Shown here piece by piece: positions 1-64,000 of a stretch of DNA of 64,000 bases (its first letter is position 1; each line of letters begins with the position of its first letter). Both the position numbers and the translations under genes were made by a program. The notes below the pieces were generated by a model. The model saw only the letters and a list, made by a program, of their open reading frames with translations, was not told the DNA's origin and ran no database searches. The stretch is from Cercospora beticola (Eukaryota; Ascomycota; Dothideomycetes; Mycosphaerellales; Mycosphaerellaceae). The stretch spans positions 2,480,001 through 2,544,000 of the forward strand of contig NC_088940.1 of NCBI RefSeq assembly GCF_033473495.1, written 5' to 3'.

Positions 1-75
1 TCTGCTCTTGCAATCTGTATGAATGTCAGCACGTGTGTGTAGGAGAAGATGTGTAGGTTGTGGGAAGCGACTTAC

Positions 76-3000
76 GATCGTGGCTATCGCACCAATGACT
101 TGACCAGCCATGAGAGCAAAAGAGCAATGGAAGCGGACCATGGTCTGCAACAGGATCATACCAAAGCCGATGCCTTGGATGGAGTCGAGCACGCCGAGCC
201 ACAGCCAAAGACACCTGCCCAGCAGAGCAGATGCGATAGGGCCGCCAGCCCAAGGAAGGTACTGCCCAATGTTGGAGTTTGACCACAGAATCTGACACCA
301 TCTTGGAGCACCTAGGCCGATAGCGAAGATGGGGATGATCCAGCTGTGAGTCGTTGAGAGATATCCGAAGAAGAGCAGCACGCCGATCCACACAACCACA
401 AAGAAGAGGAGGATGAGCAAGAAGATGGCCCATCCTGGGGCGTGTCTGGAACTCCAGAGATACGACCAGTTACGACCATATGGTGCAGACAGGAAGATGT
501 TTTGGATGAACACAGCGACCAAGAACCAGACGACGATCTTTCTTCGGAAGATGGACGAGTAGAAGTCGGGCACGCCACCGGGTTTCTGGCGATAGAAGTC
601 TGGGAGACCGAAGAAGAGAACCAAGCCGACAGCCCACAAGAAGATGGAGATCGGAATGCCGATTGCGGTCATCTTGTAGCCCAAAGAGGTTGATTGTCCA
701 TTCGCGTTGGTGCGTGTAAGCTGGCTACCCCAGGCCCAGAGTCCAACAACATACAGCTGTTGTGTGCCTTGAATTGCGCATGCTCTGAACGCCCAGTCCT
801 TAACAGGCGCCGAGCCAAGCGAACCGAAGTTCTGAGCAAAGAACAGTGAGCCGGAAGACGATGCCACTGCGTACATGGCGGTAGCCACGTTTTGCACCCA
901 TCCACGAGCGCTGTCAGATTTGCCGAATGGTGCAAAAGCCAGGAGCCAGAAAGCCAAGCCATAGAATACCCATGGTAGACTGAGACACCAGACAGCCTCG
1001 AAGCGACGGAAAACAAACCACCAGATCAAGGTTGTTGCCAAGTAGATACAGGCGATTGTGTACAGTTGGCCAGCAGTCTGTCCGACCTGGCCACTGATGA
1101 GTGTGATCTGGTAAGAGTTCGCGGCGAGGATCTGTCCCAATGCGAGCAGGAGAGAGTAGACGGGCCAGTCTCCCACCTTCTGCAGCATTATACGCTTGAT
1201 GCCCGTTGGGGCCTTGTAGTTCTCGGGAAGCAAGAACTGGGCGAGCGACTCGTCTGTCTCAATGCCTTCGTAGATTGAGCCAGCTGGAGTTGGTCCTCTC
1301 GATGCGTTGGGCGTTGTAGCGCGGCTCATTTTAGCATCATGCAAGCGGCCGAACCATTCCTTTTCCGACTTCTCCAAGTACTCCTCAATGCACAGAGCGC
1401 TTTCCGAGTTGCTGCCGTTCAGGGAATCGAGTTTCTTGTCAAAAGTCTTGATATACAGTCCAGTAGGATCGGTAAAGAATGGCATCAGGTCCTGAGGCTG
1501 GTTCTTCTTCTCGTCCATGACAGTCTCCGTAGAGAGAGGGGTCTGCGGAATGCTGGGTGCCATGCCTCGCACGGGGCTATGTGGACGAGATAAGAAGGGA
1601 AATCGTGCACCCTCTGGTGTATCTCCTGGTGTCGTGGGGGAGAAGTAGGGATTATGCGTTGCGCTAGGAGCCGACGGACCTGCATGGCCGAGCGTACCAT
1701 CGCGCAGTGAGTAGTTGTATTCATTGACACCGCCCAGCTGAGACCGACGCTTTGAATCTTCTGCTTCTTGACGCGTGATGATCTCTTCGTCCTCGATACT
1801 GCTGAGACGGCGACGTGGGTCCTGCTGTTCTTCGAGTGAATTGCGGCGAGAGGCGCTAGGAGTGTGAGAAGAAGGTGTCGTCGACTGTGGCGGAGAGCCT
1901 CCGTGACCAGGACCGTGTCGCATACCCAGTGAGAGAGATGCAGGGCGAGACGCGTTTGGTGTGGTCGCTCCGGAGCGGTTGGGCGAAGACGGCCGTGTGT
2001 TCGGCCTGCTGCCGGCAGGAGTGCCCCAGCCACTACGTGGAGTCATCCAACCAGGAGTGTTCCAGCCACTCGATGTGCCGCTCTTGTCCTCCAGTCCCAT
2101 ACGTCTAGCAGTGATGTGTTCCATGCGCTTCTTGTGAATTTTGATGCAAGTCCCCTGCAGGATTTCGAGGTCCTCTTTCCATTGAGCCACAGGGAAACGC
2201 TGCTTGGCCGATCGAGCTCGCATCATGGCACGTGTATTGTAGTCAGACTTCAAAGCCGCTGCAATGGCCATCTTGAATTGATGCATCTGGTGTTTGGTGG
2301 TGGAAGACTCAATCGTGTACCACCAACCCGGCATTTGACCGAGACCTCCAACACGAGAACCCACACCAAGCGCACCTTTCCTGCCGAATTCGACAGCAAC
2401 AAGACCGAACGGCTCGTCTCTGCTAGGAATGAGGGCAAATTCGGCACCGCTGAAGATGAATGGCGGGAGCGCAGTGAACTCAGGCTTGGAGTAGACTCGT
2501 CCAGGATACTTCTCCATCATTCTTTGCAGCTTCAGTGCTGCGAATTTGCCATAAAGATCGATGGTAGGGCCAACACAGAGCAGCTGGACGTGCTCATATT
2601 TCTCCAGGATAGCCGGAAAGACATCTGCGATCAAGTCCACACCTTTCTGCATCGACCAGCGACCAACAAACACAAATAGATCTGCATCTGCGCGCTGTTC
2701 TAGGCCTGCCCATTCTTGCGCCTGTCGCTTCAAGCTAGCTCTGCCGCTTTCGAACACCTGGTCGATTTGTATTGAGTCTGGGTCGGTGAGCTTCTTGTCC
2801 CATTCGGCGATATCACTTGGGTCAGGGTTTGGCAGAGCACCGATCTTCTTGAGACCCCAGAAGATTGGGTATCGTGCCCAAGAACGCTTGCCGTACTTCT
2901 TACTGACACCGACGGCGCCAAAGCCCTTTTGATGAATTCGCAGAATGCTGGCTCCAGCGTGCAGAAGATTGAACACCTCTCCAAACTGAACATAGCGCTG

Positions 3001-6000
3001 TACCACAGTTTGCGGCAGATTGAAAACAGAACAGATTTCCTCAGACTCTCGTGTGTTTCGCATAGGCCACAGACCCTGGAACTCTCCATTGTGAATTGAG
3101 AGCGCGCAAGGGATGGTATCTGGAAGGAGGTAGAGTGGCGCGACTGTGCCGTGGTAATCGTTGATGTGGTAGAGATCGATCGGGAATCGGCGCATAGCTT
3201 CTGCAACACACTGGTTCCAGGCAGAATAGTAGATTGCGCTGTCGAGGTCGTCCATACGAGCCGGGTAGGGCTCTTTCGCATTCTGTCGGCGGAATACCGG
3301 TGCATCGAGAAGCATGTACGTGATGTTGTTGAGCTTGTGGTATTGGACTTGAACTTCGTACGTGCGTCCGAGGATGGTCACATCGATTGGCACGCCAGGA
3401 GTGTCGACGGGATAGTCAATGCCGCCAGCACATGGGACTACCCAGATCAAATCCTGATGTTCCAAGTTCTTGCCCATGAGCTGGGCCATGACACCGAGTC
3501 CTCCGATTTTGATCTTGATGTTCCAGTCGGAGATATCATACTCCATTGTGGCAATCAAGACTGTCCTGCGATGTTGTTCGACCACGGCACCAGCACCACC
3601 AGCTCCCATCGTGTCGCGGATGATTCCGGCGGCAAGATCAGGCGAAGAATCACCAGATACGGGGTCGTCTTTCTCGCTGTACTTCTCACGATTGAATATC
3701 TTCCCAATCGCTGCTACTGGAAGGATGCTGTTCTTCTCCGACAGTCCGATTTCGTTGAATTTGACGCCATAGAAGTAGTGCATGTAAGCCCAGACGGCGG
3801 CCATGGCCGAGAGAATCGGAATGATGGCCAACAAAACCCACAAGACAAGCTGGAGGTATCGATTGCCGACTGGAACCATGTAGTATCGCAAATCGCCGTC
3901 GTTGAACAGAATTCGCCAAGCAAGGGCAGTGCCATTGGGACCATCATTAGTAATGTTGGTTTGCGCTTTCTGCAAAGAGACGGGCGAGATGCGGTCGAGA
4001 ACAGTGTCGTTGTCGACATCACCGTACGCCATGGAGACATCCGGACTTCCATCATCGGCCATGCCCCAAACATTGATCTGAAACTGAGACGGCCACTCGT
4101 CCATGAAGTCGAAATACCAGGTACCATTGTCGAGCTGAGACATGCTGTTATCCAATCCGGAGTCGTAACCAAATTGATTGAACGAGCCATGGAGGAACAG
4201 GTGCGGGAATCGCCTTGGAGGCGTGTCGGAACCAACAACATCACCTTCCACGAAGTGAGCACTGCTTCCAGCAAGGCGAGACCAGTACTGCACTTGGACA
4301 TGGTCGCCAGACCACTTTTGGACCTTCTTGCCTCGCCAGGTCTGCGATTGTATCGATACGTTGCCGTGAGTGTAGTCGAACCAGTCCGACCAGACTGCAC
4401 CGAATGAAGTAGAGTACCGCCACTTGTCAGCTCCTGGCGCGTTGTGGTTGACCATGAGGCCTGATGTGGTGATCGAAGCGTCGCGCTTTTCGCTTGTGGT
4501 GTCTTTGTAAACGAGAGACGTGCTGTAGTTTCCTTTGAGTGGGAAGACGATTGGGTTGTTCTCTTGACCGACGCGAATCATGTAGTGGTCATGAGAATTT
4601 GTGAAGGTGTCGCCGGCCTCGCTTGTGACGTTGTTCACATTGATTTGATGGACACCGTCGTACACATTGGTCAGGTTAAATCGAGCTCGCCAGATGGAAG
4701 GACTGGGGCCATAGTAGTAAGCTTCGAATTGAGGATCCATCACCGCACAGTCGATGTTCTCCGTATCGAACTCGGCGACTTCGCCATTCTCAGTGGTGGA
4801 GTTAATGGAAAGCGCATCAGACAGCGAGCTGCAGCTCATCTCCGTTGAGAAACGCAGTTCCACCTCGAAAGTCGTTGGGTCAGACACAGGAGTATCGGAG
4901 AGGATGCGCGCATCGTGGCCAGGCAGGAAGCGAGTGATCACTGGCGATGGTGCCACCCATTTATCTTTGGGCACGAACGCTTTCCACCCGTACAAGGTCA
5001 TGTTGAGTCGAGGGACGCAACCATTCACATCCGACGAGTCTTCAATACCCAATGACACAGTTGAATCTTCAAGCGTGTACTCATCAAATGGATAAAACAT
5101 GTTCTTGACAGTTGTACCCGAATCGAAAGGAGAGATGATGGCGTCAGGACCACTGCAATCGTACTCGTAGTCTCGGGATCCGTTGTAATTTGTGTAGAGC
5201 AGCCAGACACCTTGGTTTCCGAAGCCTTCGCCTTCGAAGTCCTGGAAAGGCATACGACCGCGATACACGCTCCAGAGACCAGTCTCAGTTGGGACACCAA
5301 AAGAGCCTGGCAGCGTGTAGTTGAATGTCTGGCTCGAGAGTTGTTTCACATTGAAACCGTCCTGGAGAACAGGGTAACGTTGTCGCATCTCGAACATCTC
5401 CTTGAGCACAGTGTACACTGGGTGAGAAGTGTCTCTGTGGTCCAGGCTGACGCCGTCATCTTTGCAGCCATTGAGCGTGCTGTTGATTGGCCAGTCGTTC
5501 AGGTTGGTGTTGCCGACTTTGTAGCAGCCATGCATCTGCCAAGCTTGCGCCGAGGCCATGGGCTGACGACCGAAGATGTAGTTGCTTGCGGTATTGTCAA
5601 GGACATACATTGCCTGTTCCTCTCCCCAACTGATCAATGGGATACCTGGCATGACCATGGTAATGATGAAATCGCCAAGCAGCTGCCGTTGCGTGCCGTT
5701 AGTCAATCCGGGCCAGCGAAGCACGTCGTGGTTTGAGACGCCATACATGTGGCGTGGATCGAATTCGCCAGTGATTGCATTATGCATGTCGTTGGTTCGC
5801 ACAAAAGTCGCCCACTGATCAGCAAAGTTGATCGGAGCGTCGTTCGCAGCCAAGAGGTTACCGTCAAGCCCAAGCATTCGCATCAGTGCTCGGTAGGTGG
5901 AGTAGTGAAATGCGCCTGCATCGAGAGCTTGCAAGCCCGCATCTCGAATGTATGCTGAGTTGTTGTCTTGTTTGGTCAACATGGCTTCCGTCTCGTTGTA

Positions 6001-7104
6001 CTCCTGCATGGTCGGTTCCTTGCCGCGTCCGAGGTAAACTGCGCCGTTCGCATTTCCGTTGACAATTTCTCCCGGGATGAAGAAGTTCTTCTTGCCAACA
6101 GACGCAGCGCACTCGCGTTGGTGTTTTGACCATTCAGCTTGCCCATCGACAGTCACCTGCATGGCTTTGTCGATACGGTACCCATCGATATCAAGAGCCT
6201 CGATCATCATGCAGGAAAAGTGCTTGATCTTGTCCAGCACCTGCGGTCGCCAATCTCGCAAACGATCTTGAACACCGTTGAATTTGCTGAGCTGCTTTTG
6301 CCATTCCGGATACACACCAAAAGCACCAACGTCGCCAAATTGATCGAATTCACTGTCCATGCAGCCCACCATCGCATTCGTGTTGTTATCAATGATCTGG
6401 TTGCCACCTTGATCCCAAAAGCGTGGAAAGTCGTAGGGACAGACTTCGTGAAATTCGTTGGTCTGGTAAAAGTCACGGTATCGGTTCTTGCTGATGTAAT
6501 TCATGTTGTGCTCCGAGAAGGACCAATCGGTACTTGTGTTGTAGTATCCTTCGAAACCAAACAGATTGGCCATGGTCGCCATCGTGTTGTCCATGATCAC
6601 ATACATGCCCTTGTCGTGGATCGCCTTGATGCCCTCTCGCCATTGAGTGATGTTGCCCAAGTGGTGGTCGAGGATAGTGTGATCGAGAGGACTGAAGCCG
6701 TCGGCTTCCCAGGGCTTGTTCAAGAAGGCACTGCCGACAAGATAAATTCCGCGAATGCCCAACCCGTGGAGGTAGTCGAGCGAGTCCTGGAGGCCAACGA
6801 TGTCTCCGCCATATCGAAGCTGCGTCTGGCGGTAATCTTCCTCCCAAGTGGTGCCATTGGCGTTATCGTTGGTGGGGTCGCCGTTCACGAATCGGTCCAG
6901 GAAGAAGCTGTAAAACGGGAAACGCCAATTCTCGGGACTAGGCGTGTGCTCGAATCCCGCAGGCCATTCCGGAGTGGTGTATTCGAGAGGTGTTGCCGCA
7001 TTTTCGTTGACGTTCAGATTCCACGGCTCTTCCACGGGGTCATAGTAGGAGCCGGAGACCAGAGCCGCGAGTGAAGCGAGGCGGAGAATACATGTTCCGA
7101 ACAT
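76..7104 (-). CDS. ags1: alpha-1,3-glucan synthase (C-terminus cut by window edge)
   Basis: Membrane-bound enzyme that polymerises cell-wall alpha-1,3-glucan. The frame is open from ATG 7104 for 2,343 codons to a GTAAGT donor at 75-70, so a last exon lies outside the window; the family is usually about 2,400 residues. Order seen: signal peptide (about 1-19); extracellular GH13 domain (about 40-560) with DIDGYRIDKAM nucleophile region, FIPGEIVNG and GVSNHDVLRWPG; one membrane helix near 1081-1110; intracellular GT5 glycogen-synthase-like domain (about 1175-1650) with the KIGGLG motif and a SRDEPFGLVAVEFGRKG acceptor-side motif; a Ser/Pro/Thr-rich linker (about 1650-1900); then a multi-helix C-terminal pore-like region. 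An in-frame ATG at 7119 would add five residues (MRASN). The GPI amylase-like gene begins 1.9 kb away on the other strand. Family assignment is firm; the paralogue (ags1, agsA or agsB type) is not resolved. Confidence 0.96.
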
Positions 7105-7119
7105 GTTGCTCGCTCGCAT

Positions 7120-9037
7120 CGAATGCAAGTGCCGCGGCAGCACTGGCTGGAGTCGAGGGCCTCTAGGCAAAGCTCATCCAGAAGGAGAAGGTGGTGGTGA
7201 GCGCGAGGAGGGGAAAGGAAAGCACGCCGGGTGCTGGTCCGCTGGGCAGTTGCGAAGAGTTAGCAGCGGAGGTGAGTGATGGGCTGCGAAAGGATGCGGA
7301 CCTGCGTTCAAGTGTATGCCAGGCACAGCGAGGTGCAGGGATGTTAAAGCGCTGAACGCGGGTGGGGCACAACGGCTGCGAGTGGGAGAACCATCGACCC
7401 GAGGGCGTGAAGTGAAAGAGCAGCAGCAGGGTTGCATGGGCCGGACATGAGGTCGACGAGGGACAGAATGAAGCAAGGCGCAAATGCAAGTGGCAACGGG
7501 CACAGCTGCTCGACTCCACCAGCGCTCAGGCTTGGCCGGGCGTTGGGTGACAGCAACGAGATGGTGCGTCTCCGATGTAGCATGCAGTGCAGGCCGTGGT
7601 GCTCTGGGTTTGTACGATAGTGTTGGGCGCCGCGGCAGCGATTGGCCGCCTGCCACCACGGCGCGCCGCATTGGGATGCGCCCGAATATCGTCCATACTA
7701 CAGGCAGATGGCTCGCAGCTGTGGCGGCAGGAGGTTGACAGCAGGACCCATTCTCGCACTCGCGTTTGCCCGTGATAGTGGGCTCCGGAGCCCGCCCACG
7801 CGTCGCTGCTAAATGCCACCCTGGCCACCGCCAGCTCGCTCGCCTACAGCGCTGCGGACAGCCGTTGTGCTGCTTAGCACCAGTCCTCCATCACCGCCCT
7901 GCGCGAGTCTGAAGTCTGGCGCACCAAGGTTCGATCAGCGCACAGGAGCACCTCGACCGCGCGCACGACACAAAGGAAGCCATCGCGATTGAACTCTGCT
8001 GCGAAGCTCCACGCTGGTGAAGCTAGCCAACGTGCCGTCGTATGGACGCGCCTTCTCCATGCCGTCCATGCTGGCAGCGCGATTGCCACACGTGTGCGCA
8101 ATTGGCCGAGCCCGTTGCAGTGAGATGACGTGAAGCGCAGTTGCGCGAAAAGGTGATTAATGATAGCGCTTGACGTCTGGAGCAGAATCTGCAGTCGAGC
8201 CAGGCGCGCAGGGAAGGTGCGGTCGTGCGCACGGGCCACTCCCATGTTGCCGATCAAACAAGACTTGCACACGGCTTCCTTCCGGCACCACTTTTCGTTT
8301 GTTCCTGCATGCATTCCATCACCCTTCATCATGCCGTGCAAGGATGGCCCGAACGCGTTTTGGGACCCGCGTTGAATTCCAACCGCACCGCACACCCTCC
8401 CACACCACGCCATCGCCATTCTCGTGCCCGCCTGCACGTGAGCAACGCTCCCCGGCATCTTCCTCGACATCGTGCTCGAATATGGCCAGGGCCAGCCCAA
8501 ACCGGATCGCCCTCATGGCACGATCTGCCCGGGGAGGCCAGACGACATGTCTTGCCTTTGTTTGAACCTCACAGCTCTCTGCGTCTGCGACACGATTTCC
8601 TCTGTCAGTAACCAGACGCTGTGTCGCCTTGCGTGACTTCGGCAGCACCTATCCAGCCTATCGTCGCCCAGTGGAGCCCTGGAACCAGATCTTTTCCCAG
8701 CTGGGCCTGCACCATCTCGACATGGCCCCTTCTGCAGAGTCTTCACCTCAACGCTGTCTCCCGGCGAGTTGGTTATGCACGCTAGGCTGTTCTCGTATTC
8801 CAGACTGTACGTGGTGGCGGTCATTCCACACGAACTCGTGTTTGAGTCGTTATCGCCGTTGCTGCCAACTGGACTTGGCTCTTGATCGTACCGGAGCACA
8901 AGGCTTGGGACCGCCGTGACTAGTTACTCAACTTGAGGCTCAGCTCAAACTTCAAACTCTGCGCCATTCACTCTGCAGCCATGTATATGCTAACATCCGC
9001 GCCGTAATTGAAAGCACCCCGCTCATTTGACCGAGCC
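7120..9037. other. shared upstream region of glucan synthase and GPI amylase genes
   Basis: About 1.9 kb between two divergent cell-wall genes. Both strands hold only short GC-rich frames (up to about 200 codons near 7874-8500) with low-complexity, Arg/Ser/His-rich translations and no recognisable domain. It presumably contains both promoters and 5' leaders. I see no RNA gene or clear repeat. Confidence 0.5.
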
Positions 9038-10836
9038 ATGAACTGTCTGGTGCCTTTGTTCATCATTGCTCTCATCACCGTCTGTACCTTGGAAGCAAGT
9101 GCAGCTACCCTCGAAGACTGGCGATCCCGGACAATCTATCAAGTCATCACAGATCGTTTCTCTCGAAGCGATGGATCCACAACCGCACCTTGTGATGTCG
9201 TGAACGGCAGATATTGCGGTGGATCTTGGAAAGGCATCACCAACAAGCTAGACTACATCCAAGGGATGAACTTCGATGCCATCTGGATATCACCTGTTGT
9301 GGAACAGCTTCCCCAGGAGACCATCGACGGCGACGCTCACATGGGCTATTGGGCACAAGACCTCTACGCACTCAATCTCAATTTCGGCACTGCTGATGAC
9401 CTCCACGAGCTCATTGCTGAGGTACATCGACGTGGCATGTACTTGATGTTGGACATTGTTGTCAACCACATGGCATATGCTGGTCCGGCATCGGCAGTCG
9501 ATTACAGGGTGTTCAATCCTTTCAATGATGCGAAGTATTTTCACTCATACTGTAAGTGAACACGATCGTCATTGGAGACCTCGAATGAAGTTGTGAAGCC
9601 TGTGATCAAAGACGTATCTTCTTGACAGGTGACCGCGTTCTAACGACTGCTCCAGGCCCAGTCAATGGCAATACAAACCAGACCGAAGTCGAGGTCTGCT
9701 GGATGGGCAGCAGCGCAGTCTCCCTGGTCGATCTGCGTACCGAAGACAGGGCTGTCAGAGACATGTGGGGAAAATGGATCTCCGAGATGGTCTCCAACTA
9801 CTCAATTGACGGCCTCCGCATCGATACGGCTGTCAATGTCGAGCCCGATTTCTTTGCCAGGTTCCTCAGAGCTGCAGGGGTCTTCGCTACAGGCGAGACG
9901 ATGTTTGGCGACAACAGCATGGTATGTCGCTGGGCTGACACCATTGGCTCGATTTTGAACTATCCAATATACTATACTCTCATGAGAGCTTTCGGAAGCA
10001 CAAGTGGTAACCTTAACGACCTCATCACTACCATATACACGACCAGGGAGAACTGCGAAGATACCACAGCATTCGGCACCTTCTCCGAGAACCACGACGT
10101 CACGAGATTTACGGAATTAACGAACGACACGGCACAAGCGAAAAACGTCCTGGCATTTACCATCATGTTCGACGGTATCCCAATCATATATCAGGGTCAA
10201 GAACAGCATATGGCGGGGAAAATCTCGCCGCATACAAATAGATCACCACTCTGGACCACAGAATTCGACACAGACGCAGCGCTCTACAAACATATCGCTA
10301 CCTTGGTACTCGCCAGGCAACACTTTCTACTGGCCGAAGACGATTACATCAAGTCAGCGACAGAGGTCATATATCAAGACTACCACACAATGGCTCTACG
10401 CAAGGGCGTGAGCGACAAGCAGGTGATCACCGTTCTCAACAATGATGGTGAAGCTACCGGTGACTTTGAGATCGACCTTTTAGCGCACGGACTTGCATTT
10501 GGAACTCAAGTCATGGAGGTGCTTACTTGTACTAATCTCACAGTCAGCCCAGTAGGTGTGCTGAAAGTCCCTATGGGCAAAGGCTTGCCCAAAATCCTGT
10601 ATCCGAGTGAATACATGAGCAACTCAGGACTTTGTGGAATGGGCGACCCTCTGCCGAAGCCCACCACCACGGGCACCACTTCACAGCCAGCAGCACCAAC
10701 ATCTACGAGTTCTGAACCAGATAACTCTGGCACAAGAAGTGCCTGCACTGCTCAATCGTCAATGCCGGTCCTAGCAATAGCACTATCGATTCTGCTGACA
10801 TCCTCCGGAGGTTTCGCCTACTTCTTGGAAACATGA
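9038..10836 (+). CDS. GPI-anchored GH13 alpha-amylase / alpha-glucanotransferase-like protein
   Basis: Exons 9038-9551 and 9629-10836 (77 bp intron, GTAAGT...TTGACAG) give 573 residues. Signal peptide 1-22. The GH13 fold resembles Taka-amylase: region I LDIVVNHM, region II DGLRIDT with the nucleophile Asp near 237, region III GETMFGD with the acid/base Glu near 260, region IV FSENHD near 327. The two residues after region II that are Lys-His in Taka-amylase are Val-Asn here. The tail is Thr/Ser/Pro-rich and ends in a hydrophobic segment ([19 protein letters not shown]), as in GPI-anchored proteins. In aspergilli, GPI-anchored members act as 4-alpha-glucanotransferases that affect wall alpha-glucan; that role is inferred here from the anchor, the altered residues and the neighbouring glucan synthase. 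No starch-binding domain is seen. The ATG at 9038 is chosen because it starts the signal peptide. Confidence 0.9.
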
Positions 10837-13800
10837 AAGCGATATGCACTGCAGATTGATATCTCGCTTGACTATCTGGTCTCCGATCCTTTCTGTGCAG
10901 CCGCTCGGTATTTTCATGCTTCAAAGATAAGGTCGTCTGGGCAAAACTGCAACCTTGCGCTAGCTGGGCTAGACCATTCCTGCAAGAAACGGCACTGTGC
11001 TATCTGGCGCCCACCAAGACTAGCCAACAACAACCCATCGGAGGTCCATGTGGCTGAGCAGCACTCGATCCGCGATCTCAAGACCAGCATTGCAGCTCCG
11101 GCAGTCACAGCAACGAATGACGATCAGTCGAATTTCGGTCGAAGTATTCGGAATGCTTCCTGAGCCCCATCTTGCGGGTCGAAGCCACTGTTGTGGCATC
11201 GATATCTCAACGCCTCAAAACAACCTTGCAAAGCGCTGCAGTAGCTTATCGGTTGCTCTTGGATCTATGCCAAGAAGCGTGCATGAGAATCCCTGCACAG
11301 CCCTGCCGGCAACGCTTTCGGAACGGGATCGAATATAGTAGCACACCATTGATCACAACAGAAATTTTCATTGCCGCTATTTTTCATTCTCACCAGCTTG
11401 ATCGCGAATTCGCGTTCTGCGGGGTACACGGATTATCAACACAAAACAAACCGTGATGATGGAGTGCACCTCATGCGAAAGACACTTCGGGTCGTGCGCA
11501 GCAATAGGTCTCGGCCAAATTTGGCAGTTTTCTATCCGAACTTTTTCTTCAAGTTTCGTATTTATTCGCGACTCCCTTCCTATCTCGCTTCGCTTCTCCC
11601 GGCTCTGTGATACTGTACCGTAGATAATTGCGGCATCGCATTCGCCGCAGATCCTGTACTTTGCCGCGATTGCTTTGCATACAGTACTGTACAGTGACGA
11701 AAAAGAAAAAAAGTGGAAACTGGGTGGACACTTTTCTTAAAACAGGTCCACACTTGCAAGCAAAGAAAACACTGGCACGACTGGCAGCCGGAGGAACATC
11801 CCAGAAGAATCGATAGCGCCAGCACAGCCAGCATTCGACGTGTTCTGGTCTGGTCCTTTTCTCCCGCCACGTTATATTTCGGGGTTCTCGCGAGGTTCTC
11901 TCAAGGATCACTTTGCTGGGTATCTCTTCGGTGAAGTGCTCCACGGTGGATCTGGCACTGGACTTCTGGAAATCTGAATCATGTGATGCAAGAGTTACAT
12001 ACTTGTACTTGGGAGGTTGCACTTCCAGGCTCGCTACCCAGAACCTGCCGTGTGAGAAAACATCGTTGATGGATGAGCTATCGTTGAGGTAGTACAAAGT
12101 GCCCGGCTCGGCGGTATTATTATTATTTTATATTCGTTTTCTTTGTTGAAGATTTTCTGTTGAAGACGCCAATTCTCGGTGCTGCACGACCGCATAACGA
12201 TCTTCTCCGTTCTTTGAACCTATCATTTCACATACACATCCGGATATCCTCAGAGCGAATCGACCTGGAAGCTTTCATCGGCACATACCGGTCGGTCGGC
12301 AGACTTTTTGTTGCTTGCTGAACTCTGAATAACCTCACAAACTTTTCGGCGGCGTGGGGACCGAACCTGCCGGAACTCGGCTGCACCGTGCATGCACTGC
12401 ACTTACAGATCTGCGTGATGTGATGTGATGTGATGGCTTTCTCGTTGCATGCATTTGTTGGAAGAATGTCGACAGGTTTGTTGAGTGATGATGAGCTCGA
12501 TAATTCAAATCTCGAAGCACGTTTCGTTCGGCTTCCGGAACTGAAGATCTACAATACATGCACTGCGTGGAAAGGCAATCTGCTGTTAATTGATTGATTG
12601 ACGAGCCTTGTTATTATCTATCAGTGCAGCACCGCTTATTAGTTAGTGGGGAGATAGGGAAGTGCGATTGCGACGACATGCTATGATATGCTGTAGATCT
12701 TTTCCTCGGTCTTTCGATTGTTGAAGCAAGCAAGCAAGCGAAGCTGCTGGGCAGAAATTTGTCAGATTTCTTGTTGAATCTGTTCGGACGTGCTTCCGAG
12801 CGTCGATGGATCAAGACATGGATGTCATGCGTTTGCTCCACACGCTATTGGACTTTTGCTTTCCTTGTCTTTGCTGGGCAGTGGGCACCGACGACTGACC
12901 GCGGGCCTGCAGCCGCGATGAGAGACGCCTCGCTGTCAACGAACAAGGAATGACGCTGACGTCTCCAGGTCTCCATAACTTTCTTGACGCGTGAGAATGG
13001 CATGGCATGGCAAGCATGGCAGCCACGGCCAAGACATATTTTCTCGTTTTGTGTGGATCCTATCTTTCGGGTCGTAGAGGTATAGTGCTGAATATCATGT
13101 TCCTTTTCTTGTTACTCATGCCGTGAAGCAAGGAGATCGAAACGCGGGTCGAAAGAGCCGCCAGGTGACGTCCATGGCATAGATATGCGCGACACACCTT
13201 CCAAAAGGCTCCAGATCCCGCCGCTTGGTACTTGGGAAGCAGGTCGCAGAGCCATGCCGTTGTAGCTGGAATGCATGGCGATGAGTATTTCGAGTTCTTG
13301 TGTTTCAGCTACGAAGCTGGAAATCGAGCGATGTGACTGGATGCACAGATCGTGTTCTCTTTGCGAGTGGCCTGAAGATGGCAGTCGAGGAATTTGAGAT
13401 GTTTGACTTTGAAACATTGACGTCGAAGTCAGCTGATGAGGTCGCACGAGGTGGCCTGTCACTGTCAATGCGACTTCGGTGGTGCAAGTTGAAGATCGAA
13501 GCAAGGAGCACTATGTGAGGATGAAAAGAGGTCGATCACCGCATACTCCTCTGTGCGGTTCATGCAGTCAAGATCGACGAGACTGCTGATCGAACCTGGT
13601 GACAGGTGGCGAGAATCTGTTTGCGTGCATGTGCACAAGGAATTGGGCGTGACAAGCGTCAGCACTGTAAGAAGCCTCGCAAGTTCATCGCCTGCGCTCT
13701 ATCGAAGAACTTATCTCGGCCAGAAACTGTCGCCAGACCTATTTATACGAGCTCGTTCAATGTCATTCTGCATTAACTCGGTGTGGTAGTGTAAGGGCGC

Positions 13801-13969
13801 CTTGGTTGTAGTCGAGCGTCATCTCTTGGGGGGTTTAGCCACGAAGAAGACATCGCGTTTCTTTCCAGAATTTGTACCAATATTCGGACCAGGTTGCTGA
13901 AAAGCACTTTGTCGACTGAATCCCCAAGATCTGCGCACCTGGTGCTGTGCGTCACTTCTCCGCCGCCAT
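10837..13969. other. 3.1 kb stretch without a recognisable gene
   Basis: Frames of up to 182 codons exist (for example minus 11549-12097), but their composition is not protein-like and no domain or plausible spliced model was found. Simple repeats are present: a GTGAT pentanucleotide run at about 12416-12434 and TTA/TAA runs near 12115-12125. It may hold 3' and 5' untranslated regions or non-coding transcripts, with no direct sign of these. Confidence 0.5.
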
Positions 13970-14716
13970 TTATCGCACATATTTATCCATGAACCTTCTG
14001 TGGAAATCACTTCTCAGCAAGTCGTTCACGAATCTCTTCTCCTTGCCCCTCTCCTCCGTCCCTCGGGCCTGGTTTTTGAATACCACATCGTCATCCCATC
14101 TCCGCTTAACATTATAGTCCTCTCTCCCTGCATTCAACAACGGATTTCCTAACGCGATGTCTTTCTCCCTCTGTTCTTCATCTTTCTTCGCTTGCTCCGC
14201 AGCTTCCTTCGCAGCTTTTTCCGCACGCTCGGCTTTGATCTTTGCCAGCTCGCGCATCAGCTCTGCTTCTTCATCCTCGTCTTCATCCTCTTCACTCTCT
14301 GAGTCTGAACTCGATGATCCGGAATCGGAGTCTGCGTCGATATCTCGGGTTTCCTCTAATACGCGCCGCTTCTTTGCTTCGTAGTCCTCTTCGTCTGCTT
14401 GTCCTTCCGCGTCACCAGGTTCTGAGGCTTTGCGCTTCACGCCTCCGCTTGAGCCGGCTTCGATTTGTCGTTGGGGCTCGGCCGCATCCTCGTCATCTGG
14501 AAGCTCCCGCCCTTCCTTTTTGGCATAGTGTCTGGCTTCGTTCCGTAGCAGCTCGGCCTTGAGATCGCGCTTCGCTTGTTCGGCGGGGGTGCCTTGATTT
14601 TGTTGGCGGAATTTGAGTGTCTTGTGCGCGGGGAGGAGGCGCTGGTGGTAGGCCTCGCCGCGGGCGGCTTCTTTGCCTCGGGCTGGATCGAAGGTGGGTC
14701 GGTGAGCGGTAGTCAT
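13970..14716 (-). CDS. CWC15: pre-mRNA splicing factor Cwc15/Cwf15
   Basis: Intronless gene for 248 residues. Cwc15 belongs to the Prp19-associated (NineTeen) complex of the active spliceosome. The N-terminus MTTAHRPTFDPARG and the C-terminal block (YNVKRRWDDDVVFKNQARG ... FVNDLLRSDFHRRFMDKYVR) are the two conserved family ends. Between them lies a charged, low-complexity middle with a Ser/Asp/Glu run (about 125-150) and a Lys/Ala/Glu-rich helical stretch (about 150-190). Length is normal for the family. The gene is divergent from RRP45 with 181 bp between start codons. Confidence 0.96.
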   Translation of the reverse strand: MTTAHRPTFDPARGKEAARGEAYHQRLLPAHKTLKFRQQNQGTPAEQAKRDLKAELLRNEARHYAKKEGRELPDDEDAAEPQRQIEAGSSGGVKRKASEPGDAEGQADEEDYEAKKRRVLEETRDIDADSDSGSSSSDSESEEDEDEDEEAELMRELAKIKAERAEKAAKEAAEQAKKDEEQREKDIALGNPLLNAGREDYNVKRRWDDDVVFKNQARGTEERGKEKRFVNDLLRSDFHRRFMDKYVR

Positions 14717-14897
14717 GGTGGCGGTGGGTCGTCGTGGTGTTGTTGGATGTCTGTAGGTTCTGGCGCAAAGCGAGTTCGAGATGTAGAAGTCGATATCCGC
14801 TGTGGAGAACTGAGCATGTGGACGTGGATGTCACTTCCATCTACACTTCGCATTCTTTAAACTTTCTAGCAACTGAAATGCGCCAGGTCCAGCAACC
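14717..14897. promoter_or_regulatory. bidirectional promoter region CWC15 / RRP45
   Basis: Only 181 bp separate the start codons of two divergent RNA-processing genes, so both promoters and leaders must fit here. I do not identify a specific factor site. The role is inferred from geometry only. Confidence 0.55.
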
Positions 14898-15855
14898 ATG
14901 CCGTCCGAAGCGCTTCCCTCCACCAACGAGCGCGAGTTCGTTCTCTCTGCCCTCCAGCAGAATGTCCGCATCGATGGCCGCGCCTTTGACGAATTTCGCC
15001 CCATCGATCTCGCGTTCGGCGACGACTATGGCCAAGCAGATGTCCGCATGGGCAAGACGCGAGTGCTTGTGAACATTTCCGCAGAAGTGATCACCCCATA
15101 CCCAGACAGGAAATTTGATGGAGTCTTTACAATCAGTACCGAGCTGAGCCCCATTGCGAGCCCAGCTTTCGAGGTTGGACGGTACGGAAAAGCACATGTT
15201 GTTGTGGACATAACGGGAATTGACTGACTGATTCTGCAGTCAAGACCAGACTGAGCTCCTGATGAGCCGGATACTTGAGAAGACGATTCGAAGGTCAGGA
15301 GCATTGGATACTGAGAGTCTGTGCATCGTGGCAGGACAGAAATGCTTTCACATCCGAGCGGACATCCACGTTTTGGATCATGATGGCAATCTGGTCGATG
15401 CGAGCTGTGTAGCACTGGTCGCTGCGCTGATGCACTTCAGAAGGCCAGATGTGGAAGTCCGAGGAGAAGAAGTTACAGTGTTCGGTCTAAGGGAACGAGA
15501 ACCTGTCAAGCTATCGATGCAACACCAGCCCTTCTGTATCACAACGAGTTACTACGAAGGTGGAGAGGTCATGTTACAGGATGCTACATTACTTGAGGAA
15601 CACTGCAGAGAAGGTGAGATTATCATCAGCATCAATCGGTTCGGCGAAGTCTGTCAGGTTGCCAAGTATGGAGGGACGCCGGTCGATGGGCTAAGCATGC
15701 TCACTTGCACCAATGCAGCTCTGGAGAAGGCGAAGATGTTAGACAAGCTGGTCAAGTCAAAATTGGAAGAAGACGAGAAGCAGCGGTTTCCTGGCGGACT
15801 CATGGCCGAACTGAGTGCGGAGAATGATCGGGTTCAGGAAAAGCCTGTAGGCTGA
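14898..15855 (+). CDS. RRP45: exosome complex subunit Rrp45 (RNase PH-like)
   Basis: Exons 14898-15181 and 15240-15855 (58 bp intron) give 299 residues. Rrp45/EXOSC9 is one of six RNase PH-fold subunits forming the catalytically inactive ring of the nuclear and cytoplasmic RNA exosome. Conserved pieces include the start (NEREFVLSALQQNVRIDGRA), GKTRVLVNISAEV, ISTELSPIASPAFE, and after splicing GRQDQTELLMSRILEKTIRRS followed by DTESLCIVAGQKCFHIRADI. Removing the intron joins CG|T as Arg and restores the frame. The C-terminus is short, without the long tail of human EXOSC9. The gene shares an upstream region with CWC15. Confidence 0.96.
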
Positions 15856-17103
15856 GATTGTCAGCGCGACAGGCGCTCGACTTCGCGAAGCGCCCTCAAT
15901 TGATACGCGACCTGGCTGCGAGATGTTACCTGCATTTCGCATTAACGAAGAGCGACTGCTCGAGAGAATGGGCCAGAGAGTTGCCATATCCGCCTTCAGG
16001 TTATGACATTGAATGATGCGTGGCAACACCCGGACAGCGCAATCATAAGGTAGCAACATCACAGTCACTCCGCCACCACGACCGTGCTTACGCCGTGGAG
16101 CAACCCCAAAATCTCAAGCAGGCTATCTGGCCCCGCTTCAAGACGCAGCTCTTGGGTTCGAGTGAACAAGATAGCATTCATAGATGGATATGGAACTCGC
16201 TGCAAGCGGAAACAACTGAAGAGGCCAGAGGCGAATAGCTACAACACAACGGCAAGACTGCTAGACCTGCAGTGCATCATGGCAGAGCCCTCGACAAGAG
16301 TGAGGCCACCAGGAATTCATCAAGCCGTCTTCGCAAAACACGTAGTGCTTCATCACAGGCCAGAATGTTCACTTTCACAAGACTGAGGATTCCCACAAAT
16401 TCACCCTCTATCACTTGATCATTAAGTTCCGCGGCTCGCAAGCTTCGACACTGCCTCGAACCTCAGCTCTCGACTTCGACTTCGACATCAACAACTCCAA
16501 CAACAACTTCAATCGATAATGCCAAACTCAACCACCTTCCACAGGCTCTTGCCTCATGTCACTGGATGAAGTTTCACCCCCCAGCGCCCTCCTACCAGCC
16601 ACGATTCACAACTGTGCTGGCGACTGCGAAGTCCATGATCCTGAACAAAGCGACTGAGAGAGGTCCCGACATCTGCGACCTCGCCCACCCTGACAGTCAC
16701 CAAGTACGTCCTACCCCCTCAGGTCAACATCGAAGGCCGTCTTCGCGTTTCCCTTCCACGAACGTGAAGTCCAGTGATGCGCCTTAATCTCCACGAGTGG
16801 AACGACGATCACTATGCGAAGCTCGGCTTAATCCGCAACATCACTGCCCAACTGCTCATCGAGTGGGTGATTCTTGGCCTCACACACTGTTTGATCTCCT
16901 TGTGAGAGCATCGAATTGTCGGCCAGCAATCCCAACTATTGGCGCTGTTCTGTCAACCTGCGACGTGCTCACCGAAGGGCAATTCGCACACTTGCAGTAC
17001 ACAACGGGCTTTGCTGATACCTGCGTCAGAGTCTCTGCTATCACGAGCTTGCATCCAAACATCCACGTGCCGAACTAGACCTAACAGTTACTTGTTCAGA
17101 CAA
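15856..17103. other. intergenic / 5' leader region with a splice-acceptor signal
   Basis: No gene is recognised. Just before the next start codon, 17080-17099 carries a CTAAC branch-like motif and TTGTTCAG, a good 3' splice site, so the downstream gene probably has a 5' leader intron. A short ATG frame of 16 codons at 16519 could be an upstream ORF. Confidence 0.45.
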
Positions 17104-20100
17104 ATGTCACGTCACGGAGGCTCGCCGATGTTGCTTGCTCGTTCCAATATGTCCTTCGTGCCTGGAAACAGCGATCCGGTGGTTGATTCTGGTATGGACG
17201 ATATGGACTGGCAGTGGGACTCAGATGATGATCAAAAAGACGGCCGGCTTACAGATTACACAGCTGATCACAAGCAAACATATTTGAGTACTCCAATAGA
17301 GCTGGATCTGCCAGATGCTTCCAGGCCACGTTTCAGCCGTCTTCGAGGAAGTCTGGACCTCAAACGGCCATACAGCACAATCGAAACGAAGGTGTCACCA
17401 GATATCACGAAGAGGAGAAAGATTAACATGCCTCCGGTCCCGCAGCGATCCTCGGCATCGTTGCTGTCCGAAAGCATAGATGTTAAACCGCAGATGCCAT
17501 TGGGAACATCTTCTGCTTCGGCTGGGCCAGCGTTTCGCGCGAAAAACAATGGGCCCTTCCAGGAGATGGATTCCGATGATTCTGACGATGAGGGGACATC
17601 TCCACCAGCGCCTGCCTCGCCGCCAAAAAATCTGTCCCACGGGCCGTCTCGTCTTTTGGAGCCGAATGCTGACAAGGCATTGGCAGCAAGTGCTGCATGG
17701 CGAAAAGAGGCGCAGAAACGCAAACAGGCTGCCCAGCAAGAGGCACTCGATAATATTTCGGAGCGGAGGAAGACGTCAGATCATCGCTTCGCATCCAGCA
17801 GTACCTTCAAAGATCGCGGAGAATCATCGCGACTGCGGCCTACAGAGACGCTGGGCTCGCGACTGCAGAGTCTGCCGGGCACGAAAGCTCGGCCATCCTC
17901 AAAGCCGCTGGCACGGGAAGTCATCACCATCGACTCTGATTCAGAAGGCTCTTCCCGACCTCACCGATCAAAGAACAGAAAACCAGTCAAGAGCTCTGCT
18001 CGCCACAAGACCTCCGAACAGCACTCGAGGTCCGATGCTCCAACCACCGGGCAGGCTGACTTTGCATCGTGGTCAGATCGACTTCAGCAACTCAAGAAGG
18101 AGCGTTCGGTTGTCGCATCTTCTACGCCACAGTCGACGATTCGGCCTAGTATTGAGATCCCAGATGCCGCTGCGAGTATTGAAAAGGCCGATGATAGACG
18201 AAAGCGAATCGATGCAGAGGGCACGAAGAACTTCGAGGAGAGAATGGCATTGGAGCTTGAACGTGGCCGTGCAGCAGAGCAGCAGCGTAAACAGCGGGAA
18301 CGCGAGGCAGATGCAGCTCTGAGGCATCAACGTGAGGAAGAAACCCGAGCCAAACGAGAACAGGCGTCCAAAGCCCGACAAGCTGCAATTGAACTCAAGC
18401 GGCAGGAAGAACAAGAGAGACAGCGCAAGCAGGAGGCAGACGATAAACTTAACAAAGATCTCGCAGACCAATTGCGAAGAACACGCGAAGATAACATCAA
18501 GAAGAAGGCAGAGGCAGACGCCAAACGCCAGAGAGAGAAAGTTGAGGAGGAGCAGCGGCGAGACGCAGAGCGCACACGCTCGATCGAGCAGAAGAAAGCC
18601 GAGCTGGCGAAGCGTTCGTCGATTCTAGACGAGAAAGCTCAGAAGCAGAGGGATGAGCGGATCCGGCAGAAACAGGAGCGCGCAGCTCGCAACAGGCAGG
18701 CCGAGCAAGAAGACAACAATGTCGATGAGCTGATTGTTGAGGCAGCTCCGAGGCCAAAGTACAGAAGTGTCACGGCCACTGCACGGGGCTTGGAGCTCAG
18801 CAGCAAGCTGGTAGCTGAGCAAGACGACGTGGACACTGACACATACACACCTACGCCGACTCTGGCATCGAAACCTCTCGCCCTTAACAGCGCAGCCGGT
18901 GTCAAAGCAGTCGAGTCGGCATCGAGACACGCTGGTGCCAATTCTGCTCGCACTGGCCATGATCGCGTGCTGGGCGAGATCCTTGACGAGGACGCGAAGC
19001 TAGTGCAGTGGAAAGATACTGGTGACCAGTGGCCGGTCATTGTTGAGAAGTACGAAAAGCTCACTGGAAACAAGCGCGCTGACAGCACTCTGCGCCAACG
19101 GTACAGACAGGTCAGCAGAGCTCTGAACGAGGCTAATGTAGATCCCATGCTCAGACAGCGCATGTCCAGAGGGGATGAAGACGCGCGGCGGCAAGTCAAT
19201 ATCAAGGTTCACAGGCAGTGGCCACCTCCGGCAAAAGACTTCTCAGGCAGGGACGTACCCAAAGGACCAAACATTAAACTCATTAGGCGTCAGATACCTC
19301 AGGACTCACTTCCAGCGCCTGGAGAAATCCTGCCCATTGATGCGCTACTCGTACGTTGGCGTCGGGACAAAATGGCCTGGTCCAATGTCATACAGAACTA
19401 CGAGAGTATTACAGGCGTGCGAAAGAGCGAGCCTACGCTAAGAGTTCGATTCAATGAGCTGGACAGATCTCTCGAAGATGCCAACGTGTTCCACGATGAA
19501 ATCGAAGATCTATCCAACGACGCCCCAGGCGCGAGAGCCAAAGTCAATGGCAAAGTCTGGCAGGTCTGGCCACCAGTGATCAAGACTCAACATACACCAC
19601 GCACAGAAACTCCAGAGGCAAGATTTCGGGGAAGACCGCCTAAAGTTGGCCCCTTTGGTTCTGGATCTGGACCGCAGCGCCTGGAACCGCTCTCTCGTCC
19701 TGCTGTTACCATTCAGCCACTGCTGCAACTCAATGAGGATTCAGACACCGAGGACTCCGATCCGCGGCCGAGACCTCGAATCGGAGGAAAGACGATTAAC
19801 AACGAAGTCTTCGGCACCTTCATGCAACCTCGGGATGGCGATGATGACGGCTCGAGCTCTACCGATGGATACGAAACTGACTTCGATGAGAACAACCCCG
19901 CGGACTTTTACTATTTTATATGGCGCGTCTACAGACGAGAGTGTATCTTTGAAGACGAACAGGGAAAGGGCGACATCAGAAGGAGTGAATGGCGAGATTG
20001 TGGCAAGACGTACGAGAACCTTGATGAAGCAAACCAGGCCGCAGAAGCAGAAACAAAATTGGTCCTTCCCGGTGGTCTGGACTTCCGAAATGTCAGCTTT

Positions 20101-20643
20101 TCCGCAGACAGGAAGGTCCGTGACGATGGCTGCCATCGTTACACACTCAGCAGCCACAAAGTCGGCACCCTCCACGTCAAAGTCAAGAGGCATGCGCGTC
20201 TGCCCTCAGAACGGATACCTCCAAAGAGCAAAGGAGGTTGGCTTGCTGCCATTCAATACTCCGTCAAGGTACGTGAAGTGACGACAAAGAGAATCTTCGA
20301 CGAAGCCCTCCAACAGACCACGCTGAAGGAGAAAGATTGGTGCGACGAGATAGATGGCACATCAACATCCTTCATCGACCACGCAAATTCGCGTGCCGCG
20401 GATATTTTCGCCGGAAAAATCCTCGATAAGACAGTGGACCTCCGACACAACTCAATCGTCAAAGCCCGGAAGGTGGAGGAGTTGTTGCAGAACATGAAGT
20501 GGGACGAACACCTAGGGGCACCGAAGTTCTATGGCAAGCACGTGTTTCCAGGGAACGAGAAAGTGTTGGAGGTTTGGACAAAGGTCAACTTGGTGAATGG
20601 ACCAAGGAATCATTTCCAAATCAGCAAGGCGAGTGAAGAATAA
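17104..20643 (+). CDS. large coiled-coil protein with two Myb/SANT-like repeats, function unknown
   Basis: A single open frame of 1,179 residues from ATG 17104. The N-terminal third is disordered, acidic and Ser-rich, with MDDMDWQWDSDDD near the start and a KRRK basic cluster. About 357-535 is a Glu/Arg/Lys/Gln-rich long helix or coiled coil. Two related modules follow (about 624-700 and 740-815). Each begins GEIL..DA.LV.W, has a conserved Trp and Tyr, then TLR.R(Y/F) and an ending with VWPP or QWPP, spaced like Myb/SANT helices. The C-terminal about 250 residues form a globular-looking unit (FYYFIWRVYRREC ... WLAAIQYSVKVREVT). I do not recognise a named family. A nuclear DNA- or chromatin-associated role is only an inference from the modules and basic clusters. 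The frame remains open upstream to 16939 without an ATG. Confidence 0.85.
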   Translation: MSRHGGSPMLLARSNMSFVPGNSDPVVDSGMDDMDWQWDSDDDQKDGRLTDYTADHKQTYLSTPIELDLPDASRPRFSRLRGSLDLKRPYSTIETKVSPDITKRRKINMPPVPQRSSASLLSESIDVKPQMPLGTSSASAGPAFRAKNNGPFQEMDSDDSDDEGTSPPAPASPPKNLSHGPSRLLEPNADKALAASAAWRKEAQKRKQAAQQEALDNISERRKTSDHRFASSSTFKDRGESSRLRPTETLGSRLQSLPGTKARPSSKPLAREVITIDSDSEGSSRPHRSKNRKPVKSSARHKTSEQHSRSDAPTTGQADFASWSDRLQQLKKERSVVASSTPQSTIRPSIEIPDAAASIEKADDRRKRIDAEGTKNFEERMALELERGRAAEQQRKQREREADAALRHQREEETRAKREQASKARQAAIELKRQEEQERQRKQEADDKLNKDLADQLRRTREDNIKKKAEADAKRQREKVEEEQRRDAERTRSIEQKKAELAKRSSILDEKAQKQRDERIRQKQERAARNRQAEQEDNNVDELIVEAAPRPKYRSVTATARGLELSSKLVAEQDDVDTDTYTPTPTLASKPLALNSAAGVKAVESASRHAGANSARTGHDRVLGEILDEDAKLVQWKDTGDQWPVIVEKYEKLTGNKRADSTLRQRYRQVSRALNEANVDPMLRQRMSRGDEDARRQVNIKVHRQWPPPAKDFSGRDVPKGPNIKLIRRQIPQDSLPAPGEILPIDALLVRWRRDKMAWSNVIQNYESITGVRKSEPTLRVRFNELDRSLEDANVFHDEIEDLSNDAPGARAKVNGKVWQVWPPVIKTQHTPRTETPEARFRGRPPKVGPFGSGSGPQRLEPLSRPAVTIQPLLQLNEDSDTEDSDPRPRPRIGGKTINNEVFGTFMQPRDGDDDGSSSTDGYETDFDENNPADFYYFIWRVYRRECIFEDEQGKGDIRRSEWRDCGKTYENLDEANQAAEAETKLVLPGGLDFRNVSFSADRKVRDDGCHRYTLSSHKVGTLHVKVKRHARLPSERIPPKSKGGWLAAIQYSVKVREVTTKRIFDEALQQTTLKEKDWCDEIDGTSTSFIDHANSRAADIFAGKILDKTVDLRHNSIVKARKVEELLQNMKWDEHLGAPKFYGKHVFPGNEKVLEVWTKVNLVNGPRNHFQISKASEE

Positions 20644-20828
20644 GGGGCGTGCGGTTGGCGATGTGTTTGAGGGAGATTTGATTTTTGGGGCGAAGTTAAT
20701 ATTCATCTCACGCGAGGGACACTGGCTATTTCTGAAGACTTCAGGCCGCAACCCACAATTCCACTCGTTGTTGCCATCAGACAGTCACTTGTGCCACAGC
20801 CCGCACATCCACCTATCAAATGCAAACC

Positions 20829-21616
20829 TCAAAACTCTACTCCCCTGATCGGGAACTCCACATACCCCTTCCCACTCACGAAAGTCGCCTGCCACGGCAC
20901 CTCATCGCCTTTCCCTCCCTCCGCCAAATCCAGGAAGAAGCTAGCATGCCCCTCGCCGGAAACACCGTTATATATCGGCCCGCCAACTTCAGTCCTCTCA
21001 TCAACGTAGTGGAACCTGATTCCTTTCTTGCTATACACCAAATCCGCTTCTGCGATCAGATACGCTGTGGCAGATTTCCCCACGCCGAGCGTCAAGAGAC
21101 CTGGGATTGGCTTTTGCTCGTTAAGGAGGTTGCCTGTGAAGATGAAAGTCTTTCGTGTTAATGAAGGGATGGCATTGAAAGATTTGAGCGCTTCTTGCGC
21201 GGCAACGAAAGGGCTTGTGGTGTTTATGGTGAGATCCGTAGTGAAGTCGGAGAGAGAAACATGGTTGAGGGTGTCGGCGGCTCCGCCGAAATGGGCGGCG
21301 GCGGCTGTGCAGCAACGTCAGTGTATTGGAACTCTTTGAAGAGACAGTTGATGAATTGAATTTCTCGGATGATGATACCATTATAAATCACAACATTCGG
21401 CTCTCCCAATTTCTGCCTCGTTTCTTCGAATGCTTTTGTAATGCTTTCCGGCTTGGTAGCATCGACCACGAGTTGAAGATTGTCTTTCGTGCTATCCTCC
21501 GGTTTCAGAGACCGTGAAGCTTGTGCGACTCTATAGCCAGCTCCGAGAAAGGTCTTGACAGTCGAGGCTCCAATGTTAGCACCACTGCCGATGAAGAGCA
21601 AGATTTTGGAAGCCAT
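20829..21616 (-). CDS. atypical short-chain dehydrogenase/reductase (SDR)-like protein
   Basis: Exons 21616-21379 and 21304-20829 (74 bp intron) give 237 residues. The N-terminus is a Rossmann fold with a GSGANIGAST dinucleotide motif and the R of YRVAQASRSL, which suggests NADP(H). Removing the intron gives VVIYNAAAAHFGG, matching the NNAG-type strand of SDRs. The catalytic positions differ: the usual YxxxK reads LGVGK, so Lys is kept but Tyr is Leu, and the Ser strand reads IFTGN. The protein may be a non-classical reductase or a pseudoenzyme; no substrate can be assigned. It converges on the large coiled-coil gene with 185 bp between stop codons. Confidence 0.88.
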
Positions 21617-22894
21617 TTCTTTTGTTATATCCGAGCCAATTCAAGTTGCGCTGAAACAAATTTCGCTGTTTACTCGTTTGGAAAGTTGTTGTTATGCTTT
21701 TATATAGTTGTGTGCCAGGGTAGAGCTGAAGTCGGCATATGTGGCTTATGAAGCCGGAGCTTATGTATAGCTCTTCCCCGGTTCCGTTTCAGCTGCAAGC
21801 GCACAATGCTTTGTCAGTGTCGCACGCAATAGGACCTCAGCTTGTTGTCCATTGATGAAAGCGATTTGTCAGAGGTAATTTAGTCGTCTATCCTCTGCAG
21901 ACAAGCTGGCGTGGAATTGAAGCCGCATGGCCACGACTGAGGTCAACTACACTCTGTGGACGGGAATTAGCTCGAAAGACAATTGTTTGAAGGCCAGCTT
22001 CTTCTCTCGTCTATTGTTTTCTGGATAGTGGAGGGCACCGCCATAGGCTCAAGATCCCCACCGAATGGCACACTTGCTTCGACTTCCTCAAGAAAAGCAT
22101 TCTTGAGGCTTTCTCACCCAAGAACAAACTTAACGAAAGTTGAAATTTCGCGCATAGCCTGCTCGATCAGCAGATCAAACTTGATTTCTGTCAGGAGCTT
22201 CTGCGGCGTTGCACGGCGTATCTGTAAAAAAACAGAGACGTACGAACAATTCTGCCAGTAATTTCAGAAGTTTGTCAAGCGCCCATTGTTCCCCTTTGCA
22301 ACGCCATTTCCACAGTCGACCTGCAAGATTCAGAGTTGTCGTAGCCGGTTAATCGGAAACGCCCGATCATCATAAAAGGACCTCTCTTGCATCACACCCC
22401 AGTCGAAATCATCTTGCGGCAGACCTCTTTGGATCAGCCGCGAGCGGAGCTTGCACTCAATATCACGCCCTCTTGCTTCACCAGTATATATCGAGATATC
22501 CCGGACCGTTTGCGCCCCAACAGCAGGCTGTATGCTGACCAAATGGAGTGATGAGAAGGTCGAGTGGGCAGAGAAGGGCGGAACAAAAATATTGTGCTTG
22601 AATTGGTCCGAGCTTTGAAGGCCTTCCTAAGGACATGTCGCTACCACGGACTCCGTCGACCACAGACCTGCATTGCAACGCAACATTGCTACCAGGAAGA
22701 AGCACAGCGGATGCTGCCGCTGGCTAGTAGGTCGCGCAAGATCTCGCGTTGCGAACTCATATGCAGTTTCGGGTTGTCAAGATGATCGGAGGAAAAAATA
22801 GGCTCCTCCTGAGCCATCCTGGGCATTGATTCACTGTAGCTAGATGTCATCGGGTCCGCGTCTCAGGAAGCTGCTGCATCCATCACAGCGTCTT
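21617..22894. other. intergenic region
   Basis: About 1.3 kb between two minus-strand genes. Only short frames occur; one of 70 codons (minus 22330-22542) has a protein-like composition but no partner exon or known match. No repeat or RNA gene is seen. Confidence 0.45.
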
Positions 22895-24757
22895 TCAACC
22901 TGCACTCTCAGCTTTGAGCTCCACTTCATTCTCTCTACCTTTCGAATTCGCTGGTGTTTCGAAATCGTCAGGCACCCCTCTCGCTGCCCTCCCCAGATCT
23001 CCATAAGTCGGTCCAACCCAACAGCCAAGCATAGAGCTCCACTGACAGCCGCCAGCCAACAGCCGTTGAACCATTTTGTATTCCATAAGACCAGCATACG
23101 AAATTCCGGTCTTTGGATCTCGGAACTTTGCAGGAAAGGGCGTGAGCGCACATTTCGCTTTTGTCGGGGGAGGCGGAAGATGCTCTTTAGCTGTCGCACG
23201 CTTTTTATGCGTGAGATACCGTGCTTCTTCCGGTGCAAAGTGAGGATATGAGCCTGGAAGGAGTATTGACGCGACGGGGGTAGGCTCTAGTAGATTCTCT
23301 TTCTGCGCCCTTGATGAGCTGCGCTTGCTTGTCGTTGGCGCATCAAGGTTCTCAAAGGCCTCGAGCATGATCAAAGAGCGCTGGGCTTGTTCCTTAATGA
23401 GAGGCGGCGGAGGGGGCTCCGGCACTTGTTGTTGTGGTGTGTTGAGCTGGAATTGGCCGTATGTACCATATGGTGGCAAGCCATGATAGATCGGGGCTTG
23501 GCTTGACATATGCTGCGCTGCCGACGGCTGCGGCGCTAACATGGGCAGTCCGTTGGAAGCAACAGGCGGTGTATTGAGTGCTGGAGTGCTAGGGGTGTAG
23601 GTTCCCGGTTGGAGGGGTGTCGACGTGCCAGAACCATTTGCATATTCGTGAATGCCATCTAACCAGGACGAAGGGCCTGCTACTGGTGGTTCAGGCTGTA
23701 GAGGAGGATGCGCAGGCTGCAAAGGTCGGCTGCCGGGGAAGCCAGGTGTCGCCGGTACGCTTGGTGGTGCGGGACTTCCGTTGGCCGTGGCATATTCTGT
23801 CGAGTGCCCTGAGGCAAGCTCGTCTTTGCCTGCGTCTCCGCTGACACTCACGCCTCCAGCACTTCCTGGCCGATCTTTGATCTCGTCTACTTTCTGACTG
23901 CCATGCAAGCGGTTGTCCTTGATCTTGTCGCCTTCCCACAGCACACTACCACTCCAATATCTGATCACTGGCCCCTCTATGCCTCGCCTCCGCTTCGCAG
24001 CCAGAGCCTCCTCTCGCAGCCGCTGTCTCTCCGCCTCTTCTCTCTCCCATCTGCCAAACTCCTTCGCCGTCTCCTTCTCGATCTTGGCAGCTTTGGCAAA
24101 ACGTTCCTCCTGCGTGAGCACGGCACGCGTGTTAGCCTTCACCTTCGCAGCATGATTCGCCATAACCTTCTTCTGCTTCTCACTCCGCGCGATGCTTTGT
24201 TTCAGATTGGTATGCACCATTTCTCGATTCGCCACAGCTGTCGATCGACTCGACTGTCTGACAGGCATATCGGCCTCAGTGGGTAGCCAATTCTGCCTCT
24301 CGCTCTTCTTCTTAGGCCTCTCCACCGGCGTGGCAGAGCCATCCTCCGTCTTGACATCGTCGGCCAGCTTGACTCTCTTTTTCTGCCCAAACTTAGGAAG
24401 ACGCATCTTCGCCTCCTCAATCTTTCGCTTCCGCTTCAGCTGGGCGCGTTCCTGCTTCTTCAACTCCCGCTCGCCCTCCAAGTCCTCCTTCTCGCCATCC
24501 TGCGGGGGTCCAGCATCGTCTTCGTCGCCCGACGAGGACATCGCATCGTCGTCATCTTTGTCGGATCCCACGAATTCGCCTTGGTCATCCTCATCCTCGG
24601 CGAGAAGCTGTTTCTGCAGCTCTTCATCGTCCAGGATTTCGCGGAGTGACGAATACAGGTTTCCTGCGGTCGCTCGTTTCGCGCGCGTAGCGATGAGTCC
24701 GGATGTGGCGACATCTTCGTCTCCAGAAGACGAGCCAGAGCTCTCGTCGTCGGACAT
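22895..24757 (-). CDS. SWC2: SWR1 complex subunit Swc2/VPS72 (YL1 family)
   Basis: Intronless gene for 620 residues. Swc2/YL1 binds histone H2A.Z-H2B and helps the SWR1 remodeller exchange H2A.Z into nucleosomes. The N-terminal YL1 region starts MSDDESSGSSSGDED and is rich in acidic stretches (about 1-110), then basic and helical (LKKQERAQLKRKRKIEEAK, MRLPKFGQKKRVKL). A Pro/Ser/Gln-rich linker follows (about 330-500). Near 535-575 is the YL1 C-terminal domain (CALTPFPAKFRDPKTGISYA, LMEYKMVQRLLAGGCQWS). The frame is open further upstream but without an ATG, so 24757 is the supported start. Several tracts of Asp/Glu codons make this longer than the yeast protein. Confidence 0.95.
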   Translation of the reverse strand: MSDDESSGSSSGDEDVATSGLIATRAKRATAGNLYSSLREILDDEELQKQLLAEDEDDQGEFVGSDKDDDDAMSSSGDEDDAGPPQDGEKEDLEGERELKKQERAQLKRKRKIEEAKMRLPKFGQKKRVKLADDVKTEDGSATPVERPKKKSERQNWLPTEADMPVRQSSRSTAVANREMVHTNLKQSIARSEKQKKVMANHAAKVKANTRAVLTQEERFAKAAKIEKETAKEFGRWEREEAERQRLREEALAAKRRRGIEGPVIRYWSGSVLWEGDKIKDNRLHGSQKVDEIKDRPGSAGGVSVSGDAGKDELASGHSTEYATANGSPAPPSVPATPGFPGSRPLQPAHPPLQPEPPVAGPSSWLDGIHEYANGSGTSTPLQPGTYTPSTPALNTPPVASNGLPMLAPQPSAAQHMSSQAPIYHGLPPYGTYGQFQLNTPQQQVPEPPPPPLIKEQAQRSLIMLEAFENLDAPTTSKRSSSRAQKENLLEPTPVASILLPGSYPHFAPEEARYLTHKKRATAKEHLPPPPTKAKCALTPFPAKFRDPKTGISYAGLMEYKMVQRLLAGGCQWSSMLGCWVGPTYGDLGRAARGVPDDFETPANSKGRENEVELKAESAG

Positions 24758-25170
24758 ATCGAAAAAGCTCAAGTCGTTATCGAAGTCGTGCGCGCGAACG
24801 CGAAGTTGAGTCGCGATGTGGAGGGACACGCGGAGAGCGCTCCCGTCATTCCGAAGTTCGGCCGACAGAGACAGATTCACTTGCGATGCCCTTGGCGACA
24901 AGATCCGTGCATCACCAAATCAAGTCGATAGCGCAAAGAGACAGGTAGGCTGATCAAAATATGAGGTAGCTGACCAGAATGCAGGGTCACCGAATTTTGT
25001 TTCTATCTATGGGCAAGATGTGTATTTCAGGCATCTCTTCAATGGCCGTGACCGGCCCACATCTTCCAACAAGACAGTGAGCTCTCTTAGAGGCTGATCA
25101 TCTGAGCTCCAGAACATGACAGAAGACCATATTCCGTCTCAAAAACTCAGCGATGTCGCAGTACACTGCA
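24758..25170. other. intergenic region
   Basis: 413 bp between the SWC2 start and the GH5 stop, both genes on the minus strand. It should hold the SWC2 promoter and the GH5 3' end; nothing specific is seen. Confidence 0.5.
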
Positions 25171-26646
25171 CTAAGCCTTGAACTTTCCAACAATGCACTG
25201 CTTCACCAGCGGCAAATCAGTAAATCCTCCACTGCCACTCTTGCTCGGAGTTTCCGCCAACTCATAACTGCTGTCGAACTTTCCAGCCGCCCAGCCCGTC
25301 CACCCCAGATAGACATCAGAATACTCGTTCAAGACATCAAACTGCTTGCAGAGGTTGGCCAAGCAAGTCTCATCAGTCGAACCACCACCCGTCTCAGTCA
25401 AGATGGCCTGGCGCTTGTTCTGCCTCAAATAGTCTCCAAGCTCACGGAACGAGTCGGCATTGTCGGTGACGCAGTTCGTGTGGGTACCGCTTCCATCGGA
25501 GTCAAGGTACTGGTGCACGTCGAAGATGAGATTGGTGGTTGAGCCATCGAGGTTCTTGACTGCAGAGAGGGCTTCGGCTGAGCCGTCGGAAATGTAGCTG
25601 GAGGCGTGAGTCCAGTCATTACCAGGCAAGAGGATTTTGTTTGAGGTTGCGCCGGCTTGACGGATGGCGGTGACTGCCGCCTGGACTGTGGTGGCCCATT
25701 TGCCAATATCGACATCGTGCGGCTCGTTCATGATTCCAAACACGACCTTGTCGTTGTTCTTATACTTGGTTGCGAGCAGAGACCACAAGCTAGCGAATTC
25801 AGTGTTGGATGGACCGCCTTGCCCGACGATGGCTCCGTTCCAGCGAGCGTAGTTGTGAATGTCGATGATACACAGCTCGGCGCCGGCATCAAGACAACCT
25901 TGCACCAATTTATCATAGGTTGCGAAATTGGTGGCGTCGAGGGAGCCACCCACTTGGTTGTTGACAAGGAATTGCCAGCCGACTGGCAAACGGAAAGTGT
26001 TCAAGCCATCATCATTGATGAAGTGCTTGATCTGATCGATGCCGTCTTGGCCAGGGTCGACTACGTTCGAAGTCTGACAGTTTCCAGAGGTATCGCAACC
26101 GAAGTCCAAACCTGCGATGTTGACACCAGCATAGCTGACTCCAGTCGAACCACGGGTTGCAGCAGAGCTAGTGAGAGTAGACGCTGGCCCAGAAGCAGAG
26201 CTGTACGCGGCAGAAGTAGGGCCTGAAGGAGAAGTGGTGCCAGAAGAAGCAGGACCGGGGACAGAGACGAAGGGAGCCGAGCTGACGGGAGCCGAGCTGA
26301 CGGGAGCAGAGATTACCGGAGCAGAGATGACCGGAGCAGAGCTGACGGGAGCAGACTCGACAGAGCTGATAGGAGCAGAGACCAGGCTGGAGATGGAACT
26401 GGCACTGGCCACCACAGATGTAACACTCGTCCGAGCACGACAAGCCGAGGCAGAAGTAGAGCTGTTGCCGACAGAAGTAGGTCTAGAAGAAAAGGTGAAG
26501 CCAGAGGGAGCAGAGCCAGAAGGCGCAGTAACCGGGCTGAAAGTATAATTCGTCCCAGTTGGATAAGGTATGACACCAGTCGAAGCCCGGCAAGCAGAGC
26601 CAGCTGCTGTTGCCGTAGCCGCGAACGTCAGAAGTGAAAGACGCAT
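25171..26646 (-). CDS. secreted GH5 (subfamily 5-like) endo-beta-1,4-glucanase
   Basis: Intronless gene for 491 residues. Signal peptide 1-15. About 20-170 is a Ser/Ala/Pro/Val-rich linker with a SAPV-type repeat; no fungal cellulose-binding module is seen, although two ACRA-(S/R)-T pieces may be remnants or a small N-terminal module. The catalytic domain (about 175-491) has GVNIAGLDFGCD, LNTFRLPVGWQFLVN, CIIDIHNYARWNG, the acid/base Glu in GIMNEPHD (near 307), FDVHQYLDSDGSG, and the nucleophile Glu in ILTETGGG (near 417). These are typical of Trichoderma EGII/Cel5A-like cellulases, which cut internal beta-1,4 bonds in cellulose. The start at 26646 is chosen because it heads the signal peptide; the frame is open a little further upstream. 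Confidence 0.95.
   Translation of the reverse strand: MRLSLLTFAATATAAGSACRASTGVIPYPTGTNYTFSPVTAPSGSAPSGFTFSSRPTSVGNSSTSASACRARTSVTSVVASASSISSLVSAPISSVESAPVSSAPVISAPVISAPVSSAPVSSAPFVSVPGPASSGTTSPSGPTSAAYSSASGPASTLTSSAATRGSTGVSYAGVNIAGLDFGCDTSGNCQTSNVVDPGQDGIDQIKHFINDDGLNTFRLPVGWQFLVNNQVGGSLDATNFATYDKLVQGCLDAGAELCIIDIHNYARWNGAIVGQGGPSNTEFASLWSLLATKYKNNDKVVFGIMNEPHDVDIGKWATTVQAAVTAIRQAGATSNKILLPGNDWTHASSYISDGSAEALSAVKNLDGSTTNLIFDVHQYLDSDGSGTHTNCVTDNADSFRELGDYLRQNKRQAILTETGGGSTDETCLANLCKQFDVLNEYSDVYLGWTGWAAGKFDSSYELAETPSKSGSGGFTDLPLVKQCIVGKFKA
26255..26360. repeat. 15 bp coding minisatellite in the GH5 linker
   Basis: About seven imperfect 15 bp units (forward core ACGGGAGC(C/A)GAGCTG) lie within the GH5 gene. 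They encode SAPVS/SAPVI pentapeptides on the minus strand and keep the reading frame. This type of repeat commonly varies in copy number between strains. Confidence 0.8.
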
Positions 26647-29528
26647 TGTCGTCGAAGTGAGTCGAACGAGGGTAAGGAGCGACAAGAAGTGAAAGAATTG
26701 CTTGGAAGTGAACAAGAACAGAACATCAAACGTCAAGGAAAGCTTATTATATGTTATCTTCCCGCGTATACATACCAGTTGACCAGCGGTAGCGAGAGGA
26801 GCCGAGTAGTCCTTGAGTAATTAATTCTGAAGTGCATCGATATTGCAGTGGGCGCACTCCCATCACAATCTGGAATCGCGTGGAACGAACGCTGAGGGCC
26901 TGGAACAACCAGCACTGAAAGTTGAGCCGACCGAGCCTGAGTGCATATTTCACAACGGTCGTTGTCGACATCCGGTCAAGCGAATGTGAGGAATTGATTG
27001 CATGACAGAAGGCTTGTTTCATCTAGACCTTACCGAACGAGAGATTTCGGCTAATATCCGAGTCTTCGCGTCTTCACGTGGTCGTGTCGAAGGATTTGCT
27101 CTCTTTGCCGACGGGCGTTCCAAATCCTAGATCTACTGCAAGTAGAATGCGTCACCAGAAAGGGGCCATTCGGGCAGCCGTATTTGTGTGCCGATCCATG
27201 CTGTCCACCGAGCTAACCATGTGCAAATCGTGTGGTTGTCGCGTGGCTGTTGCCAAGCCCAAGGCCCATGGTATGGAAACCCTCAAATTGAACTTCATCC
27301 GAGAACAATACGTCCGGACTTGATTGCTCTGAGATACAACACTATCATGTGCCATGACTCAGCGCGATGGCCGTACAAGTGTATCCGAAGCACACAGGTC
27401 CAAAGAATATGCTTGCGATCTACCATCCAGGGTCCAAGTACGCTGTGCACGATGGCTTGTGAACTGTAGCATCTTCAGGCCTTGCAGTAGGTGTACAGCA
27501 GGTTCGTGGAAGTCTGCGATCGAGGATCCAGCTGCTTCGCCTTGTTGGTCACCGATCAAATTTTCCCCCGATCGACAAAGCCCTGTGCGACTGCTGTTGT
27601 CCACTCTCACACCGAAGAATTGGGTATTTAGGCTGCTTCTAGCAACCCAATGACCATACTGATCATCAGCGCATCTATATCGCCAATGCGCAGCGAAACT
27701 ACCTCGATGGCTTTCACGGTCTGCTGAGAGGACGGCGTGACGATGGGCAGTTCGGGTGCGATGGAAGATCGCTTGGTGCCGGCAGCGGTGACGAGTTGTA
27801 CTTTGGCAAGGAGTCGTTCGGCTTGTAGCAGCATGTGTTGCTATGCTGCGAAGCTAGAAGACCATCGGCAAGATTGAAGACTAATTGAATAGGCTTGTGC
27901 TCATCGACGTGCGTTGGTGTTCACTTCGGCTTGGCGAGCGACTGCCGGAGGGGATTCGTTCCAGTCCGTACGCTATCTGGCGACACCTTTGCATTGTGGG
28001 CGTCAAGAGCATAGTCCAGTCGAGGTGCTCGTCGCCCAAGGCGTAGACGGTGCCGCTCCGGAAATGTGCCGTTTCCTGTAGCGCGGAGGTCATCGCCAGA
28101 CGATGCTCAGGGACATGCCCGAAGGAAGCGCTGCGTGGCCTGGAGGCATGATGGTGGACGAGATAGTGATGTTGAGGAGAAAGGAATTGGCAGGAGGTTG
28201 GAAGGGTTGAGACAATGTTGGCGGAAAGTCGCAACGGGCGAAGGCACGCCAGGGTCCGGTGGGCTGGGCTGGGGAAGCACAGGTACAATGTTACAACGGT
28301 CTCATTACCAACTCTCTCCAAAATGACTTGCTTCATCACGATTCTCATGCGAAGGCGCAAGACGTGCCAGATATATCCGGGCCTTGGTTCTCGATAGTCT
28401 AGTAAAACGACCCCATCAACATATTCTGATGTTCACCTCGCCTGAAAGCACCGTGCACTGAGCGAGTTATGCGATAGCACACAATGCTGCTCCACTCCAC
28501 CTCGCGTACATCCCTCCGTGCAGATGTGGCTCAGTCCTTCTGCAGCGGGTCGGCACCAGCAGCAGCAGCCCCGACGAAAATCTAATAAGAGTGAAGAAAA
28601 GAAAACCGTCCAACAACAACAACTCGCCTGAAGATGTTTTCCACAATCGGCTCGTCATCAAGCGGCGGCAGGTCCGCTGAAGATGTCGATGACCCAGCCC
28701 GCCATGGATGAGCACCTCGACTTTTGCACTTTTTGCCACCAAATTCGCCCCCGTAAATCAATCTCATCGCACGATGTCTTCAGTGAAGTCGCCAATAAGC
28801 GCCGTGCAGAGAAACCGTGACGAGCGACTGCATCAAGCTCCTGGTATTTGAGATGCAAGTGTCCGCGGCTTCAATTGCCCTTGGACACAAATTGCCGCGA
28901 CCCAGGAATTCTGTCTTCGGAGCAATGCTCCGTGAGACTTCGGAAGGTCCTCCGGCTCCGGCAGGCGTGAAGGATGCCCCATGCTAAGGGCGTATTCAAC
29001 GGTCACTTGATGGTCTAGAACATGAATGTGGCACAGATAGGTGATTCGAAGGCTTGGAAGTGCAACAAATGCGATCTGGGGATGATAACAAGACATTATT
29101 CTGAACACCAGCCGCGCTTCCCTTGACCCTGACCCTGAGAACACCTGTATCGTTCGTGAACGTCGTAAAATGGAGTTGGTCTCGGACAATGTCTCGAGGC
29201 CAAAGCTCTGTAAGTTCTGCTCCAACGCCCAGGCTCAACACAGCACAACAAAGCATTGCCTCCGACAGGGGACAACAACAGGACACGGCGTCTCGCGTCA
29301 CACGTGGAGGTCGGACGAATCCTCTATCGTATGCAGCAGTAGCATCCGCGACTAATCGGCGGCATCATGTATGGCGCATTGCAACCGCTGGCGCGATCAC
29401 TGCGACAATGGGTGGGGATGTGTGGACCCTCCTTGTGAGTCCGGACATCGACGGCTTGCGAGAGGTGCGCAGCGGAATGTGCAGTGTTTCCATCGGACAT
29501 CTCGCCGAAGCTCCGGGAAGGATGTACT
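26647..29528. other. 2.9 kb stretch without a firmly supported gene
   Basis: No confident gene. A minus-strand frame at 27628-27834 translates to a protein-like helical sequence (LLQAERLLAKVQLVTAAG ... IGDIDALMISMVIGLLEAA), and frames upstream at 27881-28360 might be spliced to it, but no single model is convincing. CAA/CAG-rich runs occur near 28553-28626. Confidence 0.4.
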
Positions 29529-30242
29529 CTAGTTGTAGCTCGTGGTGTTGTTGCTTTCCGCCAACATCTGCGGGTCGATGTTGTCCGGTGTTGGCGCACT
29601 CATTCCACCTCCACCACGACTGTTCCAACTGCGCGCATCCCAAGCTTGCGTATACATGAAATTCTGCATGCCAGGCGCAAGCGTGGCGAGATAGTCTGCA
29701 CCCGCTTTGTCGGGTTTATCGATCGAACGCTGTAGTTCCTCGCTGGAGGTCGTGCGCTGTGTTGATGAGCGTGGAGAGAAGGCTTGGATGCGACGATACT
29801 CGTCTTCGATAGAACTCCCTGTCCGCAAACGCGCAAGGGACTCTGCCGCTTCGTGATCGCTGCCGGACTGCAAGTGATCGAGGATGCCCATGGCATGCTC
29901 CAGCTTGCGGCCTCGGTCGTCCAGATCGTACTGCAGCTGCTGCCGTTTTGTGAGGCCTTCCACTAGAAACGTTGGATGGGCGTTTAGAGTGCATTCCCAC
30001 AAAGACGACTGGCGGCAGTGACTTACACACATCGTATTCGCACTCGAAGCCACGTTCGTGGCAGCGTGAGCATGTCGGATGCTCTCCGGAGCACTGGGAA
30101 TTGGGCGTAAAGTCAGCGCCGGAGGGGTGCGCACATTGCGAAATATGGGCCGACGGACCTTGAGTTTGGCAGTTCTGCAAATGACACAAGCATTGGCAAC
30201 TTGCTCTCTCCGAGCTTTGGCTTTTCCTTGCCCGGCATTCAT
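29529..30242 (-). CDS. small Zn2Cys6 transcription factor
   Basis: Exons 30242-30159, 30093-30027 and 29962-29529 (introns 65 and 64 bp) give 194 residues. After splicing, residues 18-46 read C-x2-C-x6-C-x6-C-x2-C-x6-C (CVICRTAKLK|CSGEHPTCSRC ... C), a perfect fungal binuclear zinc cluster with basic residues before and inside it. A helical dimerisation-like stretch follows (LTKRQQLQYDLDDRGRKLEH). There is no fungal-specific middle homology domain, and the protein is far shorter than typical members (400-800 residues), so further spliced exons downstream cannot be excluded. It is divergent from a nitrilase 775 bp away, which makes local regulation plausible but unproven. Confidence 0.85.
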   Translation of the reverse strand: MNAGQGKAKARREQVANACVICRTAKLKVRRPIFRNVRTPPALTLRPIPSAPESIRHAHAATNVASSANTMCVSHCRQSSLWECTLNAHPTFLVEGLTKRQQLQYDLDDRGRKLEHAMGILDHLQSGSDHEAAESLARLRTGSSIEDEYRRIQAFSPRSSTQRTTSSEELQRSIDKPDKAGADYLATLAPGMQNFMYTQAWDARSWNSRGGGGMSAPTPDNIDPQMLAESNNTTSYN

Positions 30243-31017
30243 GCTGAGCAGCAGTTAGCGGGAAGAGTCTTGCAGGGTTGGGAGGATGGAGCGTGCGCAG
30301 CGACTTCAGGCCTCGTCAGATGTGAGTGTATTGGGATGAAGCAGTTCCTCCACGTGGCAGGCAAGGTCGAGACATAAATGGCAGGGTGATGTGAGCGCTG
30401 GGGCTACGGCATGAGGCGACAGAGGGTCGCTACAGGCACAGCAGTGGCAGCGTATGCAGGGAGCAAGATACTGTCTCGAGACTGTGCTCGTTTATAGAAA
30501 AGAGAGGCGAGGGTCGAGCCGAAGAGCACGGAGGAGTCTCCAGGTGGGAGCTGCCCACAGCGGCAGTCAGGCAGTGCCACCGGAGAAACGCGTCGAGAGC
30601 AGCAGCAGAAGCAAACCAGCGAACCAAGTTGCTGGCGTGCATGGCTCCGCTGCCGCACGCGTAGGCCTGGGCAATCCATCGAGCGTCTGCAGACAGCCAG
30701 CCAGCAGCGGGAGGTGCATGCAGCCCACTGTTCTACAGTCCAGGTCAACCGCCGAGCGCTTCCCGCCAAGAATGCAGCGCACCTGCCCCTCCCCTCCCGC
30801 CGCCACCGCCGCCGTCGTCGACGCGATCGCGAACTCTTGGCACATCGGCGTGGCGACACATCACCGTCGTAGCGATGAGACACACTCTGCGATCCTCGGC
30901 GCGGCGTGCAGCTCCTGCTCCGACGGCCTGTGGCGCCCACGTGGCGCAGCTCTACACCTCTGCAGCGAGCTACACAGGCTACAGCAGAACTTCCGCAACG
31001 CACACACCAGTCGAGTC
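30243..31017. promoter_or_regulatory. divergent region between Zn2Cys6 factor and nitrilase
   Basis: 775 bp, GC-rich toward the nitrilase. The nitrilase frame is open without a stop back to an ATG at 30454, but that part is Ser/Arg/Ala-rich with no signal or domain, so I treat it as promoter/leader. No clear CGG-N-CCG pair was singled out. Confidence 0.4.
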
Positions 31018-32302
31018 ATGCCGACCAAGCTCACCCTCGCCGTCTCCCAGTCTCGCACGCTCGCGTCGCTGCCAGACACCCTCGATGCCCTCGCCGCCAC
31101 CGCCCGCCTGGCGGCATCGAAGAAGGTCGACCTCGTCCTCTTCCCCGAAGCATATCTGGGAGGATATCCGCGAACCGCAGCCTTCGGCGCCAGCATCGGC
31201 TCCCGGACCGACGATGGCCGCGAGCAGTTCTTGCACTACTTCCGCAGCTGCGTCGACCTGGGAGACACGCCGCTGGGAGCAGGCGATGACTGGGTGAAGC
31301 GCAAGCTTCCCGTGGCCGAGGGCAAGGAGTATAGAGGCGACGGTACACGTGAATTCCTGGAGAAAGTAGCACGGGATACGGGTGTTTTCATCGTGACAGG
31401 TCTGGTTGAGAAGTCCGGCGGCACGCTGTATTGTGCCGCGCTCTACGTATGTCCCGAAAAGGGTGTCCTCGGCAAGCGACGTAAAGTCATGCCAACGGGC
31501 TCAGAACGACTGGTGTGGGGCCAAGGCAGTCCATCCACGCTGAAAGCAGTGACGACCACTATCAGAGGTGTCAAGTTGACCATGGCTGCTGCCATCTGCT
31601 GGGAGAACTTCATGCCGTTGCTGCGATACAGCTTGTACAGCCAGAACGTCAACTTATGGTCAGTGTCGCCAAATTCGAAGAAGAACAAATTTGTTGATCT
31701 TGATTGTTAGGCTCGCACCAACTGCAGACGCTCGTGACACCTGGCTGCCGCTAATGAGAACAATCGGAGGTGAAGGCCGCTGTTTCGTCCTCAGCAGCAT
31801 CTCATGTCAAAAGAGAAAGAACCTTCCCGGCTGGGTCACAGGCCAAGCGACTCCTGCATCTCCCGCTGCAGTAAAGACACCCTCTCTCGTCAACGGCTCC
31901 CTCTCGCCCGCCCGGGGCCGCCGAAGATCAACAATCGTCAAAGAAGATCAACACGAACTCGTGCTCCCAGCTCTCAATGAAGAAAACGGCTCCGATCACG
32001 CTTCCGCCGAACAGGAACAGACGGTCGCTGGCGTCCTCGCCAAAGCCGACGTGAATGACACCAGCGATCCTCGCGGCGAAGAGTTCGTCTGCCGCGGCGG
32101 CTCCTGTATTGTCGGACCCATGGGCCAAGTCCTCCAAGAACCTCTCTGGGAAGTCGAAGACGGCGGCCTACTAATTCAAGAAGCAGATTTCGAAGACTGC
32201 GAGCGTGGGAGACTAGATCTCGATGTTGCAGGAAGCTACTCAAGAAATGATGCTTTCAAACTGACAGTGGAAGGCTTGGACTTGAACCCTCCACCTACAT
32301 GA
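31018..32302 (+). CDS. nitrilase / carbon-nitrogen hydrolase
   Basis: Exons 31018-31658 and 31711-32302 (52 bp intron, TATG|GTCAGT ... TTGTTAG) give 410 residues. Nitrilases hydrolyse nitriles to acids and ammonia using a Glu-Lys-Cys triad. Seen here: Glu in [14 protein letters not shown], Lys in [18 protein letters not shown], and Cys in [14 protein letters not shown] with the typical W-E-N after it. These match true nitrilases (branch 1) rather than amidases. After the catalytic region there is an insertion of roughly 60 residues ([20 protein letters not shown] and following), rich in Ser/Glu/Asp, before the family motif [15 protein letters not shown]; this makes the protein longer than the usual 320-350. 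The splice joins TG|G as Trp. The natural substrate is unknown. Confidence 0.93.
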
Positions 32303-33673
32303 AGTGGCATTGCCGCACTCCCCCCGTATGAAGAATCATGCCGAACGACGTATGAAGAAACGCAAAAGATGACAGTCAAGAAGTCTACGAATTGGAGCCA
32401 AATTCCATCTGATATGCAGAAAGGCACATGGATGAAGTGAACAGCAAAAATGTTATCTTCTCGGCAGACAATGTAAAAACTCTATTAGTATCAGTATCAA
32501 ACGACTTCAACTATCTTTTTAAAGACACGCCTCGCACATTCGCACACTGTGGTGATTATCTATCTGCTGTCTACGAAATCTGTGCCTTTCACGCGAAAGC
32601 CACGCGTTCCCACAGTAGGATAAAAGTACCGCTCGTGCAAAAAGCTAAACGCGACTTCACGCCGCCCTCTCCCCTCCGATTTCCCTTCCTCAAAAAGCCG
32701 AACCTACACCACATTGGACGCAACCACAACCACCACCTCAGCCACGCAGTAGAGTCATAAGTAATCAAAGGGAGTCAGAAGAAACATCGTCTGCCACTGC
32801 AAGCAACCAAGTCTCGTCTGATGCAAATCCATGTCTCGCTCGCCTTTGCCTCACCCTAGCCATCACCACAAGGATCACGGCACGAAAGGAGAAAGAAAGA
32901 CCCCGCATTGATCAATAGAATTTCTCGCCATTTCAACTTCATTCAGAGAGAAAATAAAACACAGGTATGAAAAGAAAAGGTTGTGAATCCCAAATTCTCT
33001 TTTCCCTTTTTCGCGCGCCATCTTTCCCATGCTCTTTTCCTATTTTGAAATGCTTTCCCGTAGCCCCCACTTCACACGTCTGACTCCAGAAGAAACCAGA
33101 CACCCAGCAGGACCTCAATTCTCAGACACCTTCCAGCACCATACACAACAAAAACAAAGAATAATGACTAGACATACACACACAAAAAGGGCAGCCATGC
33201 AACAAAAGGGTTGATTTCGCTCGAGGTCTTTCCGTCTTCAAAGTCGTTAAAGAGGGGTTGTTTCCTCCTCAAGGCATCGAACGATACGTAAAACAAATGC
33301 CGACGTGTGCTCGTGATGTCTTGGCGTGTAGCTCAGTCACCAAGCGAGGGGGGCATGAAGCAGCTGGACCTTGCGGAAGCAAGCAAGCAAGCCAGCAGGC
33401 AGCGATGCAGAGATTTGAGGATATATGCACCTGAGTTGTGCCCTGTGCCCGCCAGAAAGACACCATATGTCATTGAAAACTTTCTTCATTCAGGGACGCG
33501 CGCTGCGCTCACCCAGGAGCGCCAACACAACTCCTTCCACTTCGTAGCGCAATGTGCATCGGATGCAAACAAAAGAACTCGGCCGTTAGCCTGCTGTAAA
33601 AGTGGCTGATAATTGTACATTGCGACGAATGTCAAACTTGATCTCCATGTCAGGTGAATGCCGAAGCGCCAGA
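32303..33673. other. intergenic region (convergent 3' ends)
   Basis: 1.4 kb between the 3' ends of the nitrilase and the PUF gene. It is AT-richer than its surroundings, with A-rich and pyrimidine-rich runs (about 32640-33000). PUF-family mRNAs commonly have long 3' UTRs, so part of this is probably transcribed; no gene was found. Confidence 0.45.
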
Positions 33674-36600
33674 TCACTGGCCGTAGCCGTTACCATTTGC
33701 GTTGTTCCGGCCTCGGCCTCGTCTGCCGTTGCCGTTCATGGGACTTTGCTGTGGCATCTGTCCTTGTGAATAGTATTGCTGCTGAGGCATATATCCATAT
33801 CCATTGACAGTGCCTGGCATGCCGAGCATTTGATTGCCAAATCCTTGTGGCTGGAAGCCGGTCTGCATACCCATACCAGGAGGCACTCCACCCATATTCT
33901 GCCGGTACGGATCAACCATCTGTGGCGCGGGAGACGCAGGTCCATAAGGGCTCATGCCAGCTGGGGTGTTGTAGAAGCCAGGAGCACGACCCATGCCACC
34001 TTGTGCCATCATGGCTTGTTGATACTGCAGATTGATAGGACTGATCCCTGCGTTCGAAATGGCAGGGCTGTGCGTGTACTGCTGTGCATAAGGGTCAAAG
34101 CCATTTGACTCCATGCTGATCGTGCGTTGCAGCCCGGCACCCATGTTCGGGTCCATGTGCTGGGGAGTGCCGTATGGACCGCGCGCGAAGTTGTTCTGAG
34201 TGTCGAGATGTGGACCATGGCCATTGGCTGGGCGAGATCTTGAATGCGAACGGCTGTCATGACTGACTGGAGTACCGCCGTGCCGTGTGGACATGCCGAC
34301 CTCATCCATCAACCTCTTATAGCCTTGAGATGGTTGAGCCTTAAGACGGACGAGTACGTTGCGGACATTCTCGATGCATTGTGGACGCATAGAATCGTCC
34401 AAGAAAGGAGTAGTGAGCACCTTGAAGACAAAGGTGGCTCCACAAGCTTGGTCGGAAATGACATCGTACAGCGTCTGATCTTCGAGGAACAAGGCTCGGA
34501 GGATACTGTCGCGCGCGTCTGCTTCGTTGCGCTGGTTGATGATTTTGAGGACGGTGAGATAGGCAACTTTGTGGGTGCACAGATGCACAAGGTGAGGAAT
34601 TATGCGTGGTGCCAAGACCGATCGACGATTTGCGTACGTGCAAGTGTCGAGGAACCAGGTCAGCAGCAGCGCGCCGTTCGAATTGGTGGCAAGCTGCACA
34701 CTGTGTAACGCAATGGCAGCGGCCATCAGCCTCTTCTGGTCATGAGTAGCGAAGTGGCTTTCCAGACAGGCACGCATCGCCCGAGCTCCGAAGCGTCCTT
34801 GCGCAACGTCCCAGAGCTTACTCAGCATCGTGTCGAATATGAAGTTGTTCGAAGGCGACTGGAATCGCAAGCAACACTGCATGACATAGTTGCCATACTG
34901 ATCGAGGAACAAGTTGACTCCGTGAGGCTTGAGAGCTTCCACGATGAGGTTCATCTGAGCAGGGGTCCTCGCAACGTCGATGATCTTCTGAGCTGCCCAA
35001 GTGCCGTTCTTGTGGACACCAATCTCAGCCAAATGCGGTGCAATCTGGGTCAGCATTGCCTCCTTCGTCTCTTCGGAACAGTTTTCAAACAGTTTTTGTA
35101 CGACAGTGTTTCCGAGATAGTCGGACGATAACTCGGCAATCTCCGGGAGCATGTCCATGGCGATGGTTTCGATTTCCATTGGCGAGATGGAGTTGTTGTC
35201 AATTCGCTTCCTAATCTCACGCAAACGCGGAGCGTCGTGCACGCGATTATGGCTGGGCTCTGGAATTGGTGGGATCTCCGGGAGAAATGCATTGTAGCTC
35301 ATCGCATGCTCAAGGCTTTGGTCATTGCGCGCCTGCTCCTCTGGTGACGCTCCGAATTGTTGCACGATCTCGGCAATCTCCTCTCGCAGCTCGAGCAGGT
35401 CTGGCGTGACGAGGGCTGCAGCAGCAGTTTCCGCATTGATGTTTGCTCCTGTGCCAGCACCGGATCCATCGTTGCGGCTCTTGGAGACAAATGGATCTGG
35501 GCTAGGCGAAGGATAGGCTCCGTTGGCACCAGGTGTGTTGGAAGCACTCTGTTCTTTGGCAAATCCAATCCTGACTGGGCCACATCCGGGGAAGATCTCT
35601 TTACCGTTGCACGTTGCCTTTGCAGATATGGCGCTCTGGATATTCTCGAAGTTCACGAACCCACAGCTCTTGTGAGTCAAAACTCTGGCGAACTCGATTG
35701 GGCCGAACTGACCGAATATGACGTTGAGCGAGGAAACAGTGGTAGAAGAAGGTATGTTGCCCAGCCACAAAGACCGTGTGGGCGACTCCAGGCTGCCAGT
35801 GTCAAGGCCGTTATCGTAGGAGGCCTTCTTGTTCAAGTTCATGTTATGAACCGCCGCTGCGAGATTGCCGTAGTCCGAGCCATCGTTGCTTTGCAGATCA
35901 GCGGCGCTAATGCTATTGTCCAGTCGTGATGGCGTTGGCATGTAATTGCGAAGTACCCTTGACGAAGGAGAGTCCAGGACGCCGGCAGTGCGAGCTCTTG
36001 GCCTATTGGCGCTTGCATAGTTGGCGAAGGCCTGGACTTCGAGATTGTGCTGACGAACTGCCTCGTGGATCGCAGCGGCAGCAGCAGCAGCGTCATCGGT
36101 CGAAGGTGTGATGGCTCCGTTACCATACATTTGCTGCTCCATGATTCCGTAATCGTCCATCTCGTCTTGATCTCCATTGGCGTACTTCTCCTTTGCGTTG
36201 ACCGAGTAGGATCGGAAGCGATTTGCGGTGTTCTTGTTATTGAATGCGTTCAATGCTGCCAGATCAGCGATTGTCACCCCATTCTGGCGTTGCTGGTTCA
36301 TCAGCATGTCCATGTTCGCCTGAGACAAGCTGTTCCTGCCCTGTTGCGGTGTATCGACCAGACCCAGATAGTCAAGTGTCCGGACGTCGCCATCAGCAGG
36401 CGAGGCAATGGGCGATGATGGACCATCGGAGGATCTTATGCTCTGAAGTGTGCTCGCTCTTTCTCGTCCAGCCATCCAACTGCTCGCAAAGAGTGAATTG
36501 CCAAACGGATTATTGCCGAGCAGTCCCGGGCGTTGTGGCATCGACCCAGCTCGCAGTCGAGACAGCAGGGCTGCATTGCTTGTTGGCGGGCCTCGGGAGT

Positions 36601-37261
36601 TGATTGATGGTTCACCAATTGCTGGTGATCCATTCGCGTAGGTTGACGATGGTGTTACCTGACCGGACTTCGACATCGTCGGCTGTGGTTGCGAGCCATT
36701 GAGCATGGACATAGCTGGAAAGCGAGATGGCACTGTGCCGGCTCGTGTGCGTCGAGTGGAGGACGATGCGGAGGGATTGTTGGGGCTACCAGCGATGGCT
36801 TGCCCGGCGTCGAAGTCAGGAAAGCTGTCACTGCCTGGAGACTCTGGGATGGTCTCGCGCAGAGGTGTTGAATGGCCACTGCCAGATGTCGGCGGGCCCC
36901 AAATTTGCGGTGTCAAGCCTTCTTGTTGTTGAATCTCGCGTGCACTGCCAAAGATCAGCCCCATTCTGTTCAGAGTCTGGTAGGCTGGTTGTAAAGAGGC
37001 TGGACACGCAACTCACCGTTTCGGAAACAAGCGACTCCCCGTGTATTCCTTGGATGGAGAGCCAGCTCCAGCACGACCGGTTCCCGCCTGGCTTCCAGCT
37101 CCGGCTAGACCATTGCCTAGAGGATAGCGGAAGCTTGATCCCGCAGGAGCTTCGATCGGCGAATTGCCTTGTGACGTGTTGGCAGAACGCGTTTGATGCA
37201 TGTTGAGTTGTGGCAGGCCCTCGAGGTTGAGTTTGTAGTCTGGACGATTCGAGGGAGCCAT
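33674..37261 (-). CDS. PUF-family RNA-binding protein with RRM (Jsn1/Puf2 type)
   Basis: Exons 37261-37017 and 36965-33674 (51 bp intron) give 1,178 residues. The long N-terminus is disordered (Ser/Pro/Asn-rich). An RRM lies near 478-555 with RNP2 LWLGNI and RNP1 KSCGFVNFEN. A Pumilio repeat array lies near 665-970 (LSSDYLGNTVVQKLFENC, GVHKNGTWAAQKIIDVA, LFLDQYGNYVMQCCLRF and further weaker repeats). The C-terminus is Gln/Pro/Gly/Met-rich and ends with an RGRGRNNANGNGYGQ tail. RRM plus PUM is the architecture of yeast Jsn1/Puf1 and Puf2, cytoplasmic proteins that bind 3' UTRs of mRNAs for membrane proteins. The intron is supported by CG|A joining to Arg. An alanine run (near 36065-36090) is encoded by a GCA-type microsatellite. 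Confidence 0.94.
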
Positions 37262-39088
37262 TATCAATTAAGTTATTGATAAGGTTGGATAAGACGTTTC
37301 GTGCCTGCCGAGCCTTTCTAGATCTGCCTCTGGTCAAAGGAGTGTGAGGTGGACTGTGCCACGATCAAATGTACAGGTCTGTCAGCGGTGTGTCGTCGAG
37401 ATCACGCCGAGATTGTAGCACTAGGATTCTCGATGCGTGACACGTGATGATTGTGCGTTTCTTTCATTCAAGTCCAGCTTGGCCGGGAGTCGAATTTGCT
37501 CCGGTGGCTCTCACGGTCTGCCAGCACTGCGGCGCCCGGATGATGTGCAGATGCAGAACGAGGCAATTGCCAGAGCACAGCCCCCGTACAACCAACGTCT
37601 CTTTTCGTGCTTGCGGCGCGGTCGATGTGGAGAACGTGTTCCAAACTCTCTCCTGTTTCACCTGCGTGCTCGGCAGGTCATACAGGGACGGAGTAGAATG
37701 ACGCTGGGCGGGTGCGGGTGTGATGGGAGGTGGTGACGAGACTCGGCCGGTTTCAATATCGATAGGCGTGTGCGAGGAGGAGAGGGATGGCTGGCGTGCA
37801 AAATTAGGCCGGCTGGATGCTGCAATATACAGACGCAGCCCAATGGTGCAGCGTCTGGCGAAGGGTAGGTGGCAGTGCGGACGGGAATTTGTCAGGGCGA
37901 CGTTGCTCGGTGCTCCGCTAGCAAGCAGACATCGGCGGAGCCCAGGGCGGGCGGAGGGAGCGGGCGGTGGTGGTGATGGATGGCGGTGGGTGGAGGGCGA
38001 TGGGGAAGATGTGCGTGCAGTCGCGGTGGTCGACTGCTGCTGGTCGATCCCGATGCGAGCAAGACACGCTCCGGGGCAGCAGGAGGATGATCGAAGAGAG
38101 AAAGCTTGGCCGCGTGGGTGGGTGCGCTGTTTCACCTTTTTCCTGCCGAAAGCGCCTCTCACTTTCACTGCGCGCCGTCGTCTTCACACCAGCGCACGCT
38201 CGCTTGCGGCTCAAAACACCGCGTCGCCGTCGTCCTGGGCGGTGGTGGTGGTGATGCGATTGTCCCTCGTTCCACTGGCCGGCCCTTGCGCAGAGTCTGC
38301 CTCTTCCTGGTCCGCCTCCTGAGCGCTGCTTCAAGGGACACGAGGGCGCGCCCCAAACCCAAGTGCGACGCTGCTGTCTCGCGCTGTGATTGGCCGTAGG
38401 GCTGCAGCTGCAACCTGAAACGCAAGCGTGGCGAGCAAGGAAGAACTGCCCCAGGACGCCGTGCCGGCTCGTGTGAGAGGCTGCTGCTTTCGGTGGTCAA
38501 ACCGGAGTGCTGCACTTCGATTCCAGGACCACGTTCGTGAAGTGGTCACACATATCACGAGCCATTGAGGTCGTCAGCACGCTTCACGACGTCAAATGAT
38601 GAGCGCTAAATGGCCTAGATTCGAGTCGGAGCACGGACCGCGATTATAAGTGAATGCTCTACGATATAAGCCTTCTCTCCGAACATGAAGAGAGTTCTCT
38701 GCTACAGGAGTGAAGACGCATGATAGTGCCACGCGGAGCTGACTGACTGAGACATGACTACAAGTGCGTTCTGCCAGGAATCTGGGGTATGCTTCGGAGA
38801 AATATAGCTCGCTGTGAAGAGCGGCCAGTATGGTCTACATGCGAGAAAGATGCTATCGCTATCATTACTGGTCGTGACATGTTCTTACAATGCTTTGGCT
38901 TTGCGCCGTGGTATCTGTATCACCCAGCACGGTACAAGAAAAGTTCTATTCATCAAGAGCTGCCAGCGGCAGCATTGGCAGACCCTCTGATGTTGCTTAC
39001 AACACTGGTCCCTGGGCCATTAATATCCTCGACTTCGTCATCGCCTCTCTCGGCTTTGTCTTCATCGAAGTATACTACGAGAAAACGG
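37262..39088. other. upstream region of the PUF gene and downstream region of the MFS gene
   Basis: 1.8 kb. Part 37460-38340 is GC-rich and carries overlapping long frames on both strands (minus 37464-38168, plus 37720-38322), but both translations are low-complexity Ser/Pro/Arg sequences. It is probably the long 5' leader and promoter of the PUF gene. No domain, repeat array or RNA gene was recognised. Confidence 0.4.
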
Positions 39089-40849
39089 TCAGCGCATGAT
39101 GATATCTGCGGGAAGCTGGACGCCAATCTTACCATGAGGCGTGATAAACCAGCTGACAATAAATGCCAGCCCAAAAGTAGCACAAAGACACACGAAAACC
39201 GCCTGGTTGAACTTGCCGACTGTAGCCGCAAAAATGGCGCTGAACACGGCCGGCGAGACAACTCTGGCTAATGCGTGCAAAAGCCCGATTGCGCCAAGAA
39301 GCTGTCCTGTACGATCTGCAGGAACATGCTTCGTCAATGCGGACTGCAACGTCGGTGAACCAATTCCTCCAAAAGATGCCACGACTCCGGAAAGGATGAA
39401 CGCCGAACCTTGACGAGCCAATGTATAGCCTAGGAACCCCATGGAGTCGATGAAAATGGCAACTCGGATGATGGTTAGGTCGAACATATCTGCGCCAGTA
39501 TTCTTTGTTTTGCGCGAACTTGCTTTGCCGCGCACGATACGTGTCAATCCCGGCAGAATTACAAGCAAGCAGAAAACTCTGGTGCTGTTGACGATGGTCA
39601 TAAATTTGCCAGATTCGAATGTCTGCCACCCGAACTGCTGGCGCATGTAGATCAAAACCACCGCCATGCTGCCCATCGCCACTCCAAACACGATCGTGTC
39701 AACCGCAGCCAGAACGAGGAGATTCCTTCGCAGAGCTTTGCTGCTGCCGGGACCTTTTGGTCGCAAAATCTTGAGCGGCTCCAAAATATTGAACGAACGG
39801 AGATTGTTGATCCAGTCTCGGTTTGGTTCCTTCTCCGCTTGCAACAACTCATGTTTTTCCTGAGCGATCGCCTTCCGCTTCTCTGATAGCGACTCCGGCA
39901 CAACGAAGCCGACAAAGAGCATGAAAGCGACGTGCACCGCTCCAAGGATCCAGAATACCGTGACAATCTTACCAGTCCACTTCACAATATATCCCGCAAT
40001 GATTGGGCCGACTGCGATGCCCGTGAACAATGAAGCGTGGAAATATCCAAACGCCACATTCCTCATATTCGGCGGAGTGCAATCTGTTGCATATGCGTTC
40101 GCGATCGACATTGCCACGATGAAGGATCCCGTCAACCCATCGAATGCGTAGCTGAGCAACAAAAGTGGCACAGGAAACGTATTGGGATACGTTGCGGCAA
40201 AGATGGTGATGACCTCGCCACATATCGTACCCAAACTGGTGATGACCAAAATCGGCTTGCGTCCATATCGATCCGACAACACTCCCAGCTTCGGTGCAGT
40301 AAACGCTGATAACACACCAGCGATGAGCGACCCCCAGAGATTGAACATAGATGTCCGAGCCGACACTTCGGGAATCTGACATTGATCGTTTCCTCCTTCG
40401 ATATTGTTAAAATCGACAGGTATCAGGTGCGTGAAGCCAGGATTCGAAGCATTGCGTTCCGAGATGTACTCTCTGCACACCAGATCCAATATCAAATTCA
40501 TCTTGGGCGCGATGATGCCACCGAATGCGCATGCCATGATGAAGAAAGGGCCCAATACCCAGTATATCGAGGGTCGTCTGTACCATGGTAGATGTTCGAA
40601 GTCTATACTCCCAGGCCACGAGGGCCTTCGGTCCCCTTCTTGTTCTTCATCTTCTCTTTCTGATCCTCTCCGTCCAGGTAGAAGCGGTTCTCGCTCATCG
40701 CCGAACTCCTCGTGTCGCGTCGTGACGCCTCCTTTGGCAAGTTTCGCAGCGACCTGCGCTCGTTCGCTTTCTCGTCGTTGTTGTTCTCTCGCCGTCGCTT
40801 CTGCCGCTAATCGCACTTCGGCTTCGATCGCCGTCTCGCTGGTATCCAT
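39089..40849 (-). CDS. major facilitator superfamily transporter
   Basis: Intronless gene for 586 residues. The first about 95 residues are cytosolic, charged and Arg/Glu-rich, with an EREPLLPGRR piece resembling a dileucine sorting signal. About 12 hydrophobic helices follow. The loop between helices 2 and 3 has the MFS signature KLGVLSDRYGRKPILV. A large first external loop (KMNLILDLVCREYISERN ... NDQCQIPEV) resembles SLC46/TetA-like fungal proteins. A cytosolic middle loop of about 80 residues (SEKRKAIAQEKHELLQ ...) divides the two halves. The substrate cannot be told from sequence. The length fits the family and the start is the only ATG before the first helix that keeps the charged N-terminus. 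Confidence 0.92.
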   Translation of the reverse strand: MDTSETAIEAEVRLAAEATAREQQRRESERAQVAAKLAKGGVTTRHEEFGDEREPLLPGRRGSEREDEEQEGDRRPSWPGSIDFEHLPWYRRPSIYWVLGPFFIMACAFGGIIAPKMNLILDLVCREYISERNASNPGFTHLIPVDFNNIEGGNDQCQIPEVSARTSMFNLWGSLIAGVLSAFTAPKLGVLSDRYGRKPILVITSLGTICGEVITIFAATYPNTFPVPLLLLSYAFDGLTGSFIVAMSIANAYATDCTPPNMRNVAFGYFHASLFTGIAVGPIIAGYIVKWTGKIVTVFWILGAVHVAFMLFVGFVVPESLSEKRKAIAQEKHELLQAEKEPNRDWINNLRSFNILEPLKILRPKGPGSSKALRRNLLVLAAVDTIVFGVAMGSMAVVLIYMRQQFGWQTFESGKFMTIVNSTRVFCLLVILPGLTRIVRGKASSRKTKNTGADMFDLTIIRVAIFIDSMGFLGYTLARQGSAFILSGVVASFGGIGSPTLQSALTKHVPADRTGQLLGAIGLLHALARVVSPAVFSAIFAATVGKFNQAVFVCLCATFGLAFIVSWFITPHGKIGVQLPADIIMR

Positions 40850-42357
40850 TGTGTATCTGTATCTCCCACCCCTTTCAAGGCTCCAACTATTCTTCTTGTC
40901 CCAGTCGCGGGCAAACTTGACAGCCTTTCGAAGAGGCCGTGAATGCGTTTACATTGACCAGAATGTAAAGGTGACGCGTCGACAAATTACACCCGTAGGA
41001 GATCCGTCCGGTAGGCAGTAGTAGTGTCCAATCCAGGGCTTATCGCATGTCTCGGGTCGATTATCGAGGGGTGATGCAATCAATCGCCGCGGTTACGCGA
41101 GGGGGACCACAACTGGCAGTAGTTTAAGAAAAGCCCCTGTCGTCGAGATTCCAGCATACTGAGGACAAAACAATGAAGAAGAAAGAGAGAAGAAGCCTGC
41201 TGTATGTGCGAAACGATGACCCCAAGACTCTGCGAGAGTGTGTGTGGAAGCCACCACAGAACAAGGCCCGGCTTTTAGGGTTGCTGTTGTGTACAAATGA
41301 TCGGAGATCGCATCAAACTTCGGCAAGGAACAAGCTTTTAACCGGCTTTCGTTTCCTTCGTGCCACAACCAACCCGAGCACAAGATTCTACTTTCACACT
41401 TTCCGAATACTGACATTTTGTATCCTTGTGCGGTCTAGTCCTTCGTGGACTGATCTGTTCTACTGGACCACGAATGTACTGCGTTGTCCTGTAGCCCACG
41501 AAACCGGAGCCAGCGAGGCGAGATCTCGACATGCAGGAAATGGTGATGTCAGGACTCGCCTCGTGGCCCATTTAGCGCGCCATCAAACGGCGTTGCGGCT
41601 CCTTCTTTGTCCCATCCTTCCTTCCGATCGGCCTTCTTTTCCTCCGAAGCAGACTTCACGTCTAGACTCTAGAACCACGAGCATCTCCTTGAGAAAGATG
41701 CACAAGCATGCCAACCAGGGCTGAAACCTGTACATTTCACGTGGCGAAAAAGAATGTCGTGTCATGTCGCGCCTAGCGACGTGTCAAGCAGAAGTTTGAC
41801 GAGTTCCAGCAAAAGCTGCGCCTCAATTTGATGACTGGTTAAGACATACCACTTCAACCACTACGGCCGCATCCAAGGCAGGAGTCTCGTTCTACTTGCT
41901 ACGACAATGCCACCTCATCACATTCACTCGCCTCGGACGAGCTGACATCGTAAGACACTAGAGAACTGACGAACAGGAACAGGTAATTCAGAGTTCACGA
42001 CTGGCCCATGTCTAGCTGGGATTGGCTTGCAAGCATCGTAATACGGGCCGATGGCCGAAAGATGGTTCCTGGCACCCGGCTCCTGGTCAAGTGAAGTGGT
42101 CGGCGGGGCGGGGAGACGATCCAGACGAACCTAGTAGACGCGGCGGATCTCGTGAGAGCTGTGCCAGTACAGTGTTTCGTTCGAGGGCATTGCGAGGGTC
42201 TGGGCCTTTCCGAGCGCCGAAGCTGACAAACTCCATGACTACAAAGTAGCTGGAGTGACTTTTTATGCATTTGATGAAGGTTTGGTGGTGAGGAGTTCGG
42301 TGTCTTTGATCTCTGAGGAGGTGTAGAGGGAGGAGGCGCCGCTTACAAATTTAGAGG
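40850..42357. other. intergenic region
   Basis: About 1.5 kb upstream of the MFS gene before the tandem repeat. Only short frames without protein-like composition are present. Confidence 0.45.
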
Positions 42358-42780
42358 TCGGCTCTTGCTCCATGAAGAGCTTTGCTGGTTGGCTTAGCGA
42401 CCTGCGGTCGCACTCCGAGGCAGTTGCATGCAGAGGTAGCCACATTTATGCTGGCCTGGTGCGGGATATGTTCTAAAATGCTTTGAGTGCAATCCCCAAA
42501 CCAGATTGGCTCTCGATCCATGAAGAGCTTTGCTGGTTGGCTTAGCGACCTGCGGTCGCACTCCGAGGCAGTTGCATGCAGAGAGGTAGCCACGTTTATG
42601 CTGGCCGGTGTGGGATACGTTCTGAAATGCTTTGAGTGCAAGCTCTTAACCAGATTGACTCTCAATCCACAAAGAGCTTCGCTGCTTAGCTTAGCGACCT
42701 GCAGTTGCACTCAGAGGTAATTGCATCCAGAGGTAGCCACGATTATGCTGGCCGGTGTGGGATACGTTCTGGAACACTCG
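42358..42780. repeat. tandem repeat, three copies of about 148 bp
   Basis: Units start near 42372, 42520 and 42669, a period of 148-149 bp. The first two are nearly identical over their first 75 bases (core AAGAGCTTTGCTGGTTGGCT). The third is more diverged (CAAAGAGCTTCGCTGCTTAG) and fades out near 42780. Since 148 is not a multiple of three, a repeated protein is unlikely even though an open minus-strand frame covers most of it (42351-42710). Each unit contains a GACCTGCGGTCGCA palindrome-like stretch. Confidence 0.9.
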
Positions 42781-43266
42781 ATGAGAAACAGCGGAATACA
42801 CAGCAACTGGATTTTTCAAATCGTTCATTCAAAAGCTAAGGCTACAAGTACACAGCTTTTTGTGATACGCGAAGAAGCTACCGTTTTCTCAAAAAACAGC
42901 AAGTAAGCAGGAAAAGTCATGTCTCATGTATGAAAAAACCCTCCCTTGACACCAATAAGCCGCCGCAGTAGTAGTAGCCGCCCATCATGTTTGTGTCGAA
43001 GTGGTATGTCGTTCTCAAAATGCAATCTCGCTCAAATAAACTCGCGTCCAAGAAAATCTCTCAAAACTCTCTGGTTTTTGATGTCATGCAGTCAGAAAAA
43101 GAAGGCCAAAAGGAATGTGATCATGCGTTGCAGTCGATGACGGTGGAAGGTCGCATGTGGGACTTCGGTGTCGAGACTGGCGATGTGTAACGCGGGTGTT
43201 GCGTTGTAGTGATGTGCAGTCGGTATGGTGTCGTTAAAGTAAATGGAATGGAACGTACAACTGTAT
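42781..43266. other. downstream region of the unknown 480-residue protein gene
   Basis: About 490 bp between the tandem repeat and the stop codon at 43267, probably including the 3' UTR. Nothing else is seen. Confidence 0.4.
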
Positions 43267-44761
43267 CTAGACAGTGTATTTGCGGCCGTTGCCGTTGTGG
43301 TGATTGTATTGGCGCGCAGGGCGAGCGCGAGCACGAGCACGGCCGTCGAAGCGTCTGTACCGATCACCGAGGCCGTCGAGGTAGCCGGGATGCTTCTCGC
43401 GGGCAAGGACCTCAGCCTTGTAGATGCACTCCTTGCATTTGCTCTCTGGGCGGTAGTCTTTCTCGAAGACTTGCGGAGTCTTAGTGCAGATGACGAAATG
43501 GTCTTCATCGTCGGCTGGGTGTGGAGGTACCATGCCGGGCATCTCTGAAAGAAGAATCATGGAGTTGACTGAGCCTTTGCAGGCGTACTCGTAAAACTTG
43601 AATTCGAAGGCCTTCATCTCTGCGCGCATGCGCACGACGATTCGGACAAGTTTTTCGATTGGGTCGAGAAGTTCAGCGCGGGCGCGCGACTCTGCACCGG
43701 TGCGCCAAGCGAGGCTGAACTTGTCGACGATCTGGTCGTTCGTCTTCGCGGCGAACTCCTTGATGAAGTCATTGAACCGCGGGGTGGTCTCGATGACGCG
43801 GCGTGCTGCAGCGATGCGAGCTTCCATGAGAGGCCCCTTGATGGACCAGTCATCGGCCTGGATGGTGCAACAACCAACATCAGCCTTCCAGGCGTGCAAG
43901 AACTCTGGAGCGTAGCGAGAGTATGCTTGGTCGAGGACGGGAATGTCGAAGATCAGGTCGTTGACAAGGCGCCAGATCATGCCATGGACCAGCGATGAGT
44001 GCAGATAGGCGTGGCCATGCTGAATCAAGTTGATCGCAACCTTGCGGTAGTTGACGTGGCGGGCGGTGAGGTCGATGAAGGCCTCTACCTGCTCAGGAGT
44101 GGTGTAGCTGTCCGGCTCGAAGCCGACGTATTGACGGGTAACGAGGTTGATTTTGTCGTTGATATTGTTCAGTAGCTCCTTGTACGATTTTTGGTCGAAG
44201 TTCGAGCTGGTAAACGATGCGTTGCTGAACGTGCTGAAAGACGATGCATTCGAGTTGGTGCGGAGATGAACAAACTTTTGGGGAGAGTTGTTTTTGAAAG
44301 ATGTCGTAGGCGTTGGAGAACCGACCTCTTCACGGACAGGCTTTTCGGGGCGAGGGCTCTGGCTAGGCGAGAGCATGGCGGTGAAGTAACCGGAATCAAA
44401 TGGACCACTGTGACGAGCGCCTGGGGAGCCGCGCGTGGCTGGGTCCTCGAAGAAGAAATGGTTCTTGTTTGCTGCGAGCAGGCGGGCAGCACGCGGGCTC
44501 TCTTCGACCAGCGCCTCAGAGCCTTCGACCAGTTCGCGCAGACTCTCCGCGCTGCTGTTGCTCACGGACGGACTTGCCAGCAAGACTCTGCGCGTAGGTC
44601 AGTGTTGCCGTTTGTTGCAGTTTGCGGATCTCAACTGACCCGCCGTCGGATTCATCATCAGTGATGTAGTCGTTGGGTGATGCCTTGATCTCATCACCGA
44701 TTGCGCCAAAGCAGTATTTGCCAGCGCGCGGAGGCGTCAATGCGCGAGAGCTCAGCGCCAT
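43267..44761 (-). CDS. conserved-looking protein of unknown function
   Basis: Exons 44761-44640 and 44587-43267 (52 bp intron, GG|GTCAGT ... CGCAG|A) give 480 residues. The splice joins GG|A as Gly and continues into VLLASPSVSNSSAESLRELV. Residues 1-190 are Ser/Asn-rich and probably disordered. About 190-425 is a folded, helix-rich part (SYKELLNNINDKINLVTRQY, HVNYRKVAINLIQHGHAYLH, MIWRLVNDLIFDIPVLDQAY, LLDPIEKLVRIVVRMRAEMK, EFKFYEYACKGSVNSMIL). The end has a YRPESKCKECIYKAE pair of Cys and an RARARARPARQ basic tail. I recognise no domain. Codon use and the clean intron support a real gene. Confidence 0.82.
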
Positions 44762-46245
44762 CTTGAACGACTTCGAGTCTGGCGTAAGTGACTTGAGGAA
44801 TGGCAGAGGTGGATGGGCAGATGATTGGAAGAAATGTAAAGGGGAAGTGCAGAGGAGGTAGTCGAGATGCAACCTCCTTTGGTAAGAGGATCTGGGGGAA
44901 GAAAGAAGAGGTGGAAGAGGTGGTAGAAGAGATGCAAGTAGAGGCAGCGCGCATGACAGCGCTAATTCACCCGCGACCCACTTTGACAATAAGAACCCTC
45001 GTGACAATGGTATCAGTGTGACTGACAAGTGAAGGTCCAGCCCTCATTGGCCGGGGATTGTCGAGGCTGGAAGCAAACCCGCAGGGACAATAGAAAAGCT
45101 GTCAGCTGTGGTTACACATGAGCTTGCACAATCGCCAGGTGGTCCGTGTAGCTGACTCGGAGTCATCGCATTGGCCAGTTGAGGTTCTTCATGGGTTTGA
45201 GTTGAAGCTCATATGCGCGCTAAGAGATTTTGCTGCATGTGTGCAGAAAAACGGCGGAGCTTCACATGAAGTTGAGGCAAGAACCACCGAATTGGCCCCT
45301 CACATGCTGCGAGGAAGATCGTGCATGCTACGTTTGATAGACAGGGGAAGCGGTTTATCGGAAGGGCCTTGGAGGCTGGGAGCAACTGCGAGATCAGACC
45401 AGAGCATCTGTATTCATGGAGCGGTTCCGTGAACATCGCGTTTGGAGAACCGACAGTCTTCAGACATCAAGAATGAGTGCCGTCAGCGCAGCCAACGTAA
45501 AAGACCGGCACTCTCAGTCGTATGCGCGCAGTAGTGCCGCAGCTTGAGATGGGACTGCAATCGGTCTTCTCAGCACGCGTATGCTCAGCGTGGAAGGTGG
45601 CCTTCTGTTCCTGCGTCCTGCAGCAAACGATTTGCGTCGAGTTCGCATTTTCTCCGAGACAGTTTTGGGGTCTAGAGAGCCTTATCCTTTTGAGGCGATG
45701 CGCTGAGATGTAAAAGTTGCGATGGAAAGACTGGCTGTGAACGTTGTAGGGAGGAGGAAGTGAAGTGAAGTCGGATGTTGTGTCGGGACTCGGGACCGAA
45801 TTCGTCTCCTCCGCCTCGGCATTCTTTCTCTCCCATTCTTGCCCACCGCACTTCACACTCTGTACTACCATCTCATCCATCTTATCTCCTGCATCCCACC
45901 TTCTCGGCTTTCGGGCAAGTCCTGCGTGCCTTCGTTCGCCTGTCGATGATTGCCGACGTGTTTCCTCGCGATGGATACCGAAAGAGGGTGCTGCTTGGTG
46001 CTGCATCAATAGCGCTTGGAGATCTGCAATTCTCCCTCCATTTGAAGACACAAACGTGCATTCGCAGGATCTAGCGGGCGCCGTGGCGATGTGTTTCTCT
46101 TCGACGTTGCACAACAATGCCGCCGCCTTGGCCTACCCTGCATTGACGATCTGCTCCGCAAAATAAGTACCGCGCACTCCGCAAGCTCTCGTTTTCACGG
46201 CATGCGTTTGAAGTCGATCTGGCCTACCTCCTATTTCCCACTGCA
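44762..46245. other. divergent upstream region without a supported gene
   Basis: 1.5 kb between the starts of the unknown protein and the permease. The largest frame (minus 45467-46117, 216 codons) has no domain, signal or helix pattern and is not supported. Promoters of both genes presumably lie here. Confidence 0.45.
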
Positions 46246-47969
46246 ATGGCGCGGCAATTCTCATACGATAAGGAGGCACACGTTGCGTCCTCAGATGCTG
46301 AGGACAGCTTAAGCCGCGATGGCGACGTTATCGCCCAAACCCGAGTCGAGCGTGTGTTCAACACGATTCAATTCTTCGCTCTCAGCATTACTTTTATGAG
46401 CATCTGGGAGGCTGTTGCCGGCAATCTATACACCGTGTTTTACAATGGCGGCCCGCAGACACTTGTCTGGGGCTTTTTGCTCGTATGGGCAGGCGCCATG
46501 GCACAAGCTGCTTCATTGGCAGAAATGGCGTCCGTTCAGCCCATCTCTGGGGCGATGTATCACTGGACATATGCTCTGGCGCCATTGAACATAAGACGCT
46601 TCGCAACTTGGATGCAAGGATGGATTACCTGGGCCGGTTGGCTCTCAATGACAATGGGAATTGGCAATTCAACGGCTTATGTGAGTTGCTGGCTGCGTTG
46701 CATCTGACTGCGCAGAGGCTGGTCCAAGACCCTCCCTTGCTGACCGTCCACAGTGGATCACCAGTCTGGTTCAGCTAAATTTTCCAAACTACCAGGCCAA
46801 GCTGTGGCACAGCACACTGATGATCTGGGCGGTGCTACTCCTTACGACAAGCATCAACTTGTACAAGTTCGGCAAGCTCGTGCCCTGGATAGAAACTGTG
46901 GCAGGCTGTCTCCATGTCTCCATGTTTGTGGTATTCAGCATCGTACTGCTGGTTTTGGGTCCTAAGCACAATGCCGACTTCGTCTTTTTCAGCAGGGTCG
47001 ACTCTGCACTCACTTCCGGTTGGACTAATGATTTCGTCAGCTGGAATCTAGGCTTACAGACTTCGGTGTGGTGTTTCGTTGGTAAGCGGGCGTTTCCCGG
47101 TGGCCCTGCCCCCGTCCATGCTAAACAAGTATCAGGATTTGATTCTGCAGTCCATCTTGCAGAGGAGGTACGAAAACCAGCCAGGACCGTGCCATCCGTG
47201 ATGGTCCTGACTATTCTCATCAATGGAGCGATGGCTTGGCTTTTCATTCTGGTCATTCTCTTCACCATGGGAAACCCCGACGACGCACTCAATTATCCGC
47301 AGCCCATGCTTGCAGTGATGCTCAACGCCACAGGGTCGGCTCGTGGTGCCACCGCGATGGGCTCCTTGTTGGTAGTGATTTCCATCTGCGCCATGATTGT
47401 CAACGTGGCTTCCATGTCGCGTCTAAGCTGGTCTTGGGCCAGAGATGGTGCTCTGCCAAAAGTACTTGCATACGTAAGACCATCTTGCCGAAACACACAC
47501 AGGAATACTCTCTAATATCCGCTAGGTTGATTCTGTCAAACGTGTGCCCGCACGAGCTGTACTACTTTCGGTAGTCATTGTGGTGCTTCTTTCACTCGTC
47601 AACATCGGCAGCAGCGTCGCGCTACAGGTCTTCATCTCGTTGAGTACGCTGGCGATGTACATCAGCTATTTCATCGCCATCCTCGTGATGCTCTTGCGAC
47701 GGTTCGGGTCGAGTTCGCCACAAATGGGACCATGGACAATGGGACGCCTAGGGTCGACAGTCAATGCATTTGCCTTGATTTACACGGCCTATGTCATCAT
47801 CTGGCTGCCTTTCCCAACCACCATGCCGATCACTGGGGCGAACTTCAACTACAGCAGCCCGATTCTGGCTGCTGTAGTACTCATTGCCGTTGGCTGGTGG
47901 TTTGTCAAGAGGGACAGTTGGCCTGGACTGCGTGAGGACATCATCGAAGTCGCCATCACCAAGGATTAA
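46246..47969 (+). CDS. APC-family amino-acid/amine permease
   Basis: Exons 46246-46680, 46754-47081, 47136-47473 and 47526-47969 (introns 73, 54 and 52 bp) give 514 residues. The architecture is that of fungal GABA/choline/polyamine permeases: a cytosolic N-terminus with VERVFNTIQFFALSITFMS, the first helix pair with SIWEAVAGNLYTVFYNGGPQ and SLAEMASVQPISGAMYHW, then about ten more helices. Splicing restores conserved segments such as AY|WITSLVQLNFPNYQ and WCFVG|FDSAVHLAEEVRKPARTVP, the latter a hallmark of this family. A substrate cannot be fixed; Uga4- and Hnm1-like transporters are the nearest functional analogies. Intron 2 is a multiple of three and stop-free, so retention would only insert 18 residues. 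Confidence 0.92.
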
Positions 47970-48314
47970 TGTCTATGCGCAATCGCGCAAGGAAGCCTAC
48001 CTTACCGTCCTTCGCGGACACAGGGTTGTTGCATTAGCCAGGCCTTCGTCACAATTGCACTGTGTAATCCAGTGTCTCACACTAATGTCGAACGTTGTTA
48101 ATGTGACAAAACAGGCATGCGGTGATTATTGTCTCGTCAAATCGTTCCCTCGATTGTTGGCCCAATGAGACCCCACCAATGAGATCCTGCGAAGCCGAAA
48201 CTCACATCTCAGCTCAGCTCTCCTTTCCAATTTCATCTCCCTAACACACAATCACGCACATCGCAACTTACTGCTTAGTCCGTTGGTCTCCTGTGGCACA
48301 ATAACAGAGCAAAG
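47970..48314. other. short intergenic region
   Basis: 345 bp between two plus-strand genes. Pyrimidine-rich just before the next start (48180-48300), as in fungal promoters. Nothing else is seen. Confidence 0.45.
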
Positions 48315-48853
48315 ATGTCTTACTCATGCTTGCCTTCATGGCCTTTGGTCCTGTTCGGGGTGCTGGAACCTTTTGCGCTGTACGTATACTTCGGTCTATT
48401 CAACCGCAAACAAGAACACGGCACTGAGATTGCTACAATAGAGTATGGGCATACATCACTGCCATGACCGACGGGTTCACTTTCTTCGCGAGCCAAGCTC
48501 CGAACCATGAGATTGGATCGGCGGACTTCACTCCACAAGCGCAAGCTCTAACCTTGCAAATGGGCAATGTCCTACTTCTTCTGGGAGCCATGGCTATCAT
48601 TTGCTGCTGGACAAAACATCCGGAGATCGCCAAGTGGTATCTCATCGCGGTCGCGTTTGCAGACATCGGCCACATCTATGCTGTCTACGCAGCTGTGGGC
48701 CCGGCATATTTCTGGAACTTCGCTGAGTGGAACGACATGACCTGGGGAAATGTGGGCGTGAGCGCATTCCTGCATGTGAATCGATGGGCGACGGTTGCAG
48801 GGTTGTTCGGAAGCATGTCCGGAGAGCAAGCGAGAGTGAAGAAGGTGCAGTAG
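48315..48853 (+). CDS. small four-helix membrane protein (DUF7704-like)
   Basis: Exons 48315-48379 and 48442-48853 (62 bp intron, GCGCT|GTACGT ... CAATAG|A) give 158 residues. Four hydrophobic segments are visible: PLVLFGVLEPFALVWAYITA, TLQMGNVLLLLGAMAIICCW, WYLIAVAFADIGHIYAVYAA, and a weaker one near NVGVSAFLHVNRWATVAGLF. The E in the first helix (VLEPFAL), the Asp/His of helix 3 and the terminal N-R-W resemble a widespread fungal family known to me as DUF7704, so that label is tentative. The function is unknown. The intron is needed to place the first helix and its Glu. Confidence 0.75.
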
Positions 48854-49102
48854 ATTGCGTTTGTTCGAGGCGTTGGCACCAATCATCGAATTTCCCGCTG
48901 CTACAGCAGGAGGAGCTGTTCGCATTGTGCCGCCAATGCCAACATGCACGAGTGGTACGAGCAAAGAGCAGGGATTGGAACGACTTCTGACTTCAGCATG
49001 ACATCAATTCGCTTAAAACATCTCCCGACATCCTCACTGTATTGACCTGTGTAGCAAGTCCAAACACCTTGAAGCAAAGCTATCAGCATCCTCAAACCCA
49101 AA

Positions 49103-49666
49103 ATGGATTCTCCAAAGTCACTCCAACCAGTCGTCCTGCCACCGACCACAGATCGCGCCAGCAAACTCAAAGCCACCTGCCACGGCTTTGCGAAAGCACT
49201 AGAAGCCCCACCATCTCCAGAAGAACTCCGAAGCAAGTTCTTCACATCTTCACCAAAGATTACGGAGCATGGTCCAGAATGGGCACGCAATCGCCTTCCG
49301 TTCTTAGCAAAGACTTACTCTGGCTCGGACGAGTTTGTGCAATACTTCAAGACATTGTCTGAGGTCTTGTCCATGAAGCCGGACCCCGCTCCTGCTTCGC
49401 ATCAGTTTGCTGTGCAAGTAGGTGCGTTCCGAGAGACTGAAGATGAACACCAGGGCAATGGACATGTCAAAGGGAGTGGTTTGGTGTTCGTGCAGGGTGG
49501 AGGAGAATTTAAGTCTGTGAAGACTGGCAAGTCGTGGAAAGAGACGTTTATTTGGAAGTTTTCGGAGTTTGATCAGGATGGAAAGATCGGACGTTGGGAG
49601 ATTTGGGCTGATCCTTTTAGTGCTTGGAATGCTGTGAATGACGGACAGGCGGAGGCTGGAGCATAG
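49103..49666 (+). CDS. NTF2/SnoaL-like protein
   Basis: Intronless gene for 187 residues. The arrangement fits the small alpha+beta cone fold of NTF2/SnoaL-like proteins common in fungi: an N-terminal helix (ASKLKATCHGFAKALE), a short helix with KFFTSSPKITEHGPEW, the phrase RNRLPFLAKTYSGSDEFVQYF, then paired strands (VFVQGGGEFKSVKTGKSWKE, TFIWKFSEFDQDGKIGRWEI). It ends WADPFSAWNAV as in the family. No catalytic residues can be assigned, so it may be an enzyme, a ligand binder or a structural protein. No signal peptide is seen. Confidence 0.75.
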   Translation: MDSPKSLQPVVLPPTTDRASKLKATCHGFAKALEAPPSPEELRSKFFTSSPKITEHGPEWARNRLPFLAKTYSGSDEFVQYFKTLSEVLSMKPDPAPASHQFAVQVGAFRETEDEHQGNGHVKGSGLVFVQGGGEFKSVKTGKSWKETFIWKFSEFDQDGKIGRWEIWADPFSAWNAVNDGQAEAGA

Positions 49667-50010
49667 ATTATCAGAGAGGTGCGACGAGTCACGAGCTTGT
49701 TCAAAGACAAGTGAGCCAAAAGGGTGCAGGTGGCTACTGTGAAGATTGTAGGTGAATAGGAGGAATGAGGTGTCTAATCACAGTGATCATTGGCTGTCCA
49801 CACAAATTGTGCAAGCCTCACATGCTCCTGCCTGTGCTGCACGATCACATGCAGCTTCCGCGACTTCACTTACAACGGCACAGCTGATACCAATCATAAC
49901 TTGACTCCAGCTTCTGCGAAACCTCTTTCTTCTTCTTCCACACTCTTCATCAATCTGCACCGAAGCACACACACCAACACTCTTCAGTCACCCGCTCCAC
50001 TTCCGACACC
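49667..50010. other. upstream region of the SUMO-like gene
   Basis: 344 bp. The part before the ATG is C/A-rich (ACACACACCAACACTC-like), typical of a fungal 5' leader. No gene is seen. Confidence 0.4.
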
Positions 50011-50550
50011 ATGTTCGTCCCATTTGAGAGCAACAACAGCGACGGCACTCCATCTCCACCCGGCCGCAACGACAGCGAAGTTCCCGCCCCAGCTGAGGCA
50101 CCGGTCCAGCTGCAAATCACCTTCCGCCACAACCGCGGCTTCGAGCAGGCGTTCAAATTGAAGAAGACCACCAGCATCGTCAAGGCCATGGTGAGCCATC
50201 CGTTCACGCCCACCCTTTGAACCAGCATTTCCACTGACCACCTCTCAGGATGCCTTCAGCGCCAAGATGGAGCGTCCTCGCAACCAACTGCGCTTCCTCA
50301 TTGATGGTCATCGCATTACCGATGGCACTGTGGAAGATGTGAGTCGAATCATTTCAACTGGGCTCACGGGTAAGAATGCTGACTTGACACACAGAACGAG
50401 CTGGAGGACGGAGATCAGGTGGATGTTCACGAGGAGCAGTTTGGAGGCGGCGATGGCTGTTGTGGTGGCAAATGTCACTGCGGTGACAAGAACTGCGACG
50501 GAAAGTGCTGCAGTGGCAAGGGAGGTTGTGGTGGAGGAAAGGGCAAGTGA
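50011..50550 (+). CDS. SUMO-like protein with a cysteine-rich, metallothionein-like C-terminal tail
   Basis: Exons 50011-50190, 50249-50338 and 50395-50550 (introns 58 and 56 bp) give 141 residues. Residues 1-32 are a flexible Ser/Pro/Glu leader. Residues 33-108 read as a ubiquitin-like beta-grasp of SUMO type: VQLQITFRHNRGFEQAFKLK, IVKAMDAFSAKMERPRNQLR, FLIDGHRITDGTVEDNELED, GDQVDVHEEQFGGG. Ordinary SUMO ends Gln-x-Gly-Gly, followed by a few residues removed by an Ulp protease. Here the glycines are followed by about 30 residues with eight Cys, Gly and Lys, in CCGGKCHC and CDGKCC spacings like metallothioneins. The domain is divergent from canonical SUMO, so it is probably a second SUMO-like gene rather than the cell's main SUMO. 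An intron-like signal starts at or beside the stop (see findings); using it would change only the last residue or two. Confidence 0.82.
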
Positions 50551-50918
50551 GGTAATGAACTTCAGCTCCTGGACGCGGGATGGGAAACTTTCTCTGACCT
50601 GCCACCAGTCTGCCTTGACGATCATCATCACTCAGAGATTGATCGGTGCTTTGTGGAGACTTGCGGCCACATGGGCTGCAGCACTTGATGCGCTGAGCTC
50701 GAGCGGGCCGAATGCCTACAGGTGCTTGCAAGAAGACTTGCAATGTAGCATTGGAAAAGAAGTCCATGAAAGGTCGTCACGACCGTACATCCAATCGATG
50801 GCTTCATTACATTCGATTCTCATCTCATCGTCTCATCTACGTGTATATGTGTGAACAATATGCCATGCAGCGCTCCATGCTATGCAAATGCCAAACATTT
50901 TCGCTCACGCTGCAAACT

Positions 50919-51693
50919 CTACTCCTCAAGATCCATAACCAACTCATCCTCCACATCACGAGCATACCTCGTAGCGCCACAAGCCTTCGCGCGAACAGCG
51001 CGAATGCTTCGGATGGAGTAGTCTGGTTTGCTTGGGTTGTACGAAGCCACAAGGTTCGAAGCCTGTTGGAAGTAGCCATCGATAGCAGGCAGGACGTACT
51101 CGCAGCGATCATCGTTGATCTCTTGTGCAATCTGCTGGATGGTCTTGCAGTCTCTTCGCCACTTCTTGTTCTTGAGTTCTTCTAGACGGTCCTTGACATT
51201 CTGGCCGTAGGATCCCTCGCCGGTCCTGTTTTCAGTTGTCAGCGGCTGATGTCGCATAGTATTGGGTTGTGACAGTAGATTGTACTTACCATGTACCATT
51301 ACCCTGCTCAGTTCCATTGCTGCCGTTGCTGCCATTGCTACCGTTCTTTCCCGCGAGGTATGAGTCCAAGACGGCCTTGTTGCCCCAAGTGGGAGCAGTG
51401 GACGAGTACTCAGCAAGCCAGGCAAGTTTGGCGGCTTTGGTGAATTCGGCGTCCGAACGGAAATTCTTCTTCGCAATGTTGTCGAGGAATGTTGATACGA
51501 TTGCGGTGTCCCCATACCAGTCCTTCACGGTATACTTGATGATCTGGACATCTGTGAGGGACGCAAAGGCTGCCGGAACAGCCTCTGGGTCGGCCTCAGG
51601 GAGAGCTTCTGGCACGGCTTCTGGGTCTGGGATGGCGAGAGAAGTGACAGTGGTGGCAAAGAGGCCGGCAGCAAGGGCAGAGAGGAACTTCAT
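50919..51693 (-). CDS. secreted protein of unknown function with N-glycosylation sequon array
   Basis: Exons 51693-51290 and 51225-50919 (64 bp intron) give 236 residues. Signal peptide 1-19 (MKFLSALAAGLFATTVTSLA). A Pro/Glu/Ala-rich prosegment follows (PEAVPEALPEADPEAV), then a helical domain with KYTVKDWYGDTAIVSTFLDN and KAAKLAWLAEYSSTAPTWGN. Near 120-135 is an array of NGS/NGT units (NGSNGSNGSNGTEQGNGT) giving about five adjacent N-glycosylation sequons. The second exon continues W|TGEGSYGQNVKDRLEELKN and ends acidic (DVEDELVMDLEE). Three Cys occur, all in the C-terminal half. I recognise no family; a wall-associated or extracellular role is an inference from secretion and glycosylation sites. 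Confidence 0.82.
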
Positions 51694-52911
51694 CTTGTCG
51701 GCGCAAATTGTCTAGTGGCGAGACTTGAATTTACGAGCGAATGTTGGAAGAGATGTCTTGCTGGCTTCTGGTGGACGTTGAGAGGAAGCCACAGTGCATA
51801 TCTATATGTACCCCTATGGCTTCCACATAATTTGTCGCCATGTCGCGTGCACGTGGCTTTTGTGTTGCGCCCGAAAGCCACTCATGACAGCTAAACGTGG
51901 TAGCCCAGCTGAAAAGGTGAAGTAGACAACACGGAGACCGCGAAAAGACAAGCTTGTGGCGTTGAGCCAGGACAGGTAGAGCTCTTTCTGGACGTCGGAC
52001 ATTGCGCGCGAAGCAAGCCACATGCAGTCTGGCCAAGTAGTTTCGGATCGCGGAAAGTCAAGTATACGATGCCGGGCACTCGGGAGCGAGGGTCCTTTCT
52101 GACGCTTCCTCGAGGCGTGAAAAGTGAGGCATTTCTCAAAACCTCACGCATAGAGATGCCCGAATGTGAGAGCGAAAGAATGCATCTTGACTGCAATTAT
52201 GGAAGATCTTCAAGTTTGCATATCGAAACTGTGAAGACGGAAGTGCAACCGAGGCCTCGGGACGCTAAGCGCTAACGTGGTAAATCCTGTTTCACATGCC
52301 ACGTGGAGAGTGTTCTGGCTCTTCTTGGCAACATCCAGACGAGCTGTGGCTTGCACCTTAGCAGCACATGGCTTTCGAGCCGCAAGGTTTGATATGCTTT
52401 GCACGCTGGCACCGCTGAACTCTGATCGAATTGATGGGAATGAGACTCACCTCCTCGTGGGCGAAGTGTGCCCCTGCGCTGATTTTGCATACGCCCCGAG
52501 ACCTTGTGCCGAGCGAGTTCTTGTACTCAGAGATATATACAGCATCGAAAGCTGTTGCCCGTGTGGCGCCTCCAACAAGGACGGCAAAATGGGATGCAAA
52601 CAGCTCTCCGCATCGAAGCCAGTCAAGCACGTAATGTCGATGTGATCTCAGCTAGTGTGTAGCTTTTCCGCGGTATACTTGATGCGCTGTGATAAGTCGC
52701 ATCACTGGCCAACAGCCATGGAAGCAAGCGCCATGTGGCGCATAGCAAGGAGTCATGCGAGATCCGAATCCTGCTGGCGCATAGGTCTCGCCCGAGATGC
52801 TCGCGTCTCGTATGTGCTCAACTACAGCCCCAATGTGTCCGCGCCCTGAGATTTGCCTTCCTGCTTCGGTCTTGCTGGTGCAATTGCTGACAAGGTCGGC
52901 TTCAAAAGGTC
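51694..52911. other. intergenic region
   Basis: 1.2 kb. Overlapping frames of about 90-120 codons occur at 52277-52645 (plus) and 52358-52630 (minus); neither has a domain, signal or helix pattern that I can support. Confidence 0.45.
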
Positions 52912-53928
52912 ATGATCTATAGCATTGTACTCGACAGGCAGCGTGTATTGACCAGTTTACTGCTTCTGTCCTGGGTGTTCTTGCTTTACCGAGAGGTATC
53001 TGCACGCGGCACATCCGATATTGAGTTTCACTTGGAAGATTCGCTTGCGACAACTGCATCGCCGCCCGCTGCGGTGGTGGCTGAAGGAAATGGCGCAGCA
53101 AGATACGCCATCATGAGCATGGCCTCATCTCCAACGAGCTATGACTATATCACAATCAGCAATAAACACAGTCAGTCTACTCACTCAACTTATCTGTCTC
53201 GTGCACTGACACAGTGTCGTTTGTCCTGCAGGACATGCCTCGAAGCACAATTATGACATGGTCTGGGACTTTGAGCCGAATCCTGGTTACGGCAAGAGCT
53301 GGGACAAGCTCAACATCACCAGAGATACCATCCAGCGCACTCTAGTCGGCGAGAAAAGCTATGAGTGGGTATGGATGCTCGATCTCGACACTCTCATCAT
53401 GAATTCCTCAGTGACACTTGAAGACTTCGTCGAGCGTAGCTTGGAATATGGTGAACGAGAGGGCAAGAAGCGCGAAGACATCCACATGATCTTGACTAGA
53501 GATTGGTAGGCGTGCTCCCGACATTGTCTTGTTCAATTCGACTGACAAGTCCCAGTGAGCCACTAAATGCGGGCAGTATGATTTTCAGGGCCAGCCCATG
53601 GATGCTGCAAATGATCGAGCAGTGGCGGTCCCATGATGTCGATGCGGATGCCGGCGAGGGAAATCGTCTGGATCAAGGTGCTTTGAAGGGCATGCTCCAG
53701 GAGGACGTTTTTTCTTCTGCTCAGAAGAGCGTGATTGTGCCACAGACGTGGATGAACTCGTATCCCGAAGAAATCCAGTGCTATGATCCTCGCGAAGAGG
53801 CATTAACGAGGCCGTGGGAGTATGGCGATTTCGTCATTCATTTCGCTGGTGCGGCCTGGCATCATGCTGAGCTGCATGATCCAGTAGGACACTTCATGAG
53901 GAAGTATATCAAGTATGCACTCCAATGA
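52912..53928 (+). CDS. GT34 glycosyltransferase (Gma12/Mnn10-like), short form
   Basis: Exons 52912-53170, 53232-53505 and 53556-53928 (introns 61 and 50 bp) give 301 residues. It is a type II Golgi-like protein: one N-terminal membrane helix (LTSLLLLSWVFLLY) and a luminal GT34 domain. Conserved pieces: YDYITISNKHRHASKHNYDM, the metal-binding DLD in WVWMLDLDTLIMN, MILTRDCEPLNAGSMIFRAS, DQGALKGMLQ, WEYGDFVIHFAGAAWHH. Family members add alpha-linked galactose or mannose to glycans. Two splices are required to recover NKHR|H and RDC|EPLNAGS, which strongly supports the model. It is shorter than typical members, and the usual W-N before GLNAG is C-E-P here. Donor and acceptor sugars cannot be predicted. 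Confidence 0.93.
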
Positions 53929-54751
53929 GCTTCGAGCTCTATCTCCTAGCAATGGCTCGTTGCCAAGCTCACTTCCGTCTCGACTCCTGCTTGTGTCACT
54001 TGGGGTCAAATTGAACATGCCAAGCGGCACGAGGCGGCATACGGAACAATGCGAACATGAGTTGCTTCAGTCCTGTACCTCTATCACCTCTGCAGCTAGG
54101 CATATTCCGGATCGGCTTTGGACACGTTCGCAGGTTCAGGCCGGGTTCGCCGAGGTTCTCTGTGCTGCTCTCAACTGTGACACAATGCATAGCTGTGTAA
54201 ACAGCTTGTCTGCTTTCCTCAGGAGTCATGGCATGGAAATACTCTCCATAGTCGCCCCAATGGAACGGCGCTTGTCGGCCCAGGCATGCATGCATCTTGT
54301 TTCGTGAAGCCGAAGGACGAATCGCAGAGTGGCAGAGAGTGGGAGGTCTGTGGAAAGTCCAAGGTTGATGACGAGAGCTCCGCAGCACTTCTCCGCGATC
54401 CCTGCATTCGGCACTCTGTCACTGTCCCAACACGCAAGCCACGCATGCAGACTTTCCCATCAGGACCAGTTTTTTGAACATGATGCAAAACCCTTCTCCT
54501 CTTGCCAGCGCACCTCCTGCGTCCAGTGCCAGTCTGCTTGGCAGAGCTACCAACAGACCTCGCTGAGCACAGGTCCTCGCCTAGGGCGGCACTGCCTCCA
54601 AAACACCCAACGTCAGCTCTGGGCAGATGAGAGCAGACATTCTCACAATCCTTGGCAAGGACAATAGACATAACGACGTAATTCAGGTCTGATCATCTGC
54701 GCTTTGGCGCTGAACTTTGAGCCGACCTCGATACGAGAGGATCACAGGGAT
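53929..54751. other. intergenic region
   Basis: 823 bp between two plus-strand genes. A minus-strand frame of 150 codons (54219-54671) is not protein-like. Nothing else is seen; it should include the DGAT1 promoter. Confidence 0.45.
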
Positions 54752-56366
54752 ATGGCGAGCGCGACATCAACTTCGGTGCACGTCGCCAATGGCGATGTAA
54801 CACAGGTCAATGGCTCTGTGCGGCAACCCACTGGCACAGCAGATGCACATAACGGAGGCATAGCCATAAAAACTACAGCTCTTGAAGGATCCACGTCGAG
54901 AGACCCGCGGTCGTCATCGAAGAAGTACAAGCACACATTCGCCGTACATGCCAAAACACGACCCTCCGTCTTCAGCGCCGATGCGCCTAGTTCGCCGTCC
55001 ACACTCGGGTTCAGGAACCTGATGGCGCTGGTCATCATTACCTCAAACCTGCGATTGATGATAGACAATTACAGCAAGTATGGACTTCTCGTAGCGATCT
55101 CCGGCGGAGCAAGCGTTAAAGAGGGGGATTGGAAGTGGTTTATAATCCTCTACATTCTCACGCCCTGCCATCTTTTCGTGGCATATTGGATCGAGTGGGG
55201 AGCTGCACGATATGCAGAGAACGTAATAGCGAGGATGAAGAAAGAGGGAGGTGTCGGTGCTGAGCAGGTTATCAAGGAAGAGAGGGCGAAGAGTAAGAGC
55301 TTATATTCGACTTGGACAGCGATTGCCGTCAGCCATGGTCTGAACGCAACCTTCATGCTCGCGTTTGCAACATATGTCGTGTACTACTGGATACACAACC
55401 CAGGCCTGGGGACGATTACCGAGCTGCACGCTGTAGTGGTCTGGCTGAAAGTCTGCTCGTACGCTCTCACCAACAGGGACCTTAGACAGGCGTTTCTGCG
55501 ATCCGATGCTGTGAGCGAGCTGCCAGAACTCTATCATAAGTGCCCTTATCCACGGAACATCAACTTTATGAACTTGTGCTACTTCTGGTGGGCACCGACC
55601 TTAGTATACCAGCCAGTATATCCCCGAACAGACAGGATTCGCAAGGACTTTGTCATCAAGCGCGCCGTCGAGTTCTGCGCTCTCTGCATCCTGATCTGGG
55701 TCACTTGTGCGCAATACGCCGTGCCTCTTCTCCACAACAGCGTGGACGAGATCGCAAATCTTCGAGGCCTGAAGATTCTGGAGCGCGTCATGAAGCTCAG
55801 CACGATCAGCCTCGTGTGTTGGTTGGCAGGCTTCTTCGCACTGTTTCAGTCATTTCTGAATTTGCTGGGAGAGCTGTTGAAATTCGGGGACCGAGAGTTC
55901 TACTCAGACTGGTGGAACTCCAGCAGTGTTCGTGGGTACTGGACGAGCTGGAACAAGCCGGTTACAAATTTCATGAAACGGCACATCTACTCGCCCCTGG
56001 TCGGCCGTGGCGTTCCACCACCCATGGCGCAAATTATTGTTTTCCTCTTCTCTGGGATACTTCACGAAGCCTTGGTGGGCGTACCCACGCACTGTGTCCT
56101 CTGGGTGGCCTTCTTCGGCATGATCGGCCAGATACCGCTCATCATCCTCACCGATGGTATCAACAAGATCGGTGGCAACGGGCCGAACGCTAAACTCATC
56201 GGCAACTGTATATTCTGGTTGACGTTCTGTATTTTCGGGCAGCCGCTTGCGGCTCTGGCCTACTTCTTCGCGTGGTGCGTATTTCCCATTCACGCTGATC
56301 GTGCTATTGCTGACGTGTCCCAGGCAAGAAAAATATGGGGCGGGAGTGCAGCTCAAGTACTCGTAG
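54752..56366 (+). CDS. DGAT1: diacylglycerol O-acyltransferase 1 (MBOAT family)
   Basis: Exons 54752-56274 and 56324-56366 (49 bp intron, GCGTG|GTGCGT ... TCCCAG|G) give 521 residues. DGAT1 makes triacylglycerol from diacylglycerol and acyl-CoA in the ER. Seen: disordered N-terminus (1-85), the DGAT1 signature GFRNLMALVIITSNLRLMID, multiple membrane helices, the acyl-acceptor motif REFYSDWWNSSSVRGYWTSW (near 380-400), and the catalytic His in FLFSGILHEALVG (near 440). The last intron is needed to reach the family's ending YFFAWQEKYGAGVQLKYS; reading through it gives an unrelated tail. The SNLRL and DWWN motifs favour DGAT1 over sterol acyltransferases (ARE). The open frame extends upstream without an ATG, so 54752 is chosen. 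Confidence 0.94.
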
Positions 56367-57326
56367 GACTTCAACCTGACTTGTCCTCTCTCTGCGTTCT
56401 GTTTGCTCACAGTTTGTGGCTGGTACACATGGTGGATAGAAGATGATATTTGGGACGTACTGAGCCGTGATCTTGATCGATACCAATGACAGAAATAAAT
56501 GCCACTTCCTGGACGAGTAATGTTCTCTGAACGTCGTCCGACTGCGTTTAGTGAGGATAATCGTTGCTGAGCCCTGCAGTAGTCTAGTAGAGTGCTTTCA
56601 TGTGCCGGCACGAGGGTCTATTCTCGCTAGCACCAGAATAGCTCGCGATTTCGTCATCCACAGCCGATGCGCTGTTTCTTTGCACGTTGCGCCACAGACA
56701 GGAGATGCGCCGTTGTTATTGCCTCCTCCACAGCGCGTCTCGGAGAATACACGCGCGTACATGACACTCGGCACTCCCTGCAAGTGAGGTTGCGCAAGCG
56801 AGAGGGCTTATCGTGTTGGTGATCGCTCATCAGCGCTCAGCGGAGAACCTGAAACGGCGCCGGGAGCACGGACTTGACTAGTCTACTCACACGACCGTCG
56901 CTCTTGGTGGGCGAGAAGTTTGAGCGAAGACTGCACCGAACACGTCTTATTCACTTACGGCCCGCATTGCGTCATAAAGCTCTATCGACAGCACCGACAC
57001 CGACACGCGACACACGTTCTACGCGCGAGCAGGCCCGCAGCGACCAGAAGTGCGGGTGGCGGAGAACCACCACGACCCATCGCCACACCTCCGACCTCCT
57101 CCGAGTCGCAGAACCACAGGCTGACAACAAACTCTAAGCCCGACACGACACCCTCACGCGCACCTCAACTCGTCGGACGCGTGCCTCGCCCGTGCCAGGC
57201 GACCGGTCGCTGCGCTATCAGCCTGCGCCGCGCCAAGAACAGGACCGAGACTGAGCCCGGCGCATATCGAGGTAGTCATTCTCGACGGATGAGGCGGCGG
57301 ACGTAGACAGCAGCAGCAGTGCGACC
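56367..57326. other. intergenic region and PSY2 5' leader
   Basis: 960 bp. The last 400 bp are C/A/G-rich with long stop-free but low-complexity frames (56920-57306), consistent with a long leader for PSY2. Nothing else is seen. Confidence 0.45.
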
Positions 57327-60218
57327 ATGGCGGCGCTCGCTCCTGCTAACAACAACAATGCAGACAGGAAACGCGTCAAGGTGTACGAGCTGAAGAATAA
57401 TGACTGGTATGACCGTGGGACTGGCTTTTGCGAAGGAAAGCTCGTCAGCCCGGCTGGCGCGCAAAACGAAGAACTCGATGCGCGCGTTGTCGTCACCAGC
57501 GAGGAGGAGCCGGAGCGCGTGCTACTGGAAACGCGAATAGCCAAGGATGATGGGTACCAGAAACAACAGGAAACACTGATTGTGTGGACGGAAAGCAATG
57601 GCGTGGACATGGCTCTCAGTTTTCAAGAGGCGGAAGGGTGCGCGCATATCTGGCAGTTTGTGAGCGAGATACAAGGAAGACTCGCACCCGAAGACGGCCT
57701 GTCCGACGACCTGCTGGGCCCCGAGCACGCAGTATCCTTGCCCGAACCGCAGATTGGAAAATTGGAAGAGGTCGTAGACGCGATACGGCAGCAAGCGAAC
57801 ACACCTGGAGGTCGAGATGCGCTGAGCAAGTACATCATGAGCCCAGAACAGATGTACATTCTCAAACTGGCACCGGTGCTGAAAGAGCTGGAGGAGAAAC
57901 ACGAGATCAACGAGCTACACCGCCTTTGCACGATCATGAAGCACATCATTCTGCTCAACGACACGTCCATTATCGAGTTCATCGTCACCGACCAGGCGAT
58001 CATGGGCGTAGTGGGCGCTCTCGAGTACGATCCCGACTTTCCCTCACATCGCGCAAATCACCGGCAATTCCTCTCTGATAAGTCGAAGTTCAAGGAAGTG
58101 GTCAAGTTTGAAAACATGGACGTTACGAGGAAAATTCACTACACGTACAGGCTCCTCTATTTGAAGGATGTTGTACTGGCGCGAATACTCGACGACCCGA
58201 CCTTTTCCGTGCTTAATAGTCTCATCTTCTTCCATCAGGTGGATATCATCGGCCACATCCAAGCAAACGCCCCATTCTTGAAAGAGCTGTTTGAGATCTT
58301 CACAGACAAGGAAGAGCCGGAGAGGAAGAAGCAGGCATGTCTCTTCATACAGACCTGCTGCGCAGTCTCAAAGTCGATACAAGCCCCTGCGCGAGCACAG
58401 TTGTACGGCAACTTCTTGCATCATGGGCTGTTCAACATGATCACATATGCTCTACGGCATCAGGACTCAGCAGTGCGGGTGGCAGGTACTGATATTCTAG
58501 TGTCATTGATTGATCACGACTCGCATGTCGTGCGAAATCATATTATCAAAGCCATTCAGGAGAAGACGACACCTCTTACCGACATCCTCATCGAGCTCCT
58601 CCTGGTGGAAACGGATCTTGGAGTCAAGAGTCAGATGGCCGATGCGATTAAGATTCTCCTCGATCCTACATCTGCCTCGGCTGGCATGGAAGCCATGAAC
58701 CGTGCTGGTAACTCGGAAATGATGGCAAAACGTGGCGGACCCGGCGATCATCCTGGTCACCGCTTTTCACCTCAAGCAAATCAATTCATACAAAACTTCT
58801 ACGAGGACGGCGCGAAACGGCTGTTCAAGCCACTCAAAGATCTGGAAGGTCGACCATCCATGCGAGATCTCACTGTACAAGAGACCAGCCTGTACACACA
58901 TCTCGTGGAGATACTCAGCTTCTTCGTCAGACAACACGCCTATCAGTCGAAGCTCTTTATCCTCTCTGAGAACCTACATTCACGGATAGCCCAGCTTCTG
59001 GAATGCCCGCAAAAACACATGAAGCTGATTGCGCTCAAGTGGTTCCGGACGTGTATTGGCCTCCAGGACGAATTCCACAACCGGCAATTGACAAACAACA
59101 AGCTCTTTGAGCCGATCCTGAACATTGTCTACGAGACCATGCCCAGAGACAATCTGCTCAACAGCTGTTGCCTCGAGCTCTTTGAGTACATCAAGCGCGA
59201 AGGCATCAAACAGATCATTTACCACCTCGTGGAAACGTATCGGGAACGATTGATAGGTATCACCTATGTCAACACCTTCCAGGCGATAGTACACAAGTTC
59301 GAGCAATACCAGAATCCATATGTACCGGAGCGTGAAGGAGATACGAGCTTCACCACCGAACCAGATACGCCTGACGCATTGCGAGGACGTATGACGAACG
59401 GCAGACAGGTGTTCAGCGGCTTGAAAGAGGATGCAGATGAGGACGCTTACTTCAATGCGGACGACGAATTGGATGGCGAGTTCGGCGACGATGACGATGG
59501 AGACCTACTTTCTCATGCGACGATGGCTAAGCTTGATGCTGTCATGTCCAATGGCCACATTGACACCACCAGCGCTAACAATACCAACAATGCTAGCCCC
59601 ATGAAGGCACTTGTCAACTATCCGGATGATGACGATGACGAGGAAATGGATCTTCAAGCAAGCTCACCCGATGTTCTCAAGGGGCAGAAGAGCAGTAGCA
59701 GCACGAATGCTTCCGAAGCAAACACGTCAACAGATTCCCCAGATGGTCAACGAGGACGTAGTCGAGAGCCACGAGCTGTTTCAGATTCACCACCGGAGTC
59801 GGTAGCTATGAAACGACGGAGGGCTGAAGTTGATGATGACGATGAGTTGGGCAAAATGATGGGTGGCGGGAAGAGGCGCAATAGTTCCGCGTCCCTCAAT
59901 AGCGCAAAGGGGAGCTTAGCTGCTGTGCAGATTGACGAGAAGCGCGACGGAGCGCCCGTCGGGAGCTCTCTGAGCATTGCAACAGACAAGGACGTGGATC
60001 CTGAAGATCTGGCGCTGGCGAGTCCGAAGGATCAATCAGCGAACCCAGCCGAGCCTGGGCACACTCCTGGACCGAAGCTTAGGAGGAAAGGCTCATTGAG
60101 GGTTAGAAACGAAGGCGCGACGAACATTGGGCGATATGCAATCAAGCCGGTTGGCACCAGTAATGGTGGCTCGGAGGACGGCGGCGAGAAGAAGAGCAAC
60201 GGCGGCTCCGGCGGCTAG
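57327..60218 (+). CDS. PSY2: protein phosphatase 4 regulatory subunit 3 (Psy2/SMEK)
   Basis: Intronless frame of 963 residues. Psy2 targets the PP4 catalytic subunit in DNA-damage recovery and other signalling. The N-terminal EVH1/PH-like domain is at about 15-115 (RVKVYELKNNDWYDRGTGFC ... AHIWQFVSEIQ). The SMEK core follows at about 165-360 (ALSKYIMSPEQMYILKLAPV, LHRLCTIMKHIILLNDTSII, VGALEYDPDFPSHRANHRQF). Armadillo-like helices continue to about 660 (LHHGLFNMITYALRHQDSAV, FVRQHAYQSKLFILSENLHS). The C-terminal 300 residues are acidic, Ser-rich and disordered, with KRRRAEVDDDDELG. After the TAG at 60216-60218 the same frame stays open for 34 protein-like codons, so the true C-terminus may be longer (see findings). 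Confidence 0.95.
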   Translation: MAALAPANNNNADRKRVKVYELKNNDWYDRGTGFCEGKLVSPAGAQNEELDARVVVTSEEEPERVLLETRIAKDDGYQKQQETLIVWTESNGVDMALSFQEAEGCAHIWQFVSEIQGRLAPEDGLSDDLLGPEHAVSLPEPQIGKLEEVVDAIRQQANTPGGRDALSKYIMSPEQMYILKLAPVLKELEEKHEINELHRLCTIMKHIILLNDTSIIEFIVTDQAIMGVVGALEYDPDFPSHRANHRQFLSDKSKFKEVVKFENMDVTRKIHYTYRLLYLKDVVLARILDDPTFSVLNSLIFFHQVDIIGHIQANAPFLKELFEIFTDKEEPERKKQACLFIQTCCAVSKSIQAPARAQLYGNFLHHGLFNMITYALRHQDSAVRVAGTDILVSLIDHDSHVVRNHIIKAIQEKTTPLTDILIELLLVETDLGVKSQMADAIKILLDPTSASAGMEAMNRAGNSEMMAKRGGPGDHPGHRFSPQANQFIQNFYEDGAKRLFKPLKDLEGRPSMRDLTVQETSLYTHLVEILSFFVRQHAYQSKLFILSENLHSRIAQLLECPQKHMKLIALKWFRTCIGLQDEFHNRQLTNNKLFEPILNIVYETMPRDNLLNSCCLELFEYIKREGIKQIIYHLVETYRERLIGITYVNTFQAIVHKFEQYQNPYVPEREGDTSFTTEPDTPDALRGRMTNGRQVFSGLKEDADEDAYFNADDELDGEFGDDDDGDLLSHATMAKLDAVMSNGHIDTTSANNTNNASPMKALVNYPDDDDDEEMDLQASSPDVLKGQKSSSSTNASEANTSTDSPDGQRGRSREPRAVSDSPPESVAMKRRRAEVDDDDELGKMMGGGKRRNSSASLNSAKGSLAAVQIDEKRDGAPVGSSLSIATDKDVDPEDLALASPKDQSANPAEPGHTPGPKLRRKGSLRVRNEGATNIGRYAIKPVGTSNGGSEDGGEKKSNGGSGG

Positions 60219-61027
60219 AAGGATGCTGGAGTCATGGTTGATGATGATGATGAAGATTTGCCGTGCTGCTATGCCCGTCACGATTCTCCGCGTGCAAGTC
60301 CGCCGGCGCCGTCCTCTGATTAAAAGTATTGGCAGGTACGCGACGACCACTATTCAGACATCCACGCGGACGCCGAACCCCTGAAGCCGATTCCAGCTTT
60401 CGCCAGATCGCCCACGCTGCTCACGGCTGGAGAAGAACAGAGTTAACAGAAGCGGTAGCATACTTTTGCTTGGAGGAAAGAAAGTTCTGGTACTGCATTA
60501 TGACAAACGAAACTTGGACCCCTTTTGGAGCGCATGAAGGAGCAGGACTTATCTTTCTTGGCTTTGTGGCTGGCATTGAGGACGGACGAGCTTCTCCTGG
60601 GTCCCCTTTGCCTGCTTTGCAGCGTTTGCACGAGTCGAGCTATTCAAGCATTTTAGTGTACAAGTGTATCATAGCACAGAGGAATGATGAAATGGCGCGC
60701 GAGCGTCTTGAACATGATGAGATCTTGCACGTGTGGGGTGTGTGAGAGCTGAGAAGAGTGAGCAGGGAGAACCGTCGATGTGGACGACCAAGTGAGAATC
60801 GAAGTGAAGCTCAAAGCGACTGGTTGCTGCCTCAGACATTTGCGCCGCCTCACTACGCGGCTAGCTTGGTCTGTTGCTTCTCGACAACGCACATTTCTGC
60901 TGACCACAACGCACTGACGCCAACGTCTACCAGTGGCGCTCACCACTGTGTCACGCGCCAACTCCAGCTCCCCGGCCACGCTTCAAGGTCTCGATTCGGA
61001 CTGATAGCGACCAGCCGCGTCGCCGCC
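60219..61027. other. PSY2 downstream region and BTB gene upstream region
   Basis: 809 bp. The first 105 bp are an in-frame, coding-like continuation of PSY2. A frame of 138 codons at 60329-60745 has no support as a gene. Nothing else is seen. Confidence 0.45.
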
Positions 61028-62017
61028 ATGGATGACTTCTTGAGGTATTCATCTTTGGGCTTCATGCTGGAGCGGAGGCACTGACAGCATCGCAGATCAT
61101 TGGAAGGCCCGACTGTGCTGGTAAAAGTCGGAACCGGCGACAGCATTCGCCACTTTACCGTTTCGCGTGCTCTGCTATGCCAGAATTCCGTGTGGTTCAA
61201 AACCGCACTCGAAGGCGATCGCTTCCAGGAAGGCCAGACTGGCGTTATCTCCCTGCCAGAAGACAGCCCGCGCGCTTTCAGCTCCTTCTACTTCTATCTC
61301 TTTCGACGAAAGATAATACTCACCGCAATGAAGCTCAACGAGGGCACTTTCGAAGCATTTGTCGATCAGCTGGAAACCTGCATTGAAACGTGGATATTTG
61401 CAAACAAGTATTCTATGTGTTTTTTGCAAGATGCTGCCATGCTCGCGTTCTGCTGGCATCTGCAGCTCGCGACTGGCAACGCAGTTGGTCTGCCTGCCTC
61501 CTGCCTTGCACTTTGTTTCTCACAGACCGCGGAAGGTTCCCCACTACGAAAGCTCGCAGCCGACTACATCGTCACTCGCATGCAAGGCGAACAGCCTGAC
61601 GCTGGCGAACTTGTGGGGAAATTAGCGCCATTGCAAGGTTTCATTCAAGCTCTCAACGAGGCTCATCAGTTCCACCACGATGCAGGAAAAGGTTAGTCAA
61701 CCCGTGTTGTGTCGTATGCGGTCTGACATGAGCATCCAGATACGAGAAGACGATACCAGAGGCCTCGCGAGTTCATTGAGTCGCTTGGTACGCAGCGAGA
61801 TCGTGACGAAGGGGTCAATTTGGTGGGGTTTACTATCAGCTGGACGAGGTACACAATGACATGCCATCAATGCGGCTACAGCTTCTTCGAGGGTACAGCC
61901 AAGTGTCTAGAGTGTCGATCACCGGGGAAAAAGTGTCTCGGCGGATGCGAAACTGGTTCCCTGTGTTGGTGGTGTTCGGAAGATAAACCTACCTGGGATG
62001 GTTCAGAGGATGAGTGA
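61028..62017 (+). CDS. BTB/POZ domain protein with C-terminal cysteine cluster
   Basis: Exons 61028-61044, 61096-61691 and 61740-62017 (introns 51 and 48 bp) give 296 residues. A tiny first exon (MDDFLR) is followed by a BTB-type start: PTVLVKVGTGDSIRHFTVSR, ALLCQNSVWFKTAL, EGQTGVISLPEDSPRAFSSF, a pattern seen in many fungal BTB proteins. The middle is helical (ETCIETWIFANKYSMCFLQD). The last exon carries eight Cys in about 40 residues (CHQC, CLEC, then CLGGC, CWWC), which resembles a zinc-ribbon-like unit; this combination is not one I can name. BTB domains commonly mediate dimerisation or Cul3 binding, but the partner is unknown here. The first exon is the least certain part. Confidence 0.8.
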
Positions 62018-62321
62018 ACCATTCGACACAAGAGAATTTCCCTCCATTATTTTCGCAGCTCGGCGAGAGGCAGCCGTATGCCCGTCTAAACTCCAGGGGC
62101 AGCTTTTCTGCGAATAGCTGAGCTCAGATATGGAGTAGCGATGGAGTTTGGGAGGATTGAAGAGAGAAGGGCTCAGAACGCGCCCGTCTTGCCGCAGTTC
62201 GGTATGAATTGTGGCATTGGAAGTTAATGCAACGTTGAAACGTTACAAACCATCCTGGTACCTGAACTCAGGGACATACAGACCGAACGACTTTTCTGAT
62301 GGAAATATTCAAGCAGTGCCA
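62018..62321. other. short intergenic region (convergent 3' ends)
   Basis: 304 bp between the stops of the BTB gene and the small cysteine-rich gene. Nothing is seen. Confidence 0.45.
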
Positions 62322-62651
62322 CTAGAGTCCTTCACCCTCACTCGCTGCTTCAGCCGACTGCGACCTCCCTCCTGATCCCGAGCAGACTTCTGGTGGACAA
62401 CTACGGAAACCCAGTACACAGTCTCCGCATCGGAATCCGCAGCAGTTCACATCAAACGTGCAACGTGTGACCTCGCAGTGATTATGACCTTGTCTGGGAA
62501 ACATTTCCTATAAAATCCAAGTGAGCTTTTGGTTGCAGAAGATAAATACATTGGATGGAGTTAGGTACAACGCCGGATTAGGCGTGATGGCAGAGGCCGA
62601 GGTGAGCATGCCCAAAGAGATCAAGGTGATCGCGAGACTCTTGAGCAGCAT
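62322..62651 (-). CDS. candidate small secreted cysteine-rich protein
   Basis: Preferred model: exons 62651-62569 and 62493-62322 with a 75 bp intron (GTACCT ... TTTCCCAG), 84 residues. Residues 1-21 are a strong signal peptide (MLLKSLAITLISLG then MLTSASA, ending in an Ala-x-Ala cleavage site). The second exon encodes eight Cys within about 35 residues, spaced C-x4-C-x5-CC-x3-C-x2-C-x6-C-x4-C, and then a Gly/Ser/Glu tail. A second model (donor GTATTT, acceptor TTATAG, 42 bp) keeps the same Cys frame and lengthens the middle. Both give a secreted Cys-rich peptide of the kind seen among fungal effectors and antimicrobial proteins; a specific role cannot be claimed. It is divergent from another tiny secreted candidate 149 bp away. 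Confidence 0.55.
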
Positions 62652-62800
62652 GATTGACGGATACAGGGTCGATATTCGAATTGGGAGAGCATAAGCTGTT
62701 GGTATTCGAGAAGATGGTAGCTTTGCTGCTGGAATCGGGAACAGTACCTATGCTGTACGCTGCGCCGACTGAAGTGGCTGTGGCATATCCATCGCACGCC

Positions 62801-63021
62801 ATGAAGCCCTTCACCCTCGCGGCTTTCATGCTGGCATTTGCCATGTCGGCTTTTGCCCAGGGCCCTGTTACATTGCCGACAGCCCGAATACGTGAGTCTC
62901 GTGTATCTACTGCGAACGGAATGAGACGAGGCTGATTCGACCTGTTATCATAGGGGTATTGGGAATCACTGTCGATGCGAAGATGGCTCATGCTGGCAGC
63001 TGGATCCAAAAACAGAGGTAG
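62801..63021 (+). CDS. candidate very small secreted protein
   Basis: Exons 62801-62891 and 62954-63021 with a 62 bp intron (GTGAGT donor, CTGAT branch, CATAG acceptor) give 52 residues. Residues 1-19 form a clear signal peptide (MKPFTLAAFMLAFAMSAFA), leaving a mature peptide of about 33 residues without Cys. A perfect donor, branch and acceptor set in frame supports the model, but the product is short and unrecognised. The opposite strand also has an open frame here (62578-63033). It could instead be the first exon of a longer gene. Confidence 0.4.
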
Positions 63022-63550
63022 TCTGCCAACCAACTTCGGATAGGCAACTTATTCCGTGCCCAGCAGCTGAGCGCGTTCACGGGGCATGGTAAAAGATTGC
63101 TTTTACGAGCTCAGACTGGTGATATACCAAAGGCTTCTGGTGTCTCATAGGCAGAGAAACGTGTAGGAATTGGAGGACCACTTCAAGGCTACCAGGTGCG
63201 GTCCAAAGTCGGAAGGTCACGACGTTCTTCTGTCGTAGGTGAACAAAATGTCTTAGCTCTTTCTCTCTTGATAGCGATCTCGTGTGGTATGACGAATGAG
63301 GTGATGTTGTTGGTGGAAGAACGGGGGAGGTGCGGACGTGGAGGAGAAGCTTTCTAGGCATGCAGACTGCCGAGGCTTGGCAGTCGATGAAGCCTCAAAA
63401 TGTTCATGCACAACTACGTCCTGCCTTTCGCCGACGGCCACGTGAAATTTGTGGTTCTAAGCCTGCCGTGTAGATGTTGTATCTCTCCTCCACTGACTCT
63501 CCCCTTTAGCCTCGAAGCACCGCCACCAATGTGCTCGGATCAGTCCCATC
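63022..63550. other. intergenic region
   Basis: 529 bp before the partial membrane protein. Only short frames are present; nothing is recognised. Confidence 0.4.
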
Positions 63551-64000
63551 ATGGAGCAATCAGAAGCAGGCCGGCATCCTTCGCTGAACATTTGTGGTCT
63601 ACGAATTCCCGGCCCAGTGCTACCCATTATCCTTGCTATCTGGTTCCTGAGCACTAGGCTGCGACGTGAAAGGCATGGTCTACGATCTCCGATTACTGGC
63701 GACCATCTACGAATCCTCCTAGTAGTCACCCACTCACTGACCTACTTCTGGAGCATTTGGAATACCATACATCAAGACCAGCACTCGGAAACCCCAGTCA
63801 GCAACAATGCCTTGATCCTGATCGAATTCATCACTCTGACCTGGGGCGAAGCGTTTTTGCCAGAGTCGGATATCTGGCCTTACACACTGACATCAATCGG
63901 CTGGATAATGCTCGCTCTTCATCCACTGTCCAAGGCCACATCGCCTTCTTCGCGGGACATTTGGCTACCGCTGGTGTTGTCCCTCCCGTCAGCCTTGCAA
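63551..64000 (+). CDS. putative membrane protein, partial (cut by window end)
   Basis: An open frame from ATG 63551 runs off the right edge after 150 codons. After a short charged N-terminus it shows hydrophobic segments (IPGPVLPIILAIWFLS; LRILLVVTHSLTYFW; ALILIEFITLTWGEAFL; LTSIGWIMLALHPLS; IWLPLVLSLPSA) alternating with polar loops. That is the pattern of a polytopic membrane protein. No family is recognised from this fragment, and an intron or an earlier start cannot be excluded. Confidence 0.55.
   Translation, partial: MEQSEAGRHPSLNICGLRIPGPVLPIILAIWFLSTRLRRERHGLRSPITGDHLRILLVVTHSLTYFWSIWNTIHQDQHSETPVSNNALILIEFITLTWGEAFLPESDIWPYTLTSIGWIMLALHPLSKATSPSSRDIWLPLVLSLPSALQ

Follow-up and report, generated by a model that had tools for sequence, protein, structure and literature searches.

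A second, divergent SUMO-type protein of Cercospora beticola with a conserved cysteine-rich tail past its Gly-Gly

Positions 50011-50550 on the forward strand of a 64,000-nucleotide stretch of Cercospora beticola DNA (contig NC_088940.1, positions 2,480,001 to 2,544,000; hereafter the window) encode a SUMO-type Ubl whose Gly-Gly is followed by a short tail with eight cysteines. Is this fusion real, and is the tail a precursor extension that a protease would release as a second product, or a lasting part of the protein?

The gene is read in three exons, which join in frame to encode 141 residues. Exon 1 (50011..50190) holds the start codon, the poorly conserved N-terminal region (residues 1-30) and the first Ubl strands up to KAM60; exon 2 (50249-50338) encodes Ubl residues 61-90, and exon 3 (50395-50550) contains the end of the Ubl, Gly-Gly, the Cys-rich tail and the stop codon. 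Intron 1 (50191-50248, 58 bp) and intron 2 (50339-50394, 56 bp) are both of phase 0, run from GT to AG and contain, by eye, a CTGAC branch-like motif, so that the two canonical introns proposed in the earlier note, which was made from the letters alone, were confirmed. No earlier ATG lies in the open frame upstream of 50011, and the gene carries no frame damage. The unspliced ORFs of two relatives, P0004 and P0005, continue beyond the same KAM at which intron 1 stands. The spliced translation shows the SUMO-type domain ending in EEQFGGG and then the eight-Cys tail, as the same note had read it. The codons of Gly107-Gly108 (50443..50448) align with Gly97-Gly98 of yeast Smt3, where mature Smt3 ends, and the 32-residue tail (residues 110-141) is encoded at 50452..50547. 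A genome search with the tail sequence matched the gene itself only, and a second genomic copy as the source of the tail was rejected.

The same architecture was found in other species. A first protein search yielded five proteins out of 36 candidates, of which three, from Cercospora kikuchii (96% identical), C. zeina and Septoria linicola, are complete homologues and all bear the tail (3/3), while the other two are unspliced fragments; a word search from residues 94-141 of the C. kikuchii protein (P0001) returned the same three species from 6 candidates. These homologues bear out the earlier argument against an assembly artefact, and they contradict the half of the earlier note's refuting condition under which sister species would lack a tailed homologue. 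A profile search, scored on those 7982 candidates with the most words in common, gave 39 proteins, and three of them carry the eight-Cys tail in frame. Another, P0035, has a seven-Cys variant after EEQFGG, which suggests that the tail may vary in further lineages; the exon-3-like segment ahead of the P0035 tail appears to be duplicated. In P0005, aligned by eye, the tail region is read in another frame, and its letters permit Cys at all eight Cys positions, force or permit Gly-Gly-Gly-Asp-Gly ahead of Cys, and rule out Lys before the third Cys. The other 34 of the 39 show no such tail, and many are exon fragments that stop short of Gly-Gly and are hence uninformative.

Identity between the window protein and that of S. 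linicola is 10/24 in the N-terminal region, 54/74 in the Ubl and 31/32 in the tail (Ubl versus tail, Fisher p = 0.0033). The corresponding values are 52/74 and 31/32 for C. zeina versus S. linicola (p = 0.0017), 61/74 and 30/32 for the window versus C. zeina (p = 0.22), and 72/74 and 32/32 for the window versus C. kikuchii (p = 1), the four comparisons sharing lineages and not being independent. Judged from these alignments, the tail is under protein-level constraint at least as strong as that on the Ubl.

The Ubl is a SUMO-type beta-grasp domain. Residues 35-101 scored 36.8 bits with Pfam Rad60-SLD, against a cut-off of 23.8 (E 3.6e-9), and a phmmer search of the PDB sequences found constructs of SUMO2 and Smt3, with E 3.2e-14 for the best. 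An AlphaFold2 model of P0001, standing in for the window protein and built with 26 relatives, had a mean pLDDT of 70.9, with 85-89 in the Ubl blocks (residues 31-100), low values at the N-terminus and 48-58 in the tail blocks from 111 on. Foldseek matched this model best to SUMO1 and Smt3 in the PDB (best E 1.7e-8), with a TM over the target of 0.86-0.91 in the first five matches. AlphaFold2 models no metals and low pLDDT is not proof of disorder; the low-confidence tail could be accessible.

The genome also contains a separate canonical SUMO gene, whose existence the earlier note had left to be checked. Rad60-SLD gave 11 matches in the 36.07 Mb, 10-contig genome, of which eight were examined; the search ran exon by exon, and the window gene is therefore absent from the 11. 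On reading of the translations, polyubiquitin repeats account for L001, L002 and L004, and ubiquitin-ribosomal fusions for L005 and L007; L006 encodes a Rad60/Esc2-like protein and L008 a Dsk2-like one. The remaining one, L003 (G000:C1:1988927-1989082; L003:1382-1731; reverse strand), is the canonical SUMO, with a spliced end of ...VHQEQIGGC and a stop. Its precursor tail is one residue long: EQIGG, Cys, stop. The canonical SUMO intron coincides in alignment position and phase with intron 2 of the window gene, which supports the descent of the latter from a SUMO gene. The genome further has five Peptidase_C48 matches, with E 1.3e-29 for the best. Since the genome holds both a separate canonical SUMO gene and C48 proteases, the window gene represents a second, divergent paralogue of SUMO in Mycosphaerellaceae, in which the extension was gained, or from whose relatives it was lost.

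A tree of 23 rows was built from the window Ubl, the canonical SUMO and, with fragments and near-copies excluded, 19 proteins out of the 39 listed, two of these 19 entering as two domains; support is good for 4 of its 20 inner branches. The four tail-bearing proteins group with Pseudocercospora (98/95). This group joins Vermiconidia, Elasticomyces and Hortaea (96/94), and the canonical SUMO of the genome falls elsewhere in the tree. Four untailed members of the clade, Pseudocercospora musae (GGES), Vermiconidia (GGGWMGE), Elasticomyces (GGGEASQ) and Hortaea (GGHMI), terminate 2-5 residues past Gly-Gly, and the tail therefore occupies the normal site of a removable precursor tail. P. musae belongs to Mycosphaerellaceae, as do Cercospora and Septoria. 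A single gain of the tail would be the simplest reading, with weak support (71/43) for the branch that holds the tail-bearing group alone; a one-residue deletion at Smt3 A74, present in 4/4 tail-bearing and 0/4 untailed clade members, would fit a single origin. P0006 (Tothia fuscella), P0009 and P0010 (JGI) have two tandem SUMO-type domains, each ending in EQxGG, and are possibly poly-SUMO precursors or tandem SUMO-like proteins.

How much of SUMO function the Ubl has kept was read from the Smt3 contacts published in PMC5319795, where the contact listed as N85 is Asp in the Smt3 numbering used here. In the multiple alignment, the window Ubl and the canonical SUMO are identical to Smt3 at 6/9 and 7/9 E1 contacts, 10/18 and 13/18 Ulp contacts, 5/11 (with Gln at I35) and 9/11 positions of the SIM groove, 5/15 and 9/15 of the E2 surface, and 8/26 and 11/26 positions outside all contact lists, the lists overlapping and the counts being small. 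The E1 and Ulp sides of the window Ubl thus look better kept than its SIM and E2 sides. Because the SIM groove and E2 surface are weaker than in the canonical SUMO, full SUMO function of the window Ubl appears doubtful. Smt3 R64, F65, L66, R71, G97 and G98 are identical in 4/4 tail-bearing and 4/4 untailed clade members, and the D68 position is D or E in all of these; Gly-Gly is retained in 4/4 full-tail sequences. A lethal D30R-like Arg at Smt3 D30 appeared in the pairwise alignment only and lost its weight after the multiple alignment, in which this position is His in the window protein, C. kikuchii and C. zeina and Asp in S. linicola.

The tail after ...HEEQFGGG reads DGCCGGKCHCGDKNCDGKCCSGKGGCGGGKGK, with eight Cys among 32 residues, one His and no Phe, Tyr or Trp; it is rich in Lys as well as in Cys. 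Its composition is of the metallothionein type, being short, about one quarter Cys, clustered as CC, CxC and CxxC, and poor in aromatic residues. A 41-residue tail piece had no Pfam or NCBIfam match up to E 10, and the tail had no match among PDB sequences. Assignment to a described metallothionein or zinc family, having no support in Pfam, NCBIfam or PDB, was rejected; the term metallothionein-like used at first sight holds for Cys density and spacing and lacks a sequence match in these three databases. Across the six reading frames of the window, four places, the tail included, have at least eight Cys within 32 codons, and the Cys density by itself is not beyond chance. The tail is placed above chance by the shared architecture in three further species, together with conservation at least matching that of the domain. 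The tail is probably a small thiol-rich peptide that binds Cu(I) or Zn. Fungal copper metallothioneins of the Neurospora and Agaricus type have about 25-35 residues, are Gly- and Cys-rich and contain CxC motifs. The tail resembles them in length, in Gly and Cys richness and in CxC, and differs in its CC pairs and in the fused Ubl.

PF12749 metallothionein had no match in the genome, and none in control genomes as well, which makes this result uninformative; a standalone PF12809 metallothionein was rejected, as the one match (17.7 bits) was below the cut-off of 27 and its frame reads as a longer Cys-containing protein. The 344 bp upstream of the gene contained three matches over six metal-response patterns (Ace1-like, one per strand, and one MRE-like) versus about 1.3 expected, too few to weigh either way. 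No metal-homeostasis cluster was seen in 14 of the 34 long ORFs of the window and three frames near the gene, one of which overlaps a listed long ORF; the ORFs scanned nearby include DUF7704, MBOAT, PP4R3, an amino-acid permease, an MFS transporter and YL1. Elsewhere in the window, an open frame at 51286-51711 on the reverse strand has a signal-peptide-like start, a Gly-Ser-Asn repeat and no Pfam match up to E 0.1, and a 1245-codon open frame at 16906-20640 on the forward strand, with no Pfam match at E 1e-5, overlaps a strong AT skew (0.289 in 18001-20000).

To what we consider the leading reading we assign a probability of about 0.48: the protein is a precursor, and a Ulp-type protease separates its SUMO-like modifier from its metallothionein-like peptide. 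A Ulp-type (C48) protease would cut past Gly108 and free, in equal amounts, a SUMO-like modifier that could be conjugated or bind SIMs and a 33-residue metallothionein-like peptide (Gly109 and the 32-residue tail). The Ubl might serve the short Cys-rich peptide as a folding and expression partner, and release would be analogous to that of the ribosomal protein from the Fubi-S30 and ubiquitin-S27a precursors. Retention of Gly-Gly and of several Ulp-contact residues favours cleavage over a permanent fusion, as far as sequence can tell. Fubi-S30 provides a precedent for maturation of a Ubl fusion by proteolysis (PMC10611586). However, the precursor tails of human SUMO2/3 are incompatible with Ulp1 according to PMC5319795, so that cleavage is tail-dependent and not to be assumed. 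The Smt3 R93 position, Gln in the canonical SUMO, is Glu in the window gene, which would count against Ulp cleavage; PMC5319795 lists yeast smt3 R93E, under Ulp, among its conditional alleles.

This Glu is likewise in favour of a rather unlikely alternative, in which the tail stays uncut. The protein would then be an unconjugated SUMO-like adaptor, loaded with metal, that delivers a metal cluster to partners or that uses its tail as a switch through the metal-bound or oxidised state. A near-invariant tail would suit such an adaptor, as would the loss of several SIM and E2 surface identities from the Ubl that carries it, but the invariant Gly-Gly and several Ulp and E1 contacts would be needless in a Ubl that is not conjugated.

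A special case of cleavage is one in which the metal or redox state of the eight cysteines decides protease access, so that the second SUMO would respond to copper, zinc or oxidants. The first tail Cys is only the fourth residue past Gly108, and the SUMO precursor tail influences Ulp1 processing according to PMC5319795; we nevertheless regard such gating as improbable.

We take a dimmer view still of the tail as a structural zinc motif, such as a small zinc knot for nucleic-acid or protein binding, rather than a metallothionein. Its richness in both Lys and Cys and the precedent of ubiquitin-S27a, a Ubl fused to a Cys-containing protein, speak for a zinc knot, whereas the CC, CxC and Gly-rich spacing with no aromatic or aliphatic core reads unlike a folded zinc finger, and the missing Pfam match noted above points the same way. 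That the tail is spliced out, or that the gene is silent and decaying, is hardly credible, given one undamaged exon from Gly-Gly to stop, recorded proteins of three other species with the same tail, and a tail that is the most conserved part versus S. linicola; its high conservation and its presence in these species rule out artefact or read-through.

Returning to the proposed precursor, we compared it with known systems. Like the SUMO precursors (yeast Smt3, human SUMO1-3), the window protein has a beta-grasp fold, an EQxGG end, an extension past Gly-Gly, several conserved Ulp and E1 contacts and an intron position in common with the canonical SUMO of the genome, from which the gene is distinct. 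Unlike them, it has a 33-residue eight-Cys extension instead of a few residues, and weaker SIM and E2 surfaces. Ubiquitin-S27a and ubiquitin-L40 are precursors in which a Ubl is fused to a second protein and which mature by proteolysis. As in these and in Fubi-S30, a conserved second polypeptide directly follows the Gly-Gly of the Ubl here, which gives the window gene the layout of a Ubl-fusion precursor; the partner, however, is a short Cys-rich peptide and not a ribosomal protein, and the Ubl is of the SUMO type. SlyD-type peptidyl-prolyl isomerases carry a C-terminal Cys/His-rich metal-binding tail, and the window protein resembles them as a small folded domain with a C-terminal tail, metal-binding in SlyD and putatively so here. 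The domains are unrelated and no homology is claimed; P0001 matched the SlyD-type NCBIfam far below threshold (14.6 bits versus a cut-off of 174), probably through composition. No paper among the open-licence PMC literature matches listed describes a SUMO-type Ubl fused to a Cys-rich tail. Precursors that join a Ubl to a second protein are already known, and what is apparently new here is the pairing of a Ubl of the SUMO type and a Cys-rich tail.

Taken together, the fusion is real, conserved and apparently undescribed. We tentatively propose, with less confidence than we place in cleavage as such, that a dedicated second SUMO releases a metallothionein 1:1, possibly in a metal-gated manner, and ties SUMO-type signaling to metal status in Mycosphaerellaceae. 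The tails of SUMO precursors are, in the usual description, short and throw-away, and this lineage has retained a second SUMO with the strongest sequence constraint on its tail. If the tail is cut, the protein would parallel, with a SUMO-type Ubl, the fusions of ubiquitin and Fubi to ribosomal proteins, and a metal-binding peptide would have gained a Ubl carrier; if it is uncut, the protein would be a SUMO-like adaptor that carries metal.
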